Shown: piece by piece, positions 1 through 52,365 of the stretch
Layout: every line of letters starts with the position of its first letter
Numbering within the stretch: the first letter of the stretch is position 1
Source: Nonlabens dokdonensis
GTDB lineage: Bacteria; Bacteroidota; Bacteroidia; Flavobacteriales; Flavobacteriaceae
Assembly (NCBI RefSeq): GCF_002162835.1
Contig: NZ_MAAX01000117.1
Location: forward strand, 1 to 52,365
DNA length: 52,365 nt
Direction: 5' to 3'
Made by a program: the position numbers and the translations under genes
The notes under the pieces: generated by a model
Databases searched by the model: none
Told to the model about the DNA's origin: nothing
Seen by the model: only the letters and a program-made list of their open reading frames with translations

Positions 1-1
1 A

Positions 2-175
2 CCGCTTGCCCTTGCTTTAATTTTTGCAGTAGATAGGCCACTAGATATGTTACGTACCACTGTAAATGTTACCGGTGATGCTACTGTTGCATCTGTAGTG
101 GCAAAAAGTTTAGGGAAATTTGGTGAACCAAAAGTTAAAGAATGGGACGATCATTTCGACGAAGTGTCGTCTTAA
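2..175 (+). CDS. C-terminal fragment of a dicarboxylate/amino acid:cation symporter (DAACS family), truncated by the window edge
   Basis: Open frame from base 2 to TAA at 173-175: PLALALIFAVDRPLDMLRTTVNVTGDATVASVVAKSLGKFGEPKVKEWDDHFDEVSS. The D-x-x-LDMxRTxxNVxGD motif is typical of this family. Confidence 0.75.
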   Translation, partial: PLALALIFAVDRPLDMLRTTVNVTGDATVASVVAKSLGKFGEPKVKEWDDHFDEVSS

Positions 176-275
176 GAGATTGTTAAATACTTGTTGACGA
201 TATTTACAATTCGTTAAACTAATATCAGTAGATTTATAGAATCAAAAGTATATTTTTGATTTTAAACATTCTCTG

Positions 276-2489
276 ATGAATAAAATCTTTACTCTAATTA
301 TCTTACTATCAGGTTTTCTAATGACCTCTCAAGTAGGAATAGGTACTGCGTCTCCCGACCCTGCAGCAGCATTAGATATAAACTCTCAATTACCAGATGG
401 TACTTACGGAGGTTTAAAATTGCCTACCATGACTCTAGCAGATCGTGCTACGATCGCTACGCCGATTCCTGACGGCTTGATGATTTATATTCTGGATGGA
501 ACCACAAGATGCGTTCAAATATGGGATGCAACTCAAACTAGTTGGATAAATTGGTACTGTATGAACCAACTTCCAGTTGCTAGTTCCGTTAGTTTTTCTG
601 GAACTACTGATGTAGGAGAAACGCTTGCAGGTAGTTATACTTATACAGATGTTGAAAATGATGCTGAGTCAGGAACTACATTTCAATGGTATAGAGCTAC
701 TGATATTAGTGGAACAGGTAGTGCAGCTATTGCTGGCGCAACTTCTATTGATTATGTAACTACTATTGATGACGGAGATCAATTTGTGGCTTTAGGTGTA
801 ACTCCACAAGCGAGTAGTGGAGCAAGTCCTGGAGTAGAGGTGCTGTCTACTTATCAAGAAATATCTTTTTTACAGACACTTGTAGAATTTGATAGAGCCG
901 CTACCACTATTCCAGAAGGAACCTCTAGAACTATACCAATCTTGATTACCAATCCTAATCCATCAATCGCAACAACCGTAGACGTAGCGTTTGATTCTGG
1001 AAATACAAGCACGTTTGGTAGTTTAGGAACAGATTATACTATTGATAATGATGGTACTAATATAACTTCAATACCATTTACAGTTACCATACCAGCTGGA
1101 GATACTGCATATAATAATATTACTATCACAGTCCTTCAGGATAATGAAAATGCGATAGACGAAGTGCTCTATTTAGTACTTCAAAATGTGAGTGGTGGAT
1201 CCAGTGCGGCTTTAAGTGGTAATCAAGATGATCACATAGTTTATAGTGATGATGATGAATTTGCTACTGAGGTAGCATTTATTGCTACCGCATCAAGTGT
1301 TGAAGAGCCACTTACTCCTGGTAATTCCAGCACAATTGATGTAGCCATAACTAACCCATCAACTGTGACAGCTACAACAGTTCAAGTAACGTTGAACGCA
1401 AGTAGCACAGTAGAAACAGGTGATTATACGATTAATTATGATGGTTCTCCTGTAACGTTTCCATTCACGGTTACCTTTCTTGCCGGACAAACGGCAAATG
1501 AAAGTTTTACCATTACTTCTTTAAATGATCCCGATGCAAGTGACGAGTTATTAAATATAGAGTTAACATCTCCAGCAGGAGGAATAGCAACAGCTATATT
1601 AGGTACCAATGACTCACACGATTTGACAATAAATGATGACGATGTTGCTACAGTGGTTGAGTTTGCAACTTCAACTTTTAGTATTAATGAAGATGATATT
1701 GATACCATAACAATTAATTTAAATAACCCTTCAGCAACGGTTGCAACTACTGTAGAAGTTGCTATAGGAGCAAGTAGTACCGTAGCAGGTGCTGGAGTTG
1801 ATTTTGATATCGACTATGCGAGCACGACAATAGCGAGTTATCCTTTTACCGTCACTTTTCCAGCAGGTGTTACGAGTCAGACGATAGATTTATATGCATA
1901 TGATGATATGAATACAGCAAACGAAACGTTAATCTTAAATCTACAGAATGTCTCTGGTGGTTTTCTTGCACAATTGGGTACTAATGTAACTAACACGGTA
2001 ACTATTAATGATGATGATGCGCCATTAACTTATGTTCAAGATTTTGATGGAAATAATACATGGACATATACTTTATCTACACCTTTATGTACTAATTCCC
2101 CTGATACATGGGATATTGTTTCTTCACCATTTTCAGGAATTACCATGACAAATAATTTTTTTGGAGTTCGTGATTTAAATGGTAATTGCGGTTCGGCAAC
2201 TGGCGAAACAATTACTTTTGGAACAGTTTCTATCGGAACACAAACACAAATAAGTTTTGATTATGAAGTAATAGGGTTCGACAACGGCGATGACGTAGAA
2301 TATACTGTGATATTCGATGGAGTACCTCAAACTACAGTTGTATTAATAAATGGATCTTCTAATTTAAATGCATCGGGAACCGTAAACATCCCTATTCCTA
2401 TGGGAACAAATAACGTTAGTTTAGAACTATTTGTAACTCAAAACGGAGATGGTGATATAGGAGGATTTGACAACTTTATAATTCAATAA
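276..2489 (+). CDS. Secreted protein with several Calx-beta-like domains
   Basis: ORF track; signal peptide; repeated TVEVAI..SSTV..DY.I......PFTVTFPAG.T...I.. and N.TVTINDDD units. Confidence 0.7.
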   Translation: MNKIFTLIILLSGFLMTSQVGIGTASPDPAAALDINSQLPDGTYGGLKLPTMTLADRATIATPIPDGLMIYILDGTTRCVQIWDATQTSWINWYCMNQLPVASSVSFSGTTDVGETLAGSYTYTDVENDAESGTTFQWYRATDISGTGSAAIAGATSIDYVTTIDDGDQFVALGVTPQASSGASPGVEVLSTYQEISFLQTLVEFDRAATTIPEGTSRTIPILITNPNPSIATTVDVAFDSGNTSTFGSLGTDYTIDNDGTNITSIPFTVTIPAGDTAYNNITITVLQDNENAIDEVLYLVLQNVSGGSSAALSGNQDDHIVYSDDDEFATEVAFIATASSVEEPLTPGNSSTIDVAITNPSTVTATTVQVTLNASSTVETGDYTINYDGSPVTFPFTVTFLAGQTANESFTITSLNDPDASDELLNIELTSPAGGIATAILGTNDSHDLTINDDDVATVVEFATSTFSINEDDIDTITINLNNPSATVATTVEVAIGASSTVAGAGVDFDIDYASTTIASYPFTVTFPAGVTSQTIDLYAYDDMNTANETLILNLQNVSGGFLAQLGTNVTNTVTINDDDAPLTYVQDFDGNNTWTYTLSTPLCTNSPDTWDIVSSPFSGITMTNNFFGVRDLNGNCGSATGETITFGTVSIGTQTQISFDYEVIGFDNGDDVEYTVIFDGVPQTTVVLINGSSNLNASGTVNIPIPMGTNNVSLELFVTQNGDGDIGGFDNFIIQ

Positions 2490-2490
2490 A

Positions 2491-3369
2491 ATGAAGATAA
2501 CAGTTACTTTTTTATTGTTGATAAGTTTGACAATCAATGCCCAAGTAGGTATCAATACTAACGATCCTAACGTTGCGGCTGCTTTAGATATAAATGCTCA
2601 AAGTACCATTAATTATGGAGGATTATCCATTCCTGTGGTTACAGAAGCACAACGTAGTACTGTTATCGTTACTCCAGCGAGTGAGGGAACCATGCTATTC
2701 GTAACTTATTCAAGTGGTGATCGCTGCTTAGAAATTTATGATGGAATACAGAATACCTGGCAAAAGATCAATTGTCTAACTTTAGCTCCTGTAGTATTAT
2801 ATTCAGAGGATTTTGAAAGTTATTCAACAGGCACAGGAATTAATGGATCTGGAAATTCTGGAGACTATCCTGCCTCTGTTACCCAATGGACTCTGAATGA
2901 TGTGAATGGTACACTAGCCTCTTCAGATTACGTGGAAACAAGGTCTGGAGAATTAGAAATTAATGATACTAATGGACCTATAGAATTTGATACGCAATCT
3001 ATAAATATAAGTGGTTATAGTAATATATCTTTTAGCATTGATTTAAGTGGTATAGGAGAGTTAGAATATAATCCATCGCTTCACAGTTCAGATGACACTA
3101 ATGCGGTAAATGATTATATGGATGTTTCTTATTCTATCGATGGAGGCGCTTTTACCACAATTACAGATTTTAATGGTAATGGTACAACACATCATACATT
3201 AATCCCTTATTATGTAAGTGGTAATTCTGGGAGTGCTCCATTTTTTCCAGATGATACAGTTACACAGACAGGTTTAAGTGGATCTACACTCATTATAAAA
3301 GTGCGTTTTCAGAACTGGTCTGGTAATGAATACTTTTATATTGATAATATTATAGTTACAGGGAATTAA
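2491..3369 (+). CDS. Secreted protein sharing its N-terminal domain with the upstream gene
   Basis: Starts 1 nt after the upstream stop codon; shared N-terminus QVGIxTxxPxxAAALDINxQ...YGGL..P....A.R. Confidence 0.6.
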   Translation: MKITVTFLLLISLTINAQVGINTNDPNVAAALDINAQSTINYGGLSIPVVTEAQRSTVIVTPASEGTMLFVTYSSGDRCLEIYDGIQNTWQKINCLTLAPVVLYSEDFESYSTGTGINGSGNSGDYPASVTQWTLNDVNGTLASSDYVETRSGELEINDTNGPIEFDTQSINISGYSNISFSIDLSGIGELEYNPSLHSSDDTNAVNDYMDVSYSIDGGAFTTITDFNGNGTTHHTLIPYYVSGNSGSAPFFPDDTVTQTGLSGSTLIIKVRFQNWSGNEYFYIDNIIVTGN

Positions 3370-3486
3370 CTTTTCTATTTATTTGCTAAAACCTCTGTTA
3401 AAAAAGCCTTATTATTCTATAACTACTCTGGTATCTATCATATTTTCTTCTTAGTTTGCGTACTTAATCAACCAAAAAATTAAGAG

Positions 3487-4518
3487 ATGAACATTTGTTT
3501 TATCATGTATCCATGGGAAGAAATCAAGGCAGAAACTGATTCTACCTTAACCATAATTCATGAGTGTATTAAACGTGGTCATAAAGTGGCTATAGCTACA
3601 CCTGCAAATCTTACCATAAGAAATAGTATTGCCTATGCTTTTTCTAAAGTGATTAAGAAAATGGATAAAGTACCAGCTCAAATGAAATCTTTCTATAAGC
3701 AAGCCCAGCTCAAAGAGAAGATGCTACCGCTAGCTGGTTTTGATATAATCATGATGAGAGCAAATCCACCATTAGATCCTATTGCGCTTAATTTTTTAGA
3801 TTCTGTAAAAGATGATGTGTTTATCGTAAATGATATTGAAGGATTAAGAGAAGCAAATAATAAATTATATACGGCTTGTTTTGATGATCCTAACAATGAG
3901 ATTATTCCTGCAACCCATGTTTCTAAAAATAAGCAATATCTTAAAAGCGTCATTAAAGAAAATCCACGAGATAAAATGATCATGAAACCATTGAACGGTT
4001 ATGGTGGTAGCGGTGTTATCATGATAGAAAAAACTGCAATGGGCAATGTAAATTCCTTGCTTGATTTTTACATTGATAATAAAGACGGTTCTACAAATTA
4101 TGTAATTTTACAAGATTACATAGAAGGAGCAGATAAAGGTGACTCTCGTATATTATTATTAAATGGAGAACCTATAGGAGCTGTACGACGAGTACCTGGA
4201 GATGAGGATCATAGATCTAATATTAGTGCAGGAGGAACTTTCCAGCGTCATCAACTTACAAAAGCAGAAAAAAACCTTTGTAAAAAAATAGGCCCAAAGC
4301 TAATTAAGGATGGATTATACTTTGTGGGAATAGATGTGATTAATGGCATGCTGGTAGAGGTTAATGTAATGTCACCAGGAGGCATTGTACAAATTAACAA
4401 GGCATCTAAAGTTAAAATCCAATCTAAAATTATAGATTATTTTGAGAATGTCGTTCAAGATCGTATCAAGTCATTAGAACGTCGCAATAAACTTAAAAGT
4501 ACCATAGTAGATGCTTAA
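3487..4518 (+). CDS. ATP-grasp protein, glutathione synthetase-like
   Basis: MKPLNGYGGSGVIMIEK, LQDYIEGADKGDSRILLLNGEPIGAVRR and VEVNVMSPGGI motifs. Confidence 0.8.
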   Translation: MNICFIMYPWEEIKAETDSTLTIIHECIKRGHKVAIATPANLTIRNSIAYAFSKVIKKMDKVPAQMKSFYKQAQLKEKMLPLAGFDIIMMRANPPLDPIALNFLDSVKDDVFIVNDIEGLREANNKLYTACFDDPNNEIIPATHVSKNKQYLKSVIKENPRDKMIMKPLNGYGGSGVIMIEKTAMGNVNSLLDFYIDNKDGSTNYVILQDYIEGADKGDSRILLLNGEPIGAVRRVPGDEDHRSNISAGGTFQRHQLTKAEKNLCKKIGPKLIKDGLYFVGIDVINGMLVEVNVMSPGGIVQINKASKVKIQSKIIDYFENVVQDRIKSLERRNKLKSTIVDA

Positions 4519-5341
4519 ATTGTCCATTTTAGAAATCATTGAACGCATTGAGAGAGAAGAAGCGTTTCATGCGGTAGTGGAGGATTATTCCTTTTCCATA
4601 AAAATAGATGATTATGTTCCATATGCTTGTGCAGCGATACATAATGGCCATCATTTCCCTAAAGATCTTTGGGAGAACTGTCATCACACAGAGCATGAAA
4701 GATGGTATGAAGAAGACCCATGCACTGGACAAATGATTTCAGGATTACCTATCACTTTAATTGCGCACGATAGTAGGTTTGAATACGATTTAAACAGACA
4801 CCCTAAAACTGCCTTATATGATACTGCTTGGGGTAAAAAATTGTGGAAAGTACCACTAACTGAAAAACAAAAGGTAAGGGCATTAACTAAACATGAAAAT
4901 TTTTATAAAGTAGTACTAACTTTACTGGTAAAGTTAGAAGAACTTTTTGGCAGTTGTGTTTTCTACGATTTACACTCATACAATTGGAAACGATGGGATC
5001 GCGAGGTACCAGTTTTTAATATAGGAACTTCTAATGTAGATAATGACAAGTTTAGTGTAGCCATAAAACAATGGCAGGAAATCCTTAACGATATGCCATT
5101 ACCCATTGATCAAAAAGTAGCTTGTTCTATCAACGATGTTTTTCAAGGAAATGGTTTCTTCTTAAAGTACGTTACTTCTAATTCACTAAATACACTAGTT
5201 CTTGCAACAGAAGTTTCCAAGATCTATTGCGACGAGTTAACAGGTAGAATTTATCCAGAAGTTGTTCATTCTATAGAAGACATGTTCCGCTATTATATAA
5301 AAGCTCATGCTCATCGCTTTTATGACAGACATGATGCCTAA
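4511..5341 (+). CDS. N-formylglutamate amidohydrolase-like protein
   Basis: NGHHFP, TLIAHDSRFEYDLNR and FYDLHSYNWKR motifs; overlaps the upstream gene by 8 nt. Confidence 0.7.
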   Translation: MLKLSILEIIERIEREEAFHAVVEDYSFSIKIDDYVPYACAAIHNGHHFPKDLWENCHHTEHERWYEEDPCTGQMISGLPITLIAHDSRFEYDLNRHPKTALYDTAWGKKLWKVPLTEKQKVRALTKHENFYKVVLTLLVKLEELFGSCVFYDLHSYNWKRWDREVPVFNIGTSNVDNDKFSVAIKQWQEILNDMPLPIDQKVACSINDVFQGNGFFLKYVTSNSLNTLVLATEVSKIYCDELTGRIYPEVVHSIEDMFRYYIKAHAHRFYDRHDA

Positions 5342-6509
5342 AAATTCTCCTGACATAGATCTATCAAAATTTCAAGATGTTCTTGATATAGATGCAAATA
5401 TTCATCGCATTGTAAAAAATCTCGAATTACTTGCCTATATCAATCCGCTTAATATCTCACAGGAACGTAAAGAGTTTTTCAAATCTAAATATATACACGA
5501 GCCCCAATTTAAATATCGTAAACTTAAATTCAAGCCTTACAAGTTGCATCGCATGTTCTTTAGTCAGCGACTAGAACGCATTGAAGATGATGATATACGG
5601 TCGTTATATAAGGATATCATCTATACATACAGTGGTCTCGTGCAGTGTATTGAGACCATACGTGAGCCTAGCAGTAAATTCTACTTTAATAGTTTACGCT
5701 TTTTTGGTACACCAACAGAAAAAATGGTAGAAAATGCTAAGTTCATATTACATTTTAAAGATGAGCCGCTTACAGAAATCAAACACCAGGCTGTTTTAAG
5801 TACTGAAGAGGCAGAGGCTTTTTTCATAAAGTATAGAGAACTGTATGACTTTGACTTTGATATAAAAACAAGTAGTGCAATGAGTGCTGCGGCTATGGTT
5901 TCAAATAAAGACAAGTCGCTTATTCTTAAAAAAGGACATTTATACTCTCAACACGAGCTTAATGTGCTGGCTCATCATGAAATAGGTGTACACCTTGTCA
6001 CAACATTTAATGCTATCGAGCAACCTCTCAAAATCTTTAGCAATGGTTTTCCTAATAATGTAGAAACTCAGGAAGGTCTTGCAGTGATGTCAGAATATAT
6101 GAGTGGTAATCTGACCCTTAGTCGTTTAAAAGAACTTGCTTATAGAGTCATAGCAACAGATTCTCTAATTAAAGGATATTCATTTGCAGACACCTTTGAT
6201 TTGATACATGGTCAGTACAAACTTGATAGAGATCGAGCTTTTAATATAACCCTTCGTACACATCGTGGCGGTGGTTTTACTAAAGACGCATTATACCTTT
6301 CTGGCTTGAAAAAGGTATATGATTTACACAAGTCTAATACTTCATTTGACAATATGATATTAGGAAAATGCTCTTTAGAGTATAATAATATCATAGAAAA
6401 AATGAAAGAATTACGACTGGTATCACCAGCAACCCATCATGCAAAAAGCTTTGATGCTCAACTTAATAATAATCCGACTATAGACTTTATACTCGGTCAC
6501 TTAAAATAG
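5307..6509 (+). CDS. QEGLA-motif (DUF1704/MATCAP-like) putative metallopeptidase
   Basis: HHEIGVHL and ETQEGLAVMSEYM motifs. The true start may be one of the downstream ATGs near 5322-5331. Confidence 0.8.
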   Translation: MLIAFMTDMMPKNSPDIDLSKFQDVLDIDANIHRIVKNLELLAYINPLNISQERKEFFKSKYIHEPQFKYRKLKFKPYKLHRMFFSQRLERIEDDDIRSLYKDIIYTYSGLVQCIETIREPSSKFYFNSLRFFGTPTEKMVENAKFILHFKDEPLTEIKHQAVLSTEEAEAFFIKYRELYDFDFDIKTSSAMSAAAMVSNKDKSLILKKGHLYSQHELNVLAHHEIGVHLVTTFNAIEQPLKIFSNGFPNNVETQEGLAVMSEYMSGNLTLSRLKELAYRVIATDSLIKGYSFADTFDLIHGQYKLDRDRAFNITLRTHRGGGFTKDALYLSGLKKVYDLHKSNTSFDNMILGKCSLEYNNIIEKMKELRLVSPATHHAKSFDAQLNNNPTIDFILGHLK

Positions 6510-6530
6510 TGAAGTTATTGGTGGAGATTC

Positions 6531-6546
6531 CGCTTTCGCGAAAGCG
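6531..6546. repeat. Palindromic repeat CGCTTTCGCGAAAGCG, perfect
   Basis: Read directly; between convergent genes. Confidence 0.97.
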
Positions 6547-6564
6547 AGATCAAAATGATCACTT

Positions 6565-8397
6565 CTATAGTTTATAAATTTTATGAGTGGACGATTTTCC
6601 ATATAGGTTGACACTTTTTAATATATACAAGCCATTTGATAATTGAGATAAGTCTACCTCGTTTAATCCTGATGATAATCTATCGTACCTTAATAGCTTA
6701 CCACTTAAATCAAATAGAGAATAGCTAGTGTCATGTAGTGTATTTATAGTTATGTAATTTGTTACTGGGTTAGGATATAACGCCACAATACCTTCAGTAG
6801 GTCGATCATTTATTGATAAAGGATCATAAATGACCGTATTATAGGTATTAGTTGTGATAGGTAAGTTATAATCAAAGAAAATGTTTGCAGTAGCTTCAAA
6901 ATCATCGCCTACTGATGCAGTGGTACTTGATTTGATTCTATAGAAAATCCATCCATGACTTGCTGGTTCATTTGTTGTGCTATCTTCTAGATTGATATTA
7001 TTAAAAGTATAGGTAAGTTCATTTCCATTGATAATTGATGTTGTATATGCGTGTGATGCGGTTAATGGCTCAAACGTGCTCCAGTCTAATTCTGAGTCTA
7101 ATACAGTTTTAACAATTATATTTACTGCAGATGCAGTGCCCGTATTTTGAAAACGGATTCTATAAGTTAATTCATCACCTACTTGGGCAGGCGTGATTTG
7201 ATCACCTTGTATACACAAAACATCATTTGGGTCATATGCATTTACTACCGGTTGACTCAAATTAATATTATTATTAGTAGGATCAAAATCTACAGCTGGT
7301 GTGATGTTTCCAGTAAAATTTAATATTTCGCCTGAATTAACAGTAGGCGGCGTAAAAATATTAAATGACATCGTGATGCTTCTTATTTCCAATGGCGTTA
7401 GATTGCTATAAGTCCAGGTAATGGAATTACTTGTTACACTGGATGGAGTTATGGAGGCTGATAGGAAAGTCATTTTAGTCGCATCAAAGTTTAATACTAT
7501 AGATTCATTGCCAGTGGTAACATTCCCATGATTCATATAAATAAGTTCATAGTCTGCATTAAATCCTGGTCTAGCTAGTGTCTGGCTTACTAATTGAGCG
7601 CTCACATCTATACCAGTCGTATTGCTCGTAAGACAAAAATCATTGTTTAAATACGAATTTGTTGTAGAGTCTATAGTTAGATTAATAGAGCTTGGAATAG
7701 CAATTAGATTACCATTATTTACTGGTTCAATTAAAAAATTGCCAGTTATATTGGGCAAAAGAAAAGTATAATTACCATTGATTGTTGATGTAAAGTAACT
7801 TGAATTATCGCTCAGGTTAGTAATTTTCATAGGAAAATTATTCAACATATTAGGGTTAGAGCAGCTGGTTGCGTTAATAGAACCACTCACTATTTTGGGA
7901 TTATAAACTTCTAAACGAGCACCAGCTAAAAAGAACTGACTGCTAGGTATTGTGATTCTAAGCTGATAGTTGCCTGCGGTAACGTTCGAAAAAATCAAGG
8001 TGCTATTTTTAGGATTAGGCCAGTCTGTACATGTTCCGGCTATGGTATTAATGGTAGTTGCGCTAATCGAAGTTGAATTAGAATCGATCAATTCAAAAGT
8101 GCCTGCGTTACCTGTAAAAATTAATCCGTATTCTAGCTCTAGTTCATAAAAACCACTTGCCCCTAAACTAAAAACAGGAGAAGTGATCGTTGCATTAGGA
8201 TTACCTAAATTATCTACAAACAATGCCTTACAACCACCATTGAACCATGATGCAGTTACCGTATTAGGCGCAATAGTCCAGTTCATTACATCTGCAGCAG
8301 TGCTAAAAGAACTAGATGGAATAGGCACATTCTGACCATAAGAACAAGGCACAAAAAGAATGCATATAAAACTGATTAGGAGTAAAGTGTTTTTCAT
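6565..8397 (-). CDS. Secreted protein with DUF11-like repeats and a T9SS type A sorting domain
   Basis: Signal peptide; C-terminal VALYPNPVTNYITINTL...LFDLSGKLL...LSNGLYILK. Confidence 0.8.
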   Translation of the reverse strand: MKNTLLLISFICILFVPCSYGQNVPIPSSSFSTAADVMNWTIAPNTVTASWFNGGCKALFVDNLGNPNATITSPVFSLGASGFYELELEYGLIFTGNAGTFELIDSNSTSISATTINTIAGTCTDWPNPKNSTLIFSNVTAGNYQLRITIPSSQFFLAGARLEVYNPKIVSGSINATSCSNPNMLNNFPMKITNLSDNSSYFTSTINGNYTFLLPNITGNFLIEPVNNGNLIAIPSSINLTIDSTTNSYLNNDFCLTSNTTGIDVSAQLVSQTLARPGFNADYELIYMNHGNVTTGNESIVLNFDATKMTFLSASITPSSVTSNSITWTYSNLTPLEIRSITMSFNIFTPPTVNSGEILNFTGNITPAVDFDPTNNNINLSQPVVNAYDPNDVLCIQGDQITPAQVGDELTYRIRFQNTGTASAVNIIVKTVLDSELDWSTFEPLTASHAYTTSIINGNELTYTFNNINLEDSTTNEPASHGWIFYRIKSSTTASVGDDFEATANIFFDYNLPITTNTYNTVIYDPLSINDRPTEGIVALYPNPVTNYITINTLHDTSYSLFDLSGKLLRYDRLSSGLNEVDLSQLSNGLYILKSVNLYGKSSTHKIYKL

Positions 8398-8615
8398 AAT
8401 TATCTATTTTTAAGTAGATTAAACTTAATACTCGAAACTAGTCTTTTAAGCTTCTTGATACCACTTAGAAATGTTGAATAGTGGACTTGAATAGATTAAA
8501 CAAGGAGATCGTACAATAAAGTGTCATTGCAAGCCTTTTTAAATTAAAGCAGGCTTATTTATGAGCTTTATTGTAAATGACAAGATCTAAGGCTGTTGTT
8601 AGATTGAATTATTAT

Positions 8616-8631
8616 CGCTTTCGCGAAAGCG
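8616..8631. repeat. Palindromic repeat CGCTTTCGCGAAAGCG, perfect
   Basis: Read directly; upstream of the small-peptide operon. Confidence 0.97.
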
Positions 8632-8943
8632 AAATCACCATTTATATTACAACCTTATCTATAAGATCTATGATTAAATAAGCCTTAAGAAGTCCAGCAT
8701 GTCGGAATAACGACAACGGTACTAGCGCATATTCTTTTGGTTTTTTTAATGAAATGTCTGTTTTTACCCAAATTTAAATTCTAGTATTTATACTGTTTTA
8801 AACCATTGATTATCAGTATACATTTAACATGTATTTAAAAACGATCCATCGATTGAGTAGCTACATTTTTTTTTAAATACAATAGGTGGAATCCGAAAAG
8901 CCTAAATTTTTCAATAGAGTAGGAGAACCAAAATACTTTTATT

Positions 8944-9123
8944 ATGAGTAGTGAAATTAAAATGAACAAAGCAGAGATTTTATCTCAATTAAAAAAAGAA
9001 GGCGTAACAAACCTAGACGAGTTTGCAGATATGCTTATCAAAAAAACACATAAAGATGGTGATGAAAATAAACCTATTGTTATGGCAGCAATAGTTTATC
9101 AGCACGGTTTCGTATCGCACTAG
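8944..9123 (+). CDS. Small peptide (59 aa), candidate RiPP-type precursor
   Basis: ATG at 8944, TAG at 9121-9123: MSSEIKMNKAEILSQLKKEGVTNLDEFADMLIKKTHKDGDENKPIVMAAIVYQHGFVSH. Charged, helical leader-like N-terminus and short hydrophobic tail; missing from the ORF track, probably because of its length. Confidence 0.7.
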   Translation: MSSEIKMNKAEILSQLKKEGVTNLDEFADMLIKKTHKDGDENKPIVMAAIVYQHGFVSH

Positions 9124-9189
9124 ATATATCAAACAGGTTGTAGCTTTTCTAGGTACAACCTGTTTTATTTAATAATTAAAACTTACTCT

Positions 9190-10140
9190 ATGAATGCCTT
9201 ATTAAATATGAAAGATCAGCAATTAATGCTAGACGGTATTTTAAACTGGTTACATACTAATATTTCACATTTTTGCACACCTGATGAAAAGCAATATGTA
9301 GGGATACATCCAGAAGAAATAAAGCCTGACATTACTAGAAAAGCATTCACTGAATTAGGACTTGCAATACGATTTGCACAAAAATCAAAAAAGGTAAGTA
9401 ACCATCCTATCTTCATAGAAATAAAGGATAAGTGGATCAAAAATATTAAGGATAGCTCATTTTTTTTTGATACAAAAAGAAGGTTGAGACTATTTCCACA
9501 TAGAACACTAGCCTATGCAACGCTTAAATCTTTAGGCATCAATTATGAAGAAGTAAAGTATGATCTAGAAACTGTAATGAGCAGAAATTACATGGATAGA
9601 GTAGAGCGTAGCGCTTGGGATAAACTGGATATGAAATATTATACAGAAATTGCTCAGTTACCTAATGAATATCCTAGTTACCAAAGATTATTTCATGATT
9701 CAATTCTAGAAAATTTACCTAGTCATTCTTATGCACAAAATTTAGATTTTTATGGTTTAACGCATTTAGTATTTCATCTATCTAATTTTTCTGAAAATGA
9801 TATGAAATTAATTACAAAAGAAAAGTTTGATCAAATACAAGAGTATATAGACGCAACTCTTTCTTTGTGTTTAATAGAGCAAGATTGGGATTTAGTTCAA
9901 GAACTATTGATCAATCAATATTGTATGAGAAAGACCTTTACAGAATTAGATATTTTTTCAGCAAACGCCATTAAAGACATACAGCAACCACAGGGCTTCA
10001 TTCCTGGAAGACACTGGGTAAAAAATCAACATAAAGAGGACTACTCCAGTAAAGAACAACACAGTTTTGAAGATGTCTATCACCCAACAATTTTGGGGCT
10101 GTTTTTATTAATCCTTGAATTAAAAGATACTAATGAATAG
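9190..10140 (+). CDS. Helical protein of unknown function, possibly DUF6895-like / alpha-toroid
   Basis: Starts 66 nt after the small peptide; IQQPQGFIPGRHW resembles a QW-type toroid motif; HPTILGLFLL near the C-terminus. Family assignment is tentative. Confidence 0.55.
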   Translation: MNALLNMKDQQLMLDGILNWLHTNISHFCTPDEKQYVGIHPEEIKPDITRKAFTELGLAIRFAQKSKKVSNHPIFIEIKDKWIKNIKDSSFFFDTKRRLRLFPHRTLAYATLKSLGINYEEVKYDLETVMSRNYMDRVERSAWDKLDMKYYTEIAQLPNEYPSYQRLFHDSILENLPSHSYAQNLDFYGLTHLVFHLSNFSENDMKLITKEKFDQIQEYIDATLSLCLIEQDWDLVQELLINQYCMRKTFTELDIFSANAIKDIQQPQGFIPGRHWVKNQHKEDYSSKEQHSFEDVYHPTILGLFLLILELKDTNE

Positions 10141-10990
10141 TTTACACAAAAAATCTTTAAGTAATATCTATCACTGGTTAAACAGTTTATCAACTGATCA
10201 AGCTTGTGATCAAATTGTTCCAATTCTTGCTTTAGTAAAAATTTGTAAGCTCAATAAAGATTTTTTGCAAGAAGAATTTAATACTCTTACAACAAAATTC
10301 TTAAAGCAAGTCGATGTTATTGATTATGTAGAACAAGATATATTTCACTCCTTACTGGCCATAGATCTTGTAGAAAGTTCAGGCAACCTATCACATAAAT
10401 ATAACGCCGCAGCGTATAAGTCGATATTAAAAGAATTATGGATTGAAGGCCTTTATGCTAATAAAAAAAATCTCTTAGATAGTGTTTTTATACATCATGA
10501 AAAAACTTCTGATGTTCTAGAGATATCAATACAACTAGATCGTTACAGCGCAAATATTGATAAGAAAATTTCAAAAGTTATGAATCTCGTCGAAGCACAA
10601 AGTAATTATGGAAGAAGAATTATCAAAACTGATAAGCTAAGTATTCTGTTGATAGAAGCCATGGCTACAAGAGCCCAAAGAGCAAATGACATTACAACTG
10701 CGGCTAGATGTCTTAGATCAAGATTATATGTGTCCACCCATGATTCATTACTAATGAAATCAGGTATGAAATTCTTGTTATCTCAACAATGTTTTGATGG
10801 AAGCTTTGGAGACTACGATGCTGATCTACTCAAAATAAAAAATGAAAAACATCGAGAAAAGTCAACTCTGAAAATTAAATTGATAGTTGCCATTCAAATT
10901 GTGTGGACTATCATGGAGTACAATGGTTATAATTTATTTTCCTCTTTTCAAGACCAAGGAACTTTTTCAACTACCACTAAACCTATGTAA
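10133..10990 (+). CDS. Helical protein of unknown function, alpha-toroid-like, possible distant paralog of the upstream gene
   Basis: Overlaps the upstream gene by 8 nt; GMKFLLSQQCFDGSFGDYD matches the general QW/toroid pattern (FLLxxQxxDGSFG). Confidence 0.55.
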   Translation: MNSLHKKSLSNIYHWLNSLSTDQACDQIVPILALVKICKLNKDFLQEEFNTLTTKFLKQVDVIDYVEQDIFHSLLAIDLVESSGNLSHKYNAAAYKSILKELWIEGLYANKKNLLDSVFIHHEKTSDVLEISIQLDRYSANIDKKISKVMNLVEAQSNYGRRIIKTDKLSILLIEAMATRAQRANDITTAARCLRSRLYVSTHDSLLMKSGMKFLLSQQCFDGSFGDYDADLLKIKNEKHREKSTLKIKLIVAIQIVWTIMEYNGYNLFSSFQDQGTFSTTTKPM

Positions 10991-10993
10991 ATT

Positions 10994-11734
10994 ATGCTTA
11001 GTAAAGACCAAATACAGTACTTTATGGAGAATGGAGTTTTGATTCTTCGTAATTTTTTTTCTGATGATGAAGTAAGTACCTGGCGCAATCAGGCATTAAA
11101 CCACCATAAAAATCCTAAAACAAGCGAGGAATGGAAATATGCTATTATGAACTGTCCTAGTAGTGAATTTCATTTGAAAAATGATGCTCATCCTGCGATT
11201 CATAAAAAAATGAATGCATTATATCAATGTTTTAATGACCAGATAGAATGGACTGGTGAGAACGAACTTGTTGCTAGAAGACCAGAAATAGATGCCGAAT
11301 GGCTAGGAGCTAGAACGCCTCATCTGGACTTCCCGGTATATGACAAAATTAGAACACTAGCAAATAGCGTGTTTTACTTGAATGATGTAACTCCTAAAGG
11401 AGGACCTTTGATGTACTGGGAGAAAAGTCATAAAGTAGCTTGGGATTATTTTAAAGAAAATCCCTCGCATTATATGGCGCAAGGTGATTTAAGCCAAGGA
11501 CAGATTTTTGAAATACTTACAGAATCTATGGATTCTGACCCTATACCATTTTATGGAAAAGCAGGTGATTTACTGATCTGGCACTCTCTTACATTGCATT
11601 CTCCATCAGTTAATTTATCACATGATGCAAGATTAGCTATTATAGGTAGATGGGGCGCGACTATTAAGGATGAAGAGCTTAGGTTTGATTTTTCTAAAAA
11701 CATTTGGGACAAGTGGCATTTAAAGACATTCTAA
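10994..11734 (+). CDS. Phytanoyl-CoA dioxygenase (PhyH) family Fe(II)/2-oxoglutarate oxygenase
   Basis: FMENGVLILRNFFSDDEV N-terminus; HLDFP (HxD); distal ...LLIWHSLTLHSPSVNLSHDARLAIIGRWG. Confidence 0.8.
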   Translation: MLSKDQIQYFMENGVLILRNFFSDDEVSTWRNQALNHHKNPKTSEEWKYAIMNCPSSEFHLKNDAHPAIHKKMNALYQCFNDQIEWTGENELVARRPEIDAEWLGARTPHLDFPVYDKIRTLANSVFYLNDVTPKGGPLMYWEKSHKVAWDYFKENPSHYMAQGDLSQGQIFEILTESMDSDPIPFYGKAGDLLIWHSLTLHSPSVNLSHDARLAIIGRWGATIKDEELRFDFSKNIWDKWHLKTF

Positions 11735-11778
11735 CACAAGAATCTCAATTAAAGAGAATAATTGATTAAGCGTAAATA

Positions 11779-14490
11779 CTAAAACGTAGGATCTGGTTGC
11801 CTGCGTTGATCCCATTTAATATCACTTAACGCACTTGCTTTGATACCTATAAAGAAAAACCAGCTGTTCTGAGGTCCGATAGGCGTCCAGTTAAAACTCA
11901 TTGTAAAACTCTCGAGATCTCTCTGAAATCTAATGGTGCTAAAAGAAATTCCCTTATTAGCAAAATCATATCCAGTATTTCCTCCTATAGACCATCGTGG
12001 TGAAAGCTCTACGTCACCACTCACCATCAAACTTTGCTGATTGATCATATTTTGACGCTGTGCGTTTATATATGTCATGGTATAAGCAAAATTCAAATTC
12101 CAAGGTATTTTAAAACGGTACCGGTCTTTTTTGATATCTACGTCTGTTTTTTCAACTTTTTGTCCTTGATCGCGGCTGTAATCTACAGACTCACCGAATA
12201 GACCATCATCACGACCACCATTTTCTAGAGTTCTTTCTTGGGATTGCTTGTCTTCTTTATCTTCAGTTTTTTCAAAATCTTTACTGCTTAGTCTAAAACT
12301 TGTTCTGAAACCAGCTCTAGTAAGACGGAATAGACTACCACCATTATTGATATTAAAGGTATTGATGCGATTGTTATTATTATCTAGCGCATAAGGATCA
12401 AAGTTTGCGTCTAAATTGAGATCAATATTTTTAGTAATGGGAATCACACCTCTCACTTGTAAAGGACTCCAGTTTAATGAATCACCAGCCAGATTATAAG
12501 CGGTATTAAAAGAAAGTGTTTTAAGAATTTGTACTTTTTTAAGTTCAGTTTTTGTAGAATCCCGTTCCCTTACTTTTGCTTCTATATTATTTTGAACTCC
12601 TAAATTTATACTACTAGAAAATACACGTCCTGGAGCACCGAATAAAGTTCCCTCAAAACGACTGTAAAACTGTTCTTCTGTTCCTGGTGCATCTAGTCCT
12701 TGCTCTGTTACTAATCTATCGTAGTACTGATCAAAACTAGGGTTTGCAGAGTAGCTTATGTTAGGCCTAATGATATGTCTTACGGCTTGAACTTTTGATT
12801 TAGGATTCTTTGATTTCCAGCTACCATAAATGGTAGTACCTATACTAGCACCATAGCTGTATGTTCTATATGCTGCAAAACCACTTATGGTATCTCTTAC
12901 TGTGTTAAAGACACCGTTATCATTTTCTTCAAGAGTTTGTCTAAAGGTTTCAAAAACCCAGTTTTCTTCAAAATTAGCATTTGCACTTACACTAAAATAT
13001 CCTACCTTAAAATTAGTCGCGACCGGTATACTATGCTGTAAACCCATGATTGCATTATCAAACATGTTGTCACTTAAAAAATCCTCATCTGTTGTGGTGA
13101 TTCTATTTTCACCCCTTAAATTGTATTGCAAATTAATATTCTGCAAAGCTCCTTTTTTAGTGCCTTCCTTTGGAGCAAAAGGAAAAACTCGAGAAACACT
13201 TGCTTGTAAAGTAGGTAAAGTAAGATTTACCACATTAGTATTTGTATTTTGATTGTGAGTGGCACTTGCATTAATATTTACTTGTGGCTCGCCAGGAAAT
13301 GTTTTTGAATAGGAAATAGAACTACTTAGATTATTGACAAGTGTAGCACTTTGATTTACTTGATTAAACGACTGCCTAAAGAACTGGCTACTACCTAAAT
13401 TAACGCTGGCACTAAATCTTGAATTAGGGTTTGATTTGGGATCTTGAGAATGCTGCCAGTTGATATTATAGCGAGATGTTTGAGCAAAATCAGAAAATCC
13501 ACGTTCACTTTGTAATTGATTCTCGTATAAAAACCTGAAACTACCGTTATACTTATAACGTACCTTATAATTGCTCTCAACTCTCGCACCATAGCTGCCA
13601 TTAGTAAAATAATCACCTAGTAATGTGAGATCAAGATAGTCGTTCACTGCAAAATAATAACCACCATTTTGTAAAAAATAACCTTGATTATTATTGTTAC
13701 CGAAGCTAGGAAGAATCACGCCACTTTTGCGCTCGTTAGTCATAGGAAAAAAAGCAAAGGGCAATCCTAGTGGAGTAGGAACGTCTGCGATATACATATT
13801 TACTAATCCTGTAACAATCTTCTTCTTAGGTACAAATTTTATTTTTCTAGCATAGAAATAATATTCTGGATTCTTAGGATCTTTAGAAGTTGTGAATCTT
13901 GCGTTTTCCATGTAGAAAACTGAATCATTAACTTTCTTAGTTGTTTCGGCAAGAACGTTAAATTCTCCTTGCGTCGTTTCTGAATTGTACGTAAGTGCTT
14001 TTTGAGAATCTTTATTAAAAATTATTGAATCTGGTTTAACCACATTAGTTCCTTGTGAGAAAACAGGTTTTTGCGTGTAACCCAAAGAATCCAAGGTGAT
14101 ACCATAAGCAAAAACGTCACCTGTATTATTATTAATGACAATTTTACCTGCTTCGATTGTTATATCACCATAAACGATTTTTGCCTCATTATATAAAGTT
14201 ATGGTATTATTCTTTCTATCGATGCGTTTATAATCCTTGGCGGTAGACTCTATGCGGTACTCTAAAAAAGATTTTGGCTTTTTTATAGAATCATTCTTAG
14301 TTGTATCTACAGCAGTAAGAGGTATTTCTACTTTCTGTGGGATTTCTTTTACCTCTTCTTGTTCTTGAGTTGTAGGTTGGTTTTCAGCAGGTATAGGAGT
14401 TCCTTTAGACGGTGTTTCTTGGGCTGTAACCAGTGGAGCAACTGTTAAAAACAGTATGAACAAAATTATATACTTAATCAGTGAATGCAA
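11779..14490 (-). CDS. lptD: LPS-assembly outer membrane protein LptD
   Basis: OstA-like N-terminus (NNTITLYNEAKIVYGDITIEAGKIVINNNTGDVFAYG), PTPLGLPFAFFPMTNERKSGVILPSFG, then a long beta-barrel. Confidence 0.85.
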   Translation of the reverse strand: MHSLIKYIILFILFLTVAPLVTAQETPSKGTPIPAENQPTTQEQEEVKEIPQKVEIPLTAVDTTKNDSIKKPKSFLEYRIESTAKDYKRIDRKNNTITLYNEAKIVYGDITIEAGKIVINNNTGDVFAYGITLDSLGYTQKPVFSQGTNVVKPDSIIFNKDSQKALTYNSETTQGEFNVLAETTKKVNDSVFYMENARFTTSKDPKNPEYYFYARKIKFVPKKKIVTGLVNMYIADVPTPLGLPFAFFPMTNERKSGVILPSFGNNNNQGYFLQNGGYYFAVNDYLDLTLLGDYFTNGSYGARVESNYKVRYKYNGSFRFLYENQLQSERGFSDFAQTSRYNINWQHSQDPKSNPNSRFSASVNLGSSQFFRQSFNQVNQSATLVNNLSSSISYSKTFPGEPQVNINASATHNQNTNTNVVNLTLPTLQASVSRVFPFAPKEGTKKGALQNINLQYNLRGENRITTTDEDFLSDNMFDNAIMGLQHSIPVATNFKVGYFSVSANANFEENWVFETFRQTLEENDNGVFNTVRDTISGFAAYRTYSYGASIGTTIYGSWKSKNPKSKVQAVRHIIRPNISYSANPSFDQYYDRLVTEQGLDAPGTEEQFYSRFEGTLFGAPGRVFSSSINLGVQNNIEAKVRERDSTKTELKKVQILKTLSFNTAYNLAGDSLNWSPLQVRGVIPITKNIDLNLDANFDPYALDNNNNRINTFNINNGGSLFRLTRAGFRTSFRLSSKDFEKTEDKEDKQSQERTLENGGRDDGLFGESVDYSRDQGQKVEKTDVDIKKDRYRFKIPWNLNFAYTMTYINAQRQNMINQQSLMVSGDVELSPRWSIGGNTGYDFANKGISFSTIRFQRDLESFTMSFNWTPIGPQNSWFFFIGIKASALSDIKWDQRRQPDPTF

Positions 14491-14578
14491 TCTAGGATAA
14501 ACTATTTTCGTTGTTAGTATGGTCTAGTTTTTGAAACGTCAAAACTACATATAAATTTTAAGTGGATTGTAATAAATC

Positions 14579-14594
14579 CGCTTTCGCGAAAGCG
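14579..14594. repeat. Palindromic repeat CGCTTTCGCGAAAGCG, perfect
   Basis: Read directly; between the divergent lptD and amidase genes. Confidence 0.97.
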
Positions 14595-14626
14595 AACTAA
14601 TAAACAACACATTCACAACATACAGT

Positions 14627-15715
14627 TTGTATATGAAAACGAAGATATATCTTATTATTGCCTTACTAGCGTTTCCTCTTTTTTCAGTGGCAAATATACC
14701 CATCGATTCTACAAAAATGAATCAAAAGAAAATGTTTACGGTAGTTCTAGATGCTGGCCATGGTGGTAAAGACCCTGGTAAATATGTGGCCAAAACCGCA
14801 GAGAAAGATATCGCGCTTAAAGTAGTGAAACTTCTAGGTAAGAAACTAGAAGCGCATGATAACATAAAAGTAATTTACACGCGTACTACAGATGTTTTTA
14901 TAGGTCTGGATCAAAGAGCTGCAATTGCAAATAAAGCGAAGGCAGATTTTTTTGTATCAGTGCACTGTAACGCCGCCGCTGCAACAAGTGCCAAAGGAAA
15001 TGAGACTTTTGTACTAGGACTACATAATAATGCCGCAAATCTTGAGGTCGTAAAAAGAGAAAACTCTGTGATCGAGTTAGAGGAGAATTATCAAGAAAAA
15101 TACACTGGTTTTGATTTAAATGATCCTTCTAGTTTTGCAACTAATTTAATGGTGCAAGAGGAGTATCTGGATAACAGCATAGAAATGGGTGCTATGGTGC
15201 AAACTAACTTTGAAAAGGACTTGAGGCGTAAGAATAGAGGTGTAAAACAAGCTGGTCTAGCTGTTTTACGTCTTTCTTATATGCCTAGTGTGCTTATTGA
15301 AACTGGTTTTTTAACAAATAAAGAAGAACGTGATTTCTTGCGTAGTAGTAATGGACAGAAAAAAGTTGCAAATTCTATATATGACGCTATACTGAGATAC
15401 CAACAAAATAGAGATATTAACTTGTTTGAGGTAGAAGAAATTAATAGTAGTGCCATCGCGATAGAGCCTATTAAGGAAAATGCTATTTACAAAGTACAAA
15501 TAAGCGCAAGTAGCAATAAATTAGAGCCTAAATCTTACAATTTTAATAAGTTACCACAGATTTCTAGAGAAAAGGAAGGTCGTATATACCGTTATTTTAC
15601 CGGTAGCTTTTCTTCACTTAAAGAAGCCTCAGATTTAAAAACTAAGGCTGTCGCAAAAGGTTACAAATCAGCCTTTATAGTGGTTTATGAGAATGGTGTG
15701 CGTCGCAGGTTGTAA
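14627..15715 (+). CDS. N-acetylmuramoyl-L-alanine amidase with a C-terminal SPOR-like region
   Basis: TVVLDAGHGGKDPG, SVHCNAA and VLIETGFLTN motifs; YKVQISASS...YRYFTGSFSSLKEA tail. Start could be 14633. Confidence 0.88.
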   Translation: MYMKTKIYLIIALLAFPLFSVANIPIDSTKMNQKKMFTVVLDAGHGGKDPGKYVAKTAEKDIALKVVKLLGKKLEAHDNIKVIYTRTTDVFIGLDQRAAIANKAKADFFVSVHCNAAAATSAKGNETFVLGLHNNAANLEVVKRENSVIELEENYQEKYTGFDLNDPSSFATNLMVQEEYLDNSIEMGAMVQTNFEKDLRRKNRGVKQAGLAVLRLSYMPSVLIETGFLTNKEERDFLRSSNGQKKVANSIYDAILRYQQNRDINLFEVEEINSSAIAIEPIKENAIYKVQISASSNKLEPKSYNFNKLPQISREKEGRIYRYFTGSFSSLKEASDLKTKAVAKGYKSAFIVVYENGVRRRL

Positions 15716-15736
15716 TAATTACTAAAGAAATGTTAG

Positions 15737-15766
15737 TTGCAATAAATGTAGCTTGTCTTATCTTTA
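15737..15766 (+). promoter_or_regulatory. Candidate Bacteroidetes-type promoter (TTG-N19-TATCTTTA)
   Basis: Matches the TTG / TAnnTTTR layout upstream of ATG 15789; this places the promoter inside the ORF-track N-terminal extension. Confidence 0.45.
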
Positions 15767-15788
15767 CATTCGCAAGAAAAACGTAATT

Positions 15789-16742
15789 ATGAAAATCTCA
15801 AAAGAAATCAAAGTCGGTTTGCTCACTGTAGGAGCAATAGCACTTTTTATTTTTGGATATCAATATTTAAAAGGGCGCAATCTGCTCAATGATGATAGAA
15901 CATTTTATGCGGTTTATGATAATGTAGAAGGATTAACTTCATCAGCTCCTGTTACAGTAAATGGTTTACGCATAGGTAATATTGATAACATTGATTTTTT
16001 AGATAGTTCTGGACGTCTCCTAGTTAAATTTCATGTAGATGAGTCCTTCAAGTTTTCTTCAGAAAGTACTGCGTCAGTTTATAGTACTGGACTTATAGGA
16101 GGAAAGGCACTAGCCATCGTACCTAATTACGAAAGTAGTGCTAGAGCAGCCGTAGATGGCGACACATTAAAATCTGACATTGATGAAGGTTTACAAAGCC
16201 AGGTCATGAAAGAATTTATACCTCTCAAGGATAAAATTGAAAATATGGTCGTTAGTGCAGATTCAGTTCTAACAGCTGTTAATAAAACTCTCAATCCTAA
16301 AACTAGATTAGCAATAACTCAAAGTCTGGATGAAGTAAATAAAACGCTAGTTGAAATAAGAGGTCTTTCTAGAAATGCAAACTCCTTACTATCGGATAAC
16401 AGAGAGCAACTGGATAGAACAATTACTAATCTTGATACGACTACTAAAAACTTTGCTGCAATTTCAGATACTCTTGCTCAGGTAGAAATAGCTGGAACTG
16501 TTAAAGAATTAGAAAGTGCTATTTCTAAATTTAATGTAGTTCTAGATGATATCGCTTCTGGAAAAGGTAGCCTAGGTAAATTAATGACTGACGATAAGTT
16601 GTATGAAAACCTAGAAAGAACGACTAGACAAGCAGAGATGCTTATGCAAGACATTAAGTTAAATCCTAAACGTTATGTTCACTTCTCCGTTTTTGGAAAA
16701 AGACCTGGAGAATATGAAAAACCTGAAGATAGAGACCAATAA
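15789..16742 (+). CDS. MlaD/MCE domain protein
   Basis: ISKEIKVGLLTVGAIALFIFGYQYLKG...GLTSSAPVTVNGLRIGNI. Start moved from 15753 to the internal ATG. Confidence 0.85.
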   Translation: MKISKEIKVGLLTVGAIALFIFGYQYLKGRNLLNDDRTFYAVYDNVEGLTSSAPVTVNGLRIGNIDNIDFLDSSGRLLVKFHVDESFKFSSESTASVYSTGLIGGKALAIVPNYESSARAAVDGDTLKSDIDEGLQSQVMKEFIPLKDKIENMVVSADSVLTAVNKTLNPKTRLAITQSLDEVNKTLVEIRGLSRNANSLLSDNREQLDRTITNLDTTTKNFAAISDTLAQVEIAGTVKELESAISKFNVVLDDIASGKGSLGKLMTDDKLYENLERTTRQAEMLMQDIKLNPKRYVHFSVFGKRPGEYEKPEDRDQ

Positions 16743-16748
16743 TTACCC

Positions 16749-18089
16749 ATGGAATATATACCTAACATCATTTTTATTTTACTCCTTGTTGCAGGAATAG
16801 GATACTTTGCAAGCAACATTAAAAAAATTATCCGTAATGTAAAATTAGGGAAAGAAGTAGATCGATCTGACCGCAAAGGAGAACGCTTTGCACAAATGGC
16901 TCGTATAGCCTTAGGTCAATCTAAAATGGTTAAAAGACCTATCGCCGGCTTTTTACATATTATCGTATATGTAGGATTTGTGATTATCAATATTGAGGTA
17001 CTTGAAATTATCATAGATGGTATTACAGGAAGCCATAGAATTTTTGCACCATATTTAGGTGGTGTTTATGATTTCTTAATCGCAACTTTTGAGATTCTCG
17101 CTCTTCTTGTTTTAATTACTGTAGTTGTCTTTTGGATAAGAAGAAACGCTTTGAATATCAAGCGTTTTACTATGGGTGAATTAAAAGGCTGGCCTAAAAA
17201 TGATGCTAATTATATTCTTTATTTTGAAGTAGTGTTAATGAGTTTATTTCTTATTATGAATGCTACAGATTTTATTTTACAAACTAGAGGAGTAGAAGGT
17301 TATGCACATGCAGGAGAGATTTTTGGTTCATTTCCAGTTTCACAATTTGTAGCTATACCATTTGAATCTATGGCAGACGGTACTTTGATAGCCATAGAAA
17401 GAACCGCCTGGTGGTTGCACATAGCTGGTATCTTAGTCTTTCTTAATTACTTGTACTGGTCTAAGCATTTACATATTATGCTAGCTTTTCCTAATGTATA
17501 TTTTGCAAAACTTACACCACAAGGTAAGTTTACAAATATGGAAGCTGTGACTAAAGAAGTAAAAATGATGATGGATCCAGATGCAGATCCTTTTGCAGCA
17601 CCAGACCCTAATGAAATGGAAGAAGATCCAGCATCTTTAGGAGCTGCAGATATCTTTGATTTAAATCAAGTACAGTTGCTTAACGCTTATACTTGTACAG
17701 AATGTGGCCGTTGTACATCAGAATGTCCTGCAAATATTACTGGTAAAAAATTAAGTCCACGTAAGATAATGATCGATACGCGAGACAGGTTAGAAGAAGT
17801 AGGCTCAATTATAAACAAAGAAGGTGAGTGGAAAGACGATGGTAAAACATTATTAAATGACTACATCACTACAGAAGAACTTTGGGCTTGTACCACTTGT
17901 AATGCCTGTGTAGAAGCATGTCCTATAGGCATCGATCCATTGAGTATTATAATGGAAATGAGAAGGTATTTAGTGTTAGAAAACAGTGCAGCACCTAGTG
18001 AGTTAAATGTAACCATGGGTAATATCGAGAACAATGGTGCTCCATGGCCTTATAATCAAATGGATCGTCTTAACTGGGCAAACGAGTAA
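16749..18089 (+). CDS. Membrane-anchored (Fe-S)-binding protein, 4Fe-4S dicluster (HdrD/glycolate-oxidase-like)
   Basis: CTECGRCTSECP and CTTCNACVEACP motifs after N-terminal TM helices. Confidence 0.85.
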   Translation: MEYIPNIIFILLLVAGIGYFASNIKKIIRNVKLGKEVDRSDRKGERFAQMARIALGQSKMVKRPIAGFLHIIVYVGFVIINIEVLEIIIDGITGSHRIFAPYLGGVYDFLIATFEILALLVLITVVVFWIRRNALNIKRFTMGELKGWPKNDANYILYFEVVLMSLFLIMNATDFILQTRGVEGYAHAGEIFGSFPVSQFVAIPFESMADGTLIAIERTAWWLHIAGILVFLNYLYWSKHLHIMLAFPNVYFAKLTPQGKFTNMEAVTKEVKMMMDPDADPFAAPDPNEMEEDPASLGAADIFDLNQVQLLNAYTCTECGRCTSECPANITGKKLSPRKIMIDTRDRLEEVGSIINKEGEWKDDGKTLLNDYITTEELWACTTCNACVEACPIGIDPLSIIMEMRRYLVLENSAAPSELNVTMGNIENNGAPWPYNQMDRLNWANE

Positions 18090-18091
18090 TT

Positions 18092-18523
18092 ATGAGTGAA
18101 GAACAATATAGAGAAGCGTTAAATGAGGATGGAACAAAAGCCAGCCCGATGCTTCAAGAAGGTATTAAAAATTACCTCATTGATATAGATGGAACCATTA
18201 CAGATGATGTTCCTAATGAAGAGCCAGAGAGAATGGCTACTTGTAAACCCTTTCCAGATGCGTTAAAAACATTAAACGAGTGGTATGAAGATGGTCATGT
18301 AATTTGTTTTTTTACTTCTAGAACTGAAGAGCACCGTGAGGTGACAGAGAACTGGCTTCAAAAACACGGTTTTAAATACCACAGCCTTTTAATGGGAAAA
18401 CCTAGAGGTGGCAATTACCACTGGATTGATAATCACATGGTAAGAGCAACGCGTTATACAGGGGAGTTCACACATCTTGTAGAGAAAGAAGTCACTATAG
18501 AGGTGTTTAAAAACCATGAGTAG
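18092..18523 (+). CDS. HAD-like phosphatase
   Basis: LIDIDGTITDD, FFTSRT, GKPRGGNYHWIDN motifs. Confidence 0.7.
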   Translation: MSEEQYREALNEDGTKASPMLQEGIKNYLIDIDGTITDDVPNEEPERMATCKPFPDALKTLNEWYEDGHVICFFTSRTEEHREVTENWLQKHGFKYHSLLMGKPRGGNYHWIDNHMVRATRYTGEFTHLVEKEVTIEVFKNHE

Positions 18524-18534
18524 GTGAATTGTCC

Positions 18535-18550
18535 CGCTTTCGCGAAAGCG
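18535..18550. repeat. Palindromic repeat CGCTTTCGCGAAAGCG, perfect
   Basis: Read directly; inside a co-directional gene run, 12 nt after a stop codon. Confidence 0.97.
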
Positions 18551-18623
18551 GAATTAAACCAACTTTAAATTACAAAAAATAGCAATTCTGAATTCTAGTT
18601 ATAGAGTTCTCAATTAAATAAAT

Positions 18624-19415
18624 ATGAGTAACAATTTAGTAGTACCAACAGCGGCAGAATTTATTGCACAAGGAAAACAGCCTGAGGTTTTATTTTGGGT
18701 AGGATGTAGTGGAAGCTTTGATGATAGGGCAAAAAAGATTACAAAAGCATTTGTAAAACTACTCAACAAAGCAGGAGTGGAGTTTGCTGTTTTAGGAGCA
18801 GAGGAAAGTTGTACCGGTGATCCAGCAAAACGTGCTGGAAATGAGTTTCTCTTCCAGATGCAAGCCATGATGAATATCGAGGTATTGAACGGTTATGAAA
18901 TTAAAAATATAGTGACCGCTTGTCCTCATTGTTTCAATACGTTGAAGAATGAATACCCAGAATTAGGTGGTAATTATGAAGTAGTGCACCACACGCAATT
19001 TTTAAAGTCATTGATTGCTGATGGCCGTCTTAAAATTGAAGGTGGAAAATTTAAAGGAAAAAAGATAACCTATCATGATCCTTGTTATTTAGGTAGAGCA
19101 AATAATGAATATGAAGCACCTAGAGAACTACTAGAAAAATTAGATGTAGCGCTAGTTGAAATGAAACGTAGTCGTCGTAATGGATTATGTTGTGGTGCTG
19201 GTGGTGCTCAAATGTTCAAAGAGCCAGAACCAGGGAATAAAGATATCAACATAGAACGTACTGATGAGGCAATAGACACAGGTGCCGATATTATAGCAGC
19301 AGGTTGTCCTTTCTGTAACACCATGATGACAGATGGAGTAAAAGCTGCAGAAAAAGAAGAAAAAATAGAAGTACTAGATATAGCAGAATTAATCGCAAAC
19401 GCAGAAGACCTATAA
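18624..19415 (+). CDS. (Fe-S)-binding protein with CCG domains (HdrB-like)
   Basis: FWVGCSGSFD, ACPHCFNTLKNEYP, YHDPCYLGR, GLCCGAGG, AAGCPFCNTMM motifs. Confidence 0.85.
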   Translation: MSNNLVVPTAAEFIAQGKQPEVLFWVGCSGSFDDRAKKITKAFVKLLNKAGVEFAVLGAEESCTGDPAKRAGNEFLFQMQAMMNIEVLNGYEIKNIVTACPHCFNTLKNEYPELGGNYEVVHHTQFLKSLIADGRLKIEGGKFKGKKITYHDPCYLGRANNEYEAPRELLEKLDVALVEMKRSRRNGLCCGAGGAQMFKEPEPGNKDINIERTDEAIDTGADIIAAGCPFCNTMMTDGVKAAEKEEKIEVLDIAELIANAEDL

Positions 19416-20038
19416 TGAAAAAACTAACCATCCTATTTATCGCATTTATTACCAGTTCCATTGTTAACGCTCAAAAATTTGATGATGACGTCGTTGCAGA
19501 ACTTTCAGACAAAGTATGTGAATGTTTAAAGTCCAAAGGAGAAATTACAAGCAAGGAACAAGCAGAATTAGAATTGGGTACTTGTATGCTTACCGCTTAC
19601 TCAAAAAACAAAAAATACTTTGATAAGAAAGGAGCTAACTTTCTAGAAGGTAATAATGCCGAAAAGCTAGGTGAGCAAGTAGGTATTAAGCTTGCTGGCA
19701 CTTGTCCAGAAGCAATACCACTTTTCATGTTATTTGCTGATGAAATTGAGGATGAAATGGAATCTGACTTTTATGAAGAGGAGAACATTATCTTTACAGG
19801 TAAAATAACTAAAGTAGAAAACGACAAGTTCAAGTCTTTTGAAATTAAAGATGAAAATGGACGCAAGCGCAATGTGTTGTGGCTCACTTATGTTGATAAT
19901 GATCAATTGCTAGAAGAAGCTGTTAAAGGAAAAACAACTTATCAATTCACTGCAATGGAATTAGATATTTACGATCCTCGTATAGGTGAATATCGTAATA
20001 TGCTAGTACTAGATCGTATTGATATAAAGGAAGACTAA
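19415..20038 (+). CDS. Secreted protein of unknown function
   Basis: Signal peptide; overlaps the upstream stop codon by 1 nt. Confidence 0.55.
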   Translation: MKKLTILFIAFITSSIVNAQKFDDDVVAELSDKVCECLKSKGEITSKEQAELELGTCMLTAYSKNKKYFDKKGANFLEGNNAEKLGEQVGIKLAGTCPEAIPLFMLFADEIEDEMESDFYEEENIIFTGKITKVENDKFKSFEIKDENGRKRNVLWLTYVDNDQLLEEAVKGKTTYQFTAMELDIYDPRIGEYRNMLVLDRIDIKED

Positions 20039-20251
20039 TTGAAAGAAAAGATAGATTATAAGAGTATAGTGCTTTCAGGATCTTTCGGTGGTCTTGTTTA
20101 TGCAATTCTAATGTCTATTTTTTACCAGCTTACTGAGAATACCGGTTTTAATTTTGTGAAGTTTATTATAGACTTTACAATGTTCGGGATTTTGATTGCA
20201 GTAGTGATATGGTGGTCCATGAGAAAGTCTAAAAAGAATAGAGAGAAATGA
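20039..20251 (+). CDS. Small membrane protein (TTG start)
   Basis: Directly follows the upstream stop codon; two predicted hydrophobic segments. Confidence 0.5.
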   Translation: MKEKIDYKSIVLSGSFGGLVYAILMSIFYQLTENTGFNFVKFIIDFTMFGILIAVVIWWSMRKSKKNREK

Positions 20252-20450
20252 TTTTTTTTTTGATTTCAACAAAGTGCCTGTTAAAACCAGAGTTATCTAC
20301 GGATTTTTGTTAGCCACATTAACTTGTTTCTTTTGGTTTTTATCATCTTTATTACTTGAAGGTAGCGACTATGGATTGCCTGCTTACGTTTTAATGTTTG
20401 TCGTAATGTTCCTTATAGGTTTTACAACAATAAGGCTTAAGTTCAACTAA
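20248..20450 (+). pseudogene. Small membrane protein gene interrupted at a 10-T tract (frameshift or slippage site)
   Basis: ATGA overlap with the upstream stop. T tract at 20252-20261. One extra T would give MIFFFDFNKVPVKTRVIYGFLLATLTCFFWFLSSLLLEGSDYGLPAYVLMFVVMFLIGFTTIRLKFN, similar to the next ORF. Confidence 0.6.
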
Positions 20451-20492
20451 AACTTAATAGAAATAGCAGTTCCATCATTTCAAACTTATGTT

Positions 20493-20717
20493 ATGTCTGC
20501 ATTTTTAAAGAAATTGACTGACTTTAAAGCGGTCAATTTAAAAACAAGAATAATCACAGGTCTATTAATGGGATTTTTAAACACGGTTGTTGTTTATCTT
20601 TCAGATGTAGTCTTTGACTGGTCAGATTTAAATTTTGATTATTATGGATTCTATTTTTTATGGATGTCCATTTTTGGATTTTTCTTTGCAGGAGTAATGG
20701 TTAGAAAAAACTTTTAA
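20493..20717 (+). CDS. Small membrane protein, paralog of the interrupted upstream gene
   Basis: DFKAVNLKTRIITGLLMGFL compared with DFNKVPVKTRVIYGFLLATL. Confidence 0.55.
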   Translation: MSAFLKKLTDFKAVNLKTRIITGLLMGFLNTVVVYLSDVVFDWSDLNFDYYGFYFLWMSIFGFFFAGVMVRKNF

Positions 20718-20777
20718 TCTAATTATTACATTTTAAATTAGTTACTAATTTCACATATAGTTTTTAAACAATAAATT

Positions 20778-21260
20778 ATGCACGCAAATTTTAAAGATCT
20801 TCCAGATGAGTCTCGAGTATGGATTTATCAAGCTAATAGGCCATTTACAACCGATGAACTTAATGAGTTGAAACCTCAAATGGATAATTTTTTACAGCAG
20901 TGGACAGCACATGGTAAAGATCTGGTTGCTGGCGTAGAATATCCTTATAATAGGTTTATTGTAATAGGATTAGACCAGTCTAATGCTGGTGCGACAGGTT
21001 GTTCTATAGATGCTAGTGTACGTTTTATTCAGTCGGTTGAAAAAGCGTTTAAGATCGATTTGATGGACAAAATGAACGTTACTTTTAAAAATGGGCAGTA
21101 CGTTGCTCATAAAGAGTTATCAGACTTTAAAAAAATGGCTAAGGCAAAGTCGGTATCACCTAATACTATAGTTTTCAATAATCTTGTTGAGACTGTAGGA
21201 GAGTATAAAGAAAATTGGGAAGTTCCTGCGAGTGAAAGCTGGCATTCGAGATTTTTTTAA
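20778..21260 (+). CDS. Conserved Bacteroidetes protein (often annotated as an ABC transporter ATPase without a Walker motif)
   Basis: FKDLPDESRVWIYQANRPFT...GCSIDASVRFIQ. Confidence 0.6.
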   Translation: MHANFKDLPDESRVWIYQANRPFTTDELNELKPQMDNFLQQWTAHGKDLVAGVEYPYNRFIVIGLDQSNAGATGCSIDASVRFIQSVEKAFKIDLMDKMNVTFKNGQYVAHKELSDFKKMAKAKSVSPNTIVFNNLVETVGEYKENWEVPASESWHSRFF

Positions 21261-21518
21261 ATTACTTTCATTCATACATTGTTCTAAAAGTTGATCTTTC
21301 TCTTTGTAGCTATTGGTACAGTATAGGCAGATAAGTTTTGGTTTCATTAAAATTAATTGTATTTTCATCTTAATAATGTATGAAATAATCATTTGGGGTC
21401 TTATTTTTTACTATTGAATTCGATTTTTTACATAAAAACACTTAAATATTAGTATTAAACCACTAAATGGCGTGAAATTTGATGTATATATTAATGTAAT
21501 ATAAAAAATCAATCTGCT

Positions 21519-22181
21519 ATGAAAACGCTATCAAACCTTTTAATCTTAATGATTTTTATAACCTCTTGTGCTCCTACGTCGCAAATCGGTTCTTCTGATA
21601 AAGATAAAAATATCAAAACAAAGTTCACTGAAAAGCAAATTCCTGTATTGACTAATAATGTAAAAGAAAACTTCACACAAATTAATTTTAATAACCATTC
21701 CAATTCTTTTATTACAAGGCAAGTTATGTTTGATAATTTCAATCGATGGAATGAGGCTCAGGTTACCGAAGATGCTGAATTAGAAGAGTTATTAATTTGG
21801 AAAAACGTTGCCTTAATTGATGGCATTAATGAAAAATTTACAGTTATAGCAAGCGGTACCGGTAAGAATAAAGCAGTTGTAAACACCATATTAGTTTATG
21901 ATGAAAAAGGTAAAGATGCGCTTTTAGATGATTCTATCTATAAAAATGATATAATTAACTTTTTTACTAAAGAGATCGCTACAGCTAACAAAGAAAGTGA
22001 TTTCTATGAAAGCTATTTGACAGCTTACTATCCAGAAACATGGGATTATTTGGTAGAAAATCAAACAAATAGTGTTAAATACAAAAATAGTAACGGTCAT
22101 CCTACGCGTTACAATAGGTGTCAAGGTGCCTCCTATAGCTTTTTAAGTTCCAATAGATTCAATAATTGTTATAATAATTAA
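21519..22181 (+). CDS. Hypothetical lipoprotein
   Basis: MKTLSNLLILMIFITSCAPTS lipobox. Confidence 0.5.
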   Translation: MKTLSNLLILMIFITSCAPTSQIGSSDKDKNIKTKFTEKQIPVLTNNVKENFTQINFNNHSNSFITRQVMFDNFNRWNEAQVTEDAELEELLIWKNVALIDGINEKFTVIASGTGKNKAVVNTILVYDEKGKDALLDDSIYKNDIINFFTKEIATANKESDFYESYLTAYYPETWDYLVENQTNSVKYKNSNGHPTRYNRCQGASYSFLSSNRFNNCYNN

Positions 22182-22223
22182 TTGAGTTTAAGTCTACTTT
22201 AAATAGTTCATAAATCAGTTCAC

Positions 22224-22252
22224 AAACCAGTCTAAATTAGGCTGGTTTTTTT
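22224..22252 (+). terminator. Rho-independent terminator
   Basis: AAACCAGtCTaaattAGgCTGGTTTTTTT hairpin followed by a T run. Confidence 0.75.
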
Positions 22253-22331
22253 ATGCCATGCCTTTACTTTTCGGTATCTTTCGATTAAGGAACGATTGTT
22301 GGTTCCTATATGAAAATGCAGGAAAAATAAT

Positions 22332-25265
22332 ATGAAATTTAAATATGCTTTTAGGCTTTTTGTAGTTTTCGCTTTCGCGAAAGCATACACATTACAAGCA
22401 CAATTAAATAGCAACACTCCTTTAATCACAACTGATTCTATTGCTCAAAAAAAATGGGTGGATAGTGTTTACAATAGTTTATCTCAAAAAGAAAAAATAG
22501 GCCAGTTATTCATGGTGGACTTATTTTCAAATAAGGGAAAAGCACATGTCGATAAGGTGAGAAAACTAGTTACAGATCACAAAATAGGCGGAATCATCTT
22601 CTCTAAAGGTGGACCAGTGCAACAAGCATATCTAACAAATGAACTGCAAGAAAAGTCCAAGACTAAAATGCTCATTGCAATGGATGCAGAATGGGGACTT
22701 GCAATGAGACTTGACAGTACGTATGCTTTTCCTTGGAACATGACGCTAGGAGCGACGCCAGGTAAGCAATCTAGTTATGAAGTAGGTAAACGTATAGGAG
22801 AACATTGTAAACGGTTAGGAGTTCACATCAATTTTGCACCAGATGTTGATATTAATACAAATCCGCTGAATCCTATTATAGGAAATAGAAGTTTTGGAGA
22901 AGACATGAATAATGTTACTGATAAAGCAGGTGCATTTATGAATGGTATGCAAAGTACGGGAACGCTCGCTTGTGCAAAACATTTTCCAGGTCATGGAGAT
23001 ACAGATACCGACAGTCACAAAACATTACCTACCGTAGATTTTAGTGCAGAGCGCATAGATAGCGTAGAATTATATCCATATAAAAGACTAATTGACAAAG
23101 GAATGGCTAGTGTGATGGTGGCACATTTAAATATTCCTAGTCTGGAGCCTAGAGCTGGATATCCTACTAGTATTAGTGAAAAAGTGGTTACAGATTTATT
23201 AAAAACAAGATTAGGTTTTAATGGGTTGATTTTTACAGATGCGTTAAATATGAAAGGAGCCAGTAACTTTAGCGCTCCAGGCGAGATAGATTTACAAGCT
23301 TTTAAAGCAGGAAATGACGTTTTATTAATATCTGAGGATGTTCCCAAATCTATAGTAAAAATAGAAGCAGCTATTACTGCTGGAGAACTAACAGAGGAGA
23401 GACTAGAGCATTCGGTTAAAAAGATCTTGATGTCTAAATATTTGGTTGGGCTTCACAGTTATGAGCCAGTACAAATCCCACAGTTAATTAAAGACCTCAA
23501 TACAGAGAAGGATGATGTGGTTTATGAAAATGCTATATCTGCTGCGGTTACTGTTTTAAAAAATAAAAGCGAGATCCTTCCTATCAAGAATTTAGAAACT
23601 AAAAAAATTGCTTATGTAGAATTAGGTGATGACTCTGGAGCTGCATTTTTAAATCAGTTAAATAAATATACAAGAGTAGATCAAGTACAAGGAGATAAGC
23701 TAGATATACTTCTTAAAAGCTTAGAATCTTATAATACAGTTATAATAGGATTTCATAGAAGTAATGATAACCCATGGAAATCATACAAATTAAAAGAAAG
23801 AGAGCTTACGTGGCTTTATGAAATCGCTAGAAAGCACGATGTGATTTTTGATGGTTTTGTCAGACCGTACATGCTGGATCAACTTAAGACTATAGAAAAC
23901 TTAGAAGGTATTATAATGTCTTATCAAAATAGCGACTGGAGTCAGAAGGTGAGCGCTCAGATTATTTTTGGGGCACTTGATGCGGTAGGAAGGTTGCCAG
24001 TTAGTTCTGGACTATTTCAGGTAAATGACGGACTCAAAATCAACAATATTAAAAGACTTAGTTACGGTGCAAATCCATCTAGCGTAGGTTTTGATTCAAG
24101 AATGGTATCAAAAATAGATAGTATAGCCATGCATACTATCAATGGTAAAGGTGCTCCAGGAATGCAAATTCTTGTAGCCAGAAAAGGAAAAGTAATTCTA
24201 GATAAAACATATGGATACCATACCTATGATCAAAAGGATACTGTAAAAAGTAATGATGTATACGATATCGCATCAGTGACTAAGATTCTAGCCACCTTAC
24301 CGTTAGTAATGGAACTAGAAGAGAATAATGTCATTTCTTTGGACGATGTTATTTCAAAACTGGACGCAGACCTTAAAAGAACTAATAAAGAGCAAATCAC
24401 AGTTAAAGAAATGCTTTCTCATTATGGGAGACTTAAACCATGGATACCTTTTTATGTTGCTACTTTAGACTCAATATCAAATAAACCTTCGCCATTATTC
24501 TACAGCTCTAGACCTCAATCAAATTTTAATATTCCAGTGGCTGAAAGACTGTTTACTAATGCTACAGTTCAAGACAGTATCTTTAATCAAATAAAGGAGA
24601 GTGAATTAAGAGATAAATTAGAGTACAAATACAGTGATTTACCATATTACCTTTTGAAAAAGTATATTGAAAAATATTATAATAAAAATTTAGATGAACT
24701 CACCCAAAATCACTTTTATAATTCCTTAGGAATGAATCGTACCGGATATTTACCTTTAAGTAAATTTCCTAAGAAAGAAATCATTCCTACCGAAGATGAT
24801 AAAACCTTCAGAAATCAATTATTACATGGTTATGTTCATGATCAAGGTGCAGCTATGCAAGGTGGAATAGGTGGTCATGCAGGTATCTTTTCTACCACTA
24901 ATGATATTGCCAAAATCATGCAAATGTACCTACAAGGTGGCTCATATGGAGGTAGAACGTATTTCAAAAAAGAAACTATTGATAAATTTAACACTTGTTA
25001 CTTTTGTGAAAACGATGTTAGACGTGGAGTAGGATTTGATAAACCACAATTAGAAGATTCTGGACCTACATGCGGTTGTGTTGATCGCAGTAGCTTTGGT
25101 CACAGTGGATTTACTGGTGCATATACTTGGGCAGACCCAAAAGAAGAAATAGTTTACGTATTTCTATCTAACAGAGTACATCCTGATGCTAGCAACAGAT
25201 TTTTAATAGAAGAAAATATTAGAACTAACATTCAGCAAATTATCTATGACTCGATCATAGAATAA
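22332..25265 (+). CDS. Fusion of a NagZ-type GH3 glycosidase and a serine beta-lactamase-like hydrolase
   Basis: CAKHFPGHGDTDTDSHKTLP (NagZ signature); C-terminal ASVTKI (SxxK) and GHSGFTG. Confidence 0.85.
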   Translation: MKFKYAFRLFVVFAFAKAYTLQAQLNSNTPLITTDSIAQKKWVDSVYNSLSQKEKIGQLFMVDLFSNKGKAHVDKVRKLVTDHKIGGIIFSKGGPVQQAYLTNELQEKSKTKMLIAMDAEWGLAMRLDSTYAFPWNMTLGATPGKQSSYEVGKRIGEHCKRLGVHINFAPDVDINTNPLNPIIGNRSFGEDMNNVTDKAGAFMNGMQSTGTLACAKHFPGHGDTDTDSHKTLPTVDFSAERIDSVELYPYKRLIDKGMASVMVAHLNIPSLEPRAGYPTSISEKVVTDLLKTRLGFNGLIFTDALNMKGASNFSAPGEIDLQAFKAGNDVLLISEDVPKSIVKIEAAITAGELTEERLEHSVKKILMSKYLVGLHSYEPVQIPQLIKDLNTEKDDVVYENAISAAVTVLKNKSEILPIKNLETKKIAYVELGDDSGAAFLNQLNKYTRVDQVQGDKLDILLKSLESYNTVIIGFHRSNDNPWKSYKLKERELTWLYEIARKHDVIFDGFVRPYMLDQLKTIENLEGIIMSYQNSDWSQKVSAQIIFGALDAVGRLPVSSGLFQVNDGLKINNIKRLSYGANPSSVGFDSRMVSKIDSIAMHTINGKGAPGMQILVARKGKVILDKTYGYHTYDQKDTVKSNDVYDIASVTKILATLPLVMELEENNVISLDDVISKLDADLKRTNKEQITVKEMLSHYGRLKPWIPFYVATLDSISNKPSPLFYSSRPQSNFNIPVAERLFTNATVQDSIFNQIKESELRDKLEYKYSDLPYYLLKKYIEKYYNKNLDELTQNHFYNSLGMNRTGYLPLSKFPKKEIIPTEDDKTFRNQLLHGYVHDQGAAMQGGIGGHAGIFSTTNDIAKIMQMYLQGGSYGGRTYFKKETIDKFNTCYFCENDVRRGVGFDKPQLEDSGPTCGCVDRSSFGHSGFTGAYTWADPKEEIVYVFLSNRVHPDASNRFLIEENIRTNIQQIIYDSIIE
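22370..22385. repeat. Palindromic repeat, 15/16 match, inside the signal-peptide region
   Basis: CGCTTTCGCGAAAGCA, read as AFAKA. Confidence 0.95.
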
Positions 25266-25276
25266 AAATTAAATTA

Positions 25277-26413
25277 ATGAAACTAGCTATAGTTTGTTAT
25301 CCTACCTTTGGAGGAAGTGGAGTAGTGGCTACCATGCTCGGTACCGCACTTGCTGAAAGAGGACACGAAGTTCATTTTGTCACTTACAAGCAACCGGTGC
25401 GTCTAGAGTTGCTTTCCAGAAATATATTCTTTCATGAGGTAAATGTGGAAGAATATCCGCTGTTTCATTATCAACCTTACGATCTGGCACTATCTAGCAA
25501 ATTAGTAAACGTAGTTAAGGAATATAACATAGAGCTGCTGCATGTGCATTATGCTATACCACATGCTTATGCTGGCTATATGGCTCAACAAATGCTTAAA
25601 GATCATGGGATTACCTTACCTATGGTGACAACGCTTCACGGTACTGATATTACATTAGTAGGAAATCATCCTGTGTATAAGCCATCTGTAACCTTCAGTA
25701 TCAATCATAGTGATGTGGTTACTTCAGTATCAGCTAGTTTGAAAAGAGATACCTTAGAATTATTTGATATTACAAAGCATATAGATGTAGTACCTAACTT
25801 CATTGATATGTCTCAATACAAGACAGAGTTTAAGGACTGTGACCGTACGATTATGGCCTTTCCTCAGGAACGTATTATAACCCATATCAGTAATATGCGA
25901 CCGGTGAAACGTATCATGGACGTTGTCAAGGTTTTTGAAAAAATTGAAAAGGAAATTCCGTCTATTTTAATTATGGTAGGCGATGGTCCTGAGCGATTTG
26001 CTGCTGAAGAGTATGCAAATGAAGCAGGATTGAAGCTCAAGATTAAATGGGTAGGAAACAGCACAGAGATTGATCGTATTTTATGCTTTTCTGATTTATT
26101 TTTACTACCATCTGAGAAAGAAAGTTTTGGACTTGCAGCTTTAGAAGCCATGGCAAATCGCACTCCTGTAATATCCACAGATACTGGAGGTTTACCTGAG
26201 GTGAATGAAGATGGAGTTTCAGGTTATACGTGTGCTGTAGGCGATTTAAAAGGAATGGCTACAAAGGCCATTGAGATTTTGAAAGATGATCAGGTTCTTG
26301 ATCGATTTAAGAATTCCGCTTTCGCGAAAGCGGAACAATACGACATATTTAAAATAATACCACAATATGAGAAATTATACGAAACTGTGCTTGCTAGCAC
26401 TAATGGTAATTAG
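25277..26413 (+). CDS. bshA: N-acetyl-alpha-D-glucosaminyl L-malate synthase BshA (GT4 family)
   Basis: MKLAIVCYPTFGGSGVVATMLGTALAERGHEVHFVTY; HVHYAIPHA; PSEKESFGLAALEAMA. Confidence 0.88.
   Translation: MKLAIVCYPTFGGSGVVATMLGTALAERGHEVHFVTYKQPVRLELLSRNIFFHEVNVEEYPLFHYQPYDLALSSKLVNVVKEYNIELLHVHYAIPHAYAGYMAQQMLKDHGITLPMVTTLHGTDITLVGNHPVYKPSVTFSINHSDVVTSVSASLKRDTLELFDITKHIDVVPNFIDMSQYKTEFKDCDRTIMAFPQERIITHISNMRPVKRIMDVVKVFEKIEKEIPSILIMVGDGPERFAAEEYANEAGLKLKIKWVGNSTEIDRILCFSDLFLLPSEKESFGLAALEAMANRTPVISTDTGGLPEVNEDGVSGYTCAVGDLKGMATKAIEILKDDQVLDRFKNSAFAKAEQYDIFKIIPQYEKLYETVLASTNGN
26317..26332. repeat. Palindromic repeat inside bshA, perfect (extends to the 22-bp palindrome 26314-26335)
   Basis: TTCCGCTTTCGCGAAAGCGGAA, read as SAFAKAE. 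Confidence 0.97.
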
Positions 26414-26843
26414 TCTAAGTGCTTGTAACTGCAAAAAGGGAATGAAAGATCTCACACTTAAATCAAATACCGAGGAATTTATGATTTATATGGAGGACAG
26501 CAATACTAATATTATGGAAGAAACTTCTATGATTATAAATTCACAAGAAAATTTAGAATCATTTTTTAAAGTATTTAATGCGACAAAAACCCCTAAAATT
26601 ACGATACCTAAAGTTGATTTTAATAGTCAGTGTGTTCTAGTAGTGGCAACAGGAGAAAAGCCTTCTGGAGGTTATTCTGTTATGAAACCTACTTTAGAGC
26701 CAGGAAAAATAAATTCTTATTTTTTTAAAATAAAATCACCTGGACCTAAAGATTTAGTGACTATGTCTCTGACTACTCCAGGAATGATTGTTATAGCAAA
26801 TCAACCTGCAAATGAGGTTGAAATTAATCTTCTGGATGAATAA
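26367..26843 (+). CDS. Lipoprotein, possibly PrcB-like
   Basis: MRNYTKLCLLALMVISLSACNC lipobox; VLVVATGEKPSGGYSV. Overlaps the 3' end of bshA by 47 nt in another frame. Confidence 0.65.
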   Translation: MRNYTKLCLLALMVISLSACNCKKGMKDLTLKSNTEEFMIYMEDSNTNIMEETSMIINSQENLESFFKVFNATKTPKITIPKVDFNSQCVLVVATGEKPSGGYSVMKPTLEPGKINSYFFKIKSPGPKDLVTMSLTTPGMIVIANQPANEVEINLLDE

Positions 26844-27066
26844 GAATTTTAAATAGTTAGATCGTTAACTATTTGATAATGTAATTACTATCACATTAAG
26901 CGCCTCAAAGGAACGAATGATACTTAAATATTAATTTAGAGCTTTTATAGATCAACTTTAAACTTGCATTAAGAAAAGCGTTTGTATAATTAATAAACAA
27001 TTGTGTTTTCCTTTTGTATTTTAGGTCAAATTAGAGTTTTTAAAAAGGCAGGTAATTATCAAATAG

Positions 27067-27300
27067 ATGGTACACAATTCTCAGGAAGAAAAAGATAATG
27101 TAAAGAAGGAAAATCAACAAGTTGATGCTATTCCTGCTACTAAAAAGAAAGACGCTTCAAAAAAGTCGTTTACTTATAGATGGGAAAACCATCGATACCT
27201 TGCTGTGCGTGCTTCTTATCAATTTTTCAATGCGATCTGGACTGTTGTAATGGCTATAGGAATGTTTCTAGCTTGGCTCATTGCTGTACTCGCCACCTAA
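27067..27300 (+). CDS. Small protein with charged N-terminus and C-terminal TM segment
   Basis: ORF track; TAATG junction with the next gene. Confidence 0.45.
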   Translation: MVHNSQEEKDNVKKENQQVDAIPATKKKDASKKSFTYRWENHRYLAVRASYQFFNAIWTVVMAIGMFLAWLIAVLAT

Positions 27301-27662
27301 TGCAAGACCGTCCATTAAAATATTTACACATAGCATTTATCGTTTGCTTGATTTTGTATGCTACAGTTCAAGTATTAAAGTTTATTGAACATTCTGCTAA
27401 CTCATTTATATTTAATTATTTAAACGATCTTTTAGTTATTCCTATAGTAGCCTTCATCTGTTTAAATGCTTTGTGGTATTTGAAAAAAGATTTCTCAATA
27501 AGATTGAGCATTATAAGCTTGATAAGTTTAACCTTGCTTTATTCTGTTTACTTTGAAATTTATTTACCTAATCATCATGAACGTTATACTGCAGATGTTT
27601 GGGACGTAGTTTGTTATATAACCGGAGCTTTAATGTTTTACGTACTACAAAAGTTACCCTAA
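27300..27662 (+). CDS. Small multi-pass membrane protein
   Basis: ATG at 27300 overlaps the upstream TAA; ORF-track start 27180 is over-extended. Confidence 0.55.
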   Translation: MQDRPLKYLHIAFIVCLILYATVQVLKFIEHSANSFIFNYLNDLLVIPIVAFICLNALWYLKKDFSIRLSIISLISLTLLYSVYFEIYLPNHHERYTADVWDVVCYITGALMFYVLQKLP

Positions 27663-27679
27663 AAATTAAAATTCTAGTT

Positions 27680-28246
27680 TCATTTATTAAGTAAGTACCA
27701 TTGCAAGCTGATTATACTTATGGAATTTTGAAAATGATGCTTCTTTAACTTATCCTTAATTTCAGATCTAGGTATTTTAACCAATTGTATGTCCTCTTTC
27801 TCGACATCAGAGCCGCCACCTTTGGAGGTTTTTTGTTCAGTTGTTACTTCACCATAGAAAATACTAATTTGCTCAGATAGCATTCCTGGCGATGGGAAAT
27901 ACTCTACAATAAACTCTAGATCATCAACTTGATAACCTATCTCTTCTTGAACCTCTCGTATAGCTGCTTCATTTGCTGATTCATCCTTGTCCACAGCGCC
28001 AGCAGGAATTTCTAGCATCCATGGATGATTGTGTCTTGAACTAGGGTAGCGGTACTGTTTTATAAATAAAAAACTATCGGTATCTTTTTCATATAATAAT
28101 ACAGCAATGGCATTACCACGATCTAAAGCCAGTCGAGTAGAAGTGATAGAAGTTTCACTATTAAAACTGTCGTGAGTTACTTCTGCCTTATAAATTTTGA
28201 GAAATTCATCAAATACAAGTTCTTCATTTTTAACAACGTAATTCAT
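27680..28246 (-). CDS. NUDIX hydrolase
   Basis: Nudix box GAVDKDESANEAAIREVQEEIG. Confidence 0.88.
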   Translation of the reverse strand: MNYVVKNEELVFDEFLKIYKAEVTHDSFNSETSITSTRLALDRGNAIAVLLYEKDTDSFLFIKQYRYPSSRHNHPWMLEIPAGAVDKDESANEAAIREVQEEIGYQVDDLEFIVEYFPSPGMLSEQISIFYGEVTTEQKTSKGGGSDVEKEDIQLVKIPRSEIKDKLKKHHFQNSISIISLQWYLLNK

Positions 28247-28265
28247 AAGAGTAATAAATTAAGAT

Positions 28266-28297
28266 AAAAAAAGCTCGTTTGAATAAACGAGCTTTTT
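28266..28297. terminator. Rho-independent terminator hairpin
   Basis: AAAAAGCTCGTTT gaat AAACGAGCTTTTT, downstream of the amidohydrolase... upstream of the minus-strand NUDIX gene. Confidence 0.75.
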
Positions 28298-28316
28298 AAA
28301 AATAGTGATTAAATAT

Positions 28317-29630
28317 TTATCGTTTTATCTCAGCATCATATTTATTCATATAACGCTCATAAAGTTCCGTTTGATGAGAATTTAAAGAAATATCTCTACC
28401 ATCGATAAATGCTCTTGTCAACTGATTACCTCTCATATCTAATGCATTTCCTCTAGAAATAAATAGAGTAGCGCTTTTACCTTGCTCAAGTGAACCGTAA
28501 TCTTTATCGATTCCTAGAATTTTTGCAGGAGTTAAAGTAATCATCATCAGCGCTTTTTCCATATCCATTCCATAACCAGCAACGGTACCGGCGTAAAAAG
28601 GGAAATTACGAGCTTGATGTCTCTCCATACTTCCAGAATTTTCTAGAGCTACCATCACACCTTTGTCAGCAAGAAGCTTTGGAAACTTATAGGGCATATC
28701 ATAATCTTCATCTTCTCGGGCAGGAAGATCATGTACACGACTAGCAAGTACAGGAACGTTCATAGCTACCAATTCTGCAGCAACTTTATCACCTTCACGA
28801 CCACCTACTATAACAGGTTTTTTAATACTATTCTCTTTTACAAAAGTTAAAACATCTCTAATACCTTTTTCACCATCTACATGAATATAAATGTTATCGT
28901 CACCATTAATAGCGTCTTTTAAAGCAGCATACTTTAAGTTAAGTCCTACCGGATTAGGTGTTGCGCTGTATGCTTTTGCGCTATTTAAGAAGTCCGTCAA
29001 CTCAGCCACTTGTTCAGCATAATCTTTACTAGGTTCTATAGGCCCAGGATTTCTCCATGAACCAGATCTTCTGAAGCTTGATGGCCAGTTGATGTGTATT
29101 CCATCATCTGTACGTATGGCAGCGTCTTCCCAGTTCCATGCATCTAACTGTACTACGCTAGATTTACCAGAAATTCTTCCTCCACGAGGTACTACCTGCG
29201 CAATCAATACACCATTAGGCCTCATAGACTCCACAACGCGACTTTCTGCATTATAGGCTATTATAGATCGTATATGCGGATTGTAAGTTCCTATCTCACG
29301 CTCATCATCACTAGCATTTACGGCATCTACTTCAACAAGTCCTAAAGTAGTATTCATCGCAATTATACCAGGATACACATGCATTCCATAAGCATCTATT
29401 TTTTCTCCTTTAATGTCCATGCGTACGGTAGTGGCATCTGCTATAGCACTAATTTTACCGTTCTCAATCACGATCACTGAGTTTTCAATAACATCTCCAT
29501 TACCTATATGAGCCGTAGCATTCATAATAGTATAAACTCCAGTTTGTTCTGGTGCTGGTGTCTGTTGTGCTGTTGCATTTAAGGCAAATAAGGCACAAAT
29601 TGTATATAATAATTTTTTCATTGTCTTCAT
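28317..29630 (-). CDS. Secreted amidohydrolase-family protein
   Basis: Signal peptide MKTMKKLLYTICALFALNATAQ; LTPAKILGIDKDYGSLEQGKSATLFI. Start moved from 29657. Confidence 0.75.
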   Translation of the reverse strand: MKTMKKLLYTICALFALNATAQQTPAPEQTGVYTIMNATAHIGNGDVIENSVIVIENGKISAIADATTVRMDIKGEKIDAYGMHVYPGIIAMNTTLGLVEVDAVNASDDEREIGTYNPHIRSIIAYNAESRVVESMRPNGVLIAQVVPRGGRISGKSSVVQLDAWNWEDAAIRTDDGIHINWPSSFRRSGSWRNPGPIEPSKDYAEQVAELTDFLNSAKAYSATPNPVGLNLKYAALKDAINGDDNIYIHVDGEKGIRDVLTFVKENSIKKPVIVGGREGDKVAAELVAMNVPVLASRVHDLPAREDEDYDMPYKFPKLLADKGVMVALENSGSMERHQARNFPFYAGTVAGYGMDMEKALMMITLTPAKILGIDKDYGSLEQGKSATLFISRGNALDMRGNQLTRAFIDGRDISLNSHQTELYERYMNKYDAEIKR

Positions 29631-29631
29631 T

Positions 29632-32586
29632 TTACCAGTGAATAGTTTCGCATTCATAGAGACCTTTGTCTTTTTTCTTCGGTGTTTGCGTTTTCATTCC
29701 TTTGTTTTTTGCAAGGATCATCTCGTTAACCAGTTGTTGTCTTTCTTTTTGTATGCTTTCGCGAAAGCGTAAGTCACGTTCCAGCTCAAAAAATACAATT
29801 CCATCTATCATGGTGATTTCTGGCTTTGCGGTAACGCTCAACGGATTAGTATTCCATAGCACCAAATCTGCATCTTTACCTTTTTTGATACTTCCTGTAC
29901 GGTCATCAATATGTAATAATTTTGCTGGGTTAAGAGTCACAAATTTCCATGCTTCTTCTTCACTAACGCCACCATATTTTACTGCTTTTGCAGCTTCTTG
30001 ATTCAATCGTCTAGACATTTCAGCGTCATCAGAGTTGAAGGCTACAGTTACTCCTTGTGAATGCATGATCGCACCATTATAAGGAATTGCATCGTTCACC
30101 TCATATTTATATGCCCACCAGTCACTAAAGGTAGAACCACCTACACCATGCTCTGCCATTTTATCTGCTACTTTATAACCTTCTAAAATGTGTGTAAAAG
30201 TGTTGATACGGAAACCGTGTTTCTCTGCCACCTTCATTAACATATTGATCTCACTTTGTACGTAAGAGTGACAAGAAACAAAACGCTCGCTTTCTAGAAT
30301 TTCCAAAAGCACTTCCATCTCTTCATCATATCTGAAATCGCTCTTCCCTTTTGAGTTAGCATATTCTCTAGCTCTTGAGAAGTAGTCTTCAAAAACTTGT
30401 TCTACACCCATTCTAGTTTGTGGGAAACGCACACCATATTGATAACGAGATTGCTTAACGTTTTCACCTAATGCAAATTTTATAAACTTAGGAGAGTTGT
30501 CATAAATCATCTCATCTGCCTTATAGCCCCATTTTAGTTTAATGATTGCACTACGTCCACCTATAGGATTTGCACTTCCATGCAATAGTTGAGAGGTAGT
30601 AACTCCACCAGCAAGATCTCTGTAAATATTGATATCTTCATGATCAACTACGTCTTCTATTGTAACCTCTGCAGTAGAGTTGTGTCCTGCTTCATTTACA
30701 CCATTATCGATAGCTATATGAGAATGCTCATCTACTATTCCAGAGGTTAAGTGCTTACCTGTTGCATCTACAACACGTGCACTTCCTGCACTTAAGTTCT
30801 TACCGATTTTAGAAATTTTTCCATCTTTTACAAGTACGTCTGTATTTTCTAAGATTCCTTCTTCTTCATTAGTCCATACGGTTGCATTGCGATATAAAAC
30901 TGTTTCTTCTTGAGGTTTTTCCACACTACCATATCCTATGTTAGGAAATGTCATAGTTCCCATTGCGGCCATTGCAGCCTCTTTGTCATTATTATCTTCT
31001 GATTTTGATTTATCTTTTGAGTCGTCAGACTTTGCAGCTGTAAAAGGCACTTCGCTACCGTTTGCTAAGTAAGCAGTTCCCGATAGTTTATCCATAGTTG
31101 CAGTTGCTAAGAAACGTGTGTAAGCTTTATCTTCAGCGTCTTTTTGAGTAGTTACAATATTGATCCAGTCACCATCATAAGTAATTTTTGATCCTAATGT
31201 AGTGCTATCAATTTTAACGGTAACTTTTTTACCTTTTCCTTTAATAGAAAAATCGTAAGAGGTGCCGTTAATAATGGTAGCATAGTCACCATCGATATCT
31301 TTAGTAGTTCTATCTTTTAATACGTGCTTAGATCCTTTTACCCAATTCTCATAAATAACAGTATCATCTTCAAATAATTTATCTGAAGTCATAATAAAAT
31401 TTGCCAGCTTTCCTTTTTCTAAAGTACCTACCATGTTACTTACCTGTAAGATGCTTGCTGGAGTAGTAGTTAATGCAGCAAGCGCTTGATCTTCCGTAAG
31501 ACCGTATTCAATAGCTCTTTTAAGGTTCTTCATTAATTCTGCTGGAGATTTCAAATCCTTAGTTGTAATAGCATATGTGATTCCAGCTTTAGAAAGCATC
31601 ATTAAATTTCCAGGAGCTTGTTTCCATTCTCGCATGTCACCTAGATTAACAAACCATTCTAAGTTAGGATTAGAAACATCATAAGCAGCCGGAAAGTTTA
31701 CAGGTACAATAAGAGAAGCATTTGTAGCTTTTATATCATCAATCATTTCATAAGCATCTTCACCACCTACGATAACAAATTGCTTGCCTACACGGTCACC
31801 TAATTTATCAACTCTTAAAACATTTTTCTTATTTCCAGCCTCTATTATTTGAACTAAATTTTTCTTAGCATTTAAAGCTTCTAGAGAGAGGTCTTTGGTT
31901 TTAGAATGACCATTTGCATACCAGTCTGCATCAAAATGTGACTGACGTAAAAGAGCTAGAGTTCCCATTAAAGAAGTAGGGTAGGACTGTCTAGATTGAC
32001 GGCTTTTAGAAAGGGAAAAGAAATTACCGCTTTCTTGTTTTATTATACGATCTGCATTTGTTCCCTCATTGTCAAGAGCTATAAGCATACCACTTCCTCG
32101 AGCAATACCATCATGCAAATGGGTTTGAACAGTTCCAAAACCAGCATCGATTAATTTTTTTGCTTCTTTCTCATTGTATTCATAAAAATCCATAGCACTT
32201 TGCTCAGCTCTGATGTGGTCATTCCAGTAATAACCTTTACGACCTTCGTCATATTGTGCAACATTGCTTCCTGGAGCTCTTGGAGGTGTTTTCATTGCTA
32301 CATTACCGTAGGACTCAATAAAGGATGGATAGATATAATTACCGCCTGCATCTTCTACTACAGCGTTTTTAGGAATGGTCACATTGTTACCTATGGCTTC
32401 AATCTTACCATTTTTGATAATAATCGTACCATTAGTGATCATTTTTCCCGGACTCGTAACAATATTGGCATTTTTTATAACGCGAGTTATATGACTTACC
32501 GCACTAATGTCATCATTGTTAGGGAAATACACTTGTGCCTGCAAGGAAAAGCAAGCCAAAAGCATGAGAGAGAGTATTCTTTTCAT
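29632..32586 (-). CDS. Large secreted protein with two amidohydrolase domains
   Basis: TSGIVDEHSHIAID; FVTLNPAKLLHIDDRTGSIKKGKDADLVLW; N-terminal second copy of the fold. Confidence 0.8.
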   Translation of the reverse strand: MKRILSLMLLACFSLQAQVYFPNNDDISAVSHITRVIKNANIVTSPGKMITNGTIIIKNGKIEAIGNNVTIPKNAVVEDAGGNYIYPSFIESYGNVAMKTPPRAPGSNVAQYDEGRKGYYWNDHIRAEQSAMDFYEYNEKEAKKLIDAGFGTVQTHLHDGIARGSGMLIALDNEGTNADRIIKQESGNFFSLSKSRQSRQSYPTSLMGTLALLRQSHFDADWYANGHSKTKDLSLEALNAKKNLVQIIEAGNKKNVLRVDKLGDRVGKQFVIVGGEDAYEMIDDIKATNASLIVPVNFPAAYDVSNPNLEWFVNLGDMREWKQAPGNLMMLSKAGITYAITTKDLKSPAELMKNLKRAIEYGLTEDQALAALTTTPASILQVSNMVGTLEKGKLANFIMTSDKLFEDDTVIYENWVKGSKHVLKDRTTKDIDGDYATIINGTSYDFSIKGKGKKVTVKIDSTTLGSKITYDGDWINIVTTQKDAEDKAYTRFLATATMDKLSGTAYLANGSEVPFTAAKSDDSKDKSKSEDNNDKEAAMAAMGTMTFPNIGYGSVEKPQEETVLYRNATVWTNEEEGILENTDVLVKDGKISKIGKNLSAGSARVVDATGKHLTSGIVDEHSHIAIDNGVNEAGHNSTAEVTIEDVVDHEDINIYRDLAGGVTTSQLLHGSANPIGGRSAIIKLKWGYKADEMIYDNSPKFIKFALGENVKQSRYQYGVRFPQTRMGVEQVFEDYFSRAREYANSKGKSDFRYDEEMEVLLEILESERFVSCHSYVQSEINMLMKVAEKHGFRINTFTHILEGYKVADKMAEHGVGGSTFSDWWAYKYEVNDAIPYNGAIMHSQGVTVAFNSDDAEMSRRLNQEAAKAVKYGGVSEEEAWKFVTLNPAKLLHIDDRTGSIKKGKDADLVLWNTNPLSVTAKPEITMIDGIVFFELERDLRFRESIQKERQQLVNEMILAKNKGMKTQTPKKKDKGLYECETIHW
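29754..29769. repeat. Palindromic repeat inside the amidohydrolase gene, 15/16 match
   Basis: TGCTTTCGCGAAAGCG, read as RFRES on the minus strand. Confidence 0.95.
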
Positions 32587-32713
32587 GTAATTAAAATTTA
32601 TTTGATAAAGATAGGAATATCATTCCCGACTTAATTGTGAAGGTTTTCTTAATGGAAACCATTGAAGTACTAAGTGGTTAATTTAAAAGCTTTTCTTTAA
32701 TGTGTTTAAACAA

Positions 32714-33772
32714 TTATTTATAATAATTCACTAATAACGCTACCACATAACTATAGGTTTGCATTCCGCCAGGTTGATTGTTTGCTTTCAGATAAGCGTT
32801 ATAAGTAACTTGAGAAACATCTTCAATAACACCTTCATATTGCTTCCAGAAATCTCTTAGTTCCTGATAATTTTTAAAAATACCGTCATAAATTAATGGT
32901 CTAATGCTTTCATACTTTTTAGGATCACGTCTGTACAAATCATTAATACAATAACGCAGTGCAAAAATGGACGCACTGTATTGAAAATAAAGATCATCAT
33001 GATTCATTCCTGAAATAATGGCAATGAAATTAGCCTCATTTTCTTTGGCAAAACCCAGCTGATGGGACATTTCATGCAACGTAAGTACTGGCGTTTTATA
33101 ATTATTGATCCATGCGTTAGTATGCGCCTCGCCAGTAAGCGGATTCAAATAACCGCTGTATCCCATGTATGATAATGGCATCGTGAGTAAAGATTTTTTG
33201 ATACTGGCATTTCCATAACTCAATGCAGGATATATGTGATCTATATTTTCAAACCCTTGCGGTGCAAGATCAAAAAGCTCTGACTGTGATCGGCTGAAAA
33301 CAACTGGTAAAGAATCCACAGGCTGCAATTGACCATGCAATTTATTTGAAGTATAAACCAGTTGACGTACGACAGTTTCCAGTTCTTCGGTGGTATACTC
33401 ACTATCTAAATCAAGAACTTCATGCAATGGTTCACGGTAATAATTAAAACCCCACATGCAGTGAAAAAGCACGATAATTATATTTAAGGAAAGAAATAGT
33501 TGTGTGTAACGCTTTCGCGAAAGCGAGATCAAATCCTTTTTACTAATCCACAACCATCTTATAATCATGATGATAGAAGCCGAATAAACGATATCACCAA
33601 ACGAGAACGGAATCCACCCAAGACCAAACCGCATCGCTTTTGCGATATAAGGATAAATTCCGGTGCTGTATAAAGATTCTACTGTCGCAGGAAAATATCG
33701 CAAGCCATAATAAAACAGAATTTGAAGAACTAATAATCCTATGGCAACAGGCAGTAATCGATTTTTAGGCAT
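32714..33772 (-). CDS. DUF3810-type membrane zinc-peptidase-like protein
   Basis: N-terminal TM segments; LTLHEMSHQLGFAKENEANFIAI (HExxH). Confidence 0.8.
   Translation of the reverse strand: MPKNRLLPVAIGLLVLQILFYYGLRYFPATVESLYSTGIYPYIAKAMRFGLGWIPFSFGDIVYSASIIMIIRWLWISKKDLISLSRKRYTQLFLSLNIIIVLFHCMWGFNYYREPLHEVLDLDSEYTTEELETVVRQLVYTSNKLHGQLQPVDSLPVVFSRSQSELFDLAPQGFENIDHIYPALSYGNASIKKSLLTMPLSYMGYSGYLNPLTGEAHTNAWINNYKTPVLTLHEMSHQLGFAKENEANFIAIISGMNHDDLYFQYSASIFALRYCINDLYRRDPKKYESIRPLIYDGIFKNYQELRDFWKQYEGVIEDVSQVTYNAYLKANNQPGGMQTYSYVVALLVNYYK
33510..33525. repeat. Palindromic repeat inside the DUF3810 gene, perfect
   Basis: Read as SLSRKR on the minus strand. Confidence 0.97.
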
Positions 33773-33856
33773 ATGGCAAGAACCTCTTTAAATTTTACTC
33801 AAATATATTTGTTTTGGTTATTCTTTTACGACCTTTGAATTTCAAATTGATCAGAA

Positions 33857-35029
33857 ATGAACTTCATCCTAGCAGACTTTAATAAACACACCACTTTATT
33901 ACCATTTACATATACACGACCTACTTGTGAGCTGCGTTGTGGAATCTTAACACTACGAGAGAAATGGGAAAAATTACTCGGTGAAAAAGTAAGCTTTCAA
34001 ACAGAAGGGTACCTGCAGACTAAATATCCATTGGTGGAAACTGATGATAATATCGTTATTGCAGGAAATGTTTTTGCCACAGCTGCATTATGTAAAGCGA
34101 TCAAGAATTTGAAACCAGAACAAAAATTGCTGGCTGGAAATGAGATTATCGCTTACCGAGTGAATAAATTGCATACACCTACGATAGAACTTGAGCAAGT
34201 TCTTTTTTTAGAAGAAGAAGTGGACGGTATTGATTTTACCTGGGACATTTTTGCAAAAAACGGTAAAGCGCTTGAAGCCGATTTTAATTTAATTACCAAA
34301 GGAAGAAAAAGTCAACCTATTCCTGATTCTGTTAACTACATTAATGAAGATCGTATTTTCATTGAAGAAGGAGCAAAGCTGCAATTTGCCACATTAAATG
34401 CCTCTACAGGTGCCATTTATATAGGTAAAAACGCCGAAGTGATGGAAGGATCTATCATACGCGGTGCTTTTGCACTTTGTGATCATAGTGCGACTAAATT
34501 AGGAACAAAAGTCTACGGACCAACTACGGTAGGACCACATTCTAAAATAGGCGGTGAGGTTAGCAACTCTGTTATTTTTGGCTTTTCTAATAAAGGTCAT
34601 GAAGGTTTCTTAGGAAACTCAGTTCTAGGAGAATGGTGTAATCTAGGAGCAGATACCAATACCAGTAACTTAAAAAACAACTATGCCGAAGTAAAGTTAT
34701 GGAGCTATGAAACAGGCCGTTTTGCAAAAACTGGTCTTCAATTTTGTGGTCTCATGATGGGCGATCATTCTAAATGTGGTATCAACACCATGTTCAACAC
34801 AGGTACGGTGATAGGAGTAAGCGCAAATATTTACGGCGCTGGTTACCCACGTAATTTTATCCCATCATTTAATTGGGGTGGACCACAAGGAAACATGACT
34901 TATAAAACTAACAAAGCTTATGAAGTTGCCGATGTCGTTATGAAAAGACGTGGCTTATCGCTTGAGCAAGTTGACATAGATATTCTAGATCATATTTTTG
35001 AGGCGACTACCAAATACCGTAAAGATTAA
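33857..35029 (+). CDS. GlmU-family putative sugar nucleotidyltransferase with left-handed beta-helix
   Basis: MNFILADFNKHTTLLPFTYTRPTCELRCGILTLREKW; hexapeptide-type repeats. Confidence 0.8.
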   Translation: MNFILADFNKHTTLLPFTYTRPTCELRCGILTLREKWEKLLGEKVSFQTEGYLQTKYPLVETDDNIVIAGNVFATAALCKAIKNLKPEQKLLAGNEIIAYRVNKLHTPTIELEQVLFLEEEVDGIDFTWDIFAKNGKALEADFNLITKGRKSQPIPDSVNYINEDRIFIEEGAKLQFATLNASTGAIYIGKNAEVMEGSIIRGAFALCDHSATKLGTKVYGPTTVGPHSKIGGEVSNSVIFGFSNKGHEGFLGNSVLGEWCNLGADTNTSNLKNNYAEVKLWSYETGRFAKTGLQFCGLMMGDHSKCGINTMFNTGTVIGVSANIYGAGYPRNFIPSFNWGGPQGNMTYKTNKAYEVADVVMKRRGLSLEQVDIDILDHIFEATTKYRKD

Positions 35030-35409
35030 TTGACTCTGACATAACGCTCTCCGCAAGGTTCAATGCAAAAGTGATTTACTTCAAGCATGTTCCCATTGAG
35101 TGCATATGTACCTGTGCAATTATCTACATCTATCGTGGTGTTGGTTGTGTCATAAGTGCCTGTCGTTGTTGCTTGTGTTAAACTACCAAAACAAAAACTT
35201 ACATTGCAATTTACCACTCCAGTTGATAGAAATTGGAGTGTTTTTCCAGTCGCTGGTTGGTAAGTGCCGCTACCATCGCCTGGATCGGCTAGAATTGCAA
35301 CTAATTCCCAGTTACCTTCAATTCCTTGTGGTGCGTTATTGGTATCATCATCAGTATTACAAGAAATTACAATGAGTGTTAATGAAAATAAGAAAAGTAA
35401 CTTTTTCAT
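35026..35409 (-). CDS. Small lipocalin-like lipoprotein
   Basis: MKKLLFLFSLTLIVISCNTDDD lipobox; IEGNWELVAI. Confidence 0.6.
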   Translation of the reverse strand: MKKLLFLFSLTLIVISCNTDDDTNNAPQGIEGNWELVAILADPGDGSGTYQPATGKTLQFLSTGVVNCNVSFCFGSLTQATTTGTYDTTNTTIDVDNCTGTYALNGNMLEVNHFCIEPCGERYVRVN

Positions 35410-35514
35410 GGCTGGGTCATTTATTCAATAGATGCAAGTAATATTAAAAGGTTGCGTTTGAATTATTTTAATTCTTGTAAGAATCCGCTACCTTTCGTTT
35501 TTTAAAATTAGCAC

Positions 35515-37932
35515 ATGAAAAGTTTCTACCACATTTTTTGGTTGTTTTTGTTGGTTTCCGCTTTCGCGAAAGCGCAATCCACATCATCATCTCAACCATT
35601 TACAGGCTATTACGATTTTATCTATAATGAAGATAAAGGAACTATTCTTCTAGAGGTCCAAGACTTGAACAAAGAATTTCTTTATGTTCATTCTTTAACT
35701 AGTGGTGTAGGGTCTAATGATTTAGGATTAGACCGAGGACAATTAGGTGATGGAGTTGTAGTAAAATGGATTAAAAGCGGGAATAAGTTATTATTAATGC
35801 AACCTAATCTAGGTTATCGTGCGAGTTCCACAAATCCAGACGAAAAAACCTCTGTAGAACAAGCTTTTGCACGATCTGTTTTATTTGGTTTTGAAATTAA
35901 AGAAAAGAAAAACGATAATTTTATAATCGATTTGACTCCATTCTTGATGCAAGATGCTCACGGAGTTGCAAAACGTTTAAAAGACCGTAAACAAGGATCC
36001 TACAAATTGGACAAATCGCGTAGTACGATATGGATGGAAAACACCAAGAGTTTTCCTAAAAACACCGAGTTTGAAGCCATGCTCACGTTTACAGGAACGC
36101 CTACTGGTAGAGAAGTACGCAGCGTTGCGCCAGATGCTAGCAGTATCACGGTTATTCAGCACCATAGTTTTGTGGAGTTGCCAGACAGTAATTATGAACC
36201 AAGAGTATTTCATCCTCGTAGCGGATCGTTTTATAGAAGTTATATGGATTACAGTGTGCCAGTTTATGAGCCTATTCAAAAGCGATTTATTACACGTCAC
36301 AGATTAGAAAAGAAAAATCCGCAAGCTGCTGTCAGTGATGCGGTAGAACCAATTATATATTACCTAGATCGAGGTACACCAGAACCAGTAAGAAGTGCGT
36401 TACTAGAAGGCGCAGGCTGGTGGAATCAAGCTTTTGAAGATGCTGGATATTCAAATGCGTTTCAAGTAAAAATGTTACCAGAAGATGCCGACCCTATGGA
36501 TGTGCGTTACAATGTCATTCAATGGGTACATCGCAGTACGCGAGGCTGGAGTTATGGTGGTAGTGTTGTAGATCCACGAACTGGTGAGATCATTAAAGGT
36601 CATGTAAGTCTAGGAAGTTTGCGCATCCGTCAGGATTTTATGATCGCCCAAGGTTTGTTAAAAGATCCATTTAAAGAAAATGATGATAATCATGATGCGA
36701 TGATGGAAATGGCACTAGCAAGAATAAGACAGCTAGGTGCTCACGAAGTAGGACATACCTTAGGTTTTGCGCATAATTTTGCTGCAAGTACTGAAAGCCG
36801 TGCGAGTGTTATGGATTATCCACATCCTAAGTATGATATTGTAGATGGTAAAATCTCTTTAAAAGATGCCTATGCTGTAGGAATAGGAAGCTGGGATAAT
36901 TTAACCGTGCAATATTCTTATGGGAATCCAGTGGGCAAGCAAACCGAAGATTCTTATTTAAAATCAATCATTAAAAAAGCAACTACAGCTAATCACAAAT
37001 TCATTTCAGACAGCGATGCCAGAGCTACAGGTGGAGCAAATGCAAGTGCACATCTTTGGGATAATGGCGCTAGTCCTACAGAAGAATTACATCATATTTT
37101 AAAAGTAAGAGAGATCGCTATGAATCAATTCTCTATTCATAATATCAAGTCTGGTGAACCTTTGAGTGTTTTAGAAGATGTTTTTGTACCAGTTTATTTT
37201 GCCCATCGCTACCAGGTAGAAGCAGCCGTAAAGTTAATAGGTGGAGTAGCATATGAGTATGAAACAAAAGATGGAACAAATGCTGAGTTTAAGAAGGTTG
37301 CTACTGGTAAACAACAAGAAGCTTTGCGCGCAATTCTAAAATCTATTGATCCATCCACGCTTAAAATTCCACAGAATGTATTGGATTTATTTCCTCCACG
37401 AGCTTATGGTTATGGTAGAACTAGAGAAAGTTTTAAATCACAAACCGGCGTTACATTTGATGCATTAACAGCGGCTGCGACTAGTGTAGACATGACTTTG
37501 GATTTACTATTTCATCCACAACGTGTGAATAGAATTGCTACTCAAAATGCTTTACATAAACAAAATAATGCAGATCCTGATAGCGCTGCAATGACACTAG
37601 ACGTAATTCTTTCTCATGTAGCCGATCAAGTATTTACTGATAGAAATGCTGACGATTCTTATGTTACGGCCATTAATCAAAGAAGTCAAGAGCTGTTTTT
37701 AACTCACCTCATGAATTTAATCGCGAGCACTAGAACAATTGTTCAAGTTAAGGCTGCTGCAAGAAAACAACTCGATAAGATAGAAAACGATTTAAGCAAA
37801 AGAAAAGCCTTTGAAAGAGAACTCTTATCTCAAATACAGCACTTCAACGCACATCCAGAACTATTCAAAGTAAAGCCGTTGCCTAGTATTCCTGATGGTA
37901 GTCCTATAGGTTGTGGCTTGTCTAGCACATAG
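35515..37932 (+). CDS. Secreted zinc-dependent metalloprotease (DUF5117/DUF5118 type)
   Basis: GAHEVGHTLGFAHNFAAS zincin motif; signal peptide. Confidence 0.85.
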   Translation: MKSFYHIFWLFLLVSAFAKAQSTSSSQPFTGYYDFIYNEDKGTILLEVQDLNKEFLYVHSLTSGVGSNDLGLDRGQLGDGVVVKWIKSGNKLLLMQPNLGYRASSTNPDEKTSVEQAFARSVLFGFEIKEKKNDNFIIDLTPFLMQDAHGVAKRLKDRKQGSYKLDKSRSTIWMENTKSFPKNTEFEAMLTFTGTPTGREVRSVAPDASSITVIQHHSFVELPDSNYEPRVFHPRSGSFYRSYMDYSVPVYEPIQKRFITRHRLEKKNPQAAVSDAVEPIIYYLDRGTPEPVRSALLEGAGWWNQAFEDAGYSNAFQVKMLPEDADPMDVRYNVIQWVHRSTRGWSYGGSVVDPRTGEIIKGHVSLGSLRIRQDFMIAQGLLKDPFKENDDNHDAMMEMALARIRQLGAHEVGHTLGFAHNFAASTESRASVMDYPHPKYDIVDGKISLKDAYAVGIGSWDNLTVQYSYGNPVGKQTEDSYLKSIIKKATTANHKFISDSDARATGGANASAHLWDNGASPTEELHHILKVREIAMNQFSIHNIKSGEPLSVLEDVFVPVYFAHRYQVEAAVKLIGGVAYEYETKDGTNAEFKKVATGKQQEALRAILKSIDPSTLKIPQNVLDLFPPRAYGYGRTRESFKSQTGVTFDALTAAATSVDMTLDLLFHPQRVNRIATQNALHKQNNADPDSAAMTLDVILSHVADQVFTDRNADDSYVTAINQRSQELFLTHLMNLIASTRTIVQVKAAARKQLDKIENDLSKRKAFERELLSQIQHFNAHPELFKVKPLPSIPDGSPIGCGLSST
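35559..35574. repeat. Palindromic repeat at the signal-peptide cleavage region, perfect
   Basis: Read as SAFAKAQ. Confidence 0.97.
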
Positions 37933-37945
37933 AATTTTTGAAATC

Positions 37946-37961
37946 CGCTTTCGCGAAAGCG
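37946..37961. repeat. Palindromic repeat CGCTTTCGCGAAAGCG, perfect
   Basis: 14 nt after the metalloprotease stop codon. Confidence 0.97.
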
Positions 37962-37977
37962 AGATCATAACAACAAT

Positions 37978-38018
37978 AAAAAAGCTCTTAAAAGTAACTA
38001 GTCTTTTAAGAGCTTTTA
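37978..38018. terminator. Bidirectional hairpin terminator between convergent genes
   Basis: AAAAGCTCTTAAAAG taactagt CTTTTAAGAGCTTTT. Confidence 0.8.
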
Positions 38019-38038
38019 ATTTAATGATAAGTACTGTA

Positions 38039-39904
38039 TTAAATACTTTTTACAAAGTCTCTAAAAACTTCTTTATGTTTTTCTAAATCAAGATCTGGTG
38101 AAAGAGAAGCTCGTACGATGTAATCCTTATCACCTTCCTTAGTAGTTCCTTGTGTAGATGTGGCTGGAATAGTCCAGTAACAGCCTTTTAACTGGCCATA
38201 GCTCACACAAAACTTACTTTCATCAGGGATCTCTTTGATCATGAGGTTAATCAACTTAAGATTAAGCTCTCTTTTGTACTGTTCCTTTTCTTCTTCAGTG
38301 TTTCCTTTAGTAGGAAGATCTAGAGAAAATACAGAAGGAGTGAAGCCTTCTTCAGCTAGTTGTTCTGATACAAAATTGATTTTGGCACTAGGCAAGGTTT
38401 CTTCAATGAATGTAACAAACTCACGAGTGTTAGTATACGCATCTGCAATACGTTGATTCATTGAAGGCAGTTGCTCGGCAAGTATCTCATATTGAAGTTG
38501 TGTAGCTTCATTATCACAAAGTTCTAAGTGCAACGCGATTTTATCCATCAATCGTTGCGTCTTATTGTTTCCTACACAGTATCCTGCGGTACAACGGCCA
38601 CCACTAGGGAATTTTGAACCACTAGCATAAGCAATAGTTCTTACTGTGCTAAGCATTTTATTTTCTCCTAGAAAGTGCACATTAGGACAAAATGTTTGAT
38701 CTAATATAAATACAGGATCTATTGCTGTCTCACCTGCGACTGTTTTACGTTCTCTACTTAGTACTTCTTTTAATTTTACTAGATCTGGAACTTCCACACG
38801 TGGATTAGTCGGTATCTCTGCAATAATGTAGGGTATGGCGTCCTGCTGTGCGATCTGTTCTAAAACACGATCAATACTTTGCACCATATCATTATCACCA
38901 TCCACAGGTAAATCTACAATTTCTATATGATCTAAGCAGGCAGCTACGCGTCTAGCTTGATCGTTTGTACCTCCATAACAATTAGGTGGCACAATAAATT
39001 TTATGGCTTTTCCTTGATGGTTTTCTTGTGCGTCGTGAATCAATCCCATCATGATCGCGTATTGAACAGATAAACCACTAGAACCTACTAATGGATTGAT
39101 TTGTGTCCCAGTTATTTCTTTTATAGAGGCTAGAACACTTTCTTTATTACTATCTAAGTTTTCATCTTTAGAATCAACAGTTTCACCTATAAATTCTTGT
39201 AACGCTGTAAGAGAGTCTGCTGGTGTCATGGCAACTGTTTCTCTTCTTCGCACATGTTGAATATCGGCTACGTAATCATTTTTATCCTTGCTATTGATGA
39301 CAAGAATACTTCCTAATCGATCATGGAGACTTATAGAAAAATCTACCTTAGAATTTAATTCTACAGCATCTATTTGATCCTTGTGAGCTATAAAAATTGT
39401 GCTACCATCAAATTCTTTTATATCAGTTATACTGGATACTTTATTTAACTCAAAATCATAGCCGTAAACTTCTTTAACTAACTCATCTTTAAAAGATTTA
39501 GGGAGTTCACCTAAATAATTAATTTGGGTTCTTTTATTCAAGAATAAATTAGCTCTAAGTACGGCTAAAACAGGCACAGTTTGCGAGGCAAAACTGATCA
39601 CGTTTTCTGCGTTGATGTCGTACTGTTTTGCAATTCCCCATTCTAGGACACAGGATAAAGGATGACCTAATCTTATGTAGTCGTAGGCCGTAGGAAGATT
39701 TTCTAGTGCGGCAAGGTCTGCTACATCATCGTTGTATAAATTTTCAAAATATTCAAGAAACTGGGTTTTGGCCAGTTTCTCATTGTAAATGTCTAATCTA
39801 TGTGTTGTGATATCAATCCATCCTGCTGGTTGATGATCTAAGACTTTTTTAATAAAATTTATACTTCTTGCTTTTTGCGTCATATCATTAGTTATGGAAT
39901 ACAA
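38039..39904 (-). CDS. PLP-dependent enzyme, Cys/Met metabolism (cystathionine gamma-synthase-like)
   Basis: AYASGSKFPSGGRCTAGYCVGN around the likely PLP lysine; VFILDQTFCPN. Confidence 0.7.
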   Translation of the reverse strand: MYSITNDMTQKARSINFIKKVLDHQPAGWIDITTHRLDIYNEKLAKTQFLEYFENLYNDDVADLAALENLPTAYDYIRLGHPLSCVLEWGIAKQYDINAENVISFASQTVPVLAVLRANLFLNKRTQINYLGELPKSFKDELVKEVYGYDFELNKVSSITDIKEFDGSTIFIAHKDQIDAVELNSKVDFSISLHDRLGSILVINSKDKNDYVADIQHVRRRETVAMTPADSLTALQEFIGETVDSKDENLDSNKESVLASIKEITGTQINPLVGSSGLSVQYAIMMGLIHDAQENHQGKAIKFIVPPNCYGGTNDQARRVAACLDHIEIVDLPVDGDNDMVQSIDRVLEQIAQQDAIPYIIAEIPTNPRVEVPDLVKLKEVLSRERKTVAGETAIDPVFILDQTFCPNVHFLGENKMLSTVRTIAYASGSKFPSGGRCTAGYCVGNNKTQRLMDKIALHLELCDNEATQLQYEILAEQLPSMNQRIADAYTNTREFVTFIEETLPSAKINFVSEQLAEEGFTPSVFSLDLPTKGNTEEEKEQYKRELNLKLINLMIKEIPDESKFCVSYGQLKGCYWTIPATSTQGTTKEGDKDYIVRASLSPDLDLEKHKEVFRDFVKSI

Positions 39905-40028
39905 AAATAGGGTTTATTAAGACCGATAGAAAAGCTTTAACAAGACCTTTTCAATGCTCACATAGTCCCTAGTTATAGCACTTTATTTAACAGAAAGTTA
40001 TCTATTTGATTCTAACAGTTGTTCCAGT

Positions 40029-40853
40029 TTGAGATTATCTTTAAAGAAAATGAAGCCCATGAAAAATATCTGTCTATTTATTTCTTGTTGTTTAAGTTTT
40101 ACCTCATTTGCTCAAGATATTACTAGAACCAAGGTCGATGGTAAAATCATAGTAGAAGGAAGTGATGTTTATGGTATCACCATTTATAATACTGATTCTA
40201 ATAAAGGAACTCTTACGGATGCTAAAGGCGCGTTCACACTTGAAGTGGCGTTGAATGATTTAATCGAGGTAAGAGCTATAGAGTACAAAAACTTCGATTT
40301 ACGTATCAATCAAGCACAATTAGATTCTAAAAAGTTATTTGTATTCTTAATTGAAGAAATTGAAAAACTAGACGAGGTAATCATCGTTTCCGCCAACAAA
40401 TTGACTGGAGACTTAAAGCAAGATGTAACTAGATCCAAGCCTTATGTTTTAAATTCCAACGCAGCTTACTTTGGAGTAAAGAAAGATATCAAAGACTTTG
40501 GCGGAAATAACAAGGAACAAATTGAAGAAATAGGCGTGCAATCACAGTCTGCGCAAGTTGTTAATAGTTTGAACTTAACAAATGTTGTGGATCAATTATT
40601 AATTCCTCTTTTTAGGTCAGAAGTGCCAGATAAAGAAGCTGCTGGAGTTCCTGAAGTACCGGCAAAATCTATTAAATATTACCTAGGTTCTTCTTTTCTG
40701 GTAAATAACTTCAACATTCCAGAGCATCGAGTAGAAGAGTTCATACGCTATGTAGAATCAAAAAGCTTTGATTTCAACTTGCTCAATTATGGTAATGAGC
40801 TGGAGTTTCTCGCGGTACTAGATAAAAAGAGTAAAGAATTTTTAAAAAACTAG
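40029..40853 (+). CDS. Secreted carboxypeptidase-like regulatory domain protein
   Basis: VEGSDVYGITIYNTDSNKGTLTDAKGAFTLEV. Confidence 0.7.
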   Translation: MRLSLKKMKPMKNICLFISCCLSFTSFAQDITRTKVDGKIIVEGSDVYGITIYNTDSNKGTLTDAKGAFTLEVALNDLIEVRAIEYKNFDLRINQAQLDSKKLFVFLIEEIEKLDEVIIVSANKLTGDLKQDVTRSKPYVLNSNAAYFGVKKDIKDFGGNNKEQIEEIGVQSQSAQVVNSLNLTNVVDQLLIPLFRSEVPDKEAAGVPEVPAKSIKYYLGSSFLVNNFNIPEHRVEEFIRYVESKSFDFNLLNYGNELEFLAVLDKKSKEFLKN

Positions 40854-40865
40854 CTCAAAGAAAGA

Positions 40866-41474
40866 CTAAGGCTTAATTAACCAGCCTACTTTATATTTCC
40901 ATAATTTGATCTGGTGTCTATGCGATTCAAGATCAGTAGGGCAGTGGTTGTTATCTCTCTGAGCTTGTAATCTAATTATTTGCGTTTGTTCTTCTAGAGA
41001 GTTCCATCCTATGCTCTTTCTCCTCTTATTTACTTTAACAAGATCGTCGTACACTTGCGGGCTCAATTTGCCAGCGTTATCCCAATCAAATTGTGTCCCA
41101 TATAATTGTGGTCGTTCTTCATAAACCGCTATACGATCGCTTAGGTATGCGAGTTGTTCTCTAGAATGTTGCCCTAAGTCTTTAGTAGACATGATCATAT
41201 CACGATATTTTTTCATAAAGCTAGGTAAACTTATGGCGTGCTGTACAACTAGCCATGCAGCTTTACTAGCTTCTTTACCTACTTTTTCGAGGCTTGGAAA
41301 TCCATATTGATCAATAATCTCGTTGAGCCTATGAGCATTAGAAATATGCAGCTCTTCCATTTCTTTGTTATAGCCGTCAAATAGCTTTCCCTCTTTTAAT
41401 AAACGATCACGCATTGCTAGATCATTATTTTTAAGAGCGACTATTTTATCAATGATGTTCTTTGTGTAAATCAA
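40866..41474 (-). CDS. DUF6624-like protein
   Basis: DRIAVYEERPQLYGTQFDW...KRRKSIGW. Confidence 0.6.
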   Translation of the reverse strand: MIYTKNIIDKIVALKNNDLAMRDRLLKEGKLFDGYNKEMEELHISNAHRLNEIIDQYGFPSLEKVGKEASKAAWLVVQHAISLPSFMKKYRDMIMSTKDLGQHSREQLAYLSDRIAVYEERPQLYGTQFDWDNAGKLSPQVYDDLVKVNKRRKSIGWNSLEEQTQIIRLQAQRDNNHCPTDLESHRHQIKLWKYKVGWLIKP

Positions 41475-41487
41475 TTGATCTAAAGAT

Positions 41488-42075
41488 TTAACGATACGGT
41501 GGTCCAGAAACCCAACCTACGATGCTTTGTCTGGTCCCTTTAGTAATAGGAGTGACGCGGTGCATGATAAAAGAAGGGAATATAACTATAGTTCCTTTTT
41601 TTCTAGGGGCATTCACAATTTCATTATTAATCATGAACTGTAAATCGCCACCTTCATATTCTTCTTCATCAGATAGTTGTATAGTCATGCTCAATTTTCT
41701 ATTTGAGATTTCTCCAGCTCCAAAATCCAGGTGCCAGTCAAAAAAATTCCCTTCAGAATACTTAGTGAGTTGCAACTCTTGATGAAAACCTAACAAATCA
41801 AAATGGAAGCGTTCTTGATTACAATTGATAGCCAAAGCTCCTAATTTGCTATAAATCCAATCGTTCTCATGTGTGTTATCAATAAACATAACCGAGCTTT
41901 TACGTAATGCATCATTGTACTTTTTATCACCACTTAACGTGGCTTTGATCGTTTTATCATCCTCCCAAAAATCGATGATTCTATCTATCTCGTGCGGTAA
42001 AAAAAGACCTTGATAATAGATGAACTCAGCAAAATTGTGAAGTTGTGGTAATCCAAATGTATAATTTATAGCCAT
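41488..42075 (-). CDS. PKHD-type 2OG-Fe(II) oxygenase
   Basis: FFDWHLDFG (HxD), YEGGDLQF, KGTIVIFPSFIMHRVTPITKGTRQSIVGWVSGP. Confidence 0.85.
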   Translation of the reverse strand: MAINYTFGLPQLHNFAEFIYYQGLFLPHEIDRIIDFWEDDKTIKATLSGDKKYNDALRKSSVMFIDNTHENDWIYSKLGALAINCNQERFHFDLLGFHQELQLTKYSEGNFFDWHLDFGAGEISNRKLSMTIQLSDEEEYEGGDLQFMINNEIVNAPRKKGTIVIFPSFIMHRVTPITKGTRQSIVGWVSGPPYR

Positions 42076-42144
42076 GAGAAATTAGGTTAGTGTTCAATGG
42101 TAAAGTTATTGTTTTCTTGATTTATTCTCTTTAATTTTTTGTTC

Positions 42145-42160
42145 CGCTTTTGCAAAAGCA
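42145..42160. repeat. Degenerate copy of the palindromic repeat
   Basis: CGCTTTTGCAAAAGCA; symmetric C-to-T and G-to-A changes keep the inner 14 bp palindromic. Confidence 0.7.
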
Positions 42161-42261
42161 ACAAAATCATAATACTTAAACATAAATTTTACTATTTAAT
42201 AATGAGTCAACCTTTTAATAAACGTTGCCTTTAGTGAATAGAATAATGGATGGTATTGTTT

Positions 42262-42277
42262 CGCTTTCGCGAAAGCG
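42262..42277. repeat. Palindromic repeat CGCTTTCGCGAAAGCG, perfect
   Basis: Read directly. Confidence 0.97.
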
Positions 42278-42367
42278 AGATACAACAACTTACTTATAAA
42301 TAATAGGAATGGAGTAGGATATATGAAGATTAGAAAAAACCCTTGCAGTAGGAAGAGAAAGAAAGGA

Positions 42368-43039
42368 CTAACTTTTAAAGTTGAATATTTGTCGCATTAA
42401 ATCTGTCATATCAGTAGCGGTAAAGTTTGCTGGAGTGTAGAATGGATGGTAGATTTCTCTTTTTCTACTGATGTAAGCCGTGCTGAGACCAGCTTTTTTG
42501 GCTCCGAATAAATCCCAATCGTGTGTCGCTACCATAAAGATGTCTTCTAGTGTGAGGTTTTCTTGTTGCGCAACAGAAAGGTAAATATCTTCAAAGGGCT
42601 TGTATTTGCTCACATCATCTACAGAATAATAAGAATCAAAAAGATCCATAATGCTTGCATTAGAAAGTTGTTCCTTAATCATCTCTAGAGAAGAATTAGA
42701 TAGCGCCACGACACGTATGTCATTTGCTCTGAGCAATTCCAGCGCAGGTCGCACATCATCATAGGCTGGTAATTTTTTGAAAGCGCCTAAAATTTCGTTT
42801 TTAGTTTCTTGACTTAAAGCCAACTCATTCTCATAAAACAGTTGTTCTAATGCTACAGCCGCTAGCTCACCAAAATCTTTATAAACTCCCATAATTCCCA
42901 TCACGGTAGAACTATGCAATAATTTGGTAAACCAATACTTAAGCGCGTACTTATCTTCAAAATGTTTATCAAACTGCTTCTCCAGAAGACTTAGGTTCAA
43001 TAAAGTTTCATTCATATCAAAGAAGACAGCTTTTTTCAT
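42368..43039 (-). CDS. HAD-family haloacid dehalogenase type II-like hydrolase
   Basis: AVFFDMNETLLNL; VVALSNSS; KYKPFEDIY; MVATHDWDLFGAKKAGL. Confidence 0.8.
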   Translation of the reverse strand: MKKAVFFDMNETLLNLSLLEKQFDKHFEDKYALKYWFTKLLHSSTVMGIMGVYKDFGELAAVALEQLFYENELALSQETKNEILGAFKKLPAYDDVRPALELLRANDIRVVALSNSSLEMIKEQLSNASIMDLFDSYYSVDDVSKYKPFEDIYLSVAQQENLTLEDIFMVATHDWDLFGAKKAGLSTAYISRKREIYHPFYTPANFTATDMTDLMRQIFNFKS

Positions 43040-43117
43040 GTGTAAGATGTATAGGTCTAAAGTTCTAAAGGTAGAATAGATTGGTATTTATATGATGAGA
43101 TTAATTATAAAATATGT

Positions 43118-43160
43118 TAAAATAAAAAGCTTAGAAATCAAATTACTGACTTCTAAGCCT
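43118..43160 (-). terminator. Candidate minus-strand intrinsic terminator for the cassette genes
   Basis: On the minus strand: GCTTAGAAGTCA-loop-TGATTTCTAAGC followed by TTTTTATTTT. Confidence 0.6.
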
Positions 43161-43230
43161 CAAAAAATAGTCTCCAAATGAGGTGAACAAAAAGGTTGCT
43201 TTTACCTCAGTACTATGTTTTAGACCATTT

Positions 43231-45195
43231 TTATATTTCTTCAATTCCTATGTCTTTAAAATACTTCCAAGTTTCATCATAAAATTCATTTGGTCTAGTA
43301 TGATCAATTTCTGAACCGTTTGGGATATAAATTATCATCCCTTGTCTTGCTCTTGTTAATAAAACTCTATAGGTATTCTTTAAATATTCTTTGCTAATTT
43401 CTTGATTAATATTCATCCACTTAGTTCCTTTAAAACTTTGATACTTCCAAGAGTTGTCTTTTAAATGAAAGTTCGCTCCCCAAGCTAAACAAGACCAATC
43501 TATTTCTAAGCCCTGAATGTCAAACTCTGTTGCGATTTCTTCTAAAAAATAAGATGACCTAATATCTTCTTTATAATTCAGAAACCAATTTGGTGCGGAT
43601 ATTTCGTTTTTTACATCAATTCCTAATGGTCTTAACCTACGAGCACCAGAAGAAGCAATTAAACCAGTTCTTTCACTACCTTTAGCTCTATTTCTAATCC
43701 AACTTTTTGCTTTTGACAAATCTCTTGTTATTAGTATAGGGAAGTCATTTTTAATTTCCGAGTACAGTAGCATTGTTTTTTCAATATTTAACTCTAGCAA
43801 TTCGTGCACAAAAGCTGAAAGTTTCTCTGATCTAAATGATCTTACAGAAACGGATAAATGTAATTCAGGTTCAGATTTAGCATTTTCAACTAACCAGTTT
43901 CTTTGCTCTACTGTTTTAATATAATTTTTACTATCTGTAATTAAATTTGAATAATGAACATTCCAGTCTTTGAATTTTCTTTGAAATGAGTTTATCCATT
44001 CTTCTAGACCGGCTTCACCAGTATTAATTTCTTGTCCACCACCTATTAAACAAACGATCGTGCACCAGTCTTGGTGTCTATTCATTACATCAATTAAGAA
44101 TTCCGGTTCAGACATTTCGAAATCTTCAATACCTTTCTTCCTTTTCATAAAGGAACTTACTTGTTTTTTATTCCAAGCTCGTTGAGCTTCGTCAAAAACA
44201 ACCACTTTTTCAGTTGGCTCAACTAGGTGTTTTAAATATTCATCTCTAAAATGGTGAATGTTTTGTATAAAAGCATTTGTTTTTCGTTTAGCATCTTCCT
44301 TTTTGATAGGTGTTCCCTCAATTTTAGAATTCAAGACCAAATCTCTAACTAATGCTTCTCTTAAAACCTCTACTAATGGACCATTTCCTGACAAAAAAAC
44401 TGCATGTTCATCTTCATCAGCTTTTATTCGGTCATTTGCAATATTTAATCCTGCTAATGTTTTACCTGCACCTGGAACACCAGTCACAAAACAAATAGTT
44501 CTTTTCTGATTCAATTTAGAATCTTCAATAATTCTATTTAAGCAACTTGCTGTTTTTGATAAATTTATAGCTCCAGAATCAGATCTTGATATTTCTTCAA
44601 CGTTATGACCTTTATAAAGAGCTTGTGCAGCTTCTACTATTGTTGGAGTAGGTTTGTATATAGATTGTTCCCAGCTTATAAAATCAAATGTATTTGTTGT
44701 ATTTTCTGTAAACTGGTGCAGAAAATATCTTAAATTATTTTTATTTGATTTTACTACTTCGTTGTGATCTAAAACATTTTGAATGTTGCAATTTTCATCC
44801 GTTCCTTTAGTAGCTACTAAAACAGGGATCAATTCTGCCTTATGACTTCCTTCATGAAAGTTTTTCAAATCTAATGTATAATCTAATACTTGAGTTTGTG
44901 CATAGTTTTCATATCCGCCATCTCCTACTTTAAATTCTATTACAAATATTGAATTTTTTATAATTACAATATTGTCGACTCTTTTTCCCATTCGAGGGAT
45001 TGCAAATTCAAAGTAAATTTTACCCTCTAATCCAGATAATTGATCTTTTAAAATTTCGATTTGTTTAACCCAAGCGTTTTTTTGAAGATCTTCTAATTGT
45101 CTATTGGAATGGTTAAAACTTAACTTTCCAAGAATTGAGTTATTATCTTCAGATATGAATTCTGATATTGAGTTTTTATAGTAGGATCTATTCAT
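43231..45195 (-). CDS. DUF2075-type P-loop helicase with an N-terminal PD-(D/E)xK-like nuclease region
   Basis: RVDNIVIIKNSIFVIEFKVGDG; Walker A TGVPGAGKTLAG; Walker B KVVVFDEAQRAW. Start moved from 45261 because the first 22 codons lie partly in the repeat element. Confidence 0.75.
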   Translation of the reverse strand: MNRSYYKNSISEFISEDNNSILGKLSFNHSNRQLEDLQKNAWVKQIEILKDQLSGLEGKIYFEFAIPRMGKRVDNIVIIKNSIFVIEFKVGDGGYENYAQTQVLDYTLDLKNFHEGSHKAELIPVLVATKGTDENCNIQNVLDHNEVVKSNKNNLRYFLHQFTENTTNTFDFISWEQSIYKPTPTIVEAAQALYKGHNVEEISRSDSGAINLSKTASCLNRIIEDSKLNQKRTICFVTGVPGAGKTLAGLNIANDRIKADEDEHAVFLSGNGPLVEVLREALVRDLVLNSKIEGTPIKKEDAKRKTNAFIQNIHHFRDEYLKHLVEPTEKVVVFDEAQRAWNKKQVSSFMKRKKGIEDFEMSEPEFLIDVMNRHQDWCTIVCLIGGGQEINTGEAGLEEWINSFQRKFKDWNVHYSNLITDSKNYIKTVEQRNWLVENAKSEPELHLSVSVRSFRSEKLSAFVHELLELNIEKTMLLYSEIKNDFPILITRDLSKAKSWIRNRAKGSERTGLIASSGARRLRPLGIDVKNEISAPNWFLNYKEDIRSSYFLEEIATEFDIQGLEIDWSCLAWGANFHLKDNSWKYQSFKGTKWMNINQEISKEYLKNTYRVLLTRARQGMIIYIPNGSEIDHTRPNEFYDETWKYFKDIGIEEI

Positions 45196-45217
45196 TAAAT
45201 GTTTATGGTTTCTTAAT

Positions 45218-45354
45218 GCAGTATAGCGATTTCGGCTATGAATAGTTGCGTGGGTTAGCACTTAATTTTTCAAGTACACACCAAACTGAAAATTCACGAG
45301 GATTTTTAGAAATAGGCTAGAACAAGCAATTACTTATAGCCATTGTTGTACATC
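45218..45354. repeat. Fold-back (attC-like) element, copy 1
   Basis: GGCTATGAATAGTTGC (45234-45249) pairs with GCAATTACTTATAGCC (45326-45341); central hairpin CTGAAAATTC/GGATTTTTAG. Confidence 0.8.
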
Positions 45355-46000
45355 TTTTTTTCATTCCGTTATTTTTATTTTTTCGTCAAACCAAACATCT
45401 TCGTATCCGTTTTTGTCAATTAAAAAGCGATAGCCAACATCAAGTCCGAAATATTTAATTAATTCAGGTCGGATTTGAAGTAAATGTTCCGCACACATTG
45501 GTCGGAAAAGTTCATCAGATTCCGAATATTCTCCTGTCCAAATGTACCAACCTGTAATTCCTTTTTCCTTTGGATGTCTCAATCCGTGAATTGGGTCAGC
45601 ATTCAGGTCAGAACCAATTCCGATTTTCAGTTTTTTATTGATTGGGTTCCAATTAGACTCATACTTTTCGCAAATCTTTTTTTGTCGGTCGATATGTACG
45701 TTCCACAAATTATAATCCGCCAATAAATCCTCATCAGTTTTCAATTGATGTTTCCAAAGTCTTATGTTTTGTTTCGTAATCGGAAAGTTAATTTCTGGAC
45801 TGTCCCATTGATAAATAATGTCAGATATTACATCATCTTCCCAATCAAAATGTTCTTCGGTTATTAAATTCCACGCATAATTTTCAAAATCTTTTTCTTC
45901 AATTTCTCCATTCAGATATTGGTCGCATTTTGCGATTAAGTCCGAGCGTGATATTTTAATTTCTTGATTCAACTCTGCGTTTTCTTAAATGGTGTACGAC
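45345..46000 (-). mobile_element. Candidate gene cassette carrying the Imm33-like gene
   Basis: Ends GTTGTACATC (45345-45354) and GGTGTACGAC (45991-46000) are inverted repeats, 8/10. Confidence 0.5.
45361..45972 (-). CDS. Imm33/DUF2185-like immunity protein (TTG start)
   Basis: C-terminal GWYIWTGEYSESDELFRPMCAEHLLQIRPELIKYFGLDVGYRFLIDKNGYEDVWFDEKI. Confidence 0.5.
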   Translation of the reverse strand: MNQEIKISRSDLIAKCDQYLNGEIEEKDFENYAWNLITEEHFDWEDDVISDIIYQWDSPEINFPITKQNIRLWKHQLKTDEDLLADYNLWNVHIDRQKKICEKYESNWNPINKKLKIGIGSDLNADPIHGLRHPKEKGITGWYIWTGEYSESDELFRPMCAEHLLQIRPELIKYFGLDVGYRFLIDKNGYEDVWFDEKIKITE

Positions 46001-46127
46001 GGTCTCGGCTATGAGTAGTTGCGTGGTTTAGCACTTAGCTTTGCAAGTACACACCAAACTGAAAATCCGCGAGGATTTTCAGAAGTAGGCGAGAACAAGC
46101 AATTACTTATAGCCATTGTTGTGTGCC
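45991..46127. repeat. Fold-back (attC-like) element, copy 2
   Basis: GGCTATGAGTAGTTGC (46007-46022) pairs with GCAATTACTTATAGCC (46099-46114); perfect central hairpin CTGAAAATCC-GCGA-GGATTTTCAG (46059-46082). Confidence 0.85.
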
Positions 46128-47936
46128 GTTTTTTTATTCAATTACTGTATTAATTATTGATTCTATATCTGTTGTACCATCCACAGAAACTGCGGATTGA
46201 ATCCATTCATCCCTAGTCATTTCGTTAAACACATTTAGATTGTTTTTTGCTTTAAAGTTTACTCCAACTATATGTGTTTTTATCTCTTCTTTTATATCTG
46301 AATAATCTTCAATTTGAAATTCAGCTGGTAATTGAAAAGTATTTCCTAAAATTCTTTGAATAGCATCTCTTGAGTAATAATTTTCAATTTCTCTTTTGTG
46401 TAAAATCAAAACTTCTCCTCCAAGGTTTTCGACCTTTTCTATTAAGCTTGCTTTATTTGCCAATTTATTTTCATAATCAACTGCTCCTTTGTCGGAATCT
46501 AAAATGACAACAAATCTTCTATTTATTTTTTGACATAAACTAGCGTTTACAAAAAAGTCCACTTGGTCACCTCCACAAGGAATAAAAAGTAAATCTTCTG
46601 GTAAACTTCCATTAATTTTTTCAAATGCAATTTCCCAAAATTTGACATCTCCACTTCCTTCGACAAAAACTGCTTTTCGGTAGTTGTCATTTAGTAGATT
46701 ATAGTTAGGTTTTATACCTAATTCTTTAATTACTATATCTAATATTTCGTGCTCATTCTCGAAATTATAATAATTTGATACTTCGTTTTCTTTCTTTACA
46801 ACTACAATATTTGAATCTCTTGTTGAGCCTGCAAAGACAGGTGAATGTGTTGTTATAAAAAATTGACTATTATCTGACAGTTCAATTATTGAAGTAAGTA
46901 AATCTTGTTGTAATTCAGGATGAAGAAATGTTTCAGGTTCTTCAATACCAAATATCTGATATTTTTTAGTGTTTTTTTGAGCTAGATACTCAAAATAAGC
47001 AACCATCAATAATCTTTTAAAACCAGTCCCTTTATTGGAAATAGGAATATCAAAATTATCTGAACGGAACTTTAAAGACAGGTCAAACTTAACAAGATTT
47101 CCCCAGTTACAAACAGGCGAAGTGTTAATTCGTTCCAAATCAGGGACGTTTTTCTGCATTAATGTCGTGATGGTTGAAAATTCAGTTTCTAAATCTGTTT
47201 TCAGATTAGTTTCTATTTGATTTTTGAGATTTGCACTATTGTTTAAAGAATCTGTAGCGATTGGTTTGAATTGATTCTGAAATGTTGTTGAACCAATGTT
47301 TAAATCTTGTTCTGCATCAAATAAGGAATACACAGGTAGCTCGACAAAATCATATTGTTTTTTAATATTTTTCAAAAAGTCAGACGCTTCGTGTTCTTTT
47401 TCAACACGACCCAAATCAGTCGTATTATCGTTAATTAACTCAATTTTTGAAAGGTTAGTAACACCACGTCCTGAACGTGAGTAATCAATTCCTAACGATG
47501 AACAATAAGCGTTAATTTCTGATTCTTTGATTCCCCAACAATTTGAATAGTCTGGACTATTCAAATCATTGCAGATATACGTAACCGTTTTTACGACTCT
47601 TCCTTTAGAATTAAATTCAAAGGTTTTTTTAAGATGAATTTTACCATCTGAATCTAATGCTAGTGAATTGACTTCTTCACTTGGCTCAAATCTTAAAGCT
47701 ATTTCTGTCTTGCATCCTTCTTGAATTCCTTTAAATATATCGTTAGTGTCAAATTTTTCATTGAAAAATGTATTTAGTGCTTTTAGAATATTTGATTTAC
47801 CTGCATCATTTTTACCAACGAATGAGTTTATTTCTCCAACTTTTAATTTTTCTAATTCAGAAATTCCTCTGAAATTTTTAATGGTAATATCAAATATTTT
47901 CATTCAATTCTCGGTTTTGGTCAAATGGCACACAAC
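46118..47936 (-). mobile_element. Candidate gene cassette carrying the OLD nuclease gene
   Basis: Perfect 10-bp inverted ends GTTGTGTGCC (46118-46127) and GGCACACAAC (47927-47936). Confidence 0.6.
46134..47903 (-). CDS. OLD-family ATP-dependent nuclease (AAA ATPase + TOPRIM)
   Basis: VGKNDAGKSNILKAL; IFGIEEPETFLHPELQ; TTHSPVFAG; AVFVEGSGDVKFWEIAF...VVILDSDKGA. Confidence 0.85.
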   Translation of the reverse strand: MKIFDITIKNFRGISELEKLKVGEINSFVGKNDAGKSNILKALNTFFNEKFDTNDIFKGIQEGCKTEIALRFEPSEEVNSLALDSDGKIHLKKTFEFNSKGRVVKTVTYICNDLNSPDYSNCWGIKESEINAYCSSLGIDYSRSGRGVTNLSKIELINDNTTDLGRVEKEHEASDFLKNIKKQYDFVELPVYSLFDAEQDLNIGSTTFQNQFKPIATDSLNNSANLKNQIETNLKTDLETEFSTITTLMQKNVPDLERINTSPVCNWGNLVKFDLSLKFRSDNFDIPISNKGTGFKRLLMVAYFEYLAQKNTKKYQIFGIEEPETFLHPELQQDLLTSIIELSDNSQFFITTHSPVFAGSTRDSNIVVVKKENEVSNYYNFENEHEILDIVIKELGIKPNYNLLNDNYRKAVFVEGSGDVKFWEIAFEKINGSLPEDLLFIPCGGDQVDFFVNASLCQKINRRFVVILDSDKGAVDYENKLANKASLIEKVENLGGEVLILHKREIENYYSRDAIQRILGNTFQLPAEFQIEDYSDIKEEIKTHIVGVNFKAKNNLNVFNEMTRDEWIQSAVSVDGTTDIESIINTVIE

Positions 47937-48287
47937 TAGTTATATCATCTCAATCAAATACGTTATCCACTTCTCAATACTGGATAAACGTATTTAAATC
48001 TCTACTTAAGAACACCCAATTTAAAAGCTAACTTCCAACTTCTTTTACGGGAAACCGTAATCTTTAGGCGTTCTTATGTTTTAAATCTATAAAAAGAACT
48101 TGTAATACGTGCGCTTATTCTTACCTATTATATAAAATTGGGTATTTACCGCCATAGTTTGTAGCTTGATCAATTGAAATAGTGGCGTAGTAGCTGTGAT
48201 ATTTGTTATTGGGATTTAGCGTTAATTTAAAGTTGGATGTTTATATGTTCTTTGGTTTTATTTTTAGGAAGTGGTATGATGTGTTTC

Positions 48288-48303
48288 CGCTTTCGCGAAA
48301 GCG
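48288..48303. repeat. Palindromic repeat CGCTTTCGCGAAAGCG, perfect
   Basis: Read directly. Confidence 0.97.
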
Positions 48304-48570
48304 AACAAATAAAACCAAAAAACCACCCTACTTAAAAAAGATAGGATGGTTCAAATCTCTGGGAAATGAGAGACTTAGTTTAAAGACTTTCTGCTTGATC
48401 TAGAGCTTAAATTTAAAATAAGTTAATACAATATCTAGCATTTATACATTAACTTATTGATATCTAAATATTAACACCTATCTATAATTTATACTTAATT
48501 TAAGTGCTCAAGTTTTCAAATGATACTGTTATTATGATAGTGGCTGTAAAAAATGCAAATGAATTATGTG

Positions 48571-49320
48571 TTATCGCAACCGCATTCTTGTTTGAGCGAT
48601 AAATATTTTAAATAGTTTTAATCGAAAGTCAACTTTCCAACTCGGGATGCGCGGATGATCCATATGTTCTCCTACCATTATGAATGTAACTAATAACATC
48701 GCTATGTTATGACCTTGAGGTAGGAGCATAGGAAATAGCATGAGTGCCCATCCAGATCCTACACACCACGCGCCATGCTCTGCACCAAAAGTGAAAGCAT
48801 CACGCACTGCTGGTAAACCAAACGCAGCGATAGATTTATGATTATGACTGCGGTTTAAAAAGCGTTGCTTAATCGGTGAAAACTGCCATACTACTGCTAT
48901 CACACCTATAAGCAGTGCGGGAAAATAGGACATAGGATACCACAAATTTGCTCCTATGATAATGGCATTCATAATAAAACCTACTGATATCCATACGATG
49001 GCATAACCTAAAACAAATAGGATAGATAAGAACAAGCGTTTGTTCTTAAAACTACGGTCGTAGATGTGCTGAATAGGTACGATCAACTTAGGTAACATCA
49101 TGGCAAAGACCATAAGAGACCATCCTATCATCATGTCTGAGATAGGGTTCATTTGTAAGATCATTTGTAGGGACGCACTAGAATAGCCACCCATAGAAAT
49201 GTGACAATGCTCTACGGTCATGATGTTGCCTGGATTAAAAAGTAATACTACCCAAAGCAACACACTTATCATTATAATAGAAATACTGATGTTATTTCTT
49301 ACTGTTGCGGTATTTCTCAT
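48571..49320 (-). CDS. DUF2182-like integral membrane protein
   Basis: Multi-TM, Met/His-rich (MIGWSLMVFAMMLPKLIVPIQH); ATGA overlap with the tyrosinase gene. Confidence 0.7.
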   Translation of the reverse strand: MRNTATVRNNISISIIMISVLLWVVLLFNPGNIMTVEHCHISMGGYSSASLQMILQMNPISDMMIGWSLMVFAMMLPKLIVPIQHIYDRSFKNKRLFLSILFVLGYAIVWISVGFIMNAIIIGANLWYPMSYFPALLIGVIAVVWQFSPIKQRFLNRSHNHKSIAAFGLPAVRDAFTFGAEHGAWCVGSGWALMLFPMLLPQGHNIAMLLVTFIMVGEHMDHPRIPSWKVDFRLKLFKIFIAQTRMRLR

Positions 49321-50840
49321 GATCCTTGTTGTTCTCGATAAATACTTACACGACCTATAGTGATGTCGTGACTCGCTGCAATATCATTATCTGGTACGAT
49401 TTTAACATCTAGTTCATTAATATCTAAGGCATCATTGATATGTAAATCATCAAAAACATCTGTGATGTTTAATATAAAGGTTAATCCTTCACCGCCATGG
49501 TGACCATCTGCCTTTGAGGCATTGCGCAAACCGAATAAGGAAACATGATCTACATAAGTGTCGTTTACTGACACTGATAGCATGTTTGCATCTATATTTC
49601 CTTTTACGTTTTCTATTTGTAAATAGATATGATCTGGAATACTAGAAATAGACGCGCTTTTTAAACTGTTACGTACTGTTTTTAAAGGTTGCTTACTTAA
49701 TTTGACATTGGCTTTCACACCATCAGATTGTAGATGGAGTGCTTTTTCATTTGCTCCTATTAATTCAGACGTTTCTCCTTTATCCATGGCAGCATCAATT
49801 GTAAGATTATCGGTGTTGATTCCTAATTTAGTAAATCTTTTTGTCAAAGCATCAGCCAGTAAAGGTTCTGATTCTGTATCTAAGCCTTCATAAGTGTAAT
49901 CCAGTTTAGAAAGGCTATCCACTTCAGCAGGTGTAAAATTCCATGTCGTGCCATCTACCATAGGCATCATGAATTTTCTATCTCCTGAGGCTGTAGGACC
50001 TTTTAACCAGTTAGGGTCTGTAGGGTTGCTGTTTCCTAATGCATTCCACGCAGCCCACATGCGATCAATATTTGCATGGTGCAGGTAAAATATAGGATCT
50101 AGAGCGGCTATACCAGGATCCGACATGAGTCCCCATATATCATTTGCCTGTCCACCTACTTGAACGTGTACTTTATTATGCGGATTGCTCTCTAGATTAC
50201 CGCTCACATTACCTCCATGAGAAAAACCTGATTTAGGACCACCATATCCAGGTCTAGTCGTTTGTGAATTACTACCGGTATAAAGGGTGTTTTTCTGGCA
50301 ATCTCCAGATATAGGTGGTATTTCTATATAAATGTTTCTATCTCCTTTAGGACCAAACCTCGCGTTAACATACAAAGGATTTGCAGCGCCATCAGGTAAG
50401 TTCTTTTGGGTAAAAGCTGGTGGTATTTTATACTGTCCATCACCTCCTAAATAATTCCAATAGGGTAGTGCCCAATCATCAGGACCTCCTAGATCAATCA
50501 CTGCTTTACGTAAATGACCTTCTAAAGCGATTAAGTAACCTCTATGCCATGGCACAAAATACCAACTTTGATGCTGACATTGATTCCAGAATTTCCCCTG
50601 CACGGATGCAGATGGAACTGGAGCTACAGGAACCACTGGCGGACCAGGAATGGTGCCCCAACCTGGAAATGTGGATTCTTCAATGTATTCTCCATGCATA
50701 GCGGCAAAAAACCACCAGCTGCTTTCATCATCAAGGGCTCTCGATTGAAGTGCTCCTACAGCCTTTGCATACCATAATAGGTCTGAGTTATCAAATGTAC
50801 CTTGATTGTTCCATGCATTGTTTCTTAAATAAGTACTCAT
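49317..50840 (-). CDS. Tyrosinase-family copper protein
   Basis: WYFVPWHRGYLIALE and DPIFYLHHANIDRMWAAW copper-site motifs. Confidence 0.9.
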   Translation of the reverse strand: MSTYLRNNAWNNQGTFDNSDLLWYAKAVGALQSRALDDESSWWFFAAMHGEYIEESTFPGWGTIPGPPVVPVAPVPSASVQGKFWNQCQHQSWYFVPWHRGYLIALEGHLRKAVIDLGGPDDWALPYWNYLGGDGQYKIPPAFTQKNLPDGAANPLYVNARFGPKGDRNIYIEIPPISGDCQKNTLYTGSNSQTTRPGYGGPKSGFSHGGNVSGNLESNPHNKVHVQVGGQANDIWGLMSDPGIAALDPIFYLHHANIDRMWAAWNALGNSNPTDPNWLKGPTASGDRKFMMPMVDGTTWNFTPAEVDSLSKLDYTYEGLDTESEPLLADALTKRFTKLGINTDNLTIDAAMDKGETSELIGANEKALHLQSDGVKANVKLSKQPLKTVRNSLKSASISSIPDHIYLQIENVKGNIDANMLSVSVNDTYVDHVSLFGLRNASKADGHHGGEGLTFILNITDVFDDLHINDALDINELDVKIVPDNDIAASHDITIGRVSIYREQQGS

Positions 50841-50886
50841 AATTGTTTTTTGAGATGGTTAGTAGTATTGATTTATAATTTGATTT

Positions 50887-50902
50887 CGCTATTGCGAAAG
50901 TG
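50887..50902. repeat. Degenerate copy of the palindromic repeat
   Basis: CGCTATTGCGAAAGTG, 3 mismatches to the 16-mer. Confidence 0.55.
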
Positions 50903-51253
50903 AAATGTTCCCTATTTGATTGACCCTAATACCACCGTATCAAGAGCTATATAAGTATCCTAGACCGTAGGAATGGCTAGAGCTTTGATGGTTGCTATAG
51001 TAATTGCTTTGCATAATTTGTGGTGAAACTACACTACCTAATAAAAGCAAATTACTGATAGTAATAGTTCATTAGGCAGTAGGACAGTATGCTGCACGTC
51101 TTTCATTGTTGTGGATTTTGATTAGTGGTTCTAAATTATAAAAAGAAAGAATAACAACGCGCTTTTTTATTAGTAACCTATTGATATTTGGGTAATTATA
51201 CCCATTAATTTGTAAATTAACAGCTGTTTCTATAAATGGTTTTTGAATTATAT

Positions 51254-51269
51254 CGCTTTCGCGAAAGCG
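51254..51269. repeat. Palindromic repeat CGCTTTCGCGAAAGCG, perfect
   Basis: Read directly. Confidence 0.97.
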
Positions 51270-51457
51270 GAATTTATATCATGATATTAGAAATTTATCT
51301 TTTATTTTGGTTCACAGAACGGACATTTAAAGAAACAATTGACCAACTTTTTGCATAACTTTTATTTATGTTATCTATATGTATTATAAATTGAAATTTA
51401 TCTTTAAGTTTTTTAATCTTTGCACGCATAATAGAACTGATGTTTTAAAATCTTCTT

Positions 51458-52365
51458 ATGATCTCAAATAACAATTTGCTCACAGATGCTTCTATCATTT
51501 CTGAAGCAAACGGTCCTGCAACAGGTACACAGCATCTCTCAAGGGTATTAAATGTTGTTTTATGGCTTTCATGTCTTGTTAATATAGGAGTTCTAATATT
51601 CTTTTTTCCAGATACACCAGAGTGGAATTTGCACAATGTTTTAAAAATTAATGGTTTTACCATTTTAATTTGGGCAACTGTGACTTTTTTTAGTGCCTTG
51701 ATAAGTAGTTATTCTCAAAATTATCTAACAGGTTTTAGGTACGCGAGCAAGTTCAAGTTGCTTTGCTTAGGTTTTACCTTGTCGGTTATGCTATTTGTGA
51801 TGTCTAATCATGTTGCTTTAATTATCACCAGCTGGTTGTTTATGGGTTTTTTAATGTCTCGATTAATAGGAGTGGACCAGCAATGGGCTGAAGCTAGAGC
51901 GGCTGCAAAGTTTACCTTAACTTACTTTGTATCAGGCACTGTTTTTCTAGCTGCAGGATTGTGTTTGCTCGCTTTTCAATTAGAGAATTATTATTTGAGC
52001 GATATCATACTTCAGTTAAATGAGTTACCGTATTATGTGGTACTTATTGCAGCCATTTGTATCATTATCGCAGCGATCATACAGTCTGCTATTTATCCAT
52101 TTCACAGGTGGTTGCTTTCTGCCATGACATCGCCTACGCCAGCATCTGCACTAATGCATGCTGGTTTTGTAAATGGCTCTGGGATATTACTTGCGCTATT
52201 TGCGTCACTTATTTTTGTTTCAGAAACTCATAACGTTCTATTAATCATAGGTGGATTAACAGCCATAGTGGCTCAGTTTACTAAATTAATTCAAGTGAAT
52301 GTAAAGCAAAAGCTAGCCTGTTCTACAATTGCACAAATGGGTTTTATGATCATGCAATGTGGATT
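51458..52365 (+). CDS. NuoL/MrpA-like proton-conducting membrane protein, likely DabB-like, truncated by the window edge
   Basis: Open from ATG 51458 to the end; HRWLLSAMTSPTPASALMHAGFVNGSGILLA...LACSTIAQMGFMIMQCG. Confidence 0.75.
   Translation, partial: MISNNNLLTDASIISEANGPATGTQHLSRVLNVVLWLSCLVNIGVLIFFFPDTPEWNLHNVLKINGFTILIWATVTFFSALISSYSQNYLTGFRYASKFKLLCLGFTLSVMLFVMSNHVALIITSWLFMGFLMSRLIGVDQQWAEARAAAKFTLTYFVSGTVFLAAGLCLLAFQLENYYLSDIILQLNELPYYVVLIAAICIIIAAIIQSAIYPFHRWLLSAMTSPTPASALMHAGFVNGSGILLALFASLIFVSETHNVLLIIGGLTAIVAQFTKLIQVNVKQKLACSTIAQMGFMIMQCG

Follow-up and report, generated by a model that had tools for sequence, protein, structure and literature searches.

RiPP clusters are recognized by a short precursor gene that lies beside the genes for maturation enzymes. 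To our knowledge, few enzyme families are known to install D-residues in ribosomal peptides, a change that makes peptides resist proteases. The polytheonamide-type proteusins, which have a nitrile-hydratase-like leader, use the radical-SAM epimerase PoyD together with an Fe/2OG hydroxylase. MslH, the epimerase of the lasso peptide MS-271, is reported to be radical-SAM-free and to rely on metal-dependent, acid-base chemistry (PMC10406935). Closest to the present case, a lasso-peptide epimerase of the DUF6895 family is named in the title of Shi et al., ACS Catal. 2026, 16, 1757 (ref. 371, PMC13352647). RiPPs and, by that title, one DUF6895 epimerase are already known; searches of the open literature found no further description of DUF6895 and none of a comparable RiPP epimerase.

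Here we describe a four-gene operon in a 52,365-nucleotide stretch of Nonlabens dokdonensis DNA (contig NZ_MAAX01000117.1; this whole stretch is called the window), which encodes a 59-residue peptide, a DUF6895 protein, a helical partner protein and a PhyH-family oxygenase (Table 1). The reading that we favor, at slightly better than even probability, makes the operon a RiPP cassette of a non-lasso type: DUF6895, together with the partner, would epimerize the peptide, and PhyH would add a hydroxyl group. The key enzyme is of the same Pfam family as the titled lasso-peptide epimerase, and the proposed substrate is again a small ribosomal peptide. However, a lasso cluster was considered and rejected, since the transglutaminase-like B-protein family PF13471 is absent from the whole genome (93% complete) and the operon has no Asn-synthetase-like cyclase. 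These absences, together with a separate helical partner and the added PhyH enzyme, distinguish the locus from the lasso epimerase system as its title presents it. If our reading is right, the operon would resemble the polytheonamide-type proteusins in combining epimerization with 2OG-dependent hydroxylation of a ribosomal peptide, although the operon here has DUF6895 in place of PoyD, and its short leader matches no Pfam family. As with MslH, the proposed peptide epimerase would work without radical SAM. Judged against the open literature searched, the non-lasso cassette, its wide distribution, its precursor groups, the partner and the addition of PhyH are new. The initial annotation had called the system undescribed; this is only partly right, because DUF6895 now has one function claim, made in a title.

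Organization and surroundings of the operon

The four co-directional ORFs all start with ATG and are joined by junctions of +66, -8 and +3 nt. An ORF check reproduced these coordinates and junctions as first annotated. The minus-strand genes on both flanks encode a DUF7619 protein with a T9SS sorting tail and LptD. The 59-aa ORF had been missing from the ORF track because a 60-aa cut-off would exclude it; lying 66 nt before DUF6895, it would give the locus the short precursor gene beside maturation enzymes that defines a RiPP cluster. Leader protease and exporter genes are missing from many RiPP clusters, and such functions may act in trans. Here, too, ORF and Pfam analysis found neither gene within the four-gene operon, in agreement with the initial annotation, and no recognized cleavage site is present in the 59-aa peptide.

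Table 1. Features of the operon and its flanks (window positions)
Feature	Positions	Strand	Remarks
DUF7619 protein with T9SS sorting tail	6565-8397	minus	flanking gene
DUF805b cis-regulatory RNA motif (RF02914), leader of the peptide gene	8883-8925	+	ends 18 nt before ATG
59-aa ORF (putative RiPP precursor gene)	8944-9123	+	ATG start
Terminator/attenuator-like hairpin and U-rich stretch between precursor and enzymes	9131-9170	+	predicted, -20.2 kcal/mol
DUF6895 gene, 316 aa, proposed peptide epimerase	9190-10140	+	PF21836
Helical partner gene, 285 aa, proposed non-catalytic DUF6895 subunit	10133-10990	+	homologs beside or fused to DUF6895
PhyH-family Fe(II)/2OG oxygenase gene, 246 aa, proposed peptide hydroxylase	10994-11734	+	PF05721
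LptD	11779-14490	minus	flanking gene

The operon is present in two of 23 genomes of the genus. In the second carrier (G002) it lies in the same place, between the same neighbors, and has the same gene order and overlap. Identity between the window and G002 is 57/59 residues for the peptide, 83% for DUF6895, 62% for the partner, 79% for PhyH and 95% for LptD. LptD itself is present in 23/23 genomes; among those inspected the gene downstream of LptD varies, and no clean empty site for the operon was found. Occurrence in merely two genomes is what speaks for a chance neighborhood of four genes with no common function. However, order and overlap are retained in G002, and a small ORF, DUF6895 and the partner recur jointly in other phyla; a chance assembly is scarcely credible.

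Elsewhere in the window (3487-6509), genes for a glutathione-synthetase-like ATP-grasp protein, an N-formylglutamate amidohydrolase and a MATCAP-family carboxypeptidase are clustered, and each of the first two overlaps the next by a few bases.

The 59-residue peptide

Between the window and G002, the 59-aa ORF differs by 15 substitutions, 13 of them synonymous and 2 nonsynonymous (dN/dS 0.024), and 13 of the 15 fall at codon position 3. By this pattern of substitution, and as the initial annotation had assumed, the small ORF is a real coding gene rather than a chance ORF, and its product is more constrained than the enzymes of the operon. The peptide has no match in Pfam or NCBIfam. It can be divided into a leader (about residues 1-42) and a tail (about residues 43-59, KPIVMAAIVYQHGFVSH), the boundary being an inferred one. 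In another flavobacterial genus (G634), a 51-aa peptide is followed by DUF6895 and the partner, without PhyH. The alignment of the window and G634 peptides is confined to the leader (z 6.9, 0/2000 shuffles), and the tails lie outside it. A leader that is kept beside a tail that is not would be the pattern expected of a precursor; the conserved leader and variable tail foreseen at first are thus seen in one relative, G634. Since the tail is identical in the window and G002, its variability rests on G634 and on more distant loci.

No significant similarity was found between the window peptide and precursors from other phyla. Two candidate relationships were rejected. Homology of the leader to precursors from Actinomycetota, Chloroflexota and Bacillota was not significant, a shuffled copy having scored higher. 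A tail motif common to all phyla was convincing by eye, but a scoring matrix from the other phyla did no better on the window peptide than on shuffles (p 0.5-0.9).

The whole peptide, including its tail, is nearly frozen between two species whose enzymes diverge, which is unlike many antimicrobial RiPPs. This, and an operon with no export or protease gene, would suit a peptide that serves a DUF6895-PhyH complex as a small subunit or regulator, the complex having some other molecule as its substrate. From a subunit, however, one would expect gentle covariation with the enzyme, whereas unrelated groups of small ORFs lie beside homologous enzymes (see below). In addition, a family member is reported, by title, to act on a lasso peptide, and the hairpin that follows the peptide gene is placed as would suit an excess of precursor. 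We regard a subunit or regulator as distinctly unlikely and retain the precursor reading.

Regulatory elements around the peptide gene

The DUF805b element that precedes the peptide gene scores 31.2 bits (E 8.6e-7), slightly under the gathering score (35.6), which its counterpart in G002 exceeds at 41.1. In the flavobacteria searched, DUF805b lies a short way upstream of many genes, including a number whose products look secreted or lipoprotein-like, with up to 27 matches in one genome (G634). The predicted hairpin between the peptide gene and the enzymes has a z of -5.0 in the window and -5.6 in G002; G634 has a similar hairpin of other sequence (z -2.5). A partial terminator at this position would yield more precursor than enzyme. 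A hairpin after the ORF and a cis-regulatory motif before it could also mark an attenuation leader peptide: translation of the ORF would control the hairpin and with it the downstream enzymes, and the peptide itself would have no further function. This is very unlikely, given amino-acid-level selection along the full length of the peptide and given other loci (L018, L019, L031, L032) at which the gap of 10-20 nt between the small ORF and DUF6895 is too short for such a hairpin.

Two repeats lie further upstream. The inverted repeat TGTCG-N6-CGACA (8700-8715) is retained in G002 amid otherwise diverged DNA and is a possible operator. The palindrome CGCTTTCGCGAAAGCG (8616-8631) is also present upstream of the G002 operon and looks like a genus-wide repeat.

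The DUF6895 protein

The product of the second gene matches DUF6895 at E 7.2e-53 (180.3 bits against a gathering score of 23.8) over profile positions 2-287 of 289; no sequence relative was found among PDB chains. Its AlphaFold2 model is all-helical (pLDDT 90.4, pTM 0.90), a fold from which that of MslH differs. When the model was compared with the PDB by Foldseek, the best E was 0.15, which is not significant, and TM-scores were mostly <0.5. The top matches are mainly alpha/alpha toroids, including intrinsic factor; the toroid enzymes squalene-hopene cyclase, type II terpene cyclases and GH105 provide the best fold resemblance, at E of at least 0.15. The description "toroid-like," originally given to both helical proteins, therefore fits the first in part, its all-alpha model being confident and the toroids leading a non-significant list; the model of the second is of low confidence.

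Across 17 DUF6895 representatives (<60% identical to each other and 14-26% identical to the window protein), nine residues never vary (W20, E55, Y188, T191, H192, F195, D234, E238 and H298) and three hardly do (K51, Y297 and G269); the window protein has all of them. All of the nine except W20 (8/9) are also invariant in a 35-row alignment. The two histidines and the acidic residues would suit acid-base chemistry. Because these invariant residues look catalytic and a lasso-peptide epimerase is reported, by title, within the family, DUF6895 is probably the main enzyme of the operon, and not the mere binder or folder of the peptide that the initial annotation had proposed.

The operon could also be a RiPP cassette in which DUF6895 carries out a different reaction, such as cyclization or dehydration, the lasso epimerase being a specialized branch. 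The family is very diverse, as the low identities to the window protein indicate; its precursors form several unrelated groups; and the model is nearer to terpene-cyclase toroids than to any known peptide epimerase, without significance. However, eight residues invariant in 35/35 sequences favor one chemistry throughout, and the sole function claim for the family, that of the title, is epimerization. A different reaction is unlikely, yet a serious competitor, and epimerization remains the reaction that we prefer.

The helical partner

The 285-aa partner has no Pfam match; the motif shared among partner proteins is FLxxQQxxDGxFG. A profile was built from the three flavobacterial partners and was iterated. 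Round one picked up the genes that follow DUF6895 in Dictyobacter (E 5e-11), Pseudalkalibacillus and Alkalicoccus; the next round found the C-terminal part of fused DUF6895 proteins in Streptomyces, Kitasatospora and a deltaproteobacterial MAG. Partner homologs thus follow DUF6895 in both Chloroflexota and Bacillota. That the two proteins are fused in some genomes and encoded by adjoining genes in others suggests that DUF6895 and the partner act together. The iterated profile meets DUF6895 itself only after several rounds, where drift is possible. A profile comparison between the two (E 3e-4, probability 39%) has a matching register, and by these sequence comparisons a common origin is suggested. 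Models of the partners are of low confidence, with a pLDDT of 70 at best and 53-57 for the others; the window partner is fast-evolving, as its identity to G002 indicates.

The PhyH oxygenase

The last gene product matches PF05721 (E 1.2e-13, 52.2 bits vs 22) and has, by motif, the iron triad and the 2OG-binding arginine (H110-x-D112, H202 and R213), which bears out its first assignment as a PhyH oxygenase. No solved relative was found by sequence. PhyH belongs to the window's version of the cassette, since G002 keeps it in the operon and a search of 200 other genomes of the family gave no match at E 1e-12. Since the G634 relative is without it, PhyH is an accessory and lies outside the core unit.

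Proposed maturation of the peptide

A small precursor, helical maturases and an oxygenase support the RiPP-like reading of the initial annotation, as far as sequence can tell. We infer the peptide's role as substrate, its epimerization, the action of PhyH on it, what the partner does and how the steps follow one another, as set out here. The 59-aa product would be the precursor, its leader charged and prone to form a helix and its C-terminal tail hydrophobic, and the hairpin right after its gene would keep it in excess over the enzymes. DUF6895, probably complexed with the partner, would bind the leader and convert at least one tail residue from the L to the D form through acid-base chemistry, with no involvement of radical SAM; the likely active-site residues would be the invariant H192 and H298 together with D234, E238, K51 and E55. 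PhyH would afterwards hydroxylate a residue of the tail. Any removal of the leader and any export would depend on genes located elsewhere. The flavobacterial version, with its added hydroxylase, comprises four genes and is small enough to be rebuilt in E. coli.

DUF6895 loci in other genomes

A single scan of 84,980 species genomes yielded 44 DUF6895 loci, which belong to Actinomycetota, Bacillota, Chloroflexota, Proteobacteria (Nitrosomonas and a Hyphomicrobiales MAG), a deltaproteobacterial MAG and Bacteroidota. Two plasmids, from Kitasatospora and Pseudalkalibacillus, contribute additional carriers. In 42 of the 44 loci, from at least five phyla, a small ORF is present upstream of DUF6895 on the same strand; the two loci without one are L051, a 3.3-kb contig, and L013. 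Thus, the small ORF that the initial annotation expected beside homologs of the DUF6895 gene is indeed conserved. By type, the 42 small ORFs comprise 29 from Streptomyces/Actinacidiphila, 9 of a cross-phylum type, 2 from Bacillus velezensis/siamensis, 1 from Aureivirga and 1 from Nitrosomonas. That peptide and enzyme are paired in at least five phyla suggests a kind of modified peptide that has received little study. A small helical family that is accompanied by a precursor gene in many phyla offers a direct handle for genome mining: where a DUF6895 gene is found, the precursor is to be sought next door.

A broader proposal, tentative and somewhat short of even probability, is that DUF6895 and its partner define a widespread, lasso-independent RiPP class of their own, with a precursor, a toroid-like epimerase that needs no radical SAM, and the partner. 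Such a class would span at least five phyla and several unrelated precursor groups, some of them nearly invariant, a trait that would suit a signal or cofactor better than an antibiotic.

The 29 Streptomyces/Actinacidiphila loci (L016, L021-L030, L033-L036, L038-L041, L043-L050, L054, L055) encode a precursor-like peptide ending in ...RDTRECGGGLLLLGLLLISPPTPRPK, followed in the operon by two tandem DUF6895 genes and an unnamed protein of ~240 aa. From its sequences, this type looks like a widespread unstudied RiPP. The precursor motif RDTRECGGGLLLLGLLLISPPTPRP recurs in 29 species of the Streptomyces group; the product should therefore matter to its makers, and it could be isolated from type strains. 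In Actinacidiphila alni (L022), the last gene of the tandem DUF6895 operon encodes an S12 beta-lactamase-type protein, which would fit D-residues in the product because this family includes D-specific peptidases.

A near-invariant peptide core, GYVLAWERYVLVV, is encoded next to a gene for DUF6895 fused to the partner in Streptomyces, Kitasatospora and the deltaproteobacterial MAG and, slightly altered, in the Hyphomicrobiales MAG (L010, L017-L020, L031, L037). An ORF at L031 was considered as a lasso cyclase on account of an Asn-synthetase-like motif and rejected; it is a subtilase.

Within the window's own family, PF21836 matches were found in 6 of 400 genomes, and three of the six are lipoprotein-like. 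These three (L087, L088 and L089, from other Flavobacteriaceae) were left out of the set of loci, having lipoprotein-like N-termini and no evident precursor; at ~340-394 aa, they may be an exported branch of the DUF6895 family. In Bacillus siamensis and B. velezensis (L032 and L042), which are genetically tractable, a 59-aa peptide is accompanied by DUF6895 and two more helical proteins.
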